Shown one piece after another: positions 1 to 64,000 of a stretch of 64,000 nt of DNA. The notes beneath the pieces are model-generated. The model saw nothing but the letters and a program-made list of their open reading frames with translations, made no database searches and was not told where the DNA came from. The DNA lies in NCBI GenBank assembly GCA_029721435.1, contig CM056577.1, positions 113,334,219-113,398,218 on the forward strand. Reading direction: 5' to 3'. Numbering within the stretch: position 1 is the stretch's first letter; each line of letters starts with the position of its first letter. Source of the stretch: Gymnothorax reevesii (taxonomy: Eukaryota > Chordata > Actinopteri > Anguilliformes > Muraenidae). The position numbers and the translations under genes are program-made.

Positions 1-348
1 GCATAAGTTTGTTTTCAAGATGCTCATTTCTTTCAAATACTGATCAGACACCAATAAAAGCTAAGCAGAGGAGTTCTTTAATATTGCAACTTAAATTGCA
101 ATATCAGCATGAAGTCACACAACTACCGTATCTGACAAAATTATCACCCACATGAAAACATGCGCCTGTGTGCAAAAAGCTGCCGGGAGTCTGACCTCAT
201 TTTGCGCATTAAACGCAGATTCAATTAAATGCCCGGGCGATTATTTGCACTATGGTAATATAACGTCTGTGTTACCCCATTACAAGCTTCAGTTTGTATT
301 TGTATGTAGGGGAGCGCCAGTGCGAAAGTAACTCTGGACAAAAGTAAT

Positions 349-495
349 ATGGCGATTTACTCGCAGCCATCCGCACTTCGATGCGTCACACTAGGTCAGC
401 ATGTGCAGCTCGCGCCCCTCTCCAGACCCGCTAAAAATCTTGAGGCATCATTGCTTCCTCATGGCACGAGACCGGGAAGACTGTTTTCCACAGCG
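349..495 (+). CDS. Candidate first coding exon, mitochondrial presequence-like
   Basis: An ATG at 349 opens 49 codons that end exactly at a good splice donor (GCG followed by GTGAGT at 496), phase 0. The peptide has several Arg and one Lys, only one acidic residue, and ends in RLFSTA, which resembles a mitochondrial targeting sequence with its cleavage site. The surrounding 150 bases are richer in CpG than the neighbourhood, as expected near a promoter. No downstream exon that clearly continues it was found before the akap9 3' end, so the parent gene is unknown. It could also be a chance open frame or a relic of a moved gene. Confidence 0.3.
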
Positions 496-779
496 GTGAG
501 TAAATCCAGACAAAAGGTAAAACTTTTTTGATTTAAAGATTGTCTTTATCGCTCCATGTGTCATATTTACGATGAAATGATAGGTCATTTAGTTTTGTAA
601 CATATCCTGAAGTTTGAAATGTCAGGCTCTTTCCACTTTAGAAGCAATCCTCATTCAAATGTCAGGAGTTGCTGTCGGGTCTGAAGTAGCAACGGTTATG
701 TTTATCCCTCTCTGCTAATGCGGCCGCATTTTGTGTTTAAAAGCTCATTAAAAATGTGTGTTAGATTTTCCAACAGATA
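496..779. other. Non-coding stretch, nothing recognised
   Basis: AT-rich sequence between the candidate first exon and the pogo-like transposase remnant. No coding or RNA signal is seen. Confidence 0.4.
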
Positions 780-1825
780 ATGCCAAGAGTGAGGGTCAGA
801 ACTACCCAGAGAGGAACTGTTGACCCAGAGTTTTACACAATGGCCTTTTTTGATGTCCGAAGAGGCGAGAGTATCAGGAGGGCAGCGGTGCATGGCGTTA
901 GTCATGTCACCCTGTTCAGGCGCTGCAAGAGGAGGGCAGAGGCAAGAGGGCAGCGGACCAGAGCCCCAGGGTACAGGCCTCACAACAAAGTCTTCACAGA
1001 AGAACAGGAGAAGAGACTGCAGGCATATATAAAGAGAGCAGCTGATATATATATTGGCCTGAGTCCTAAAGAGGTGGGAGTAACACCGCCGACAGAGCTA
1101 CACCACTACCGCCATATAGCAAGTATCTCCATTCCGGATCTGCCCTGGCTCCGAGCCAGGGCAGATCCGGAGCGGAGGTGCTCGCTATCTGGGAATTAAC
1201 CTCTTTTTTATGCTGTTTTAGATGCAAAAGTTTGCATATGAGCTGGCCGAAAATATTGGCCTCAGAACTCCATATTCATGGAAGAGAAACCAGATGGCAG
1301 GGAAGGATTGGCTCACCACCTTCCTTGAGCGCACCAAAACCCTGTCCATCCGTCGACCTCAAGCCACCAGCATGTCCCGTTCCGCCAGCTTCACCCAGAC
1401 TAACGTGACAGAGGTTTTTAACAACCTAAAGACCGTCCTCATTCGTTATAATTTTGAAGCGAATGTCATCTGGAACATGGATGAAACAGGTAAAAATTTA
1501 TATTTAGATAAATTTAAAAGCAACCGTGATTTGCAACAACAATAATTCATTTCATTTATTATTTCAGGTACCACAACGGTTCAAGTGCCAGACAAAATCA
1601 TTGCCACCCAGGGGCAGCACCAAGTCGGTGCTGTGACCTCCAGGGAACATTGGTGACTGTTGCATTTGCTGCCAACGCGCAAGGCAACTTTGTTCCCCCT
1701 TACTTTATCTTCTCAAGGAAGAAGTTCCATGACCACTTCATCTGGGATGGTCCCCCTAGCTGCACTGGTTCTGCCAAAGGATCAGGGTGGATGGAGGAGA
1801 CAGATTTTTTTGGCATGCAAAATTA
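780..1825 (+). pseudogene. Broken, intron-containing pogo/Tigger-like DDE transposase
   Basis: Three blocks read like a pogo-type transposase: an N-terminal helix-turn-helix-like region from 780, a middle block from 1222 (WLTTFLERTKTLSIRRPQAT, then the first catalytic Asp in WNMDETG at about 1471-1490), and a block from 1568 ending near PPYFIFSRKKFHDHF and SGWM. Both gaps look like introns: 1074-1221 (GTGGGA to TTTTAG) and 1490-1567 (GTAAAA to TTTCAG), and removing them joins conserved sequence in frame. A frameshift near 1645-1652 and loss of homology after about 1825 show that the copy is dead. The remaining catalytic Asp residues are not found. The family call rests on motif recognition. 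Confidence 0.7.
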
Positions 1826-2206
1826 AGGAGTCATTGTACTGAAGAATGGAAGCAATCGAGTTTGAAGGAAAAATCTTGGCTCCATTTTGGAGGGGGATCC
1901 ATCATGTATTTTACTCATTTTTGTTCCATGAAGGAACAATGTTTCTCAGCATCTCTGGCAAAGACGGCACTACTATGGGCAATAGGAAATGGTAACACCT
2001 GACATAAAATTAAAAATGATTATTTAATTTAAGTTTGCCGTGTGATGTACGCAAACAACAATTGCAAGAAATGGACCCACAAATGGTCTGCAAACCCAAT
2101 ATTCACAATGGAGCCCACAATATTATATGACATGACATACATTGTGCCTTGGTGTTTAATTATTGAAAAAGTGAAAAAAAAGGTCCAACTACATAGCATA
2201 TTTTTT

Positions 2207-2463
2207 GGGGCAGCATGGCTCAGGAGGTTGAGCAGTTGGTCTAGGAATTAGAAGGTTCCTGGTTTGATCTCCGGCTCCTCCTGAGAACGTGTTGAAGTGT
2301 CCTTGAGTAAGACACAGAACCTCATACAGCTTCTGATGAGCAGGTTGGCGCCTTGCGTGGCAGCCTCCGCCAGAAGGGTGAATGAGAGGCATAGATATAA
2401 AGCACTATGGGGTCATGTCATGTGACCAGAAAAGCGCTATATAAATGCAGCCCATCCACCATT
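2207..2463 (+). mobile_element. tRNA-derived SINE-like element
   Basis: The head has an A-box-like GGCTCAGGAGG and a B-box-like GGTTTGATCTCC about 45 bases apart, as in a tRNA-derived pol III promoter. The body has phrases common in a widespread teleost repeat (TGTCCTTGAGTAAGACAC) and it ends with GCGCTATATAAATGCAG. The promoter boxes have diverged. No clear target duplication was found. Confidence 0.65.
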
Positions 2464-3079
2464 TTTCCCCGCAAGTCCAAGTAAGCTCCCAGGCAAATAT
2501 TCCCTTTGTGGTTTAAGATTGCATTCAAACTTACCGCCAGCCAAACTGTTTGTTCCAAATCGATGGTATCAATTCAATGCGTGCAATGAAATTAAACGTG
2601 TTTCATATTGTTCGTGGCGGTCGCCATGCTTGAGTTCTGCGAGTGAATGTTCAACATCATCAGTGTCACGTCATTGGATTAAGGGCGATGCTGATTGGTT
2701 TATGCAAATGAGGTAGTTTTGGTGTCTGGAACTCTCGTGGAAAAAAATGTTGTGGCCGGCGGTACGCAATAATGCAACCGCAGAAGGCTTCCTGGGGTTT
2801 TTTCTAAGTCATTTCAAAATGTGCCAATTTAAGTGGCCATCGGGGATCCCAAACATTCACCTTTTTATTTCTGGGGGGGAAATATTTTCCCGGTTTGCCT
2901 CACCTGACAGCGCGCCTCCTCATCTTTTCATTCAGTCAACGTTTAGGATGTTAATTCTTCCCTAACAGTTGGGGGCCCCCTGGAGGGCGGGGCACATTTC
3001 AACTGAAACGGTTGAAACCATGGACTGTGTGGTTGAAACATAGGTAAGGCTGCCGATGGACGGATATTGCGTTTGCTTT
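2464..3079. other. Intergenic, no feature recognised
   Basis: Mixed-composition sequence with short open frames only and no coding similarity that I recognise. Confidence 0.4.
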
Positions 3080-3500
3080 TTGTGAAAGAAAAAGCATTTC
3101 CGAGAAGGTAATTGAATTATAAGATTTGCGTTTTCCTTTTCATTTTGTTGGTTATATGGCAGTGTACTTCTTGCAAATGAGAACAGAAATGGGGAAAGTA
3201 TTTTACTCTGAAAAGTGCATACGTGGACTTAAAAGTGAAAACGGAAAGTGGACGATTACGTTATCATTTTCATGATGATGTAAACAACACGATTGCTTCT
3301 CAAAAAAGAAAAAGCATTTCCGAGAATACATTTGTATTATAAGACTAGCGTTTTCGTTTTGTTGGTGAAATTGCAGTGCACTTTTCGAAAACGACAACGC
3401 AAATTAATTTTAAATTCTTAAAAAAAAAATTGCATACAGGGACTTGAATGAAAACGCAAAGTGGCGGATTAAATTTTCATTTTCATTATGATTCAAGCAC
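3080..3500. repeat. Two diverged tandem units of about 215-220 bp
   Basis: The string AAAGCATTTCCGAGAA occurs near 3091 and 3311, and the block around CATACGTGGACTTAAAAG near 3218 recurs near 3433 as CATACAGGGACTTGAATG. Both give a period of about 215-220 bp. The units are rich in AAAACG and CATTTTCATT and have no coding content. Confidence 0.6.
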
Positions 3501-3863
3501 ATTATCTGTATCTTGAAAATGAAAACAAATTACTTAGAATGTATTTTCATTTTAATATTGTTAGCTCTATGATTCCATAGCTGGAAACATCAAAACCTAT
3601 AGAATCAAATGGCCACCCGCAAATTTTTACTGACAGCATCACAAGCTGATCACAGAGAGAAAAATACATTGCATGCTGGCAGAATGCTCAGGACCTGACC
3701 TCCTTTAAAGCAGTGCCGTGGAAAAAAAACATGCATGGAGACTCGACACATTGGGCTAACAATAGGCAGGGCAGATTTTCCCCTCGAATGCAGTTGTAAT
3801 TATTACAGAATATCAAAGGTAATTAAAGCTGCTGTGCAGCGATATTGGGGCCAGGCAAATTTA

Positions 3864-5035
3864 TAGCCTGGTAAAACCAGACTCTGCGACTTCGCTTTGC
3901 CTCGTACACGGAGTCTGGATAGTCGTCATTAACAAGTGTTTACTTCCTGGTGGGTGGTGCTCATCAGAAGTTTAAAATAATTTTTGTACCCGTAAATTAA
4001 TCACCTGTCTCTCTCTATGGCTCTGCTAATCACTAACGTTTGGCAATTATGTATGTTATGTGCTGGCTTAGCCACCTAGTACTTCCACTGGAAACTACAG
4101 TCCTTGATACCAGGAATACAGTGAAAACAAACTGATCAGTACATTAAAGTTAATACTGTACTCATACAAATGCCCATCTACCAAATTTTAGCCTTCATTC
4201 ATTCACTTAAAAGAACCAAAGGTGCTCTTTCTGTTCTTACAAGAAACAAACTGTTAAGCTCTCGTTTTTTCTTGCAGATACGGTTGCTGTTAAAAAGTGA
4301 CCCGAAACCAACAGCAGAATCGGCGAGAATAACGCATTATTTACATCCAGACGCAATCTGTGTTGACAAGAAAACTGAGCCGTTAACCATACTTGCGCTA
4401 ACATAATACCGAGCTCGCCATCTAACTTTATAGCAACACAGTTTGGCTCTAAGCGTTTGGCTGTCTCAGACAGCCATTTCATGCATGGCTAATAACAACA
4501 TAACACTGAGACAGCGAATAGGTCTTGTGACAAGAACAAAAAAAGGGCTTTTAAAAAGTTTGCTGCTAACTTACATTGCCCATGAATTTCACACTATTAA
4601 CACTAGAAGCTACAAGCTAGCTTCGGTGATTCGGTTGTCTCTGACAGAGATGAACAGGGTGCCTATTTCATGATGGCTATTAAGTAGATATGACAATCTG
4701 TAGGGAGTAGCGCGACATCATCATTTCCATTCAAAAAACTAATGAAACATTCATCTTGTTGTGGCTATAAGTCGCTGATACATAGGATCTTCTCCACGAC
4801 AGAGCGAATGGCCTCCAGCATATCCATGTCCGTGGTCATTGTTGATTTCGGAGACTACAATTTCAAACTCAGCGCAGCGGCAACATCATGGCTCTCGGCC
4901 ACGCCCTCTGTTCGTTGTTTGGTCGGGCGTATTTTCTGCGGATGGTAAACAAGGCAGAGCTCTGAGTGATCAGACTGAATATTGAAGTGAAATGAAATTA
5001 AGCAGAAGTACGAAGGCTGGCGGAGTCAGGCTAGC
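3864..5035. mobile_element. Candidate non-autonomous DNA transposon, about 1.17 kb
   Basis: The left end begins AGCCTGGTAAAACCAGACTC. The right end, read on the opposite strand, begins AGCCTGACTCCGCCAGCC and then shares TTCG and CGTAC elements, so the ends look like imperfect inverted repeats. The interior has no transposase reading frame. Exact ends and target duplication were not resolved, so the family is not named. Confidence 0.35.
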
Positions 5036-5085
5036 AAATTTAGGCAATTCTGAGCAATAAGAGGCAAAAAATGGAGGATAACAAG

Positions 5086-5183
5086 AAAGGTGGGATTACA
5101 TCGTACATTTTGCATTGGTTGACAATAATGTAATAAAGGTGGGATTACATCGTACATTTTGCATTGGTTGACAATAATGTAAT
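5086..5183. repeat. Perfect 49-bp tandem duplication (two copies)
   Basis: A 49-base block starting AAAGGTGGGATTACATCG at 5086 is repeated with no visible difference from 5135. Identity suggests a recent slip or unequal exchange. Confidence 0.9.
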
Positions 5184-5367
5184 AATCTCTGACACCAAAT
5201 AGCCTAGTTTCCTTCGTTTCACTCAGCTAATTAGCAAGTAGCTTTTCAGAGTTACATACATTTCAAACAACTTCTAGCGCATTTTAGGGCTAAAATAAGA
5301 AAGCAGCAACGATTTGTCAAAAAATCAGTTATCTAAATACACGATAGTTAAAACACAACTATTTTTG

Positions 5368-5800
5368 TGGGTTCGAGCCCTGGCGTACACTGGCAGGGGT
5401 CGGCAGCTTTTTCAGAGTAGCGCACAATTGGCCATCGTGCTACAGGGTTCCAAATTGGGAAGGGACTGCCGGATTTGGGGCTACAATAATAGCTTTGTTC
5501 GTTGCTCCAGCGCCTCCTGTTGGACAGACGGGCGCTCGTCAGGAAGACTCTGGGTTTGTTCATGTCCGGGTATCCTCCGCCCTCGTTCTGAACTTACGAG
5601 GATTCAACCAATGAGTGTATAAGAATCAGTGGTTGACAGGCTCGTGCTTCGGAGGAGAGCCGTGAACTGTCCTCACTATCCTGAGTTGGCAGCAAGGGGT
5701 CGCATATGAGCAAGCTTTGTACATAGTTCACCAGTTGGGCATTCCAGATTCGGGTGGGATTGGAGATGCCAAATTTATTTGAAAAAAAAAAAAAAAAACA
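5368..5800 (+). mobile_element. Candidate retroposon with poly(A) tail
   Basis: A GC-richer block begins with a B-box-like GGTTCGAGCCC (5369-5379) and ends in an A run at about 5783-5799. The layout of a GC-rich body then poly(A) in AT-rich surroundings fits a SINE or other short retroposon. The family is not recognised and the start is uncertain. Confidence 0.35.
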
Positions 5801-5984
5801 TTTAGAAAAAACTATTTTCTACTCCTGTTTTACCTGATTAATGATTTTACATTTTCTGTTTTTAATTTATTGATGATTTTATTTATTTTTATGTTTTTAC
5901 TTGTGGCTTTAATTGTTTTTACTTCTCATGCCCACTTTCATGTTAGTTTTCTGTGCCCAAGTGTTTTTATTTTTATTTTGTTTT

Positions 5985-6076
5985 ATTTTTTACTCGGCTA
6001 CATTGTAAATGAGGTTTCTACCTAAATGTATTTCTGAGTTAAAATAAAGGTTGAATGAATGAATGAATGAATGAAT
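5985..6076 (+). mobile_element. LINE-like 3' tail ending in a (TGAA)n tract
   Basis: The sequence around ACATTGTAAATGAGG and GTTAAAATAAAGGTTGAA resembles a 3' tail common to teleost non-LTR elements. It runs straight into six TGAA units at 6052-6076, the kind of short tandem end produced by target-primed reverse transcription. Only the 3' end is present. Confidence 0.5.
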
Positions 6077-7339
6077 TTTCATAATTGATTGATTATTTCA
6101 GGCAGGAATATTCTCAGTTGAGGATATCCCTCTGTTTGACATCATCATGACAGGAAGATGCTTGCAGCAGATATGCTGCAACAACAGAAGTACTCTCTAG
6201 TCTCGTGTATTGCACATGAGACACAAGCTCACACACCACACATGACATTTCTCACTTTGAGAAGTGATGAAACCTCAGAGGCCAAGACAGGTTTTTCTGC
6301 TTAGTCCATCCATACAGCTGTCTTGAATTTGGTATTTGAATACCAATTTCTTGAATTTGAAAGTATTTGGTGAAAGTTGCAAAATTGTAGCACATATGGT
6401 TGGTTTGGTAGGAATTTTCAAAGCTTTCAAATTTAAATGCTTATTGAGGAAAACAATGTTTTTTTGTTATTTTGCAAATAACAAAAATATCAACAATACA
6501 ATGTCTATTCTGCTGATGCTGGGACTTAAACTCACAACCTTTCACACTAAGAGCCAACTCCTAATTCATTGAGCAAATTGGCTTGAAGTAAGAGTAGGTG
6601 TTTGGCTTTATTAATCGACTAAGTCACCAGCCAGACAGCAGTTGTCAAGGATGATTTCAAAAATTGTCAAGATGTCAAAATTTCTGTTATCAAGACAAAA
6701 ATCTGATAATTCATAAATTGCAGCTTGACAGCATAGAAATGTGGATTGGTGATTGAAATGGTGATTTGTTTTTAGCAATGTGTTTTGCTTCATAAGAGAA
6801 AATCTAATGTTTAAAAATGTCATTCTTACATTGACTCCAATTGTTCCATGGGAGCAGAATTCAAAATGGTTTCAAAAATTCAGTTTTTGAGAAAAAATTC
6901 TGATATTTGGCCAACTTCATCGACCATGACTCTAAAATATTATCAGTTTTTTTTTTTTTTTGGTTGATTGAAAATGTATTTATCAAGAATTGGCTGGTAT
7001 ATGTTTCTAGTACTGTGTACAGTCAAACGTTTTCATGCACTGAAGGCTCAATTTTTCAAATATCGAAATGCCAGGTGATATTTTTATGGAGGTTGATCTG
7101 AAGATTCAGAACAGTAAATTTGGTGACAATTGAGCAAAAATTGTGGGGCAAGAAAAGTTTCATTAGTTATACAGTTTTTGAAAGAACAGAGTGATCGACT
7201 TCATGATTTGTACTAAATTTAATTGGACAAAAGTTTCTTTATTATCGGTGCTACATTTTTGTGAAAGTTGCAAGTCTGTATCATGTGTTTGATTTGTTGT
7301 GAATTTTCAAAATCTTGAATTTTAGAGCCTTGCTGTCGC
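6077..7339. other. Intergenic, no feature recognised
   Basis: AT-rich DNA with a long T run at about 6945-6960 and only short open frames that look random. No repeats with clear ends were seen. Confidence 0.4.
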
Positions 7340-7755
7340 ACCACCATCAGGACTATTGGCCTGTTTTTGCAGCTGAGGCAATCTGGCATGGGACTGGACC
7401 TTTGTGCAAAGTTTGGTGATTTTTCATGAATAGGAAGTAGGATTTTCCTAGGAAGAAGAAGATTAATACTGGCGAAGCCATGGCAGCAAGCGGAGGAGGA
7501 GGAGAATCAAACCTGTTGTAGAAGTGGTTGAACTGGTTTGCTCTCACCCCATCCCCCTCTGCTGAGCTGGTGGTCTTTTTGTTGCAGTCTGTGATGGTTT
7601 TCATCCCATCCCAGACCTTCCTCATGCTGTTGTTGCCCAACTTCTGCTCCAGCTTGTTGCTGTAGGACTCCTTTTCCTCTCTGTCTGACCTTGAGTTCTC
7701 CCTGTATGCCCTTCAGCTCTGCCCGGTCTCAGTCTTTAAACGCCTTGATGCATCA
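7340..7755 (-). pseudogene. LINE ORF2 fragment (upstream of reverse transcriptase)
   Basis: The minus strand reads as a diverged non-LTR retrotransposon linker: KESYSNKLEQKLGNN followed by VWDGMKTITDCNKKTTS and NQFNHFYNRFD. The motif 'VW.GMKTITG.. ..N.F..FFNRFD' is typical of the region between endonuclease and reverse transcriptase in teleost LINEs. At least one frameshift separates the upstream part (DWDRAELKGIQGEL). No reverse transcriptase follows. Confidence 0.65.
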
Positions 7756-8085
7756 TTTGTATGCATAGCACAAATTCAGTAGAAATGCTTGCAATTGAGC
7801 GCTGAAATTATTTTATCCTGTGTTTTGCTACATGCTTATTCACTTGCTTGGTACTCAAATTGAGTTCGGTTGAGGTCAAAACGGTCATCAAGTCCTAACT
7901 GCCAAGTTTCATCCGTTTAAGTGGATTTGCCGCACGATGATGTTGCTATTCAGGAAACATGCTGTATTTATGATGTTTATTGATTGCCCCCGGTACCTGG
8001 GGGTGTTCCGGTATAAGAGGTTTATGCAGTTGCCTGTAGTGATGATTATACACCACCACTTTGGTCTATAAGGGGTCCTACTAAA
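7756..8085. other. Intergenic, no feature recognised
   Basis: No reading frame, repeat or RNA signal that I can support. Confidence 0.4.
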
Positions 8086-9408
8086 TTAAAAACTCCAAAT
8101 CCAATGAAGTTGCGAAGTTGTGTAAAACGTGAATAAAAACAGGATACAATGATTTGCAATTCCTTTTCGAACTAAATTTGAACTGAGTAAACTACAAAGA
8201 CGATATATTTAATGTTCAAACTGATAAACTTTGTTTTTTTTTTTGGAAATATATGGCGCTCCTGAGGGGTCGGTGAGCCTAGGATCCACGCGGTGTCTGG
8301 ACAAATGTCACAAAAGTGTTTGACAAAGAAGCAAAAAGATATTACCTGGATGACTAATCCTGGTTACTAGTAAATGGCAGGTGGAGCGTTGGAAGGTCCA
8401 CCTCCCTCTAGAGAGACGCATGTGGACTTCTAAATCAGAGGTGGTTTTATCATACATACCATGCATACTGTAGTTCTCCCTTTGTATTTTGGTTCTGTAT
8501 TCTATGTAAAACTTTTACCAGTGTTGTGTTGTTTGAATTTTTTTTTTTTTTTTGTGATAGCATAGTTGGTGTATGTGCATATATATAGTATAGTTTTGTA
8601 TAATTGATTCTCTGTATTTCAAGACCCAGAAACAACACTGACTTCTCTGGGCCCAAGCTCATCTGAGATGGACTGACGCAAAGTGGAAAAGTGTGCTGTG
8701 GTCTGACGAGTCCACATTTTAAATTGTTTTTGGAAATTATGGACTTGGTGTCCTCTGGGCTAAAGAGGAAAAGGACCATCCAGATTATCAGCGCAAATTG
8801 CAAAAGCCAGGATCTGTGATGGTTTCCGGATGGGTTCGTGTCTATGGCATGGGTAACTTGCACTTCTGTGAACGTACCAGTAAGACAATGCCAAGCCACA
8901 TTCTGCTCATGTTACAACAACATGGCCTCGTAGTAAAAGAGTGCAGGTAATAGACTGGCCTGACTGCAGTCCAGACCTGTCTCTCATTGAAAATATGTGG
9001 TGCATTATGAAGAGCAAAATACGACAATGGAGACCCCGGCCTGTTGAGCAACTGAAGTCGTACATCAAGCAAGAATGGGAAAGAATTCCACCAACAAAGC
9101 TTCTCCAATTAGTGTCCACAGTTACCAAACGCTTCGCGAGTGCTGTTCAAAGGATAGGTGATGTAAAACAGTGGTTAACATGCCCTTGTCCCAGCTTTTC
9201 TGGAACGTGTTGTAGGCATCAAATTCAAAATGAGTGAATAATTCCAGGAAAAAAGTAAAACAATGAAGTTTATAAGTTTGAGCATTAAATATTTGTCTTT
9301 GTAGTGTACTCAATTGAATATAGGTCGGAAACAATTTGCAAATCATTGTATTCTGTTTTTATTCACGTTTTACACAACGCCCCAACTTCAATGGAATTGG
9401 GGTTTGTA
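8086..9408 (+). mobile_element. Degraded Tc1/mariner element A
   Basis: Matching inverted ends: the left arm from 8086 contains TTGTGTAAAACGTGAATAAA and the right arm ends TTCACGTTTTACACAACG and then GGGGTTTGTA at 9408. The interior from about 8630 to 9175 is a decayed Tc1-type transposase: WSDEST with its catalytic Asp, then a missing middle part, then DWPDCSPDLSLIENMW with the second Asp and the Glu position. A stop and an internal deletion inactivate it. About 400 bases at 8245-8628 do not look like this family and may be a further insertion. Confidence 0.85.
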
Positions 9409-10428
9409 TTATTGTCTTTAATGCTTTCAGAACTGGATTCATCTATTTCAGTGAAATCAAAGTAACATTTTTTTAATTGAAAGCCTTGATGTCCAGAATG
9501 TCACCTCCTTAGTGCCCTCAAAAAAATTTCCCTGCTGCAGGCCAAGTGTCCTTGCCCTAAAAATGATGAAATGTCAGGCCAAGGAAGTATCCCAGACAAT
9601 TCAGGAGCACTGGGTCCCATGCCCACAAATCCAATTCATGCCATCTAAGGTACCAGATCAGGACAGCGGTTATGGTTGGGCTACCAACTGGAGGCTGAAT
9701 GAGAGAGTGCAGGAATATACAAACTCCATGACCCACTCGGACATTGAGACCCACAGCCAGAGCTTGATAACCACCGCTCCTGAGAGCTATGGTCAGGACT
9801 GCCTGTTCAATCACTGGATCCAAGGTTCTTCTCAGTACACCAGGGGACACTGCGGCGTATACTCCAAGTCGTGCAGCTCTAACTTAAACATTGTACCTGC
9901 TGGTTCCATATTATGGCAGTCTTGGGGAAGGAACCAGTCAAGATACCAAAGAAATCATTTGAGGTACTTTTATTAATGGAACAATGAATGGAGCAACAAG
10001 AGAAGACTCATGGGTAGCAGGTTAGATATACAAGGAACAACATCAGACAAAACTGCAAAGAGGAATCACTTACACAGGGATAACGAGTGACAGGTGAGGA
10101 ATAGGAGTAAGAAATGTGAAGGAGGAGGGGAATATAATATAACAAGACCATAGTAGAACAACAAGGGTGAAAAAAAAAAACAACAGAAGACAGAACACGA
10201 GTAGGAACCATAAACAAAAGAAGGCTGGGGACACAAACGGGAACTCGGACATGATGAATAAAGGAAATTAAAGTAAGCAAAGCCGAAACACAAACTCAAA
10301 TTTTTAAGTATACAGAAACACCGGGGGCCAATTAAGAGAAACAGGTAGCTGGTGAGCAGGTAGGCAGGGTAAGTAGGAAACGGCACAGTCACAACTCGGG
10401 TGATGAAAACCAACAAAGCACTGAATGG
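9409..10428. other. Intergenic, open frames without recognised similarity
   Basis: A 154-codon frame at 9512-9976 (+) and an overlapping 97-codon frame on the minus strand are open, but neither contains a domain I recognise or a splice pattern. The rest is purine-rich on the plus strand (10000-10428), which by itself produces long low-complexity minus-strand frames. Confidence 0.35.
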
Positions 10429-10452
10429 GGGGGGGGGAGAGAGAGAGAGACT
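10429..10452. repeat. G-run plus (GA)n microsatellite
   Basis: A run of G directly followed by repeated GA dinucleotides. Confidence 0.8.
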
Positions 10453-10499
10453 GGGGGAAGGCAAATCTAAATGAAAATGAATTTCACAAAGTCACGCTA

Positions 10500-10718
10500 T
10501 AAACCCTGCTAAGTGTGATGAACTCAAATGTTTTGTTTACCTCAAAAAAATTGAATATACTAACTTAGACGTGTTCACTGCACTTAAAAAGATGCAAAAA
10601 ATAACTTTACCTTATTTTCTTTAGGTTCCTTCCACACAATGCAGTTAAGTTGGCCTACGCAATTTTTTGAGGTAATCCGTTTCTACAAAACATGAGTTCA
10701 CTACACTACCAGGGTTTA
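10500..10718. mobile_element. Short MITE with about 33-bp inverted ends
   Basis: The left end TAAACCCTGCTAAGTGTGAT and the right end (on the complement TAAACCCTGGTAGTGTAGTG) match, and the similarity continues inward through GAACTCA, TGTTTTG and ACCTCAAAAAA. The element is 219 bases with no coding capacity, a foldback MITE possibly flanked by TA. Confidence 0.7.
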
Positions 10719-11545
10719 CAGTGTGAGGCTTCAGCAATGGTATACACCGGACATAAAGTACTGCCACAGCAGAGGATGAAAAGCCTGGAACCTGAGGAGA
10801 AATTCATCTGTACCACCCTGGAGATGGTTTCCAGACAATTTCACAGGAGGGAGAGCTTTCTCGACCAGAAAGATTCAAGCTTTTGGATCTAATGAGAGTA
10901 TTTTAAACTCTTTAAGCTCAGGATAATTGGGGAATTAGGGCTAAATGATTTATAATAATTTGACTTGCCCTGCTGTTGGTCAGTCTCAGAAAAATTTATC
11001 TGACAAAATGTCTTCACATTGGACTAAAGAAACACTATGAAATAATCTTCCTTATTGTGCACAATATTATAATGTTAGCACATCACAGAATTATTCCCAG
11101 CGTGCCAGCACCAAACAATTCATTATTTTGTTGAGGGACTGGAAGCAAAGTGAGGCAAGTGTCTGCCAAGAGACTTGCTGCCCTGACTAAAATTCTGGAC
11201 CGGCATAAAAAAGTGAGTTTCAGGATCTCATTTGTTGAAGACTTTTACCAACCATTGTCATTGTGATCTCAATTAACACCTTCTTTGTGCAACAGAAAAA
11301 TATTGCAACTATTCTTTTTTTTAAGTTCTTCAATAGATGCGTGTTCATGTCCCGGAATAGTTCTCATGGAGGTATTAATGTAAATATTATCATATTTTGA
11401 AACACCAAATTTCTGGTGATACTCTGATTTTACTATTTCCTGTTCAAAAAGTTGTCAAGCCAGGTCCATGACTTGAAAATAAATAGAGGGGAAATGATTT
11501 TATAATAATATTACTTCCAGTGCTGTTGGTAAGTCACATAACAAG
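10719..11545. other. Intergenic, no feature recognised
   Basis: Short random-looking frames only. No bounded repeat identified. Confidence 0.4.
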
Positions 11546-12010
11546 AAAACTCGCCGGGGGGCAAGGTTAAAGTTTTTCTGCACGCGGACGGACGCGGACG
11601 CCGGGGGTACGACAATAGCTCTCCGGACGTTATTCGTCCCGGCGAGCTGAAAAGGTCAGGTAAAGGTCATGGTGAAGGTCACCAGGTCAAAATTTCGGCA
11701 TCAGTGCGTAGGTCTTGCACCAAGGAGTATACATGCAAAGTATGAAAGCCCTATCTCTCACGGTTTAAAAGTTATAGACAAGGTTAAAGTTTTTGTTATG
11801 GGCAAGGTTAAAGTTTTTTAAAGGTCGGGTAAAGGTCAAGGTAATCAGGTCAAACTTCGGCATCAGCAGGTAGGTCTTGCACCAAGGAGTACACATGCAA
11901 AGTATGAAAGCCCTGTCTCTCAGGGTTCAAAAGTTATGGGGAAGGTTAAAGTTTTCTAAAGGTCGGTTAAGGTCACGAGGTCAGAAATTTTGGCATCGGT
12001 AGGTAGGTCT
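11546..12010. repeat. Element with GC-rich inverted ends and about 140-168-bp tandem units
   Basis: CTCGCCGGG near 11552 and CCCGGCGAG near 11639 form a 100-base inverted head that contains GACGGACGCGGACG. It is followed by three diverged units, each with AAAGGTC, GGTCAAA, GGCATC and TAGGTCTTGCACCAAGG (from about 11652, 11820 and 11958). The design parallels the unit-array elements in the akap9 introns, with a different sequence. Confidence 0.65.
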
Positions 12011-12148
12011 TTTTTTTTTCCCTAAAATTTTTAATTCTCTACAAATTTGTGGTGAGGGATATGTGCAGTTTTAGGGAAAAATAAGCATATTTGAAGCATT
12101 AAAATTTTAAAATAATGTCGGCCTAAGCCATGGTCCTTGTGTCACAGG

Positions 12149-12280
12149 AAACTTACCGAAGACAAGGCAAAGATGGAACAGGAGCGTAAAGACCACGACA
12201 AACAGATGACTGAACTTAAAAGCCAGCTAGAAAGGATTACCATACTCTCTCAAGAAAAGGAGACCACTTTACTGCAGTAA
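12149..12280 (+). CDS. Isolated terminal exon encoding a coiled coil
   Basis: After a good acceptor (TGTGTCACAG at 12138-12147) there are 43 codons and a TAA (12278-12280). One extra base precedes the first codon, so the upstream exon would end in phase 2. The peptide (KLTEDKAKMEQERKDHDKQM then TELKSQLERI) is highly charged with heptad spacing, a strong coding signal. It recalls C-terminal helices of guanylate-binding-protein-like or other coiled-coil proteins, but that is only a guess. No partner exons are visible in 1-12 kb, so this may be a transposed gene fragment. Confidence 0.4.
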   Translation, partial: KLTEDKAKMEQERKDHDKQMTELKSQLERITILSQEKETTLLQ

Positions 12281-12686
12281 ATATCAAGTAAAACGGTCAT
12301 ATGGACAGTGGACTTTGAGGTGACAGAAGTAAAGATCAGCACCAGGATAAGGCTGGTGAGGCAATTAAAGTTCTAATGATGCTGATTATCAGCTTACATG
12401 CAGTCTGTACAAATATATCAAATAACATTTCCTAGATTCAGCTATGCAACATTGTTTGCACTTTCCAGTTTTCATTTTTTTTCAGCTTAATGGGTCATAT
12501 TCACATTATTAACGCATACATTCACTGCACATATAACGAAACGTTGTTTGCGGAAGGTCTTTATGCTCAATTGCATTTACACTGGTCTCTGTCTTCAAGG
12601 AAACTTTCGCAGGAGTAAGTTGTTTGCCAAGAGTCAGAGGCTAAGTTACAGGAAATGAACAATGAAAAGGAAAGAACACACAGGAT

Positions 12687-12866
12687 ACACAAGGCTGTCA
12701 TGCTCGACTCCTTTTTGTTGACTTCTCGTTGGCTTTGAACACAATTCAACCCCACATCTTGGCTTAACAGCTTTTGAAACAACTCAAACTTGATTGTAAC
12801 CTTGTGGGATGGATTTTAGATTACTTAACCAACAGGTCCCAGAGATTGAGGGTAAATGGAGTGCTC
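12687..12866 (+). pseudogene. LINE reverse transcriptase fragment, 5' piece
   Basis: Allowing frameshifts and stops, this reads as the mid part of a non-LTR reverse transcriptase: 'L.D.....FNTIQPHI', then DCNLVGWILDYLTNRSQRLR, then VNGVL. It stops abruptly at about 12866, and the same protein resumes near 14165, so the intervening 1.3 kb is inserted DNA. Confidence 0.65.
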
Positions 12867-12872
12867 TCTAGT

Positions 12873-13110
12873 TGATTTCAATTTCAACTTTTGTATAACG
12901 CTTTTCACGGAGACTGTCACAAAGAAGCTTTACAGTGAGAGATGAAGTTACTGAAGGGGCAGTGCCCAGCCTATTCCCCACTACAGCAAATGAGGCAAAA
13001 AACTCTCAGTAGGGAGAAAAATCCTTGAACAGTGGTGAGAAAAAAACTTCCCAGTGGGAAGAAATCTCAGGAGGAACCCGGCTATAGTGGGGAAGCCCAT
13101 CCTTCGCTGG
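12873..13110. mobile_element. Interspersed teleost-type repeat inside the LINE
   Basis: The run GATTTCAATTTCAACTTTTG, then ACGCTTTTCACG and AAGAAGCTTTACAG, then AACTTCCCAGTGGGAAGAAA and GGAGGAACCCGGC matches the layout of a very common teleost repeat (low-complexity TTTCAATTT head, then an A-rich and GGAGGAACC block). No coding capacity. It lies within the block that splits the LINE. Confidence 0.5.
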
Positions 13111-13989
13111 CTAGCTAGTTAATAACGAAATAAAACAAAAAGTAGTTGACTCTGTTGTAACATTCACCCCAACGTATATTGGCTTAAGTTACAAACAAAA
13201 CATGGGATACGCTTGATCATAACAATTAAGTGGATTTAGTACCGCTTAAAAAAAACAAAAACGGAAGAAATGCAGCGCAGACTAAGGAATATTTGCAACA
13301 CCGCTATATTGCACAACACCCAACCTCACAGGCAATAAGCAATCGCTTTCTTTAGTACAGTCCCGTAAAATAAAATAATAAAATAATAATAAGTCCGTGC
13401 GGTCAGCCGGGTTTCACTTTTACCGCATCCAGTTCTTTCAAGTGTCCAAAATATTTCCACATCGGGAGCAAAAATGAAAATATCCTTATGCCAACCGAAA
13501 ATCCAAAATGAATCCATATGGAATAAAACAAAAAGAATGATCTTCGACCACCGGAAAAAATACAAAAAGCCAAAAAAGAAAATCTAGAAGCAAAAAAAAT
13601 ATATAGGCCTATATGAAAAAGGACAGATCTCACCGGGTGTTGAGATGCTCTTTTTCGTTGCTGCAGCTGGCGAATGTCCAAGTCCGAAACGTGGCCTTGA
13701 GCTATTTCCACAGTAGCTTTTTTATTATTATTATTTTAACAAAATGTTAAAATATATTATAGTCCTCAGGTCCCACGTAGTCTCCCGGAGATTTGCGTTT
13801 TTCTTTTTTTTTTCATTACCCATCACTCGCCCGTATTTCAAAACTCCCCTACTTAGCGGCAGAGTCCGATTTGTTACTGAATGGTGCGTAATGTCAGCTG
13901 ATCAATTTAACAGCTAACTGATCTAGAATCAGTTAAACAACGGAAAATAGCGATGGAAGATGGTATTACAATTATGGGGCTACTGATAT
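13111..13989. other. Inserted non-coding DNA within the interrupted LINE
   Basis: The remainder of the material between the two LINE pieces. No recognisable gene. Short frames at 13326-13711 are A/T-driven. Confidence 0.4.
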
Positions 13990-14058
13990 AGAATGGAGCC
14001 ATGAAGCCATATTAAAAAAAAAATAAAATAAAAAAAAAAGAAAAGAATGGAGCCATGA
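13990..14058. repeat. Short A-rich insertion with 15-bp direct repeats
   Basis: AGAATGGAGCCATGA occurs at 13990-14004 and again at 14044-14058, flanking about 39 bases that are almost all A with a few T and G. A poly(A)-containing insert with a 15-bp target duplication is the footprint of a severely truncated retroposition event. Confidence 0.65.
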
Positions 14059-14164
14059 CAAGGAGGATAGTACTTCTAATTTTAATAATAGCAATTTAAT
14101 GCAGGGAAACTAATAGGTTCCTGCCTCCCCGAGAATCGGCTACTTTAGGCTATTATGTGGCATT

Positions 14165-14900
14165 GCTACACTGTTCGTCCACAGGCTCACCATAGGGATG
14201 TGAGCTGTCACCTCTGTTGTTCATCCTATATACAAACGTGTCAAAATAAATATTTAAACTGGTTAATCATAAAGTATGCAGATGACTCTGTTTTTGTAAG
14301 TTTGCTCCAGTATATGAGACTAGTCATGGCCCAATCATTGAGGACTTTGTGCAGAGGTGTGAAGAGTCATGTCATCATTTAAACATAGTTAAAACAAAAG
14401 ACATAACTGATTTTAGAAAACATGTTCATGTTCACAATGTTGCAATTATGAAGGGCCAATCAGTGCGTTGTGTTGATTCGTACAAATACCTTAGTATAAC
14501 AATTGATTCTAAGCTGAATTTTGAAGAAAACTGCAGCAGTGTGCAAAAAGTGTGCCTAAGGAAACTGTTCCACTTCCATGCTGATAAAACTATGATGACC
14601 TTATTTTATAGTGCTTTTATTGCATTTGTTTTAACCTTTTCTTTGGCTGCCTGGTTTGGAAGTCATTCTGTAAAGAAAAAGAACTCACTTCAGTGGTAAA
14701 TGGTCTAGTAAACTGATCGGTGAGACTCAGCTGAACCCTGCATCCCTGTACATAGCACAGGTACAGCGGATCACCCATTTTCCATTTTAAATGACAGCCT
14801 GCACCCATCACACTGGGAGTTTCAGCTTCTTCCCGCTGGAAAGAGGTTTTTAGTTCCAAGGTGTTGTTAGGGTCACGCGGAGAAAAACTTTCATATGTGA
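14165..14900 (+). pseudogene. LINE reverse transcriptase fragment, 3' piece
   Basis: Continues the fragment at 12687. It has a remnant of the 'GSPQGCVLSPLLF' block near 14170-14235, then the catalytic-box relic YADDSVFVSLL (14275-14310), then SCHHLNIVKTKDITDFRKHV, SYKYLSITIDSKLNFEENCS and DKTMMTLFYSAFI, then after about 14697 a frameshifted tail (SSKLIGETQLNPASLY). One Asp pair of the YADD box survives, but frameshifts make the protein non-functional. The family is a Rex1/L2/jockey-like non-LTR element. I cannot fix which. Confidence 0.75.
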
Positions 14901-15391
14901 GGAAATTCAAAATGGATCCCCAGATTTCCCATGACAACTTGTTGCCTGTAAGCCCCTCCTGCCAGCAGGCCAGGCAGATAAAAGCAGTGATCAACCATTT
15001 TCTCTCTCTCTTCTCCTCTCTTGGCTCTTTGTATTCTCTTTTGGCTGTCCTCTCCCCCCCTTGGTGACGCTCCTGGACTCCTGGGGACTGCTCAGGCTGG
15101 GGTACTCCTCCCCCACCTCTTAGCCTCCCTCTCCCCCATAGCCATGCTGAAGCATCAGCCACGCTACCAGGAGTAGAGCAAGCCTTGGAAGCAACAGTTT
15201 GCTATTGAGGAGCGGCCAGCCTCCCTCCTCTTCACCCAGCAAAGACCCCAACTTTTGCTGCACAAGAAACGCTCTTTCCAGCTGGATCAGCATCGTCCAC
15301 AATCAGATCCTCCAACAACCTCCAAACCTCCTTCCTCAATAAAGGACTGGTAACGACTGGGCATTCAAACCTTCTCTAAGAAAGACCAACT
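14901..15391. other. Intergenic, C/T-rich block
   Basis: Pyrimidine-rich sequence (15000-15130) followed by GC-richer DNA that ends with CAATAAAGGACTGG near 15336. It could be the 3' tail of the LINE or another retroposon. Nothing coding on the plus strand is recognised. Confidence 0.35.
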
Positions 15392-16189
15392 GTGTGTATC
15401 AGAGCACTGCACGGTCCCGGGTATGGGTACACGGGTACGGGTAAACAGTACCCGTTTACGGTTCGGGTAAGGGTCGGGTTGACTTTCCAAAACCTTTCAC
15501 GGGTACCGGTACGGTGCGGGTAGAGGTTCCACGGGTACAGGTTGGGTACGGGTAGACTAAGGCAAAAGTTTACGGGTTGTCAAATCTTCTGTACCCGTGT
15601 TGTACCCGTGATACTGGTTCAATGTTCATGCTGTACCCGTACCCATATTCTACCCGTGTTCTACCCATGTTCTTGTCGTAGCCTATCATGTTAATTCAAC
15701 CCATGCATCATATCAATGAACACAGTCATCAGTACAAGGGCTCAATAATTAGTCTTATATCAGAGGAGTCTTATGTAGTCTTGATATAGAGGTTATGGAG
15801 TACATTGTGACTCAAATCTATTTATTCAGTTTTCTAAACTTTAATAGTAAACAAGGGGCTAGCTGCAACTTTTGTACTTTTTGAAGATGTAGGTTCAACC
15901 TAATTAGCTTTTATATGTAAGAATATGTATAGAATTGGAGAAAGTATTTCTAATATTCTATAGATATAACAAATAATCCCAAACTGTCACTTCAAGTAAC
16001 CATAAATGCAATGAATAGATGCTTGGATTACAGAACACAAACAAGCCTGTCAGCCCTTGGTGATTATCTTCTCATTGTGCAGATGGCTTCTTTTCAGTGA
16101 TTACAGGTGGATTCCATTCCAACATTGTAAACTGTGTAAAAATGTGCAAGATAATGTAAATGTTGTGAGACAGTCACAAGCAATGTATA

Positions 16190-18815
16190 TAATTAGGGCC
16201 TGGGCAAACCGAAGGTGCGAGGAACCTATTGTTTTTGATGGGATTATTTTTCTTCTTCTTCTTCTTTTTCTTCTTCTGCTGCTGCTGCGAGAACGCGTTT
16301 TTGAGGGCTTTGCCATGCACGAAAACTCAAAAAAATTTGCACACACGTCAGTCGTGGTGAAAATTACAAACTATTATTATTTTTGTGCTTGTACATGCCC
16401 TGGTGGCTCTATAGCGCCACCAAACACGCGGCCATTTTGGAACGCACTTGCTCGGATTCTCACGAAATTCAATAGGGCCATAGCAGTCATGATAAATTTT
16501 TTTGTCAATTTTTTTGCCGCACAGGAAGTGAACTATGAGCTATTTCCTGCGTTTTTTCAGATTTTATGAACACATTTTTGAGGGCCTTATCATACTCGAA
16601 AAATTAACCAAACTTGGCTCATAGACTAATAATATTAAGGTCTTTGATTTGATATCTCATTTGGCACTGGGTGTGACATGGTGGCTCTATAGCGCCCCCT
16701 AATACATAATTGCATTTTTGAGGGCCTCAGCATGCTCGAAAACTCACAAAACTTTGCAAACATATTAAGCCGGTCATACTTTTAACTAGGCTATGAGGTT
16801 TACAGATGGATTTGGCAAAATTGCATTACAGCGCCACCTAGAATATTTCAATGAAGCAGCCCTCGCAGCGTGTTTAACCTACATGTACAAAATTCGGTGG
16901 ACATGTGAATTATGCCAAGACCTAAAAAAAAGTCTCTTGGTGCCGTGACCTAGACTCAACAGGAAGTCCGCCATTTTTAATTGAAATTGCAACTTTTTTT
17001 AATTTTTTGCCATTCACAGGTGCCGTACTTTAACAAACTCCTCCTAGAGATTTTATCCGATCAACTTAAAATTTCGCATATGACATCTTAAGACCTTGTC
17101 GATGTTAAATTGCGAAGCTTTTTTGGATTCATTGAACCTTGTATCCGTGGCGTCGCGGCAAATTTCGATGTTCCGCTATGAAACAGGAGGTTGGTTTTAC
17201 GCGCACGTGCTTTGTGAGATTTGCGCAAAACTTTACAGGCTTCATAAGAGTTTACTTCCAAATAGACCTATATGTTGATATTAGATTGGGTGTGGTCAGG
17301 TGGCTCCACAAGGCCCTCTTGACACGGCCATGTTGAGATAAAAGTACTTGAATGTTCATGAAATTTGGTGTGATCCTTGCATTTGTCATGTTGGGTTATG
17401 GTAATTTTTTTGGAATTTTTTGGCCAAACAGGAAGCGAGCTATGAGCCATTTCCTGCGTTTTTCCACATTTTATGAACACATATTTGGAAGCCTTGGAAT
17501 ACTCAAAATCTTGCAAAAAGTTACAAAAATTATAATTGTCCTATAATCTTCAATCTTATACATCAATTTGCACTAAATTTGGTACAATGGCTCTATAGCG
17601 CCCCCAATCAGATTTTAAAAAGAATTGCCCTTTTGAGGGTCTCCGCATGTTCGAAAACTCACAAAATTTTGTCAATGTATAAAGATCATCATTCGTATTA
17701 CTCTGATAAAAAGCTTACATATAGGCTTGGCAAAATTGCCATAATAGCGCCCCCTGGAAAATTTCAAATAAGCAGCCCTCGCAGCCCGGTAAACCTACAT
17801 GTATGAAATTCGGTAGACATGCGGAATATGCTCAGACCAAAAAAAAAAGTCTCTTGGTGCCTTGACCTAGACTCAACAGGAAGTCCACCATTTTTAATTG
17901 AAATTGCAAATTTTTTGGACTTTTCGCCATTCACAGGTGACGCACTTTAACGAACTCTGAGAGATTTTATCCAATCAACTTAAAATTTGGCGAATAATAT
18001 GTAAAGACCTTGCTGATGATAAATTGCGAAGCTTTTTTGGATTCATCGAACGACGTATCCGTGGCGTCGCGGCGAATTTTGGTGTCCCGCCATCAAACAG
18101 GAAGTTGGTTTTACTCCCACATACTTCATGGGATTTGCCTGAAACTTTCTAAGCTTGATAAAATTGTCCTACCAAGTATAAATGTATGCTAATATTAGAT
18201 CGGGAGTGGCCATGTGGCTCCACAGCACCCTCTAGATACGGCCATGTTAAGATAAAAGTGCTTGAATATTCATGAAATTTGGGGTCATTGTATTAGTCAT
18301 TTCGGGCAATGGTTAATTTTTGGAAATTTTTTCGCCAAACAGGAAGTGAGCTATGAGCTATTTCCTGCGTTTTACCAAATTTTATGAACACACGTTTGAA
18401 GACCTTACAATGCTCCAAAACTTGCAAAACCTTGCACAAATTACAAATGTCTTATTCTCTTCAATGTCATCCATCAATTGGCACTAAATGTGGCATAATG
18501 GCTCAATAGTGCCCCCAATCATATTTTTTAAAGAATTGCCCTTTTGAGGGTCTAAACATGTGGGAAAATTTACAAAAATCAACACACTCATGGAGCCCGG
18601 TATTACAATTACTATGTTGTAGATTTTGCGCACAGGCATGTCAAAATGGTATCATAGCGCCCTCCGAAAAATTTTTCCACTCCCCTCCGGAAACCACATT
18701 GTACAGTCTACCAGTGTCCAATGGCTCTTAATGGACACCTGCACCCATTAAGATCTTGCTGCCACCCCAACGGGCACGAGGGCCCTTTCAACGCTGCTTG
18801 CAGCTTTAATTAGAT
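16190..18815. repeat. Tandem array, unit about 914 bp, nested in the hAT-like element
   Basis: GGCTCTATAGCGCC-type blocks recur at about 16402, 16681, 17587 and 18500, and CAGCCCTCGCAGC at about 16857 and 17775, giving a main period of roughly 910-918 bp with 2.5-3 units. The left edge is AATTAGGGCCTGGGC followed by a TTC tract, and the right edge GCTTGCAGCTTTAATTAG. This is a known style of teleost repeat. No protein is encoded. Confidence 0.65.
16251..16288. repeat. (TTC)n / (TGC)n microsatellite
   Basis: An interrupted run of TTC/CTT triplets that passes into four CTG/TGC units. Confidence 0.85.
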
Positions 18816-19448
18816 ATTGGTTTTTGAAATAAATATTAAAACTGAACAGCGGTCTTTGTTATTATAGTCACATATAACAGATAACATACACCTAATATTT
18901 GACCTTCATAAACAATAAGAGTAGAATACGGGTAATTATCTTAATGATACGGGTAGAACAAGGGTAAGGGAAAATATAAACGGGTACGGGTAGGGTATGA
19001 CCATTACGGGTTGGGTACGGGTCGGGTTGACCCTGCATAAATGCACACGGCCGGTGCGGGTATGGGTACGGGTCGGGTAGAGGTAGCACGGGTATGGGTC
19101 GGGTAGCAAATTCTCTACCCGTGCAGGGCTCTGGTGTGTAGGTGTAAAATGATAGTTGTTGTGATTGTTTTTATGATTGTGATCATAAGTCAGGATGGTC
19201 TCGCATGCAAATAAACTCATGTAAACTAACACGGCACTAATCCTGTGCAAAACACACACATCCCTTAATTTTAGCTTAATACATACACATAACATTTAAA
19301 GTAATTTAAACTGACTTTAAACACTCTTTCTTGAACTTTCATTGTTGGAAAGACTTGGTCTTAGTTACAGTAAGGTTGCCCTCCCCCAGACCACATGGTC
19401 AACAAGGCTCTTCCACTCACACCTTAGATCATTCCGTTGTTCCCTCTC

Positions 19449-19766
19449 ACCCACACCCACACCCGCGCACACACCCGCGCACACACACACACATCCTTGT
19501 ACTTATAACTTAGTGAGGACATTATATTGACTTCCATTCATTCTTCCTGTGTCTCTACAGCCTTTCCCTAATCTTAATAATAAGCAATGTATGCCTAACC
19601 CAAACCCTTACCCTAACCTTAACCAATAAGTCAAAATTAGCCTTTGTAGTTGTGAGGACCGGCCAAAATGTCCTCACTTCCCAAAAATGTTCCCACTCTG
19701 TTGGAAAAGAACGCTTTTTGGTTCTCACTTTGTAGCAAGTACAAGAACACACACACACACACACAC
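19449..19766. repeat. CA-microsatellite-flanked repeat
   Basis: (CA)n tracts at about 19450-19493 and 19747-19766 flank a body with TGAGGACATTATATTGACTT, a short CCCTAACC/CCTTACCCTAA segment and TTGTGAGGACC. The same arrangement is scattered widely in fish genomes. The CCCTAA runs are too short and too degenerate to be telomeric. Confidence 0.6.
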
Positions 19767-20517
19767 CTCCTTCATTGTGCATACAGTGTTAGTGTTTAGA
19801 GTAGTTTAGATTGTGTGTTTCATTTGTTTAATTTAAATAAATATTCTTAAAAGACACATGCTGTGGTTATTAATGTTGTACAAGAGTGAATGAAATTGCC
19901 AGCTTCTTCTATGAAGAATGAATCCTTCAATCTAGCTATTGATTAGGAAAGTTGGTTACAATTATTAATTTAATTATTAATCAATTTCCATATTAATAGC
20001 GAAGTGGATATTGAGACTGAGGTTTTATTAATTGGCTATCGTTTTCCCTTCACTGAGGAAAGGTGGTGCCCTGAGGTATTCATATTAATATTTGATATTA
20101 ATATTACAATATCATGTTTTTTATAGTCAAATTAATAATATTAATATCATTAGGCAAATTGCCTCCACACATGATGTCCACCTGTGAGGTGTCACCCCAA
20201 CAGCCAGCGCCCTTGTGTGACGTGCCACTGCACTCACAACAACGTCGCCACTGCTTGGGCATTATCACCACAAAGGTGCCACCAATCAAGGTATTTCCCC
20301 AACACTGGTGTTCTGTGCGAGGCATTACCCTAACAGTGTAAAACTAACCAATCTAAAAACAGCTTTGTTCCTACTGCGATCACACTGATGAACAAGTTGT
20401 GAGAAAAACTGCACATTTTGGACAATTTTCTTTGGAACCTGAGTATACACGTATACATACATATTTATTTATTTAGTAGATTTTAGACTGTTTTCGCTTG
20501 GTTCTTATTCACGTATG
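19767..20517. other. Intergenic, no feature recognised
   Basis: AT-rich sequence with a short run of TTAATATTAA-like words around 20090-20150. No gene. Confidence 0.4.
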
Positions 20518-20706
20518 TGCAGTGCTCTGAAAAAGTATTTGCCCCCTTCTTGATACCTTTTTTTTCTTGCATATTTGTCACACTTAAATGTTTCAGCTCA
20601 TCAAACAAATATTAATATTAGACAAAGATAACCCAAGTGAATAATAAATGAAATAATCATTTAAAAACTGCATTTTATAAGGGAAAAAAGCTATCCAAAC
20701 CTATCT
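20518..20706. mobile_element. Tc1/mariner terminal fragment
   Basis: GCAGTGCTCTGAAAAAGTAT, then TTGCCCCCTTCTTGAT, then TTTGTCACACTTAAATGTTT matches the long terminal repeat of a common teleost Tc1-like element. Only one end is present, with no transposase and no partner end. Confidence 0.65.
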
Positions 20707-23654
20707 GGAGGATATTAACACGAGTTAAGTTATAACTTCGCCTACGGAGCTAAAGTTTTAAAGGAAGAATAAAGGACATAGAATTTATAAGAGCTTTGTC
20801 TCTGTCCCGTTGATTTTTGTTTATGAGTGTGGGGCTGAATTTCCGTTTCAGCAAGAATAGAAATGTACAGTTTTAACCTGTGTGTGTGTTACAGGCTGTA
20901 TCTGAATGAAAACTGTCACATCTGTTATTTGGTGACTAAAAGAGACTAGCATTATAGCCAGTTAACATAATGTTAACACAGCATCACGACTAAATGTGTG
21001 TATTTTGTCAGATTATTTGAATTAGCAGGCTAATGTTCAACAAAAGGCTCAGGCTAGGTTAGCAGTTGACTTCTGCAATAATATCTTGATATTAAAATTT
21101 TTTAAAATGATATTTTACCTCGTTTTCCAGTACCACTGATGAATAGAAAATGCTAAAAAAAAAAAAAATCACAAATCGTTTTTCACATTGTGATGGTTTA
21201 ATTTCAACATTATTTTATTGGAGGGATCGGATGATAAATCTCGTTTTTAAACCGCTGCTCTTCTCGGAGGAACCCACTACATTAGGTCATGGTCGTGTTA
21301 AGGTTGTACAAGGGGTTAAGGTCCTTCTTGCATAATTTTGGATACTCATATCAGGTTTTTATTGATCAAAACGTGTATTCATGTTATTATTAATGACTTT
21401 AGACAGTTTGGTCAACTCTTTCTATGTAATCCTGTTTGACCAAGTTTCCTGCCAAAAAAAGGTCTCAGAATGCTTTCAAGAAGGAGTTTGATAATATATG
21501 TTTTATTTGATTAAATGAATGTTTAAATATGAATATTTGTCTGGTATAAATGCCACTATAATCATCCAGCGCCCACGGGGTCATCTGGAGGTCGGAAGTC
21601 CAGGGTCTGAAAGGGTCATATTGCGCGAAGTGGTTTTCCAACACCAACAAGTCCCTGACCAATGGTACTATTATCCTAAAGCTCAGTTTGGCAGTGGGAA
21701 AGTTCCCAAATATGACTGAAAACCACATTTCCAACAGTATCATTCACTTACCTTAGTCTTAGGGATCCCCAAAAAGTGAAAAATCACTTGCCGCCTGAAA
21801 AAAATGTGCATTTTGGGGGCCCTCCTCTCACCCCTCTGATGTCTCATGGTAATTCTGGCTGCAGAATCAAGATATTTGGGCCAGAATACACCAGCACATC
21901 AAATTTTAGCTTCCTATCTCTATTACCAGAGAAATTATGGTCCTTCCAAAATGCTACGAAATTAAATGACCAATTCACAAGTCAAAAATGGGCGTGGCAC
22001 CAAAATATGTGGAGGAAACCCTTTAGAGATATTGACATGAAACTTGGGACTCTTGTTTGGTACCATAAAGTATTTTTGGACAAAGTTTGAGCAAAATCCA
22101 AGAGGTGTCATGTACAAGGCACCGCAATATTGGCTGTTTTGACATGGAATGACCCATAAGGGTTTTTATTTACCCACCAATCATTATCTTTAAATTCAAG
22201 GTAAGATTTTAATAATTATTTAAAATGAAAGATGGGGAGGGGGGGCCATTTTACATAATATATACCATGTGTGCCAAGACAAGGGGAGGGAATTGTAAAT
22301 GTATATGCACAGTGTAGTGTATATGCACAGTAAAGGTATGATGGGGTTCCAAATGGGCGTTTGGAAAAATAACTGCTTATCTAAGGACACCTCTTCCACA
22401 GTAAATGACAGGTCACTTAAAAAGAACAATTATTTTCAATTGCAATGTTACTTTCAAGGGATACTTTTCTGATTCTCATCCGGCTTTGTACGACAACAAT
22501 GTGGTAGGAATATGCAAATGAGCAATGTTAAACTTTCCTCAATGTTGGCAGCACCAAGAATTTTCTGCTAATTTTCTGGGACAATTTCTGGCTCTCAGGA
22601 GTCAAGCGGTTGATCGAACAACAGATTGTACTGCCACATTCCCTGTTATTTGCAAGTCCGCCTCCACGGATCGAGAGAGGCCAGCCCGTAGCATCCAAAG
22701 TCAAAACATCCCGTCCACCATGTTGCCGACTGCCACTGAAATACCATAACAGAAGGCCATATCCCTTGAGATATGGAAGAATGAGATTTTAATAGTTCAA
22801 AGTTGGATTTCGATATTCGGGGAGAAATTTGATGCTGCCGCTGTGGTAAATTTGGTTTGTGCTCCGAGGGAAAAAGAAATGGAGTTGAGGTCCTGCAGCC
22901 AATTTCATAGAGGCAAGTTTGGTTTGGATGCAGCTGCTAATTCCGCAGAGGAAGAGGTACAACCATGTGTGATGCTGCACCAAAGCGCTAGGCCACTTGG
23001 AGACTGGGGAGTGCTGGATACCAACGTCAGGATCCCAAAAAGAAACTGGAAAATACCACTAAAGCCAGCTGGGAAAAACGGACATCTATAGCGTCTCTGT
23101 CGCCATTGCACATATACAGCCAATGTTTTGTTACTAACATGCCAGCGTTACAGTATGAAATCATGTGCTACATGTTCATATTGATGAGACCCACACCATC
23201 TTGGAACATGCACTGCCAAGTTTGGTACTCGGCAGTGCTATTTCAGTTTAGCCTGACGTTAGTGTTTCTGACAGGCTGTTTGACGGAGTGGGGCAATTTT
23301 AAATTAACACTTCAGAAAAGTAGCCTGGGAGTGGCTTTAGACAGCAAAGAGCCCAGTACATTCTGGTTATTTTTCTACCTTTTCAACAAGACGGAATACC
23401 ATCACCTTTTTTCTCCGGTCATGGAGCAACAATTCTCGTACTTGGAGAAGGCGTTTGACCAGGTGGAGCAACAAAATTTTCCCCTCTCTTCTGCATATAC
23501 AGCAAAGTTCTATGAAAAGACCATTCCTTCTGGCAGTGGAATACTTCTTTAAATGTTGTGTTTGTCTAATTGGATAAATGTGTGTCAACAGAAGATTTCA
23601 TTTAAAAGCAGACATTTTCTTAAACGAAACCTCACTTAACTCCAGACAGACGAA
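20707..23654. other. Intergenic between unknown left region and akap9 3' end
   Basis: Several open frames (for example 148 codons at 23106-23552, plus strand) have no recognised domain. A perfect 12-base direct repeat (TGTATATGCACA near 22299 and 22317) is minor. No convincing convergent gene is found next to akap9 within this window. Confidence 0.35.
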
Positions 23655-24117
23655 AGGATTTAAACGTTATATTAATCTTTATTTTAAGTTTGAAAAATGC
23701 CCGTAAAATCCAAAGCTCCTACCATTAGAAAAATATGTCTACAAATGTCTCTTCTGTCCATAGTAGCAGTCAAATAAAGCACAGTGTAGTAAACCCAGCA
23801 GCAGCCTTCACAAAGAAACAAAAACAAACAAAAAAACATTCTACTCTTTCTTCCACTTACACAACACACAGTATAAATTAATCACTTTAAATTAGCATTC
23901 CAACAAATATACATTTAGATTGTGATCATAATTACGGACATCAGATAAGCGGACTCATTTGTACAAAAGCAGTTTCATATGCTGGCGAGGAAGCCAAATA
24001 CTACACAATTATTTTGGTCCCAGAAATATACACACAGTCATACAAAACACTGCAGCTCAGCAAAATGAAAATATCTTGAGTCTTCAAGCAATTTGAAACC
24101 TAAAAAATAAAGTAGTT
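23655..24117 (-). other. akap9: akap9 3' UTR (predicted)
   Basis: AT-rich, frame-poor sequence after the TAA at 24118-24120. A canonical AATAAA on the minus strand lies at 23678-23683, so cleavage would fall about 15-25 bases further on. The start of the UTR is fixed by the stop codon. The exact end is inferred. Confidence 0.6.
23678..23683 (-). terminator. akap9: Polyadenylation signal AATAAA of akap9
   Basis: First canonical hexamer noted downstream of the stop codon, 435 bases from it. Confidence 0.55.
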
Positions 24118-24161
24118 TTATCTTCTTATTCCAAAGTGCAGTTGAGCGTAGGAAAAAGAAC
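24118..24161 (-). CDS. akap9: akap9 terminal coding exon v (44 bases)
   Basis: Acceptor CTTCCCACAG. It encodes (G)SFSYAQLHFGIRR then TAA. The ending '..Q.H.G.RR-stop' matches the end of vertebrate AKAP9 ('TTQFHAGMRR'). Too short to appear as an open frame on its own. Confidence 0.88.
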
Positions 24162-27100
24162 CTGTGGGAAGTTGTACCGAGTTAAAAACACCATATACAA
24201 TATAATATTCCAAATTTCGGGCATATGTCATAGATGGACTCTTATACACTAATTTGATGAGAATGGCGATGACATGAATAATTCAATAATGCACGGTCCA
24301 ATAATTGCATGACTTTTGTGACTCAAAAATGTATTATCAAAGCTTTTAATATTTGATAAATAGCCTTTGAAAAGATCATGACTAACCTCGAAATTTCGCA
24401 AAGAATCACCTGCACAAAATGCGCAAGATTTATTGGTAAATACTAGTCACTTCTTGAAAAATGGATGTCTTTCTCATTGGTTTTAAGACGGAATATACTG
24501 GACATAAAAGTACACAAACTTACCTGACTGTACACTTCCCAGTCTCCTCTGTAACGCCTCAAGCCTGGTTATGTAGTCACTCAGAGCCCTGTCAGGGTCG
24601 TAATTCTGGAGGTGAGAGCAGGTCAGACTGCCTGTTTCTGCATGGGCTGCGTTAAACCTACATATGCAGAAATGACAGAAAAGCGCAATGAGCCAGGTAA
24701 GTGATGAGGGAAGTCCTGTAAAAGGGATTGACCGACCTGATCCTGAGGGAGCAGAGGTGAAGTATGTTATGGTACAATTTTATTGCTAACATACCTTTTT
24801 CAAAGAACATCCCCATCTCTCTACAAGCTGTAAAGATTTCTCTTCTTCAGTCATATTTTTCTAAATAATACTTGAGACAAATACATCTTCAAACTATTGC
24901 AGCTGATACAGGAAAGCCAGATTCCTAAATAGTGTTTTTTTTTTTTGACCAATCGAACAGGTGTTTCAGGAGTTTTCACAACAATTTAGACAAAATCCCT
25001 ATCATCAACTGTGCAGATCTCTTTATAGGACCATGACAGTCAAAAATCAAAACTCCCCAAAATAAACTGGACAAACTCAAAAATGACTAAAATAAGGTTT
25101 GGAATATGATTTACGCAATAGTTGTCCATGCCAGATTATATATTCCTGCAAACTAGTCAAAGCTGTTTGTCAGATACGTACAATTTTTAATTCAACCAAC
25201 ATGTGATAACCAGGGCAGGGAACAGCTTTTCCGCAGTCCTTGCGCTGTCCTCTGGGTACGCATGCGCACTCCAATGTATAAATGACCAGTTTGTTGCAGT
25301 CATCACATTGTAGCTATTAAATTCAAATAATAACATCAATTAATGCATTGTTTTACTGTTTAAAATTCAGTGTAAGGTGAATTGACTCTTCAATTCAGTC
25401 CTTTTTCATTTTATGTCCATTTCCCTTGACATGCCAACTTTTAATTAAACAAGTATTTGACACTAACGTGTCTTTGTCCCCCGCCAGAAAATGTGAAATC
25501 GTGTCAAAATGAACAATTTCTCGGTGTGACCTTGAGAATGGCGCGAAGGTCACCGAAATGGACTGGCGCCGGGGTATCACCCTAATACATGTTGACATCA
25601 GATTAGAAGTAAATCCGTCGATTTGTTCTTGAGATATGTCGCTGACAAGGCTATCAGTGTGAAAATCCACAATCTCTCGGTGTGACCTTGAGAATGGCGC
25701 AAAGGTCACCGAAATCGACTGGCGCCGGGGTATCACCCCAATATATGTTAACATGGAATTTGAAGTAAATCCGTCGATTCGTTCTTTAGATACCTCGCTG
25801 ACAAGGCTATCTGTGTGAAAATGCACAATCTCTCAGTGTGACCTTGAGAATGGCGTGAAGGTGACCGAAATCGACTGCCGCTGGGGCATCACCGTAATAT
25901 ATGTTGACATGGAATTTGAAGTAAATCCGTCGATTTGTTCTTGAGATATCTCGCTGACAAGGCTATCAGTGTGAAAATGCACAATCTCTCAGTGTGACCT
26001 TGAGAATGGCGCGAAGGTCACGGAAATCGTCTGGCGCCGGGGTATCAGACTAATACATGTTGACATCAAATTTGAAGGAAATCCGTCAATTCGTTCTTGA
26101 GATATCTCGCTGACGAGGATTCAGGACGTACAGACGGACGAACGTACGTACGGACGGACGGACGGTCGTAAATACTATGTCCCGCCGCTTCGCGCATTCC
26201 GCGCGGCGGGGGACAATTATGTACTTCCAAACCCTGTCAGTTGAAAGGAATGGTCTGATTTAGCATGAACATGCCAAAAGTGTGAAAATCGACATTCTCT
26301 CGGTGTGACCTTGAGAATGGTGCGAAGGTCACCAAAATCGACTGGCGCTGGGGCATCACCATCATACATGTTGACACCGAATTTGAAATAAATCCGATGC
26401 TTACTTCTTGAGATATCGCGCAGACAAGCATTTCAGTGTCAGAATCTATCATACCTCGGTGTGACCTTGAAAATGTCGCGAAGGTCACCAAATTCGACTG
26501 GCGCCGGGACATTACCCGAATACATGTTGACACCAAATTTGAAAAAAATCCGATGCTTACTTCTTGAGATATCGGGCAGACAAGCATTTCAGTGTCAGAA
26601 TCTATCATACCTCGGTGTGACCTTGAAAATGTCGCGAAGGTCACCAAATTCGACTGGCGCCGGGATATTACCCTAATACATGTTGACACCAAATTTGAAA
26701 AAAATCCGATGCTTACTTCTTGAGATATCACGCAGACAAGCATTTCAGTGTCAGAATATATCATACCTCGGTGTGACCTTGAAAATGTCGCGAAGGTCAC
26801 CAAATTCGACTGGCGCCGGGACATTACCCTAATACATGTTGACACCAAATTTGAAAAAAATCCGATGCTTACTTCTTGAGTTATCGCGCAGACAAGCATT
26901 TCAGTGTCAGAATATATCATACCTCGGTGTGACCTTGAAAATGTTGCGAAGGTCACCAAATTCGACTGGCGCCGGGACATTACCCTAATACATGTTGACA
27001 CCAAATTTGAAAAAAATCCGATGCTTACTTCTTGAGATATCGCGCAGACAAGGTTTCGGGACGTACGGACGGACGTACGGACGGAGCTGAATACTATGTC

Positions 27101-30100
27101 CCCCGCTTCGCGCTAAACGCGCGGCGGGGGACAATAAACGCGCGGCGGGGGACAACAATCTAGAACATGAAACGCCCAAAATCCTACGGACTTGGCTCAA
27201 GGGAACATGTCTGTTGGAAATTTGGAGCGCCTCGATCCATCTTTGCTCTTGATGGATTTGCTCTTTTTTGGTGGCTCCTTTAATTCTATAACATGTCCAG
27301 CACCACTGCTCATCATCATCTGCTCTGCATCCTTATTATCTTGTCACATCAGTATTAATCCTAATTTGCCCCTCCACCAATGCTTTTGGAGTCAATTGAT
27401 ACATTTGAAATACATTTGAAATAAATGTATATAGACAATAAAAAATTTAATTCACAAGTTGAATCATTAAATGAACCATTTATATTGAGTTTTTAATATT
27501 TGAGAGGGTAAATACATATTGATTTCATCTACATTTTTCATAGTGTGCCATTTTTTTAAGAATTGGCGTTGCACATGCTAGGATCAGGAACCTTCAGATC
27601 TGTTCACTCTGGAACCGTGGGCCTTCTGTCCACAAAAAACAAATTATGTGGCACGCCACCACTTCTAGCGAAAAATTATCTGAAAATATAGGTAGACAGA
27701 CAAACTGGTCATTTGTTCTTCTGAGTGTACTTGTGTACATGCCTGAGAATGTAAGGACAATAGAAAAGTTGTTCATAATAATATTAAGAATAAGAACAAC
27801 AATCACACGGGGTAATTTCAGGGGTCCAATGAGACCAGTCTGAATTTTGAAGAAGTATGGAGACGCATTGTATGAATTTTCAAAAAAAAAAAAAAAAACT
27901 TCCAGTATATGGCACATACTTATTCACTGTATTACAAGTTTTAAAACGATCAACCTGATGGTGGCCATGTTCTTTGTGCCATCACCATCTCTTTATTTTG
28001 GAGACTTTACGAGGATGTTTCACAGAGACATGGCAAGAAAAATTTCAACTTGATCGGGCAGGTCTTTTGGGAATAATGACCAATGTCGGCTATAAGCACC
28101 ACCTAAAGAAAAATTTACACCATATTCTGTAGGCTGTTTAGCCCAATAGATGTAAATTCTTATGCTTTGCGGTGATTGGACACTGTTACACCCCATAAAA
28201 TCAACTGAGGCCACGCTTACAAAATTTATTGGTTTACTGTGACCGTGCAAACACTTCCTGGGCAAGAAAATAACAAAATAATAACAATGAAAATCAGAAC
28301 AGAAACAAAAGGGTTGCGGCCACTTCACTGCTTGAACCCCCGAATAATAGTAATACTAACATCTGATTCTGAGTGAGACCAATGCTTGGCAAATTGGCCC
28401 AGGATTGATCTGGTATTAGAAGTACTGAAACTAAGTGAAGCTAGACAACAAGCACAGTTTTTTTTTAAGAAGGGAAGTTTTCATTTTTTCTGAGGTCCAA
28501 AAGCATTACCTCGCAGAATCTCTGCCCGTCAGTCCACGGCTGGATCCCCGGAGATCTCCATATCCATCCACATTCCCAGGGTGCAAATATGGTGACCCTC
28601 GTCTTTCTTCAATTGCTGATATCAAAATGATGACAGAGAGTAGCTTGTGACTAAGTCAGTTCACATATTACAAATTTTAGTACACACTTTTATCTAAATC
28701 AATACACAAAAAGTACACAAGGACGGTCACTGAAACAGCTACATGGCATAGATCAGATTATGTAGAATTCATATCGCGCAACAGTCATGAAAAGCAACAT
28801 GTCATGAACAGCAACATGTAGACTAGATGGTGAGAGCAAGCCAATTCAACTCCAGCCAACTGACACAATAAATGACTAACCAAATAAACTAAGGAGAGAT
28901 TACAATAAACAAGCGAACATCACAAAATAAGACCAAAAAAAAACAAAAACTACAGAGCTAAGGTAACACAGATTCAAAGATCATGATAGATTACATGGAA
29001 GGGATACAATAAATGAGTTGACAGGATACACCAAAAGTAGGAAATCCTTTTGATTTGTGCTCAAATTAAAAAGATTTGAGAAAGTATCCAGTTAGTAGTA
29101 AAAGTTTTTTTCAAAATTATCTCTACTCTGATTAAGCTACTACGCTGAACTTCATATCATCATTACACTTACAATCGTGAAGATTTCAAGAGATTTGCCT
29201 TGATAAACCAGAATGCCAGCAATATCAAATTTTTGCCCATTTAAAAACTCCTTTGAATTTACAACTTATTTTTGGACCCCATATAAGTTGCTGGCAGCAA
29301 CTTTCAGTTATTATTAGTCACAATAAAGGCTAACTATAATTCAATCAAAGATTTATCTGATAATTTTGAAGTTTGAGTTATTCAGAAAATTAATTTTACT
29401 TGCCTCTGACATACAAATGATATCAAGAGAGACAATGAGTAAATACATAAAATTGACATTTTTTTCCTCAATTATCAGAGTTTTAAAAACCAAACTATAG
29501 CTAGAGTACCATATAATGCTTTGCAAAGACCGCTTTTACACTGCCATGTAGTTTGATAACACAATGAACAAATGTTGATATAGAAATATCAAAAATATTA
29601 AATTCCTAAGAACTCGCAGGAGCTCTCAACAATAACCATTTGAAGAAAAGCAAGCAAGGATTAATTACTAGACTGCCAGGCAGATGTTCAAGGCAAATTG
29701 TTAAGGTTATAAATAGAGGTCTGTTAGGAGCCCAGTGGCGACCTGCATGAGTGCTTTTCAGTGGATCTTCATCATACTTTGGACTTGAAGATTTGTGCCA
29801 AGTGCTAGGCCACGCACCAACCACATCTCATCAGTCAAACATAAAAACTAGCTTTTGAATACTGAGCTTAATTCAAACAATGAAACGGTGTTTGGCTCAG
29901 ATAATGCAAGCTGCATGGCAAAAGCACATAATGAAATAATATGCAAAATAAACCACAAAAAATGTAATTAAAAAAAAAACTGAGTTGATACCATACATTG
30001 TACAAAATTTAAAAAAATGAAAAAAATCTTGAATATATTGCACACTTGAGTGGTTGTTCTGCCATTATAGCAATCAGCTAGCAGCCCAATGACAGAAGTA

Positions 30101-33100
30101 TTCCCATCCTTACCCATTGTCTGGACCTGGCCATTCCTGTTGACAGCCGAGGAGCTGGACCCAGCCTCTGTGGTCTTATACCATCGTTTCACAAGGTACC
30201 TCATTCTGTGAAGGAGTAAGAAATAACTCACATACATGAAAACAGTAAATAGAGCTGATGCCCCACATCTGGTGCTCGTGAATAAAAATGCTTCCAGTAC
30301 ACTTGTTCGCATAAGTCTGTAGAAGCTACGAGGCTAGCTGAAACCCAAATTTCCGACAGTGGCTTGTTTTAGAAACAGTCATTTTCCCAAATTTTATTAT
30401 TTGGAATGTTGCATGTTTTTTCTTATCTAATCTTGGTAATGTTTTCAGCTTAGTTCAGAGACTGCAGAAAGTCTGATCTTCCTATGTTAAGCTTTCTAGA
30501 TTTGGTCTAAAATGAAACTAAGGAATTTGGTGCAAATTTCACTGGATGGTGGGGAAATGGCTTTATTCGAGTAAACAATTATACTGTTGGACTGGAACAA
30601 AGAAACACTTGTATGGGAACATTAAGAATGCACACATAAAGGAAGGGTGAGCATCAGGGATATGCTTCAGCTGACAATACACTTGAGGTTACAGGGAAGG
30701 CTACTTTTTAATTTGGTCAGGCAGTGACAGCTAACAACACTGCCCTTCCAAAACAAAGCAGTTGCATGCTATAATATTTCGTGGGGCCACCTTTAGCTTT
30801 GACCACAGCGCACATTTGTCGTGGTCTTGTTTTGACAATCTTATACAATGTTACAACATTTATTTCTAAGTGGATTTGCGTTCATTTTTGGCCAAGATAT
30901 TCTGTAGACTAAGAGAGTCAAACCACTCCGTTCAACCCTCTCTGGCGAATCCAAAAGAATCTTTGGAGAAGGGTGTCACACCTCCCTGTGTTAATCTGTA
31001 TTCTACTCACAGTTCGAAGGCGTGCACCTCAGGCTAACTGGAGACTCTTAAAACCCAAAACATATGAGTGTCCCCTCACCTTCAGATCTGTCTCCCCATG
31101 CTCTATAACGCCTCTTTATTTCGATGCTGTCCATGTCCACATCTACCCATGTCTATGTCTTTGGCCCTGTCCATGTCAACATCTACCCATGTCTATGTCT
31201 TTGGCCCTGTCCATGTCCACATCTACCCATGTCTGTCTTTGGCCCTGTCCATGTCCACATCTACCCATGTCTATGTCTTTGGCCCTGTCCATGTCCACAT
31301 CTACCCATGTCTATGTCTTTGGCCCTGTCCATGTCCACATCTACCCATGTCTATGTCTTTGGCCCTGTCCATGTCCACATCTACCCATGTCTATGTCTTT
31401 GGCCCTGTCCATGTCCACATCGACCCATGTCTGTCTTTGGCCCTGTCCATGTCCACATCTACCCATGTCTGTCTTTGGCCCTGTCCATGTCCACATCTAC
31501 CCATGTCTGTCTTTGGCCCTGTCCATGTCCACATCTACCCATGTCTGTCTTTGGCCCTGTCCATGTCCACATCTACCCATGTCTGTCTTTGGCCCTGTCC
31601 ATGCCTTTTCATCCTTAAGTCTATGTCCCGCTTATATCTGTAAGTCTTGCCCGGTTAATATTTATTTATATCCAAGTGGTCTGGTTGCTCAGTCCAAGTC
31701 CTGTTTATGTTGGCCCCCTCTGATTGCAATATTAGCCTGTACTGCTCCCATCCTTTTTGTTTGTTTGTTTTGTTATACCCACAGAGAGGCGTCACCTTGC
31801 TTTGTTTAAAATACAAATGAATTTTAAAAAATAAATAAATAAATAAATAAATAAAATAAAGCTGATCTCCAAAGAGGGGCAGTGATGGCAGATTGAGTGA
31901 CTTCGCTGGGTGACTAAGTGCCCTACAATGTACAAGCGAACTGTGAAGCGATTATCCCTGCTTCTCACCCATTGGATATTGCGATAGGCCCCCACCACCC
32001 ACCCCTGACCAGGAGTGAGTTAGATAATGGATGGATGGATGTATGGAGCAGTGGCACACGAGAGTGAGCGTATTAACCTCTGATTTCTGCCCGGCTTGTA
32101 CCATTGGTGTGTTCAGACGGTGGGCAGACTACCTCAGAGGGCCAGTTTACCTGGAGAGCGCAATGAAGACTCGCGCAGCAGACCTGAAGCGCGTGAAGCC
32201 CCTCGGTCGCCGACTTGCTGTGTCAAGACTTTGGTAAGATCGGCCACCCATCCTAGAAATGAGCAATAGGGTCGCCGCCTCGCAGTCCTGGAAGCTCCCT
32301 AGTAACAGCAGCAGGTATTTCTTCTGGTAAATCAGAGCCTTTCGAAAGCTCTCTGACCGCAGGTATTTCACATAGATTCTCTGGAAAAAGTAATAAGCAG
32401 AATAGCATCCATTTAGAGACGCACATCAACGTTCCTGACACCTAAATACACCAATGAATCAAGCATGAGACCATCAACTAGAATTTAAAATGAACCAGAT
32501 CAGCATTCGAGAATGATAAATTAACCAAGATGGCATGTATTAATATATTGCGATTCTGCATCTTTAATGTAGTGTCATTACAAAATTCATGAAAAACTTA
32601 TTCCTTCTATCCTTGCCTGGTTTCAAAACATTTTTTGACATCTCTGAGCTGCAAATTTCCTGTTCATTATACATTATTTACCAACCGCTATCAAGTATTT
32701 GTTTGGTCCGCTTTAAACAGACCAGAGTTCGTTTCCTTGGATGGTCCACTTCGTTTGGGCAGGTGTGAAAGCTCATCCAAACTCGGGTGCGGACCAAACA
32801 AGCAAACTCTGGTCTACCTGAAAACATGGGTCTCGGTTCGCTTGTAGCGGGAAATGAAAACAGATCCAATGAACCAAAGATGGGAAGAGAACCAAAGAGA
32901 GGTCCGGGCCAATCAATTTCTTCTTCCTCCTGTTTTTATTCCTCTTAGTAAGTGCTTGTTTAGGGCAATACTGCCCCAAACGAGCAGCTGTTGTAACTGC
33001 ATGACGTTGTCCAGGCGGTTTGGTCTGCTTTCAAAAGTGCAGGGTGAAAGTGAACCAAACCAAATGAAGGTGTGAAATTTTCCCACCCAATCGAACCAAG

Positions 33101-36100
33101 TCGCCTGGACTATCCTGGTATTAAAGCGCTATTAAAGTCAGGCTCTCATCCCTCTATCAGCCAGGTGTTTATTTATGTCACTGTGAGCTTACGGGCACTC
33201 TCGAGGTGGGTGGTTTTCAAGCAGAGATCTCTGCAAAGCTGCATTGCGACAAGGCTCCAAGCATGTACTTAAGCATTTAGTATACAGCATATACGTCTGT
33301 TACTGTCAGATTGTGAAACCAGTCATTTCACAAAATGACAAAAATTTCAGCCATTTCATAAAATGGCAAGCCCCAAACGTCAGTCACTTCACAAAATGAC
33401 TAAAAAATTTTAGTCGTTTCAGGAAATGATTGATTTCACAATCCTAGTGTAACATTTTCATCATTTACCAGTCAATTCTCCTGGAAAGCAATACTTTAAA
33501 AAGGGACTTGGATGCCTGCGTTGCTGGACATAGAACAACCAAACAAAAAAGAACCCCTGGAAATAATTCAGATACAGACCTTCAGTGCTGCACTGTCAGC
33601 ATTAGAGTCAGCAAAATCCCAGAGGGAGTCAGCGCGGATCTTCCCCCTCAGCCGCGACACCTCGGCCTCGGCCTGACGCAGATGCTTCTCCAGCTGCATC
33701 CTCTCCCTGTTCCAGCCCTCGCGGGCAGATGCCAGGAGGATCTCCACGCTGTCCTTGTGATCGACTCCTCTGTGGCTGTACTGCAGGTAAAACAGAAAGT
33801 CCATAAGATTATTTCCCCAATATATAAACAACAGGCAGAACAACATATACCAGCTTCAGCACATATAGAACTGACACACAAAGTTTTAAAGAATGAGACA
33901 GTGCGAGTCTGGCTTAGCCATATGCTAATATGGGCTAGCTGAAGCTCTCGTAGAAATAATGCACAAATTTTAGGCAATAGGAATTTGGCCACTGTGATCT
34001 GAATTCATGAGCTAGCTAGCTTTTCCCTACTTTAAGTTGTAATGCAATTAGTGGCCAGGTCTGGGAAGGAGGTTATGCAGGTGACAAATGTCTCCAGCAG
34101 GGGAGGCTATACTTTGAGGGGTCAACAAGGACTTAATGAGTACATCTGAAAACGGATTCCGCATTAAAAAGCCTATTTAAGCGCCCTCTTTTCAGGTCAG
34201 AAGAGGGTAACCATAAGGAACACTATGGAGGGTGTTTGGGACAAGAGTTTTTTCCCTTTTCTAGGGAATTAGGGAAGAACTTCTGTTGGAACTGTGTACA
34301 GCCCATTTTTATAAAGGAAAACCCTCAGTTGGACTTTGACTTTTTTTGCATTTTGGAGAACTGGGCAAGGTTTGCTTGCTTCCCCTCGTAAACTTCTTAG
34401 CAGTCTAAGTGTAGAATGGAAGCACTAAAGAAAGAAAAAGTAAGGCTCCGCCAGAGGAGTTGTTGTTTTGTTTCACTTCAAGTACTGTTTGCCAATAAAA
34501 CGCCAGTAGAAATACAAGCATCTTCCCCTCTCAACTGCTGTCTTGAGTTTTAACTTTTTGTTCGCCTGCTCCCCACTACTGTTGCCAACCAAGCCACAAT
34601 ATCCTCTAGACCTGACCTCACGTGTCCTAACAACCACTCGGTTCATTCATGCAGCGACAGGTACTCAGAGTTTCTGACTGACCAGTTATAAGTGTGGAAA
34701 AGATGGTTTAGTTGGGGATCAAACTGACCCAATAATAAAATTAAGAGTTTTCTAGTTCATAATGGATGTATCTGCACTCTCTGACATCAGAATCACAGCA
34801 GTTTCATATAAAATTCAGATCTCACCTGCTGAAGCAAAAGTTCTACCAGCCTTGCAGTTGGTATAGTTCAATAAGCATATAGTACAACACAATGCTGTAG
34901 CACAGGAATCTTATGTATGCATTAATAATTTTAAACATTGAACTTAATGTTCTAAGATTAGTAATAACTACCTACGTAGCTAGCTAAAAGACATCTTATT
35001 ACCTTGTCATACAAGACTCACGTTCATTACTGCCTTACGCTGCTTTCACACCGGACAGAAAATGAATTTTTTGCACGACAAATTACATTCAAAGTCGATG
35101 CGAAGTTGCGAACGCATCGACTTTGAATGTGTCGTGCAAAAAATTTGTTTCACGTCCAGTGTGAAAGTGCATTAAAGGACATAACTGCTTTGCTACTAAC
35201 ATTACATTATCGTCAGGAGGCACCCATCTGACTGCCACTAGGAGCATTAGAAGTTAATGCAACTTTTCAGCCACATTGTTTTACTTCTTGTCTCTTCCTC
35301 TTCCTAAACTCTGGCACGTCAATGAAATCCGTCCACAAGAAGTGTGCTATTCCTGGCAGCAGTGCGTCTCACAAATCACTGCACAGCTTTCCAAAACATG
35401 CAAGGCACCCTGCGAGGTAGCTTGAGCCCACATCTACTGTTTTGTCTGTCCGTCTGTACACCAAGAATTAGGAATTGCGTGGCACGTGTAGGTATTGTGT
35501 CATGAATATGAGGCTACTCGATGTCACCTCCCATTTCCATCTTGGGCAAGGGCAGCCCGAGTGTGCACCTACTCTGCATCTAGTTTTTATATTAAGGAAA
35601 CAGAATATGCATATACATTTTGATTTATGCCATTCTCTCAGGCTTGCTCAAAATCACAAGTTTTAAATGATCCAAAAAGTTATTATAATATCTAAAGGTG
35701 CATTTCACATGTTTTAAAAAGAATGAACACACTCCTAAGTTGGCAAGGAGTACAAATGCAAAAAAAAAAAAAAATTGCTGCTGCTCTAGCTCTGATGTGA
35801 AAATTTTTTTTTCATTGTTTTCAACAATTTTGGCATAAACAAGCCAACTTCATGTACAAAAGTAGAAGGCATGTTTATGCCAAATTGTTGGTAGAATGTG
35901 TGGGGTTTTCTTTTTGTTACATTTTTCAATTTCTATGAAAATAAAAATATGTCCATGTAATGCTGCCTTTTTCTTTCAGTCATAATGAGATGAACTGCAG
36001 GTAAGTATGACCGAAAGACTTACATTGCCCTGTCCCAGGCCTCTTTGACCGGCGTGCCTCAATTCCTTCTCCAGTCTGACGAGCGAGTTGCGAAGATCGT

Positions 36101-39100
36101 TCTTCTCTTCTGTTAAACGGCTGACAAAGCCCGTGAGCTCAGCATTCTGCCTCAGGAGTCGCTCAGTGAGTGAATTTGAGGAGCCACTGGCAGGCAGGGC
36201 TGTGCTCTGTGGAAACACACAGGCACAGGAGAGAAAAACTCATTCGCTTACATTTGGGATCAGTAAATTACCAATGTCCATAGTATCACAGGAGAGAGTA
36301 GTCCCTGGCCCAAATCATACAAAATCCCGGCAGCAAGTATGAAAGGAATTCAGCGTGATAAATGCAAAACTGTGAGAGAAGAATTCAAGAATACGCACAG
36401 ACAGTCCTTACATGTTATTTCAAGGCTGTGATTTCAATGACAATGATTTATTTTTCAAACGGTTACTCTCAGTGCCAAATAAGCTCAAGAAAATTAATGA
36501 AGACAATGAAAGACAGCCACACCCATTTTCAGCTTGAGAAAACTTAACTGCCATAACAACGGTAAAACTATGTGTATGATTTTATGAAGCCTAGTCTGCA
36601 AAAAAAGGGTGGGTACTTTTCTGCTGTCCTAGACAGCTACACTCCAGTCCTGTCAGTCACTATGCTGAAGGACTTGATAGTCACAATAATGAAAGCTTAA
36701 AACCCAATAAAAATACCTATAAAAATTCACTCATACCAGTTAAGATTTATTCGATGTGAGTGCAGTGTGAAAGGCTAATGCTCACAGCCCTGTTTGATGT
36801 GAGCTGCACTTACCTGAAAGGCTGGAGTAAGTGCTGGTGCCTGCTGGAGCTGGGATATCACACTCTGAACACTATTCTGCAGCCACGCGAGACCTTCGCT
36901 ATCCAGCTCCTCAGCGCTCGCCCTGTGAACACACACAGGGGCACAGTGTGTGATTGCAGTCTTTCCTCAGCTCATGCTCTGACAGTCTGAAATTCCCACC
37001 CAGACGCTGCCTGCGCCCCTACTTACAATGACAAAGCCCACCCTGCTACAAAAACAATTAAATACTCGGCTCTGACTGGTTATAGTGAATATAATTGCAT
37101 ATATTTTGTTTAAATAACCTGATATTTTGAATATTAATTTACCAATATTTTGATAGTTACCATTTTTAGAACATAAACCTCCTCATGAAGGACTGACCGT
37201 ACGACAGTACATTCAACTCATCTCAAACATGAAAATGAAAAATCAAGACTTTTTTTGACCTCAGTTGTTTAAAAGCTCAATCCTTTTCACCATGTCCTTT
37301 TGTTAACAACCTGCGATTTTTACAGTGACAATCACAGCAGCAGTACTGCGTAAAAGTACTCTCGTGGCAGTCGTTATGGAGGCAATGAGACAGAAAAAGA
37401 GGGGATTACCTTCCTTTAGAACTACTGGTCATGGTTTTGATTTTCGTAGCAATGTGATGCAGTTGTTCGATGGCTGTGTCCGTGAGTTTGGGGTCTACAG
37501 TGCCCAAAGATGCTACATTAAATTCACGTCGAGAGATGGAGCTGGGGTCTGTCTCCAACGTTTCCTGAAATGCGCCGTCTTCAGACAATCTGCTGAACTC
37601 ACCCTCAGTTTTCAGCAGGCTCTGAGGTGAGGAAACACAGACCACTGAATTTAAAAATACTACTACAGACTAGGGATGATAACAATTAATCGATGATCAA
37701 CAAATCGATCCTTAAGACTTTGGTCGATCACGTGAGGTTTAATCAATCTATCAAATTACAGATCTGAAATAGAAACAGCAACAGCCTCCTATAACATTCC
37801 AGCTGCTGTCAGAGGACTGTTTCAATGAGCCGCCAACAGAGGGCGTGATGACAGCAGATAAATACTGGTGGAAAATACACAATATATTGCTATGAAAAGA
37901 AAGCTTTGCTTGAGTGGAAAAAAACTTGTGAAAAAAAAGTTGGTGTAGTGTTTTATCAGAAGAGTTTTCATGTGGTTTTTTTTTTTTGATTCATTGACGG
38001 ATGGCTAAGTAATTTTACCAATGATCGATTAAGGGAGGTGCTTGCAATTTGCATCCCTACTTCAGACAGTACATCAAAATACTTTTGTATCAGTGAACTA
38101 TTCCTAAAGACCAGGCATACTCAAATCTGGATCTGGCCTGGGTTTTCTTTAATCCCATGAAAGTAAATTAACTGTAAGTGCCTCTGATTGGCTGGACTGC
38201 CTTTAAACCTGACTCCCAGCTGAAGAAAGAGTGGAAAGGCAGCAGCTCTCTGACTGTGATTTGAAGGCCAGGGCTATAGCAATAATCACAGAACAGAAAT
38301 TGCCAGTGTCTTTAATACAGTTGTAGTGCGATCGAAAGGGAGCAGGCTGAAAGACGAATCTCGACTCACCATCTGCGCACTGGGTTGTAGCGTTTCACCA
38401 AGACCTTGAACTTGCGACACTTGGTCCTGCAGCTGGTCTCTCTCCAGCTGCAGTTTGAGCGCCTGCTGCGTCTTCCGGTCCACCTGCTGCTGCAGCTCCT
38501 GCACCTGGGCTCGCAGCCTCTGCTCCCCCTCCTGCAGCTCCTGCAGCGCCCTCAGGCCCTGCTGCCCAGCCTGCCGCTCCTCGTCGCACTCCAGCCTTAC
38601 CCGTATCACCTCCAGCTTCAGTCCCTCCACCTCCCCCAAAAGCTGCACCACCTGTGTCTGCTTGTCCTCTAGTTGCGAATGTAAGGACTCCAGGACGCCG
38701 GCGTCCATCTGAACGCACTCGTCCTCAGCGCTGGCCTGGACTGGGTGCTCCTGACTCCCATGCCGCTTTCGCTGGCTGTGAAGCTCCCGCTCCCTCTCCA
38801 GGGCTCTCTCCAGCTCCAGGGCCCGGGCCTGCGCAGACTCCAGCTGCACCTGCAGTTCTGAAATGCGGCCCTGTTCGCGGGACGACTGAGACTGGTGCTG
38901 GGCCAGGCCGTGGTCCACTTGTTGCTTGAGCTGAGTCGACGTCCTCTTCTCCTTCTCTACAGCTTCACTCAGCTGGGCCACCTTCTTCTGCTCCTCCAGT
39001 AATAACAGTCTCATATCCTGGACACATCGAGACAGTATTTGACAACAGACCAAACTGATGTGGACAACAGTTCATCATTCAAACACTTAGCAAAATAAAA

Positions 39101-42100
39101 TCCATCACATCAATCATAAGCATATACTCAAAGCAAATACTCAGATCCCCCACCACGAGATGGCCAATACCTGCCCTAGGAACAAAACATTGCAGACAGA
39201 CAGATGGACAGGAGGACGGACGAAAATATAAAAAGGCACATCTACACAATGAAATGTAGCCATATGTTAAATTGAGGGGCAAAATATTGAATAGTTGAGG
39301 AGTTCTGTCCCCAGAAAGAACAAAATGGCTAATACCTATCTTGGAAAGGAGACGCGGTGGAGGGACAGACAGACAGACAGACAGAGAGGCAGACAAACAG
39401 AAGTATGAAAAGGCACATCTACACACTGAGATGGATCCACATGAAATTTGTCAAGAAATATTGAATGGTTTAGGAGACCTGGCTTGGAAAAGAATGGGAT
39501 GGCTGATATCTGGCCTGGAAACAGAACATGGTGAGGGGATGGGCAGACGAACAGGAGTGACAGTTGTATGCAAAGACACAACAAGACAATAAGATTAATC
39601 TATTAATTAAATTTTGTTGTGAAACGTTAAACAGTTTAGCAGTTCTCAGTCAGAAAAGAAGATGGACGGACAGACGAATGAATGGAAACGCGGAAGGACG
39701 ACACTCATTCATATTATATCCCCAGCCAGTTTGTGGTGGGGATAGTAATGTTCCTAATAGGACAACAGAATTATCAATAGATTTTCCTTCAAGCAAATTT
39801 TTGATGGGGAAAATGATGTCCCACTGATTACAGTTTGATAAACACTGCTAAAAAACTCCAAATCCCTCCAACTCCAAGCAGTCCCGCCTTAACCTGCCGC
39901 GAGGACCTGGGGCTGAGACGCTCCATAGGACCCCCATAGCTGCGTTTATCTACAGCGCAAAACATATTAGTTTCTCCTCCTGAGCCGGAAAACACCACAA
40001 TATTCACATGAACAGGTGACCAATTTACTCAGGCCCATACTATAAACTCAAAATAAACTAGGATGTCAGTCTTAGACAGAAAACTTTTTTTATAACAACC
40101 ACACACACAGCGACCCATAAGTGAAAGACTAAACTGTTTGATTATATAATCAAGATGCATGAACATTTTATTCCACTCCATTACATGTAAACAAGTCAAA
40201 GTTCATGAAAATTGCCATTTCCGTTTAAAGAGAGATAAAATTCCACTTATGACTTAATTTGGGTTTTTAAACTGTATTTATTTTCAGGTATTATTGTATT
40301 TTTTTATTTTTTTACAATAAAATGAAGCTTATCAATGAGAAAGAAATAAAAATCACAACTCGAGTCTCATGAATGTGATATCTCGGGCTCCAATTTATCC
40401 CCTAAATGTCAGTGAATGAAACGCAGTGTATGCTTCCAGTTGGCGGTCTCTTCAAGTCAATGCGATGAATAATATGCTAGCTAGCATGCTCATGCTTCTC
40501 GCCATTGAATAAATACATTAAAGTTTCTACGACAACCGTTACAAGTTTAACTTATTACTCTGATGGGGAAAAACGGTCCCATGTTAGCTGGCGAATTATT
40601 GACTGCATTGACTTGAACAGACCGCCAATTAGAAATGGTGACCAGCAAGACTGGTAGCCTTATCGTGGCGTAGATATTTGGCTGAAATTTGCCTATGAAT
40701 GTAATCTATCCAATCGCAACGCAAGGAAGATGGATTACACGTGTGTAAGAACAAACATGTATGACATGGCTGTCATAGACCGATTTTTTATATTTATGGG
40801 ATAAAATATCATTCAGTCATGCGAGAGACTACTGGTGGCAATGCGGTTCTATCAAGATGGCAGCTACGATCGAGTCCTGTTTTAGGGGTGGGCATATTCC
40901 ACGCATCAATTTCAACCATAAACATCGGTAACAAAGGTGTTTTCGGTAGAGGTTAGTGTCAATGTTCAATTTGTCTAATGTGGCACGCTACAGTCTGGCA
41001 GTAAAAGTTCCTTCTGCGCCGGGAATGAATGGGGGGGCAGCAAGGTGCTCAGCCAGCTGTGCAAACAGGACGGCGGTGTTTAATCTTAAATTAAGGCTGT
41101 TAGCGACTAAAGGGCGTTTGGACTCCTGTCTCTGGCACATTTGAGTTTGGCATGGTCCTCAGGGGAAAAATACGTTTGTTTGGAACATCATTTCTCCATC
41201 AGCAGAGTTTCCATGAATTACCTGGGATTTTGTTTATGAATACCAATTCCATGACTTGGCCTGTGATCCCGCGATGAAGAAAAATCAGTACAACTACATT
41301 TGAATACGTTACATGGCAACACTATCCCTCTCTATTTTGATTGGTTGAGTCACTGGGCCCCGAGGGTTACTCTAAATTTGACCAATCACCAGCTACAAAG
41401 ACGAATATTTTTTTTCATTATTGGCTAATGATAGGCCCCTGATCCTCGTAGGCCCTGGGGCTTCAGCCCAGGTAAGCCCATGAATTAAAGCGGCCCTGAC
41501 TCCAAGTTCACTCTTGATAAGACAGTCAGCCAAGTGACTGTAAATGCAATAAAAGTAAGGCACTATTACCTCAATCTCTTCTCTTTCGTTCTGTTCCTTT
41601 TTCTCTGCTTTGCATTTTTCTTTTTCGAATGCCCACTGCAACTCTCTTGATTTCTTTTGTTCATCGTTCAGCTTGTTATTAAGACAATCCACTTCAGCTG
41701 CTTTCTCAGTAACTTCATTCCTGTAAATCACATGGAAGTCATTATGACCCTTACAGCCAGGCATATAATCATTAACAGAGCAGAGCATCAATATTTTGAG
41801 AGATGCGTAGTTCTCCCATTTTGGGGTTTTGACTGAATTTTGTTCCTGTTATGTTACACCAGTGGTTCTCAAACTCGGCCCTGGCGCCCCACCGTGTAAA
41901 CTTGGTTTTGTTCTGACCACTACTGCAATCTTAAGATTTTAAAAAGCTGTTGATTTGCCTTAATTAGGTACATTTATGTTGAAAGCAGTTATTTCTCCTC
42001 TTAAGCCACATTTGAAAAATCTACACATGCCACGAAGAGTTAAAATTTCATATCCACAATGATATATGCTAGAAACCAGTATAAATAACTGCAGAGGTAA

Positions 42101-45100
42101 ATTTGACCAAACCCTTAATGAACGTAAAAAATAAATAGGTTCCTCATTGGTGGAACTGTCAACACGTGGTAGCAAAAACCAGCAATTTATTTGGCAAGTC
42201 ACACCTGTTTTGTTTCATGTTCATTTTCTTAAATTCAGACAAATTATTTTGAAAGATTTCAAAACACCTGTGTTCAGCAACCCATTTCGAAGTTTACGGA
42301 TTTTCTCAGAGTCTAATTTGATCTCTTAAGAAATGTTTTTACCTGAAAATCCTCACAATACGGAAAAATAAGCATATTATGCTTGAGAGTTTTTATTCTT
42401 CGTGGCACAATGGATACGTCCATAAAAATGCGACTAAAGGTGGTAAATAACTGCTCTGAACATGGATAGCAGCTAATTAAGACAAATCGACACCTTGTTA
42501 AAATCCTAAAATTGCAGTTGTGGGAGGACCAAAAACCAGCATCACAGTGGGGCGCCAGGAACGAGGACCACTGTATAAGGAGAACTATCACAACCGTGGG
42601 CAAGCTGTTTTTAGGCCTGTCTGGTGTTCTGGCATCATTGGTTCATGCACAAGAAAGTTAGCAAAAGGCCCAACAGTTGATTCTATGTCTGGCCTTCACA
42701 TCCAGTCCTCTGCTGTTATTGATCAACATGAGGACCGAAGTGGCAAAGCCAGCAATGCAGGCCATTATGGGCGGGGAGAATAAAGCTGAGACCAGGCCGA
42801 AACATGTTTGAGTAAACTGTGTGCAAAGATGGAGTAACACAGTGTAAACCGAAGAATGGCAACAAAAAAAATAATTAAAAAATCAGGATGTTCATTCAAG
42901 CAGATAATCAAAAAATAATTTCAATAAGGGCAGGACACTCTCCCAAACATGCTCATAAATATGAAAAAAGTCTTCTATAAAGTAATTATAAAACCAGGAC
43001 TACCATGTTCTTGCCCCGTCTCATTTCTCCATTATTATGATAACAGTTATTAATTTATTTTCTAAATCCATGGCACTTACTGCCTATTGCTGCTGAACTC
43101 ATAAAAACAGAGGTGCGCATCACTACTTTTTCATGATGCCTAGAATATTGAAAGATTTTTTTTGCGAAGTCACTCAGAACAAGTGTCAAAAATAGTATGA
43201 AATTAAATAAAATTAAATTCTGCCTTCTCATCAGTATGTCCTTCCTATGTAGTTATACGTCATGTGATGGTCCCTTAAAGGTGCACTATGCAATCGGTTT
43301 ACTTTCACTTCTGTTGACATTTGAATTATAACAAAACACAGGTAGCCCTTCCCACCCACCCATAGTTCCCTTCTTCCCATGCTTCCATAACTGTCAACTC
43401 TTGTCGGTGATTGGCTGGGACGGTTTGTTATGTTATGGGCACAGCCTGTGCCCCTTGTGTTTATTTGCAGTTTGTGACGCCTGTGCGGTCACCAGAGCCC
43501 GGATTTGTTTTTTTTTTACAGTGAATTTAGGAGCAGGCAGCTAGAGGATCGTGGAGAGATGACAGCGAATTGAGACAAAAATATAATCGCGCAAAAAGTA
43601 AACAAACTTGCATAGTGCACCTTTAAGGTGTTCAGTTCCAAAGTGGACACAACACTGGATATTTTCAAATCAGACTAAGCCTCAATTGGCAAAATCAACT
43701 TTTTTTATCTTCATATATCGTCTTGCCACAGTGACAAACTGTGCTTTAGGGCGAGTACTGAATATGTTTTAGTCCAACCAAGTGTTGATTAATTTCAGAT
43801 ATACAGTACTGCGCAAAGGTCTTAGGCACCACAGATTTTTTAAAATTTGAAATTGATGTTAGATGTTTATTTCAGTTTTCAATATTAGTGATGCTGTATA
43901 TTAAAAGCACATTTGAAGCATCAAAATTAAATAAAAAAAAAAAATCTTACAAAAGAACTTTGTATTTAACTAAAGACATCCGATACAAATAATACGCCAT
44001 GAGCCCTGATCTCAACTACAAGGCTGTCTGGGAATACCCGGGCAGACGGACACAAGTGAGACTGTGAGAAAAACTGAGGCATATTCTCCAATATGCCTAG
44101 TACAACCTAACTGCAAATAATCTTATAAAAGTACAAAACTGCAGTAAAGTGTCCCAAATTTTTTAGGCAAAGGATAGCCACACTAAATATTGATTCAAGT
44201 TCAATTTTAACAGTTCGCAATACTTTATAGTAAATTTTTCAATATTTAGAAACCTTTAATTTAATGAACTTTGGAGGCATCTTCGCCTCAAGGAATTGTG
44301 TTAAATGTGCCAAAACTTTTGCACAGTCCTGTAGTATGAGAGCATTTGTCCCTAATGCCCATAGTGAGAATAGGAATCCATGATGAATCCTTGCCTCAGT
44401 GTGTCGAGTGCTGTAAGGTGTTTGTGTTGAGCCTTCAATGTGGACTCCAGCTCTAGCTTGGTTTGCGCCAGCTCAGCCTTCAGTTCATCCAGCAGCATCC
44501 TCTCAGAGCGCAGGGCCTCAGGGTTCAGCGATACCCCAGCGTGTTTCTCCAAAACTGGCTGCTGCTCGGCCACACCTGAGGGGAAACGCCCAGAACAAAT
44601 TACGTTTTTTCCAGTAGCGCTCCATCGTTCAGTCATTTAGGCAGATTAATGAACGAAGATCACTGTACCGGCGATCCTGGGGTTCAGCTGGAGCTGCTGA
44701 AGTTGAGCTTTGAGTTGAGTGATCTCCGTGAGCAGGCTGTCTCTGTCGGCTTTCTGAAGGACCTCCATAGCTTCCCTCTGCTGGGCCTCCTGTCAGCGTA
44801 TGAACACAACGCAGTACTGGGTAAACACACTGCATTTTATATGCTCACTATAACAGTCTGATAACCACACAAAGTCATGTCATTCCAGTCCACGAAAGCA
44901 GATGGTACTACACGTTACTGGCGGACAACAGCCAACACAGTGGATGCGAAGTAAAGGGGGGGGGTTTAACAGTAAGGACATACATTACATTAGGATACAA
45001 TCAGTTACTCAATCCAACAGAAATTACAAAACTATGACGATGTGGAATTCTACAACTGTTATCGTGTCAATCAATCTGGAGCCATTTGGTTTCAAAGATA

Positions 45101-48100
45101 ACAATACGTGATCAATTTGGAGCAAGACACTGTTTTATGCACATATTGCCAATTTCAGGGCCTTAATCGCTCTCCAAAAAAAAAAGACGTTTTGCCAGTG
45201 TCAAAAACACATGTGATGACCATTTTAAACCCATACTAATCTTTCTATATGCCACTATACAACAACTTATAGATGCACCTTTTGCTTCTGCCACCCTCTG
45301 TATGATGGGTATGGGTTCAGTGCCACATTCACCCCAGAGCACGATTACGAGCTCCATCATGCTCACTCACCCTCGACTGGATCAGAAAATCCCAAAGTGA
45401 CCCAAAAACTAGATGGTCACCGACAGGAAGTGAATTCTGTTCTGAATTAAAGGAAGTAGAGGGAGGACCCACAAGGGCTCACAGCCTCCTTATTTCATCC
45501 TCATACGCAAGCAGCATTTGACCAAACTTCATGAATCAAAATGACCAGAAATGCATTGCAATAAACCCTTCAGATCATTCGACTTCCTTGATCTGATGCA
45601 GTCTTTCTCTCTTGGTACAAAGCCAAAAAAGTGAGCATGTGTGTAAAAGTTGTACCGTTAAAATTTAGGGACATGAAATGTACTCAGCGCCATTAAAAAT
45701 GCACAGGTGAGGTATGCACCGCATTTGTGGCAAATTGAAGAATCGATTGGTTTTTATTGCTTTTCCAGTGAGGCACGATTAGGAAATAAAGAAAAGCGCG
45801 TGGTATTGTAATCCTGACACGCACCATGTGCACGCGCCAAGCACTTCAGTACTAACGGTACTACTGTGCCGCAAGCCGTTCAATTTTCTTGATGCGGTAG
45901 TATTTTTCATTTTTTTTGTTGGCTTTATGTAGGCTATTGACCACACCAAAAAGAACAAGTCAAGTGTCACTGTACACATCACGAACAGGTCAATGTTTGT
46001 TATTACTGAAGTGATTGGTGCGTTCACATGGTGCGCGTCAGCATTACAATACTATGTGCTTTTCTTTACTTCATCGCGTGCCTTACTGGAAAAGCAATAA
46101 AAATAAATTGATTCTATATGTTGCCACAATCACAGGACATACCTCACCTGTGCGTTTTTAATGGCGCTGAGTATATATGAAAGCAAAACAATCTGTTCTT
46201 GCGGAAGAAGATGGGTTTTAGTCTGTTTGTTTTACACAGTTTGTAGTCTTGATTAAGTTGTTAATTGAAGCTGCTTCCAAGACTAGCTGTCAGTATAGGT
46301 TTTGAAGGGAACCACAATTATTTATTTAAAGAAATGTTGGCTGTGTTGCAATTTAATGTTGTCTTCCCTCTGCGGTGTAAGCTATGCGTTTTATGGATTT
46401 TTGTACACGCCAGCCTTAACCCTTTGTTTCCCAAATATTTACATTACGACAACTCACACCTTCTCGATCTCTTACCAGTTGGCTTATTGCACTTGCGCGA
46501 AAGCACGTGTACTCGTATTACTGCCGACCGGCTCGAGTCCCGGGCCTGTCTTATCATGATGTTCGCTTTGCATCTAAACACGTGGAACTGTTATCATGAG
46601 AGACAATGGCTTGAGTTCATGTGACATTATGATTGGTCTTGGGTGATATAAGAAGTCACACAGTGAGAAGCCATGTGCATACATTCCATTACTTTTGTAA
46701 ATTTAGTATTGTTCATTTTCGCCATGACCACGGTACACGTTAGTAAGTTGTGAGGTTCCAATATACGTCGAATCGTGCTTCCAAACTTACCATACTGTCA
46801 AGAATTTTTGATGTTTTATTTCCATGTAGCCGTCATATTGTCACCTCAAAATCTGTTTCTTTGTAAATAAAAGATGTAAATAGCGTAAATGGTTTTATCC
46901 TTATCGTATATTACATGAACTCAAGTCAGTGTTTGGATGGTTTAGATGCTGAACAGCACAGTTCTTATCACCCATAATGCCAACGACCATCAGTGAATAT
47001 AACAAGGACCAGAGCGCACGGCAGCACTCACTGCTGACCTGGGAACAAGACCCGCATGAGCTATCCTTCATAGAATGATTCGGGACTCAAGCCCTGCGAT
47101 TGTTCATGAGTAAACATGGCTCCCATTGCTAAGCGGTTAAACTAGAGATTCCTTGACCTGAGAAGATAGAGCTAAGGAATTTGAGGCTGCTAGCACAATT
47201 TACATCAAAAATTTTCTGTAAGTGGCATCAGGTAATGCTACCCAAGTTTCTCGGTATAATGTAAGCCAGGAATGTGAAGATCAATATTGTCAGCCAAGTT
47301 ATAATAACCATGTTAATAAATGTGCAATTGTCTCGGTCCCTTTCTAATGGATCATGCGTAATTCATTATACCATAGGCTAAAGAAATGCATGGAAAGACC
47401 CTATGATAAACACACATTAATGGGAAATGAACACTTTATGAACAAGTCCATGATTAGGGTACACTGCAAGTATTGGAAACCCTTTGAAAGAAGCAAGCAG
47501 GCATGTCCAATGTACGGTCTTCAGAAGGATAAAATTCCAAGGAGTAATTCCAAATAATACATTATACAGTAAGATTACAGGAGGAATTTTTTGCAAGTGT
47601 GACCACCCTATAATGGCTGCTGAAAATGGGTCTTTGCAATGACGTAAAAACTGAATCAACCAGAGTGCACTCGGTAGAGTGCATACAGCTCCGCCACTCC
47701 ATATATCTGTTCTTTTGGAAATAGAATATGCTCCAGCTCACTTCCAAGATTAAATCAACTCTTCCGCGGACTACCATCTACCATTTTGCCAAATTTTGCG
47801 CCTAACCGTTCATAACTTTTTGAGTTATTCGGTCAGAAATAACACACAAACCCAACTTAGATAGATACATTGTAATTCTTCCAGATGTGGAATACAATAT
47901 ATGTTCCAGATCACTTCAAAAATTTTATGAACTCATCCTTGGACTACCACCTATCATCCTACCAAATTTTGTGCCAAATCATTCATAACTTCTTGAATTA
48001 TCCTGTTAACAGACAAACGAAAAGACAAACCACTGGGTGAAAATGTAACGTTCTTGGTGGGGTAAAAATCAATTACTTCCAAAATTAATACCAATGTGCA

Positions 48101-51100
48101 AGACTGGCATTATTTTGACTCCTTTTTTAACCAATCCAAAGCTACACAGCAGATTAAAAACATCCATTTATTTAAAAAAAAAAAATAAAAAATTCCAAAC
48201 TTTTGAGGAGCACCACATGGATGCCAGTACCTGCTCAGAGAGCTTCTGCTCCAGTTGGTTGAGGCAGATGACGGCGTCGGAGGTGTCCAGTTGCTGGATG
48301 TGGGAGTACATGGAACTCTTCAGCACACTTCGTTCAGCTGCGAACACCTGCTGTACAGCCTGGAGAAGCTCAGCCCGCCAGTCTTTACTGGCCTCGACAA
48401 ATGGGCCTCCACTCTGCGGACATGTGCAAAACATGAAAAAAAAAGTCAAGCGCTATTCAAATTAAGTGTGGAAAAATAATCTGAAACGCAGCACCAGAAA
48501 CTGAACCCAGGCTACTTTCTATGTATTTTCACATGGTTTTTATAAGGCACTGGCGAAATGCGTATTGTTTTTAATGCAGTTGCGTGAATTTAAATGAAAG
48601 ATGGCATTTCACAATACTGCCGTCACTGGCATTATTTTGCTTCCTGTCAAATAAGTGTTGGAAATGCACACTGAAACTTATCTGGAACTCACACTGTTAA
48701 CATAAATGAGCCACACTTTATTTGAAGTATTGCTCATAAAGGCTTTATACAGTATGTATAATGCCTTCATAAATGAGACATAATGTCTTCATAAATCATA
48801 CATAAGCAAATATCATACTTTGTAAAGGTTGAAATAACACATCCTTCTTCAACACTTGACGCCAGCTGTGATGTAACTGACAGTGTCAATTAGCTAGTAG
48901 CTAAATGCGATAAAGGGCGAAATTGTCAGCAAAGTGACATCGTCATTGTCACATTTGGCATCACATGCTGAAGAAGGATGTGTGATTCCACCCTTTACAA
49001 AGTATGACATTTGCTTATGTATGATTTATGAAGACATTATGTCAAATTTATGAAGGCATTATATATGCTGTATAAAGCCTTTATGAGCAACACTTCAATT
49101 AAAGTGTGACCCATAAATGGTTAACTTGGATACCTTTTTTTTTAGCTTGAATGACAGCAGTTAAAGTGGGGAATAATGATAATTTTTCAAAAATATCACG
49201 ATTGAGTTCTGAATTCCAAAGCAGACAACTTTGCTATCTTCACTGTGAGTCCATTTTGAGATCCACTTGAGATTAAGAGACTTTTCTATGTACTGTAGTT
49301 GCCATTGGCTGGAGCATCTTTATTTGGCATTTCCCTCTTCAACTAGCTGACATAGCATTGAAATTACCATGGCAAAACTAGCAAATTGCTCGACATTGCA
49401 AAAGGACCTGCCAACCTGTGCTACAAAGTCATACTTTGTGCAAGTGTTGCATACCAGAAAAGAGGAAAATGACATTTTGCATTCAAAAAAGTACGATAGA
49501 TAACTTCATTAGGCTAAACAGAGTTTGAAATACATCCTCTGCAGATGCCCATCATGTTTGGAGGCCTTTGTGAACAGTTTTTAGTGAAACTTTTTTATGA
49601 CCTTGGAGGAAACATGGCTATCCAACTGTCTGTCATTTTTTTTCAGAATTTCCCTCACACAATGTGAGCAAAACTGGCGAGGTAAGAATGACCACTACCA
49701 TCCCTCTCCCAACTACTGGTGTCACAGTTTGGTCTAGGGCAAATGCATGAGGCCTGAAGTAAATGTTTTGACTGAATGTCATGGGCATATCGGATGTCAA
49801 ATTTATTAATGTTTGAAAGACCGGGCATGAGGGAAAAATTTTTTATCAAAAATCTATTTTAAATTTCAATTGTCAAGATTCATTAAATATTCTGCTTTCT
49901 GGTAAATGGAAATACTTCATATGCGAAACCCCCATATCAGCAATTTTGTTAAATATCTGGTTTTTAAAAGTTCATATTTCACACCATTCTTGTTCATATT
50001 GAGTATAAAGTACAGAAATGGTGTAATATGTTACTAGATTGTTGCGTACATTTCTACAGTTGCTGCATAAATCATTGTTTGTTTCTCATGTAATTAAAAA
50101 AAAAAATACTGTAAATTACGGTCATACTATAAAAAATTTTACATGATACTTTGGCAATAGAGTCCAGTGATAGAAGGGAAAAATCAGTGCAATACTTCGC
50201 TTTCTCTGTGGATCTGCATTGTGGATATGAGGCCCTTCAATTTGTCCACTGATGTTAACAAGGACTCCCTTTCCTTCAGCCAGCCTTGGCACTTCAGTTG
50301 GACACTGGTGACGTCAGGCCCCTCCTCTCCCTCAGCCAATGGCATCTCTGAGAGAGAAAGCACCTGCATGCCCTCCTGGTGCACCTCTCTCAGCAAACTC
50401 TATATAAGCACACATAAACAAACAAATGCATTCACTACGGCCTGCCACAGCCCTCCAAGACCATGCTTCTGAATGTTAATTAGGAAATCTTTTGGTCTAT
50501 TTAGAGCATCTAAAAAGCTTCAGCAATGTTTATCACAGTCGTAATGAACTGAACCTTTTTGGGAGAACAATGTTAATCATACAAAGTTAGAAAACACATA
50601 CAAATGTGTGGAGAATCATGCATTAATATTATCAAGTCACACCTTAATTCTGTCAGGAAGTAAATCGGTCTCATTGTCCCTCCTGGCTCCTTCGGGAGTG
50701 GTTCTGAACTCCTGATGCAGAACTACAGGGTCACCACTCGTCTGCTGACTCCAGTCTGAGCCACTGTCTGTGGGGTAGCAGACAAAGTTAAAGCGCACTA
50801 TAATTTGAAAACCATTTCATCAATGTCTTCTTGTTAGCCAACCTGGATGTTTCTTCTGTCATGGATTCCCAATGCATTTTTTGTGGGAATTTTGTGTTCC
50901 AACAAAAGTAATATCTATGATCAACATATGCTTAAGTGTGCTTAATTCACATTCTACTTCAATGAAATCCTTTGATATTGCAACTGTGAATTTCTAACAA
51001 AGCTACTATGTCCCAACTAAGTACCAACTTCCATCCAGGTTTCAAGCTCATGACCTGCAGCACTCCATCCATAACCTTACCACTCATGGATCCATCTTTG

Positions 51101-54100
51101 AACTGTGCAGCTGGAATGTGCTCCAGACGAGGCGATGCAGCCTGTGAAGATGCTCAATTAGATTTCAGAGAAAATGCCATTTTTTTTTTTTTTACATTTG
51201 TTTAACATTAAAGTATTTTTTACTCCTGGAATCTATACGACATGCCACATCATCTTTTTTCACTTCTTTGATTCAGCAAATATTTAAATCCGTTCCCGTT
51301 TTAAAATCTCCAATTAGGATCTCCTATATGTGTTAATGGTAACCACGTGGTAATCTTCAGTAGTTTTTGAGATGTAGTGCAAATTAAACAATTCAGATCA
51401 ATCATCTTGACCCCTCAACCTTTCAGTCCAACTGATCTTTGAAACTATGCACTTTTCACTATACTAATGGACAGGATTATATTTTAAAAATTGACAAATA
51501 AAACCGCGGGTATTGGTTTGATGTAGATCGGACCATTTCACAGAGTTACGGAGTTATGCCCAAAATTGATTTGGACCTTTTTAGTGACCTTCACCATGAC
51601 CAAATTCAATCTAAAATTTCACAGGATCTATTTTCGGTCATTGCCCAACTTTTGGCCAAATTTGGCATAAATTGAGGCATTTTCTCATAAATAGATAAAT
51701 AAATTAACTAATGAATTAATCAAGGAAATTACAATAGCCTCGAGAAGCAGGGGTTAAAAAAAAGCAGTTGGCCAACTGACCTCTGAATCGTAGAGATCCT
51801 TGATGACAGCCCTGAGGGCCCTGCACTCCTCTTGCAGGGCCTCTTTCTCTTTTTTAAATCCCTCGCTCTCACAAATATGCCTGGCTTCCATATCCATGAT
51901 TTCAGCTGCGTGCAAGTCCTGCATCTGTCCAATCTTCTCAGTATATTCACTGATCACTTCTGCCATTTCTTCCGACTCTAAATTAGAGTGATGCTGAACT
52001 GAAATAGTCTGCACTTCTGCATCAGCATAGGTAGTACTGGGGGTCTGGGGGATCCTGCCTATGCCAGCAGTGCAGTCCATCTGGGAATCACGCCCCTCTT
52101 TGGTAGACGTCTCCCTCATTTTCGCTGAGCGGCTTCGTTTACCAGTCGAATATTTTCCAGCTTCCTTTTTCAAGTCCTCCTCAGATTTCCTCAGAGCCTC
52201 CTTCATCTGTGCAAGCTCCACTTGGAGTTTGGCAATGGATTGCTCTTTGATGTCCAGCTCTGCATGCAACTTGTCATTCTGCTCCCTGTAGCTGTTGAGC
52301 TCCTGTGCAGTCTCGCGTCCGTCTTGCACCTGTCCCATCCCCTCTGTATTTTCACTGTTCACTTCCCCCATTTCTTCTGACTCTACACTGGAGCCTTGCT
52401 GCACAAGACTAGTCTGCACTCCTGCATCAGTGCAAGGAGTACTGGTGGTCTGGGCAGCCCTGTCTGTACTAGCAGTGCAGTCCATTTGGGAAGTATTTCT
52501 CCCTTTGGTTGAGGACCGTCTTGTCTTAGCTGAACGGTCTTGTTTGCCCGCCGAATGTCTCCCAGTTTCATTTTTTAGCTCCTTCTCGGATTTACCGAGT
52601 GCTTCATTTTTCTGTGCAAGCTCGTCTCGTAGTTTGGCTATGGAAACATCTCTGACATGAAGCTCCTCCTGCAGCTTGTCATTTTGTTCCCTGTATCTTT
52701 TGACTTCCTCATCGTGTCTTTCTTGCATGTGCCCGATCCTCTCCGTATACTCGCTGATTACTTCTGCCGTTTCTTTTGACTCAACATTAGAGTCAGGCTG
52801 GACCAGACTTGTCTGGACCCCCGCATTAGTGCACGTGGTTTCGCGGGTCTGGGTTGTCCTGTCTGTACCAGCAGTCAAGTCCATCTGGGAGGTATTTCTG
52901 CCTGTGGCCGACGTCTCTCTGGTCTCCTCGGGGCGGTCCTTTGTAGCAGCTGAATATTTTCCTGCTTCCCTTTTAAGCTCTTTACCTGACTTCTTCAGAG
53001 CCCTCCTCATCTGTTCAAGCTCCTCTTGTAGTTTGGCTATGGAAACATCTCTGACCTGCAGCTCCTCCTGTAGTTTGTCATTTCGCTCCCTGAAGCTGTT
53101 GAGCTCCTCCTCAGTTTTGCAGCCGTCTTGCGCCTCTCTGACCTTCTCTGTGTCCTCATGCTTCACCTGAGCCATTCCTTCTGACTCCGCGCTGGAGTCC
53201 TGCTGGACCACAGTAGTCTGCACTTCCTTATCAACACAGACAGTACCGTGCGTCTGCGTAGTCCTGTCGGTACCATCAGTCCAGTCCATCTGGGAAGCAT
53301 TTCTCTCATTGGTTGAAGTCTCCCTCCTCTTCTCTGAATGGCCTGGTTTACCAGCTGAATATTTTCCAGCCTCCTTTTTAAGCTCCTCCTCAGACTTTCT
53401 AACAGCCTCCTTTATCTGTCGGAGCTCCTCTTGCAGCTGGGCTATGCAAACATCTCTGACCTGAAGCTCCTCCTGCAGCTTGTCATTTTTCTCCCTGTAG
53501 CTGCTGAGCTCCTCTTTCGTGGCAGCAGCCTCCTCTCTGACCTCCTGCAGCAGTCTGGATGCAGCAGCAGGGTCTTTCTCAGTGACACTAGGTCCTCTCA
53601 CCGATGCCTACGTGACGGTGAAGACAGGATTCCCTCTTTATAATCTCACACATTCAAAGTTTGAAAATGAAAACAATAATATTTTCAATTTTTCTGAAAG
53701 GTTTAAAAAATACTGCTTCCTGTTTGTTATTAGAATGCTACGAAAGGTCCGATAAGCAAGTCAAAGCACTGAGACAAAATGCAATAGAAACCTAAGTTTG
53801 AAGTACAAACAAAATCACACATCCTGTAATACAAATTCAGAACAAAACTACAGTTTGTCCCCCAACTTAAAACTTGAATTAGACAGTGTCTATTTAATCA
53901 GGGGTGTGCCGGCAAACGATATGATATGGCAATGGTGGGAATATGACAGAATAGTTTTAAAAGTTTTTTGCTTTTACTCAAAGTGAAAGACAACTTTTGC
54001 ACAAAACTGTGAAATAAAGAATAAACCGCATGATATCCAGATATTATAACTTTGACTTCTGCGATTATCCTGTACAACGCTACTGGAGGTCACCATCTTT

Positions 54101-57100
54101 CCCTCCCTTGAAAAGGTTTAGCCCATGAGTGGTCAAGGAATGCTATAGCACTCATGTGACAGTGACAGCAAAAGATCATAGTGTGACCAAAGTCTGGATG
54201 CGCTAAACTCATTTTGTAATAAATTCCCACTTGTTTTGAGCGGTTTTGTCTGCTTAAATTGGTTAAAGCACGAGCTAGTGCTTCCTCTCCCTTTCTGTGT
54301 CAGTTGTCTAGCAATGGGAGATTAATTCATGATGCATTTTTTGCTCTCATTGTTAATTTGCTTTGGCCAAAGTATGTGTGAGTAAAACGCGAGTCATCTT
54401 TTGTATTCATTACATTGAGTGGATATTTAGACTAGCACAAGTATTGCAGTAATGAGCAGCATGTCGGTCCTTTCATAGTTTTGCAGATTCGTTAAGGCAC
54501 TTCTCGCATTTTTAGCGAACAAATACATGTCTTAGCATATGTAGATAGCCAAGCTGGCAACATTGTTACATTACTATGCAAGTGCAATAGGTCACATAAC
54601 AAACAATACAGACACTGATAATGCTGAAAATTTCCATTATAATTTGGAAACGCCATTTTATTTTGTGGGCTGTCTATCAAAATGAGAAATGAATTTCATT
54701 TTCCAACACACAAAACTAAAGATATAAGCAAAATATTTTACCAGAAACATATACTATATTAGTAAAAATAAAGAAATATGATTGAACAGCATCTAGCAAT
54801 AGGTAGTTTTCATTACACAAAATTTTTGAATAAATCTGACTCGTCTCTTGCTTACCTGATGCAGCTCTCCTTTAAGCTGTAAGATCGTTGCGTCTCTCCC
54901 CTGGACAAAGACAACGTACATTCAGCATCAGTCAATCATCAATCGATATTTTTTCAATTATATTTGATCAGAGTCTACAGAAGTATGAAATAAAAATTTG
55001 TTATTGGCGTGATACTGCAATATCAAAATAGCACAATATTTTCTCAAGTAATATCCTTAACTGATATGCAAACATACGCGACCAGTGAAATGCTTGGACA
55101 GAGTTTACTCATGTTATAACACACCATGTTAGATAAATTTAAGAGGTTTCACCTCTGTAAATAACCAAATGGCACATGGCAACAGGTCAGAGCTAAAAAA
55201 AAAAAAAAAAATGCTTCTCACAATACTGTCAGAAAAGTGGAACTTTGAGAAAGACATTGGTCCTGATAAATCTTGAGTTAATCTTACGCAGAATTTCCAA
55301 ATGAGAACATTCTGCAAAAAAGCACTACAAAACACTGCAGTCTCAGTGTGATGGTGTGAGGACGCTTTGCTGCTTCAGGGCCATAACTGACAGAAACATG
55401 AAATCTCCTCTCTGCCAAAAAATCCTCAAAAAAATGTCTGGTCATCAGCCTGACATCAGTGCAACTGGGTCACTCAGCAAGACAAAGTTTCAAAGCAAAT
55501 GAACAATTCCACCATGGAATAGCTCAAAAAATCAAAGTTAATCATTTGGAGCAGCTTAGTCGCCATCACTTGAATCCAACTGAGATGCTGCGGCAAGACG
55601 TTTAATTGGCAGTTCATACTTAAAAACCCTCCCTTGTGGCCAAATTTAAGTTATCCAGCAAAGAAGAGAGGGGACGTGGAGGACTGATCTCCAGTAATCA
55701 GAGGTGTCTGTTAGCAATTCCTGCTGCTAAAGGAAGCACAACCAGTCCTGCAGTTTACTTTTTCTCATGGGAGACACTGGTTTCGGATATCGGTTTTCTA
55801 CCAATAAATGAAAATGAAAAACTTTAACTTTTTTGTTTCCTCATGTCCAGCTCATCTTTTATTAGATTTTGTTAGAAGATCTGAAACCACCCAAAGCGAT
55901 AAATAAGCAAAAATAGAGGAAATGAGGAGGCGGACTATACTTTATTCACAGCATCATAATTGGGTAATTCACAGCAGTATGAAGTCCAGTTTAGAATGTC
56001 CTGCCATAACTTTCTGAAGGCAGTGAAATCAGTATGAGTACTTCACCAATTAGGGTTACATCCTGGCTGCTTAATTGTGCTAACTGGAACAGGGGACGAG
56101 AAAAAAAAAAATCCAGCTTTTACTTTCAAACCTGAATTCACCATCTTCCAGCAAAATCTCCTTGTCCCTGTCAAGTAATCTTGAACAGGCATCTTAGAAG
56201 TACCTGAAGATCCTCCTGCAGCTTGTTATTTCTTTCCCTGTAGCTGCTGAGCTCCTCTCTAGTGGCATCAACTTCCTGTCTGAGCTCCTGCAGCAGGTCT
56301 GCTGAAGCAGCAGGGTCGTCTTCATTAGCTGTAACCGATGCCTGCGTAAAGAGAGTAAAACAATTCAGCAATCACAATAAGTTAATTCACAATTTATAAC
56401 ACCAGTCGTTTACTCTTTCTCAAGGACTCCATTGAGCTGCACTCAAATCCCTTTAACACACGACATACACTGTAATACATTGTGATAAAATGCAGTTTGA
56501 ACCAAATTTTTAGCATTTCAGAACCTACTACAGGCATTCCTTCAAGCAAGTAGACAAGTGGCCATATTGCCCCTGACCCACAAAAGAGTGCCTTACACCC
56601 CTAATAGCTTTGTAAACAGTCAAGTCTTCCAGTACATTCATTGCATAACTTAGCTGGGAGCCTGCAACGAATACCTTAATAAGGATCTGAGCAGAAAAAA
56701 ATTTAAAGAAAAAAACAGGCAATTAGAAACTTGTTACAAAATCTAACAGAGAAATGAAAGACTTTCAAAGAGTAGCTTATGATGGACTAGTGATAAGAGT
56801 TGATACACATACTTTAATAGGCAGCAGTGACGTCTGGCTCCTTGGTTTTGTAGTCATCTGGTTGAGGAGATCAATCAGCACCGCCAGCCTCTTCTCGTAC
56901 TCCACCACCTCCACCTCAGAGCTGGACAGCAGTTGCTTCTGCAGCTCCTGGTCCTTTTGCATGTTGCACAAACCTTCCTCCAGCTCTCTTAGTTTTTCTG
57001 TTAAGATGACCACTTTTGTGACAGGCACTTTTTCACTGACTTTGTCCTCTACCTGGGAGTACAAAGGAGAGTCCGTGCTTACAGAGGAGATGTCAGCCAT

Positions 57101-59263
57101 CTCTTCTGTGCTCTCCTCCCACAGCTCCTGCCGTTTTAACGTCTGGCTACGGGGCTCTTTGGTTGGTACATCTGAATGCTCCTGCATGGCTCCCGGTCCG
57201 ACCTGGTTGAACTGTACGGCAGCCACCATCTCCCGGAGTTTATCCTCCAATTCAGAGACTTTATGGTGAAGAGCAGCCGCCTCTGCCTGGGTCTCCTTCA
57301 CTTGCAGTCTACATCGCTTCAGCTCCGAATCCTTCTCCTCCACAGACGTCTCCAGCTCTTCAATCTTTGTGCTCAGGTTGGCCATTCTATAGCCAGCACT
57401 TTCCTCCAAGGCCTGAACTTGAGCCTGCATGACGACGCACTCCGCAGTCTTCTCCTGAAAGGCTTTTTCCAACTGGTTCCACTTGTTCTTTTGCCCTTCA
57501 TCCACCTCCCTGGATGCCACTTCCTGTAAGGACTTGTATTTCTCCAATAAGGAACTGTGACTGGCCTGTAATGTGGTCAATTCCTCAGTCAGCTGTTTCA
57601 TCTTATGCTTGAGTTCATCAAAATCCTCACTGGTGAGGTGGACTTCCTCCCTCGCCTGGGTGTCTAAGTGCTGTGTGTCATGAAGGTGCTCATCTGATGC
57701 TTTGTGTGCAATCATTAAAAGCTCCTGTTGGAGCTTTTCAATGACATCGTTCAACTGATCAATTTCCTCTTCACTGTTCTTTTTCAAGCGCTCCTGTTCG
57801 CCCTTCATGCACTCGACCTGGGATTCAAACTCCCTCAATAACTCATTTTTATCCTCGAGTGCCTGAAACGCATGCCGAGATCAACAAAAAGATACTTAAG
57901 ATGCGTGTCATAGTAACACTGCAATAGCAGACAGACATTGATAAATGTTTTCTGAAGTTCTGCAGCTAATATTTTATTTTATCCAATTAATGTATTACCC
58001 AGAATTATTTTTTGAGGGAGCCCACCAATTCAAACAATAAATCACACTGGCTACTCTTTATCCCCAAACAAGAACCATAACAAAAACTAGGCTTATGTCG
58101 TCGGAGGCGACGGCTTGGGGTATATCCCCGAACGCCCCCAATCCTCCAATTCCCCAATCCTTAAATAGACTTTCATTTGAACTTAATTTCAAGTCAATCA
58201 GACAAATGGTTCTGAAGATATGGCCAAAATGGTAATTTTCCATCACAAAGCGCCACCTGGGGGCAAAATACTGAACCATACAGGTATGATGTCATCATGT
58301 GACTGGTTGTCATGACCTTGCAGTTGCACATAGTTTTATGTCAATTGGGCAAATGGTTCCAAAGATATGGCAAAAACGGTGAATTTTATGTGACAAAGCT
58401 CCACCTTGTGTCAAAATTTTGAACCAAACAGGTATAATGGACACATCCTCAGGTCATGACCTTTCATTTGCACTTGATTTGAGGTCAATCGGACAAATAT
58501 TTCCAGAGATATGATAAAAACAGTGATTTTTCCATTTTTGGCCCCTGGTGGCCAATCTAGAAATTGTAAATTGTCCAAAATCGAATCAGATCTTCCTCTT
58601 TATGATATTAACTTATATGCAAAACATGAAATTTCTAATTGAAATATTACTGAAGTTATCACGTTAACACGTAGGGCGGCGCAGCGGCGGCGGTCGGACC
58701 AAAAACCATAATTATGGTACCATTCCTTGCACCAAAACAAATGCACCCCAAGATGTTTCAGTAGTTTAAGATATTTAGAGAAGTCTATCAAAAGCAAAGA
58801 TTACTAGCCTCACAATTTATAACAACTAATAAGAACTGAATCACTGACACCTACTGTAGATAACTTACTGCTGACAACAACACTTGGTTTGTAAAGGTGA
58901 GGCATTTGCGAAAGTCTGAGTAGATAGCAGAATCACAAACAGCACTTGGTGCAAACAATATTCGGCTGAAGGCCAGTGTAAACATTAACCCATACGTAAA
59001 CCACTAGCCAAATATATTGACAAATATTTCCATGTGATTTGGCACCCTAAAACTTCTGGACAGATGAGCCAGGCCTGATTCGGGGCGCAGAGAAAGACAC
59101 GCAGAGCTACCTTGAGCAGTTCTCCCTTGTGCTGCAGGTCCTGCTGCTGAGAGCTCAGCTCCTTGTTCTGTATCTCCAGCTGCATCTGGAGCTGCTGCAC
59201 CTCCTCGCTCTTGTTCTCCAGCTCCTCTCTGAACTGCTCCAGCTGCTCCTCCAGGTTGCTGAT
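24118..59263 (-). CDS. akap9: A-kinase anchoring protein 9, C-terminal half (22 exons)
   Basis: AKAP9 (AKAP450/CG-NAP) is a giant scaffold at the centrosome and cis-Golgi that anchors PKA and other signalling enzymes and supports microtubule nucleation. Twenty-two minus-strand exons, all with AG acceptors and GT donors except one GC donor, join in phase to 2056 codons ending in TAA. Long stretches agree with my memory of human AKAP9: HRESE/DWRAELLQAVQQVF, ELAQTKLELESTLKAQHKHL, KKSRELQWAFEKEK, SLTERLLRQNAELTG, and the PACT domain block SESFRKALIYQKKYLLLLLG. Nearly all of it is heptad-rich coiled coil. Exon 51781-53607 carries a four-fold tandem expansion. The 5' half lies beyond 64000. The first exon here starts in phase 0, and about 4.7 kb of intron follows it to the window edge. 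Confidence 0.95.
24524..24627 (-). CDS. akap9: akap9 exon u (104 bases)
   Basis: It encodes (S)LTCSHLQNYDPDRALSDYI and then RLEALQRRLGSVQS, matching human 'ACSQLQNYDPDRALTDYITR'. Donor TCAG/GTAAGT. Phase 2 to 1. The acceptor is ambiguous: four AGs lie close together, and only the one at 24628-24629 keeps the frame with exon t. An acceptor at 24638 would add a conserved-looking Thr-Gly-Ser but would need a different upstream phase or a missed micro-exon. Confidence 0.82.
25470..26217. mobile_element. Unit-array element 1: four 156-bp units with inverted ends
   Basis: TTGTCCCCCGCC at 25470 is matched by GGCGGGGGACAA at the right end, giving inverted termini. Inside, the core GTGTGACCTTGAGAATGGCG starts near 25524, 25680, 25836 and 25992, an exact 156-bp period. 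The right end contains ACGGACGGACGGACGG and a GC-rich hairpin (CCCGCCGC with GCGGCGGG). No conserved protein; the minus-strand frame (143 codons) is a product of the period being divisible by three. Confidence 0.75.
26220..27153. mobile_element. Unit-array element 2: five 156-bp units
   Basis: Cores GTGTGACCTTGAAAATGTCG recur near 26303, 26459, 26615, 26771 and 26927, with perfect 156-bp spacing. The right end repeats ACGGACGGA and the terminal GGCGGGGGACAA twice. The left edge is unclear. Units within this element resemble one another more than those of element 1, so each array was homogenised separately. Confidence 0.75.
27154..28509. other. akap9 intron remainder, no feature recognised
   Basis: AT-rich. 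An A run at about 27881-27898 follows short frames without similarity. Confidence 0.4.
28510..28615 (-). CDS. akap9: akap9 exon t (106 bases)
   Basis: Acceptor TTGATATCAG, donor GCGAG/GTAATG. Phase 1 to 2. It encodes (A)IEERRGSPYLHPGNVDGYG and then SSRGLTGRDSA. The other two frames have stops, which fixes the phase. Weakly conserved serine/glycine-rich tail. Confidence 0.75.
28616..30113. other. akap9 intron, no feature recognised
   Basis: AT-rich intronic DNA. A 72-codon minus-strand frame at 29606-29824 has no recognised similarity and lacks a matching splice pattern. Confidence 0.45.
30114..30205 (-). CDS. akap9: akap9 exon s (92 bases), end of PACT domain
   Basis: Acceptor TCCTTCACAG, donor ATGG/GTAAGG. 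Phase 2 to 1. It encodes (R)MRYLVKRWYKTTEAGSSSS, matching 'MKFLVRRWHRVTG'. Confidence 0.92.
30765..30965 (-). pseudogene. Tc1-like transposase fragment
   Basis: GTGGGGCCACCTTTAGCTTT, then TTTTTGGCCAAGATATTCTG and TCCAAAAGAATCTTTGG match, in reverse orientation, the N-terminal part of a common teleost Tc1-like transposase gene. Only about 200 bases remain and no ends are visible. Confidence 0.55.
31127..31600. repeat. Minisatellite, 12 units of 38 or 40 bp
   Basis: GGCCCTGTCC starts at 31163, 31203, 31241, 31281, 31321, 31361, 31401, 31439, 31477, 31515, 31553 and 31591, so spacings are 40,38,40,40,40,40,38,38,38,38,38. The two forms differ by an AT dinucleotide (GTCTATGTC versus GTCTGTC). 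All three plus-strand frames stay open through it, but the array sits in an akap9 intron on the opposite strand and is not considered coding. Confidence 0.92.
31827..31858. repeat. (AAAT)n microsatellite
   Basis: About seven AAAT/TAAA units. Confidence 0.9.
32151..32380 (-). CDS. akap9: akap9 exon r (230 bases), PACT domain
   Basis: Acceptor CTTTTTCCAG, donor TCCAG/GTAAAC. Phase 0 to 2. It encodes RIYVKYLRSESFRKALIYQK, then KYLLLLLGSFQDCE and RPRGFTRFRSAARVFIALS. This is the core of the PACT (pericentrin-AKAP450 centrosomal targeting) domain, which in the family drives centrosome localisation and binds calmodulin. Confidence 0.97.
32690..33120. mobile_element. Candidate non-autonomous DNA element
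   Basis: Words such as TTTGGTCCGCTTT, GGACCAAAC, GAACCAAAG and GGTGTGAA(A/)TT occur in both orientations through the block, as in subterminal repeats of teleost MITEs. Exact ends and target duplication were not resolved. Confidence 0.35.
33309..33443. repeat. Foldback element made of four short palindromes
   Basis: Outer arms AGATTGTGAAACCAG and the complement at 33429-33443 (TGATTTCACAATCCT) pair. Inside are palindromes at 33321-33339 (GTCATTTCACAAAATGAC), 33351-33366 (CCATTTCATAAAATGG), 33381-33401 and 33411-33431, spaced about 30 bases apart. Confidence 0.75.
33580..33780 (-). CDS. akap9: akap9 exon q (67 codons)
   Basis: Acceptor TTACCTGCAG, donor AAG/GTCTGT. Phase 0 to 0. It encodes GWNRERMQLEKHLRQAEAEV and RLRGKIRADSLWDF, matching human 'VWNREKLTLQKSLKRAEAEV'. 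Confidence 0.93.
33781..35039. other. akap9 intron, no feature recognised
   Basis: No bounded repeat or exon-like frame was identified. Confidence 0.4.
35040..35172. mobile_element. Foldback MITE hairpin
   Basis: Two arms of about 62 bases, for example ACATTCAAAGTCGATGCG and its complement CGCATCGACTTTGAATGT, meet around 35105-35112. The outer ends CTTTCACACCGGAC and GTCCAGTGTGAAAG also pair. An almost complete hairpin with a tiny loop. Confidence 0.85.
35173..36023. other. akap9 intron, no feature recognised
   Basis: Contains A/T homopolymer runs near 35761-35774. No gene. Confidence 0.4.
36024..36206 (-). CDS. akap9: akap9 exon p (61 codons)
   Basis: Acceptor TTTCCACAG, donor AAT/GTAAGT. 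Phase 0 to 0. It encodes SGSSNSLTERLLRQNAELTG and then LTEEKNDLRNSLVRLEKELR, almost identical to the family consensus. Confidence 0.95.
36814..36922 (-). CDS. akap9: akap9 exon o (109 bases)
   Basis: Acceptor TGTTCACAG, donor CAG/GTAAGT. Phase 2 to 0. It encodes (R)ASAEELDSEGLAWLQNSVQ and then QLQQAPALTPAFQ. Corresponds to human 'ADDEDFIWVQENIDEIILQLQ'. Confidence 0.82.
37410..37621 (-). CDS. akap9: akap9 exon n (212 bases)
   Basis: Acceptor CCTCACCTCAG, donor GGAAG/GTAATC. Phase 0 to 2. It encodes SLLKTEGEFSRLSEDGAFQE and DTAIEQLHHIATKIKTM, less conserved but in the right place and phase. Confidence 0.82.
37671..38059. mobile_element. hAT-type MITE, 389 bp, with target duplication
   Basis: Ends TAGGGATG and CATCCCTA are inverted, with AATTAATCGAT and ATCGATTAA just inside. 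The flanks CTACAGAC (37663-37670) and CTTCAGAC (38060-38067) form an 8-bp duplication with one mismatch. No coding capacity. It lies between akap9 exons m and n. Confidence 0.82.
38370..39017 (-). CDS. akap9: akap9 exon m (216 codons)
   Basis: Acceptor GTGTCCAG, donor ATG/GTGAGT. Phase 0 to 0. A long GC-rich Glu/Gln/Leu coil: DMRLLLLEEQKKVAQLSEAV, then EQGRISELQVQLESAQA, then ERALERERELHSQ. Matches human 'EEQGRNLELQVLLESEKV' and 'LDRERELHAQ'. Its base composition (much higher GC than neighbours) generates several overlapping spurious frames. Confidence 0.93.
39165..39700. repeat. Three diverged tandem units of about 170 bp with CAGACAGACAGA tracts
   Basis: Each unit has an ACAGACAGAC/GGACGGACG tract, then AAAAGGCACATCTACACA-like, then AAATATTGAATGGTTTAGGA-like sequence (from about 39190, 39360 and 39545). 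The GGACGGACGA tract recalls the ends of the 156-bp unit elements at 25-27 kb. Confidence 0.65.
39894..39939 (-). other. Cryptic or alternative akap9 exon candidate
   Basis: Between akap9 exons l and m, a 46-base segment is framed by AAACGCAG and CGGCAG/GTTAAG. One frame reads YGGPMERLSPRSSRQ. Its length is not a multiple of three, and inclusion would shift exon m and meet a stop within about 20 codons, so if spliced in it would act as a poison exon. It may equally be chance. Confidence 0.25.
39940..41339. other. akap9 intron, no feature recognised
   Basis: AT-rich with a short GC-richer stretch at 41010-41070. No support for a gene. Confidence 0.35.
41340..41500. mobile_element. hAT-like terminal fragment
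   Basis: The right edge, read on the complement, begins CAGGGCCGCTTTAATTCATG and continues GGGCTTACCTGGGCTGAAGC, a terminus seen in teleost hAT elements. The opposite end was not found. Confidence 0.4.
41570..41720 (-). CDS. akap9: akap9 exon l (151 bases)
   Basis: Acceptor TGATTTACAG, donor GAG/GTAATA. Phase 2 to 0. It encodes (R)NEVTEKAAEVDCLNNKL and DEQKKSRELQWAFEKEK, a clear AKAP9 signature. Confidence 0.92.
41860..42573. mobile_element. hAT-like element, 714 bp, non-autonomous
   Basis: The left end CAGTGGTTCTCAAACTCGGC and the right end (complement CAGTGGTCCTCGTTCCTGGC) match, with GGCGCCCCAC paired further in. CAGTGGTTCTCAA is a classic hAT (Charlie-like) terminus. No target duplication was recognised and no transposase is present. 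Confidence 0.7.
42574..43274. other. akap9 intron, no feature recognised
   Basis: No bounded repeat or reading frame that I can support. Confidence 0.35.
43275..43626. mobile_element. piggyBac-like MITE flanked by TTAA
   Basis: TTAA at 43275 and 43623 flank perfect inverted ends: AGGTGCACTATGCAA on the left and TTGCATAGTGCACCT on the right. The TTAA target and MITE length of about 345 bases fit a piggyBac-type non-autonomous element. Confidence 0.82.
43804..44331 (+). mobile_element. Internally deleted Tc1/mariner element
   Basis: The left end TACAGTACTGCGCAAAGGTC and right end CTTTTGCACAGTCCTGTA are inverted and flanked by TA. The interior keeps the last part of a transposase (CCCTGATCTCAACTACAAGG, 'GCTGTCTGGGAATAC') and little else. 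It ends 63 bases from the GC donor of exon k. Confidence 0.8.
44395..44575 (-). CDS. akap9: akap9 exon k (181 bases) with a GC splice donor
   Basis: Acceptor TTCCCCTCAG. Phase 1 to 2. It encodes GVAEQQPVLEKHAGVSLNPE and then ELAQTKLELESTLKAQHKHL. The exon ends CTGAG followed by GCAAGG at 44394, a strong GC-AG donor. Joining at this point restores the conserved 'R.EV' junction in the next exon, while the nearest GT would not. Confidence 0.9.
44669..44789 (-). CDS. akap9: akap9 exon j (121 bases)
   Basis: Acceptor CGCTGACAG, donor GCCG/GTACAG. Phase 0 to 1. It encodes EAQQREAMEVLQKADRDSLL and TEITQLKAQLQQLQLNPRIA, matching human 'AMECLQKADRRSLLSEI'. Confidence 0.88.
44790..45681. other. akap9 intron, no feature recognised
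   Basis: No bounded repeat or exon-like frame apart from the short G run. Confidence 0.35.
44945..44968. repeat. Short G/A-rich run
   Basis: A run of nine G after GAAGTAAA. Minor low-complexity tract. Confidence 0.6.
45682..46172. mobile_element. Long foldback element, arms about 150 bp
   Basis: The left arm begins ACTCAGCGCCATTAAAAATG, then CACAGGTGAGGTATG; the right arm ends with the complement CATACCTCACCTGTG and TTTTTAATGGCGCTGAGT. Further pairs include TATTGCTTTTCCAGT with ACTGGAAAAGCAATA and CACCATGTG with CACATGGTG. The spacer is about 190 bases. Confidence 0.85.
46173..47694. other. akap9 intron, no feature recognised
   Basis: Frames at 46265-46624 are open but without recognised similarity. 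Confidence 0.35.
47695..48063. repeat. Two tandem units of about 170 bp
   Basis: The pattern 'GGAAATAGAATATGCTCCAG ... GGACTACCATCTACCAT ... CCAAATTTTG ... TTCATAACTTTTTGA' recurs as 'GGAATACAATATATGTTCCA ... GGACTACCACCTATCAT ... CCAAATTTTG ... TTCATAACTTCTTGA'. It ends with ACAGACAAACGAAAAGACAA, the same kind of tail as other unit-array repeats here. Confidence 0.65.
48231..48413 (-). CDS. akap9: akap9 exon i (61 codons)
   Basis: Acceptor ATGTCCGCAG, donor CAG/GTACTG. Phase 0 to 0. It encodes KDWRAELLQAVQQVFAAERS and TSDAVICLNQLEQKLSEQ, an AKAP9/pericentrin-family block. Confidence 0.93.
48709..49112. mobile_element. Foldback MITE, about 400 bp
   Basis: The left arm (GCCACACTTTATTTGAAGTA, GCTCATAAAGGCTTTATAC, CATACATAAGCAAAT, CTTTGTAAAGG, CACATCCTTCTTCA) is matched in order by complements in the right arm, ending AAAGTGTGACC. 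Each arm is about 150 bases. Confidence 0.85.
49113..50195. other. akap9 intron, no feature recognised
   Basis: AT-rich, no supported feature. Confidence 0.4.
50196..50399 (-). CDS. akap9: akap9 exon h (68 codons)
   Basis: Acceptor TTATATAG, donor GAA/GTATTG. Phase 0 to 0. It encodes SLLREVHQEGMQVLSLSE and then DKLKGLISTMQIHRESE, matching human 'LLRAVHNEGMQVLSLTE' and 'LKDLITKMQLQREAE'. Confidence 0.93.
50643..50767 (-). CDS. akap9: akap9 exon g (125 bases)
   Basis: Acceptor CCCCACAG, donor AAG/GTGTGA. Phase 1 to 0. It encodes (D)SGSDWSQQTSGDPVVLHQ and ends in LLPDRIK. SDSGSDW followed by a spacer and ...KIK is the AKAP9 order. Confidence 0.85.
51081..51141 (-). CDS. akap9: akap9 exon f (61 bases)
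   Basis: Acceptor TCTTCACAG, donor AGTG/GTAAGG. Phase 0 to 1. It encodes AASPRLEHIPAAQFKDGSMS plus the first base of Asp. The split Asp is completed by the next exon to give the conserved DSGSDW, which confirms the junction. Confidence 0.85.
51142..51780. other. akap9 intron with faint unit-type repeat
   Basis: A T run at about 51180-51192 and a diffuse block near 51480-51700 with phrases like TTCACAGAGTTACGGAGTTAT and GTGACCTTCACCATGACC, similar in style to the other intronic unit arrays. No gene. Confidence 0.35.
51781..53607 (-). CDS. akap9: akap9 exon e (609 codons) with four tandem modules
   Basis: Acceptor CACGTAG, donor GAG/GTCAGT. Phase 0 to 0. After a 32-codon lead there are four head-to-tail modules starting at 53511, 53106, 52707 and 52302. 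The first three are 135, 133 and 135 codons long, and the last runs into the conserved tail (LHAAEIMDMEARHI then EECRALRAVIKDLYDSE). Each module has a coil (ELNSYREQNDKLQEEL then SIAKLQEELAQM), a basic Ser/Thr-rich linker (GRNTSQMD.TAGTDR), a TQT/VQT motif pair and an acidic SEYTEKIGQMQ helix. In human AKAP9 I recall only one such module, ending 'LHAAEILDMESRH'. Confidence 0.93.
51904..52302 (-). repeat. akap9 module repeat 4 (about 133 codons)
   Basis: Begins ELNSYREQNDKLHAELDIKE. QT motifs are the weak IPQT (52042-52053) and EVQTI (VQT at 52006-52014). Leads into the conserved LHAAEIMDMEARHI tail, so this copy is most likely the ancestral end of the array. Confidence 0.9.
52303..52707 (-). 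repeat. akap9 module repeat 3 (135 codons)
   Basis: Begins EVKRYREQNDKLQEELHVRD. QT motifs are the weaker AAQT (52447-52458) and GVQTS (VQT at 52411-52419). Confidence 0.9.
52708..53106 (-). repeat. akap9 module repeat 2 (133 codons)
   Basis: Begins ELNSFRERNDKLQEELQVRD. QT motifs are TTQT (52846-52857) and GVQTS (VQT at 52810-52818). Ends VISEYTERIGHMQERHDE. Confidence 0.9.
53107..53511 (-). repeat. akap9 module repeat 1 (135 codons)
   Basis: Begins ELSSYREKNDKLQEELQVRD. QT motifs are TTQT (53251-53262) and EVQTT (VQT at 53215-53223). This copy has the most divergent acidic end (AQVKHEDTEKVREAQ). Confidence 0.9.
53608..54855. other. akap9 intron, no feature recognised
   Basis: No supported feature. 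Confidence 0.4.
54856..54900 (-). CDS. akap9: akap9 exon d (15 codons)
   Basis: A small exon framed by CTTTGTCCAG and CAG/GTAAGC. Phase 0 to 0. It encodes GRDATILQLKGELHQ, which aligns with the VRDVSIAKLQEEL part of the repeat module downstream. With exon c it forms a partial fifth module. Confidence 0.8.
55333..55860 (+). pseudogene. Decayed Tc1-like transposase, C-terminal part
   Basis: With frameshifts, the plus strand reads as a Tc1-type catalytic domain: 'SGHQPDISATGSLSK', a relic of 'PDLNPIEMLW.DL' (HHLNPTEMLRQDV, near 55570-55600), then KPSLVAKFKLSSKEERGRGG, 'SNQRCLLAIPAAKGSTT'. No ends are visible. Confidence 0.65.
56204..56341 (-). CDS. akap9: akap9 exon c (46 codons), duplicate of the start of exon e
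   Basis: Acceptor TTTACGCAG, donor CAG/GTACTT. Phase 0 to 0. It encodes ASVTANEDDPAASADLLQEL and then ELSSYRERNNKLQEDLQ. The first residues, the overall order and the acceptor position mirror the first 49 codons of exon e (ASVRGPSVTEKDPAAASRLL then ELSSYREKNDKLQEELQ), so the two exons are paralogous copies. Confidence 0.88.
56813..57862 (-). CDS. akap9: akap9 exon b (350 codons)
   Basis: Acceptor GCGTTTCAG at 57863 and donor AAA/GTATGT at 56812. Phase 0 to 0. It encodes ALEDKNELLREFESQVECM, then EEEIDQLNDVIEKLQQEL, then a long charged coil ending in SQTSLLPIK. The 'EEIEQLNEVIEKLQQEL' block is an AKAP9 signature. Relative to human, it appears to follow exon a directly, without the segment I recall between them. 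Confidence 0.93.
58055..58715. repeat. Unit array, three units of about 150 bp, with GC-rich end
   Basis: Units share 'CATTTGAACTTAATTTCAAG / CAGTTGCACATAGTTTTATG / CATTTGCACTTGATTTGAGG' followed by 'GTCAATCAGACAAATGGTTC ... GATATGGCCAAAA ... CCACCTG'. The right end has GGGCGGCGCAGCGGCGGCGG and GTCGGACC, and the left GTCGGAGGCGACGG. Confidence 0.65.
58716..59110. other. akap9 intron between exons a and b, no extra exon seen
   Basis: Inspected for the AKAP9 segment expected between exons a and b. No heptad-rich frame with splice sites was found. Confidence 0.45.
59111..59263 (-). CDS. akap9: akap9 exon a (51 codons)
   Basis: Starts after TGCCTCAG and ends at AAG/GTAGCT. Phase 0 to 0. It encodes coiled coil beginning ISNLEEQLEQFREELENK and QMQLEIQNKE, closely matching the AKAP9 segment 'EEVQQLHMQLEIQKKE'. 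The reading frame extends a little upstream but the acceptor marks the true start. Confidence 0.88.
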
Positions 59264-60129
59264 CTGAGGCAGGCGCAACAGTGTCATGTCAGCCATATCA
59301 ACGACTTCACGAGAAGCGAATCGGGATGAATCAGAGTAAAAGACTTTTTACACAAATATTCTAAACAGGGGCACAATACTTGAGAAAAAATATCCTGTCA
59401 CGTTTCATTTTATAAAAGTTTACCACAGAAAAACAATGTTTAAATTAAATGCATTCATTTGGCGAAGGTGACAGGGAATTAATTTCATAAGCTCTTGAAC
59501 ATGCGCTTTCTCTCCTTCAAGGTCTAAGATGTAATGATTAGACATATCACTTCAAGTTATGAGATAAAAATCTGATTTGTAATCTTTGGAGATCACAATA
59601 AACAGTTCACTCTACACACTGTATACTCCATAATACAGGAATAATCAAGCAGTCATCCCAGGTTAATGACACATGCTACTGGGCTCATTTACAGTTAGTA
59701 GATGAGCACTGGTGAAAGAAAGATGTAAAAACAAACAAGACTCAATGGCCAATTGGACATACGGCATGCTTAATGGAAAAGGAAACACTAGCTCTTACCC
59801 AGAAAAAGTACAATCTTCTTGTTCCATAAATATTTTTCGTGAATTTTTGCAATTTTTATGTATCGCGTAATCAAACCGCAAACCTCTGAAATACAACTAT
59901 TAGCACAAGTTCATGAAAGCTGCCATTCCGTATATTTTAGCCAATCCAAAAATACTTAATCTGCAATGTCCCAAATGTTTTGACATGCTTGGAGACCAGG
60001 GAACCAGCTGATCTATATGAAGTGTATATAAGTTAGTCTTGGTCATCTCTTGAGCTGCGACTTAATTTTACACCGAAAGATCAAGGTCTGATGTTACCAA
60101 TCATTATAAGAACCTGAGTGAAAAAATCC
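59264..60129. other. akap9 intron, no feature recognised
   Basis: AT-rich intron upstream of exon a. Confidence 0.4.
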
Positions 60130-60330
60130 ATCGTAATGTCTCTGTGTGCGGCAGTTGGTTGCTCCAACAAAATGGAAAACTCTGACCTAACCATGGGCAT
60201 AAGCTTATGTAGCAGGCCGAAGGAGGGCCCGGGCGGGGACTTGAACCTCCCGACCCCCGGGTAAGAGTCATGCGCGCTGAACACATCGCCAAAGAGCCAG
60301 GCTCGTTGGCAAGGTAGCCAGGGCATGTAC
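60130..60330 (-). mobile_element. Candidate tRNA-derived SINE
   Basis: The minus strand has CTCTTTGGCGATGTG (A-box-like) and GGAGGTTCAAGTCCCCG (B-box-like, T-arm-like pairing) about 45 bases apart, in a GC-rich head over AT-rich surroundings. It cannot be a functional tRNA, as the acceptor stem does not pair. Confidence 0.5.
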
Positions 60331-60379
60331 TTATTAGGAGACAGTTCCAGTGACAGGACCCTTCAACTGTCACACTCAC

Positions 60380-60399
60380 ACCAGTGGCTTAGCCAGAAC
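60380..60399. mobile_element. Possible hAT terminus
   Basis: CAGTGGCTTAGCCAGAAC resembles hAT ends of the CAGTGGCGTAGCCAG type. No partner end was identified. Confidence 0.3.
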
Positions 60400-60929
60400 A
60401 GAAATTTTCTGGGGCCCAGAACATTCCTTTACAATAATTATTATTCCTGGCTTGTTCTCAATCATTTTCCTTAATTAACCATTTTTCCAATTATGATAAT
60501 AATCCATTGGCAACCGAAGTCACGGTTTCTCTCTCCATGTGATCGATTGGCGACTAAATAATTCCCTGCTACCTTTTTCGCACATCAGGTGATTTAACTT
60601 GCACTTCATGATCGTTTAAATTGTTTAAACGAAATAAAAGCCCATTTGAAATGTCTTCATGCAAATTCATGGCTTCTAACCCCTGAGAAAGGAAACACGC
60701 GAGAAGTCCGGAGTCATGTTACTCGTAGTGAAATCTACCGTAGCACATGTAAAACTGAAAAACTTCCATGCACAAGGACTTCAATTCCACGTGAGAATCT
60801 CTTAAATACACGTTGATTGAATAATGTCTGATCCGCGTACAAATGAAATATCGCCGTTCAATCTTGGTACATCGTGGGTTGATTAAAAATAGGACCAAGG
60901 GTCCTGTACCTTACAGGCAAGCAATGTTA
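60400..60929. other. akap9 intron, no feature recognised
   Basis: No supported feature. Confidence 0.35.
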
Positions 60930-61603
60930 TAGTGATGATGCAAGTTATTAAAATTTCATGTGAAGTTTGATATTTGAATCAATGAAAATCAATGTCAAGG
61001 TCACTAAATAAAATTTAACATACATTTATAAGACCTCCTGTACAAATGCAATCCTAAACTCTGAAGCAGTTTTGGTGATACAAGTAATTGAAAATTCAAT
61101 ATGTCAATAGCGAGGTTTAAAGATCACACAAGGTCAAGTTGAGGTCAGCCAATGGACTTCATATATGACTTTGTAAATGTCTCAATACAAACCCTGGCTC
61201 AATCTGTGACCATTTTGGTGATACAGGTCATTGTACTTTCACTGTCGAGTTTGACCCTCTGGTCTCTGACAGTCAGGTTGAATGTCACCAAATGAAAGTT
61301 CATATCTGACTTCCTAGATGCCAGAAACACAAACTTAGGCTCCATCTGTGACCATTTTAGTGACACAAGTCATTGAATTTTCACAAGGTCACATTTGACC
61401 TCTGAGGGTCAATACGAAGGTCACCAAGTAAAAGTTCATATTGTTAGCCTAATAGCATGGTTGACCAAGTCATATTTGAACATTTTTGGAAAACAAGAAA
61501 AAAAAAACAGTTTTTAGCAAGCAAATTGTTTTTTTTTTTTTTTGACATAGCAACAATAAGTCAAAAAAATGACATAGGCAATTATGCTATGAGGCTAATG
61601 ATA

Positions 61604-63202
61604 CAGTATCTCACAAAAGTGAGTACATCCCTCACATTTTGACAATTAATTTATTATATCTTTTCAAGGGACAATGCTACAGAAGTGAAACTTCTATATA
61701 TTCTGGAGTAGTCATGGTACAATATGTGTAGCAGTGTAGATTTACTGCATTTTCTAAATACCTGAACAAACAGTCACTATTTCCAAAATGGATGGCAACA
61801 AAAGTGAGTACACACCCCAATTGATAATGGTCAACCAAGCAATAAAACGCGACTTGTTGATCATGTTCATGCTTTTGTCTGTTCGACTGGGCCATATGAG
61901 GTTGTGTAGCATGTTGAAGGGTTAAATTGTTGTGCTTTAGGTGCAATGGTCTCATTCTGGTCACTGGATGGTCAACATGCCACCTCATGGGAAAGAACTC
62001 TCTGAGGACCGGAAAAAGAGAACCGTTGCTCTCCACAAAGATGGTCTATGCTACAAGAAGATCTGTGAAACCATGAAACTGAGCTACGGCACGGTGGCCA
62101 AGGTTATCCAGCGGTTCTCCAAGACGAGTTCTGCTCGGAACAGGCCTCGTCAGGGTCGACCGAAGAGGTTGAGTCCTCCTGCTCTGCGTCAGGTGCACAA
62201 GTTGGCTTCAGAAAACAGACGCAGGAGTGCTGGCAGCATTGCTAACTAGGTTGTAGCAGTGGGAGAACAGCCTGTCAGTGCTCAGACCATACGCCATGCT
62301 CTGCGATAAGTTGGTCTGCATGGCCGTCGGCTAAGATAGAAGCCTCTTCTGAAGCTAGCCCACAAGAAAGCCCGAAAACAGTTTATTGGAGATAACCAGT
62401 CCAAGAACATGAAATACTAGAACCATGTTCTGTGGTCTGACGAGACCAAGATAAACTTGTTCGGCTCAGATGGTGTCCACCATGTGTGGCGGCACCCTGG
62501 TGAGAAGTATCAAAACAAGTGCGTGGCGGCAGCATCACGGTCTGTGGCTGCATGAGTGCTTCTGGTCCTGGGAGCAGCACTTCATTAATGGAATAATGGA
62601 TCCAACATGTACTGTGAGATTCTGAAGCAGAACATGATGCCCTCCCTTCAGAGACGGGCCGCACGGCTGTTTTCCAACATGATAACGACCCGAAACACAC
62701 CTCCAAGATGACAACTGGCTTCCTGAAGAAGCTGAAGGTGATGATGTGGTCAAGTATGTCTCCAGACCTGAATCCTATTGAGCACCGGTGGGGCATCCTC
62801 AGGTGGAGGAACAGCAGGTGTCCAACATCCACCAGCTCTGTGATGTTGTCATGGAGGAGTGGAGGATCCCAGCAACAACCTGTGCAGCTCTGGTGAATTC
62901 TATGCCTCGGAGAATCAAGGCAGTGCTGGACAACAATGGCGGTCACACTGAATATCGACACTATGGGCACAATTTGGCATGTTGACGGTGAGGTGTACTC
63001 ACTTTTGTTGGCACCCATTTTGGAAATAGTGACTGTTAGTTCAGTTATTTGGACAGTGCAGTAAATCTACACTGCTACACATATTGTGCAATGACTACTC
63101 TAGAATATATTCAGTTTTCATTTCTGTAACGTTGTCCCTTTAAAAGATATACTAAATTAATAGTCGAATTGTGAAGGGTGTACTCACTTTTGTGACATAC
63201 TG
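61604..63202 (+). mobile_element. Full-length but inactive Tc1/mariner element B
   Basis: The ends CAGTATCTCACAAAAGTGAG and the complement of CTCACTTTTGTGACATACTG are inverted and flanked by TA (61602-61603, 63203-63204). The arms are about 220 bases with an internal GTGAGTACA copy, the inverted-and-direct-repeat layout of long-arm Tc1 elements. A transposase relic lies between. It sits inside, and splits, the 150-bp unit array. Confidence 0.9.
61974..62985 (+). pseudogene. Tc1 transposase, multiply broken
   Basis: The N-terminus (MPPHGKELSEDRKKRTVALH then YGTVAKVIQRF and RNRPRQGRPKRLSP) is a paired-type helix-turn-helix with a GRPR-like hinge. The catalytic part shows HVLWSDETKINLFG and, in other frames, relics of 'HDNDPKHT' and 'SPDLNPIE' ([12 protein letters not shown] near 62760-62793). 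Stops begin at about 62247, and frame changes follow, so the protein is dead. The DDE residues are still recognisable at two positions. Confidence 0.85.
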
Positions 63203-63556
63203 TATAGGACCTCCAGTCTCTAATACAAATCTAACTAAGCTCCATCTGTGACCATTTTGGAAACATAAGTCATTATGATTGTATTATGTCAAGTTTCACC
63301 TTCAAAAGTCACCAACAGTCAAGTTGAATGTCACCACATGATAGTTCATATGTGGCTTCCTATATGTCAGTAACACAAACCTAGGCTCCATCTGTGACCT
63401 TTTTAGAGATAGAAATCATTGAATTTTCACTATGTCAAGTTTGACCTTTGAAGGTCAATCTGAAGGTCACCAAATGAAAGTTCATATATGACTTCCTATA
63501 CGTCTCCAATACAAACCTACACTCAATCTGTAACGATTTTACTGATATGAGTCATT

Positions 63557-63718
63557 TCAAAGGAAAACAAAGGAATCCCGCACACTGTCCAACTTGCAAA
63601 TAGCAAGTTAAATAATTGCAAGTTAGACAATGTGTGGGACTCCTTTGTTTTCCTTTGAACTGTTTATCCTAGTCCGACGCACCTGTCGTTAGAAATAGAT
63701 GTGCGAAGTGCCTACTCG
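63557..63718. mobile_element. 162-bp hairpin insertion with 14-bp target duplication
   Basis: TGATATGAGTCATT at 63543-63556 is repeated exactly at 63719-63732. The insert starts with a hairpin: TCAAAGGAAAACAAAGGA pairs with TCCTTTGTTTTCCTTTGA (arms about 63556-63599 and 63617-63659), followed by a 60-base single-copy tail. Sister units of the array show the uninterrupted form. Confidence 0.85.
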
Positions 63719-63959
63719 TGATATGAGTCATTGAAATTTAACTGTATAGTTTGGCTGTTGAAGGTCACTGAAGGTCAAGTTCAATGTCACAAAACAAAAC
63801 ATCATACATGGTTTTCTATATGCCCACAATACAAACCTACCTATATGTCGATATTACAAACCTAATCTCTATCTTCAACCATTTGGCCTCCACAGGCCAT
63901 CTTGCATATTCATAAAGTACAGAGCCCCCACTAGACCCACTTCCATCGATTCAATCAAA

Positions 63960-63992
63960 ATGAAGCTCGCACTGTACATTGACGGTACCAAG
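63960..63992 (+). CDS. Possible first exon start at window edge
   Basis: AAAATGAAGCTCGC opens MKLALYIDGTK and is followed at once by a strong donor (AAG/GTAAGT). Opposite strand to akap9 and inside its intron. Only 11 codons are seen, so chance is quite possible. Confidence 0.15.
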
Positions 63993-64000
63993 GTAAGTTG

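Follow-up and report, generated by a model that had tools for sequence, protein, structure and literature searches.

The locus described here raises the question of what a coiled-coil scaffold protein gains when one of its modules is repeated four times, head to tail, within a single exon. We addressed it in a window of 64,000 nucleotides from Gymnothorax reevesii (assembly GCA_029721435.1, contig CM056577.1), the whole stretch of DNA that was analyzed. Coordinates are given relative to this window.

Gene identity and architecture of the repeat exon

The repeat exon is predicted at 51781..53607 on the minus strand. It is an open frame of 609 codons that begins and ends in phase 0 and is preceded by AG and followed by GT; the acceptor at 53607 scores below the cut-off used, and both limits of the exon are predicted. 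We identify the gene as very probably AKAP9, a scaffold of the centrosome and Golgi, because ten collinear stretches on the minus strand, including the PACT region, match a reconstructed C-terminus of human AKAP9 that served as bait. The first of these matches is the DLHAAEI-DME (LHAAEI-MDME) block at 51918. The match to the C-terminal PACT region lies at 32150..32401 on the minus strand (E 2e-25, with 66% of 85 residues identical to the human bait), and the last match, past the PACT region, lies at 24632-24501 on the same strand. In the assembly of 2.17 Gb and 421 contigs, the repeat exon occupies a single place, and its sole further match is the small upstream exon A described below (87% over 116 bp). 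Another AKAP9 exon likewise gives a single match in this assembly.

Four direct copies of a module make up most of the exon, all on the minus strand: module 1 at 53107..53511 (135 codons), module 2 at 52708..53106 (133 codons), module 3 at 52303..52707 (135 codons), and module 4 at 51898..52302. Module 4 continues into the LHAAEI-MDME block, which matches the human bait, and we fixed the end of the module at 135 codons (51904 in the original prediction). The copies are spaced by 405, 399, and 405 bp, that is, 135, 133, and 135 codons, and their starts at 53511, 53106, 52707, and 52302 are exactly those of the original prediction. That prediction had placed the expansion inside one AKAP9 exon, in agreement with the open frame and the ten collinear AKAP9 matches. 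It had also given the order of elements as coil, basic Ser/Thr linker, QT motifs, and acidic helix, and this arrangement is present in all four modules. The coil anchor [FY]RE[KRQ]ND[KR]L recurs at residues 37, 172, 305, and 440 of the exon. There are no introns between the modules, which share one open frame throughout.

A self-comparison of 51781-53607, which the original prediction had called for, revealed a periodicity of about 400 bp. Identity was 63% at a shift of 804 bp, 55% at 1209 bp, 50% at 405 bp, and 39% at 399 bp, compared with 39.7% for the best shift among 100 codon shuffles; the 399-bp shift on its own is not above this shuffle maximum.

Age of the modules and selection on them

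Across the six module pairs, DNA identity is 70-73%, protein identity is 56-60%, dS is 0.68-0.84, and dN/dS is 0.29-0.39. From dS values of this size between copies, the module duplications are judged to be old, and by the same sequence comparisons the copies have been held coding under purifying selection. By part of the module, dN/dS is 0.28 in the coil, 0.40 in the linker, 0.41 in the QT strip, and 0.26 in the acidic helix; thus, the QT strip evolves no slower than the linker around it. No two modules share an identical run longer than 28 bp, and the best 100-bp window reaches 85%. The suggestion that copy number may vary between individuals did not hold up well, and ready variation by unequal crossing-over is unlikely, since the copies differ by 27-30% and share identical runs of at most 28 bp.

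A split half-copy upstream of the repeat exon

A fifth copy of the coil half of the module, split by an intron and missed in the original prediction, lies upstream as two predicted exons. Exon A (56204..56341, minus strand, phase 0) encodes the module head and the first part of the coil in 46 codons (ASVTANED...NNKLQEDLQ), and its donor scores below the cut-off used. Exon B (54856..54900, minus strand, phase 0) encodes the next 15 coil codons, GRDATILQLKGELHQ. The same head and coil segments sit fused, without introns, in the repeat exon. A long coiled-coil exon of the same gene, with approximate limits 56831..57880 on the minus strand, precedes exon A.

The two small exons differ in their divergence from the repeat exon. 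Exon A is 85% identical to its 5' end over 114 nt, with a dS of 0.18, from 4.2 changes over 25.6 synonymous sites. Had these sites changed at 0.45, the lowest rate seen between modules, four or fewer changes in 25 would have a probability of 0.002. Exon B shows 49-58% identity to its four counterparts, and its synonymous sites are saturated. Alignments of intron stretches that adjoin exon A, exon B, and the repeat exon, or that lie between them, were no better than those of shuffled sequences, which reached the observed score in 46 of 300, 243 of 300, 40 of 100, 12 of 60, and 81 of 300 cases; an intronic origin was therefore rejected. These sequences likely reflect a recent exchange that involved exon A alone, via gene conversion or a spliced copy. 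Such an exchange would fit on top of an older duplication with intron loss or gain.

Predicted structure of the module

The AlphaFold2 model of the whole exon, made from one sequence, has low overall confidence (mean pLDDT 61.7). Its main helices span residues 13-83, 166-224, 278-351, 430-485, and 546-608, the last one breaking at residue 581, and a short extra helix is seen at 153-160. Low-confidence stretches lie at 85-163, 222-276, 351-429, and 487-544. The Q residues of all eight QT sites fall inside these stretches, at pLDDT values below 50 and with helices on either side. The model made from the alignment of the four modules has a helix at residues 2-55, with blocks of pLDDT 86-97 up to residue 50, a stretch below 50 at 55-105, and a second helix at 107-181. 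Heptad scoring agrees with the AlphaFold2 helices: 127 windows of the exon score at least 5, compared with a mean of 20.9 and a maximum of 64 in shuffled sequences. The module is thus predicted to consist of a dimeric coiled coil and a disordered linker. Mean pairwise identity among the modules is 0.66 in the coil and 0.50-0.60 in the other parts.

Searches by homology gave the following results. No homolog of the exon protein was found at E 0.001 among the 7992 scored candidates sharing most words, and the linker region 215-290 returned eight candidates, none at E 1. Among solved structures, the linker had no match up to E 10, and the one match to the exon (E 0.078) was taken as chance. Pfam listed 17 families for the exon at E values up to 1, and one, NET2A_C, which we take to be a plant family, passes its cut-off; this identity was rejected as coiled-coil similarity. 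A reading of the acidic helix as an RII-binding (PKA-anchoring) helix seemed, by eye, not to fit.

QT pairs as candidate LC8 sites

The dynein light chain LC8 binds the consensus [D/S]-K-X-[T/V/I]-Q-[T/V]-[D/E], and also the class [K/R]-X-T-Q-T; such motifs occur in disordered regions that in many cases have coiled coils on their flanks (PMC3078936). Each module of the repeat exon has two QT sites, a feature missed in the original prediction, and the Q-to-Q spacing is 12 residues in all four (residues 118/130, 253/265, 386/398, and 521/533). At the first site, R at position -3 and QT are invariant across the modules, and at the second site, VQT is invariant.

We compared the sites with nine position rules, two of which both concern position -3, that we drew from PMC6607443. 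Module 1 conforms to all nine rules at both sites, TDRTTQTH (53248..53271) and VDKEVQTT (53212..53235). In module 2, TDRTTQTR (52843..52866) also satisfies all nine, and TNAGVQTS (52807..52830), with a small residue at -3, satisfies seven. The first site of module 3, TDRAAQTT (52444..52467), is weaker, with the anchor AQT and eight of the nine rules, and the second, TDAGVQTS (52408..52431), has a small residue at -3 and satisfies seven. In module 4, IGRIPQTP (52039..52062), with a proline within the core and the anchor PQT, satisfies seven, and the weak site ADAEVQTI (52003..52026) satisfies six. All of these sites are on the minus strand. The QT pair of module 4 has probably decayed, judging from these residues, and its first site in particular. 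Overall, every rule is satisfied at three of the eight sites, and the other five break one or more; the anchor is TQT or VQT in six. None of the eight fits the entire seven-residue consensus, which requires D or E at +2.

Measured LC8 binders of similar shape include SDKGVQTP of ZFPM1 and WTRSTQTT of MUC4 (PMC6607443), as well as TKGVQTME of LCA5, a coiled-coil centrosomal protein (PMC9481538). In the former source, 53 phage-selected peptides were synthesized, of which 16 bound LC8 and 31 did not. A TQT anchor alone is therefore insufficient.

The pattern [TV]QT occurs six times in 609 residues, compared with 0.16 expected from a six-frame control (32 in 121,426) and a mean of 0.53 in shuffles, none of 2000 reaching six. 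The pattern [DS][KR]x[TVI]Q[TV] occurs three times (0.01 expected; reached by none of 2000 shuffles), and [KR]xTQT occurs twice (0.01 expected; reached by 3 of 2000). Since copies of a motif in duplicated modules are not independent, the question of chance concerns a single module. Taken by itself, module 1 has two matches to the strict pattern, a number reached in 96 of 20,000 shuffles, and modules 2, 3, and 4 have one, none, and none.

A scoring matrix that we built from 18 LC8 binders and 21 non-binders parts the two only moderately (leave-one-out AUC 0.71). The two TQT sites score 9.1 and 9.7, close to the median of the non-binders (9.5), and stretches free of a QT anchor in other exons reach as much as 9.0. 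Neither module 3 nor module 4 has its first site among the 14 best octamers of the matrix. Eight octamers of the exon score at least 8, compared with a mean of 1.22 and a maximum of 6 in 1000 shuffles; three score at least 10 and two at least 12, which do not exceed the shuffle maxima of 4 and 3.

Our preferred reading, for which we consider the chances evenly balanced, is that duplication within the exon raised AKAP9 from one to up to four double LC8 (DYNLL) sites and would thus have made it a multivalent LC8 client. The original prediction had supposed that the number of partner sites could change; the eight LC8-like QT sites give this idea a candidate form, with LC8 docking itself being a prediction.

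Two further motifs were noted. An SQMD block is invariant in all four modules (53511-51898), and its Q precedes the Q of the first QT site by exactly 12 residues; the block is without both outer LC8 anchor residues and satisfies six to seven of the nine rules. An LC8 lookalike, EDKQTQVV, which counts against the LC8 reading, is encoded in a coiled-coil exon of the same gene at 38286-39071. It is probably inaccessible in a helix and would serve as a natural negative control for the LC8 motif reading.

Proposed mechanism and known systems

We propose that the coils hold two AKAP9 chains in parallel. At each linker, an LC8 dimer would take the same motif from both chains, bound as beta-strands in its two grooves, and would staple the linkers in register, so that the succession of coil, linker, and coil is stiffened into a long rod. 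Alternatively, LC8 may take motifs from different AKAP9 dimers and thereby cross-link neighboring dimers. By analogy with ASCIZ and LCA5, the product would be a ladder of coils with a double LC8 clamp after each, strongest toward the N-terminus. The sites of modules 1 and 2 would be dominant, those of module 3 would depend on avidity, and those of module 4 would be mostly decayed. As a tentative extension, AKAP9 of this lineage may be an LC8-stapled ladder in which stiffness, reach, and cross-linking follow the dose of LC8 and the number of modules.

ASCIZ, Nup159, Bassoon, Chica, Pac11, and GKAP carry several LC8 motifs per chain in disordered regions, with coils predicted (PMC10046861). According to the same paper, LC8 binds ASCIZ in register, and linker length sets the uniformity of the complex: linkers of 6 and 9 residues give uniform LC8 complexes, whereas those of 3, 30, and 41 residues give mixed ones. 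Two eight-residue motifs spaced 12 apart leave four residues between them; uniform or mixed LC8 complexes are therefore both possible in the modules. In contrast to multivalent clients of the ASCIZ type, the double predicted sites of the repeat exon are separated by long coils, in an array of four tandem units that arose by duplication within the exon.

LCA5 (lebercilin) resembles this exon in combining coils with a VQT motif in a disordered region, and its coils dimerize without LC8, which then enhances higher oligomers (PMC9481538). LCA5 has two LC8 motifs, compared with the eight candidate sites of the repeat exon. The same source proposes LC8 as an oligomerization engine for coiled-coil centrosomal proteins. 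What LC8 does at the centrosome, apart from its part in the dynein motor, has yet to be settled. If our reading is true, scaffolds with between one and four double LC8 sites would form a natural series, in which the oligomerization idea could be tested by counting modules across species. Our reading would also imply a direct link between AKAP9 and LC8; among the literature titles listed for AKAP9 (AKAP450) with LC8, DYNLL1, or dynein light chain, none named such an interaction. Among the literature titles listed for AKAP9 with repeats and fish, nothing was on point.

The nearest precedent found for the amplification of a module in a scaffold is Piccolo b of teleosts, in which the exon of a zinc-finger scaffold domain is multiplied within the gene to 8-16 copies in different species, a case that its author calls very rare among characterized zebrafish genes (PMC3484663). 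In Piccolo b, whole exons are multiplied; here, the modules lie inside one exon and encode a coil together with linear motifs. Whole-exon duplicates with introns between them were not seen in this locus, where only the half-copy of exons A and B is split. Compared with AKAP9 (AKAP450/CG-NAP) as represented by the human bait, the collinear C-terminal exons and the PACT region are common to both, and the fourfold module would be the difference.

Alternative explanations

The duplications may have added only length and flexibility, as alternating rods and hinges, with the QT motifs as passengers of a Thr-rich linker. We regard this as possible but rather unlikely. The coil is indeed the most conserved part (identity 0.66 versus 0.50-0.60 elsewhere), the QT strip has a dN/dS of 0.41, and module 4 retains its coil and its frame even though its motifs are degraded. 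The spacing of 12 residues in all four modules, one of which is two codons shorter at another point, speaks against this reading, as does the larger share of invariant columns at the anchor and -3 positions than in the rest of the linker (6 of 8 versus 16 of 59; Fisher p 0.013, a modest difference).

It is equally doubtful, in our estimation, that four copies in this exon are the ancestral and usual state of AKAP9 across a broad group and not specific to this lineage. The dS of 0.68-0.84, which marks the duplications as old, agrees with such an origin; the only point against it is the suggestion, in the original prediction, that human AKAP9 may have a single equivalent of the module.

Improbable, in our view, is that the linkers exist for a kinase or for some partner other than LC8, with the resemblance to LC8 sites being secondary. 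The invariant SQMD without the outer LC8 anchors may be selected by something else, and the basic RRET and RRSS in the linkers of modules 1 and 3 resemble, by eye, the consensus of PKA sites. These PKA-like sites, again by eye, are present in only two of the four modules, and the sole Pfam family past its cut-off is coiled-coil-like, with no other known domain indicated. The PKA-like stretches sit in a PKA-anchoring protein.

A false expansion of the modules during assembly, an error that the original prediction had named as a possible refutation, has nothing in its favor beyond the existence of the repeat and is practically negligible, given the 27-30% DNA difference between copies with low dN/dS and the single locus in the 2.17-Gb assembly, with exon A as the only other match.

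Other repeats in the window

Several other repeats are present in the window. A highly uniform tandem array at 31127-31603, with 12 copies of a 40-bp unit and 97% matches, is bounded by the match to the PACT region on one side and the last matched exon on the other; it is therefore probably intronic, and it is a likelier candidate for variable copy number than the AKAP9 modules. Between the last two matched exons, an array at 25501-27053 comprises ten copies of a 156-bp unit with 80% matches. Upstream of the long coiled-coil exon, 58170-58535 holds 2.5 copies of a 144-bp unit, and at 5086-5185 there is an exact duplication of 49 bp.
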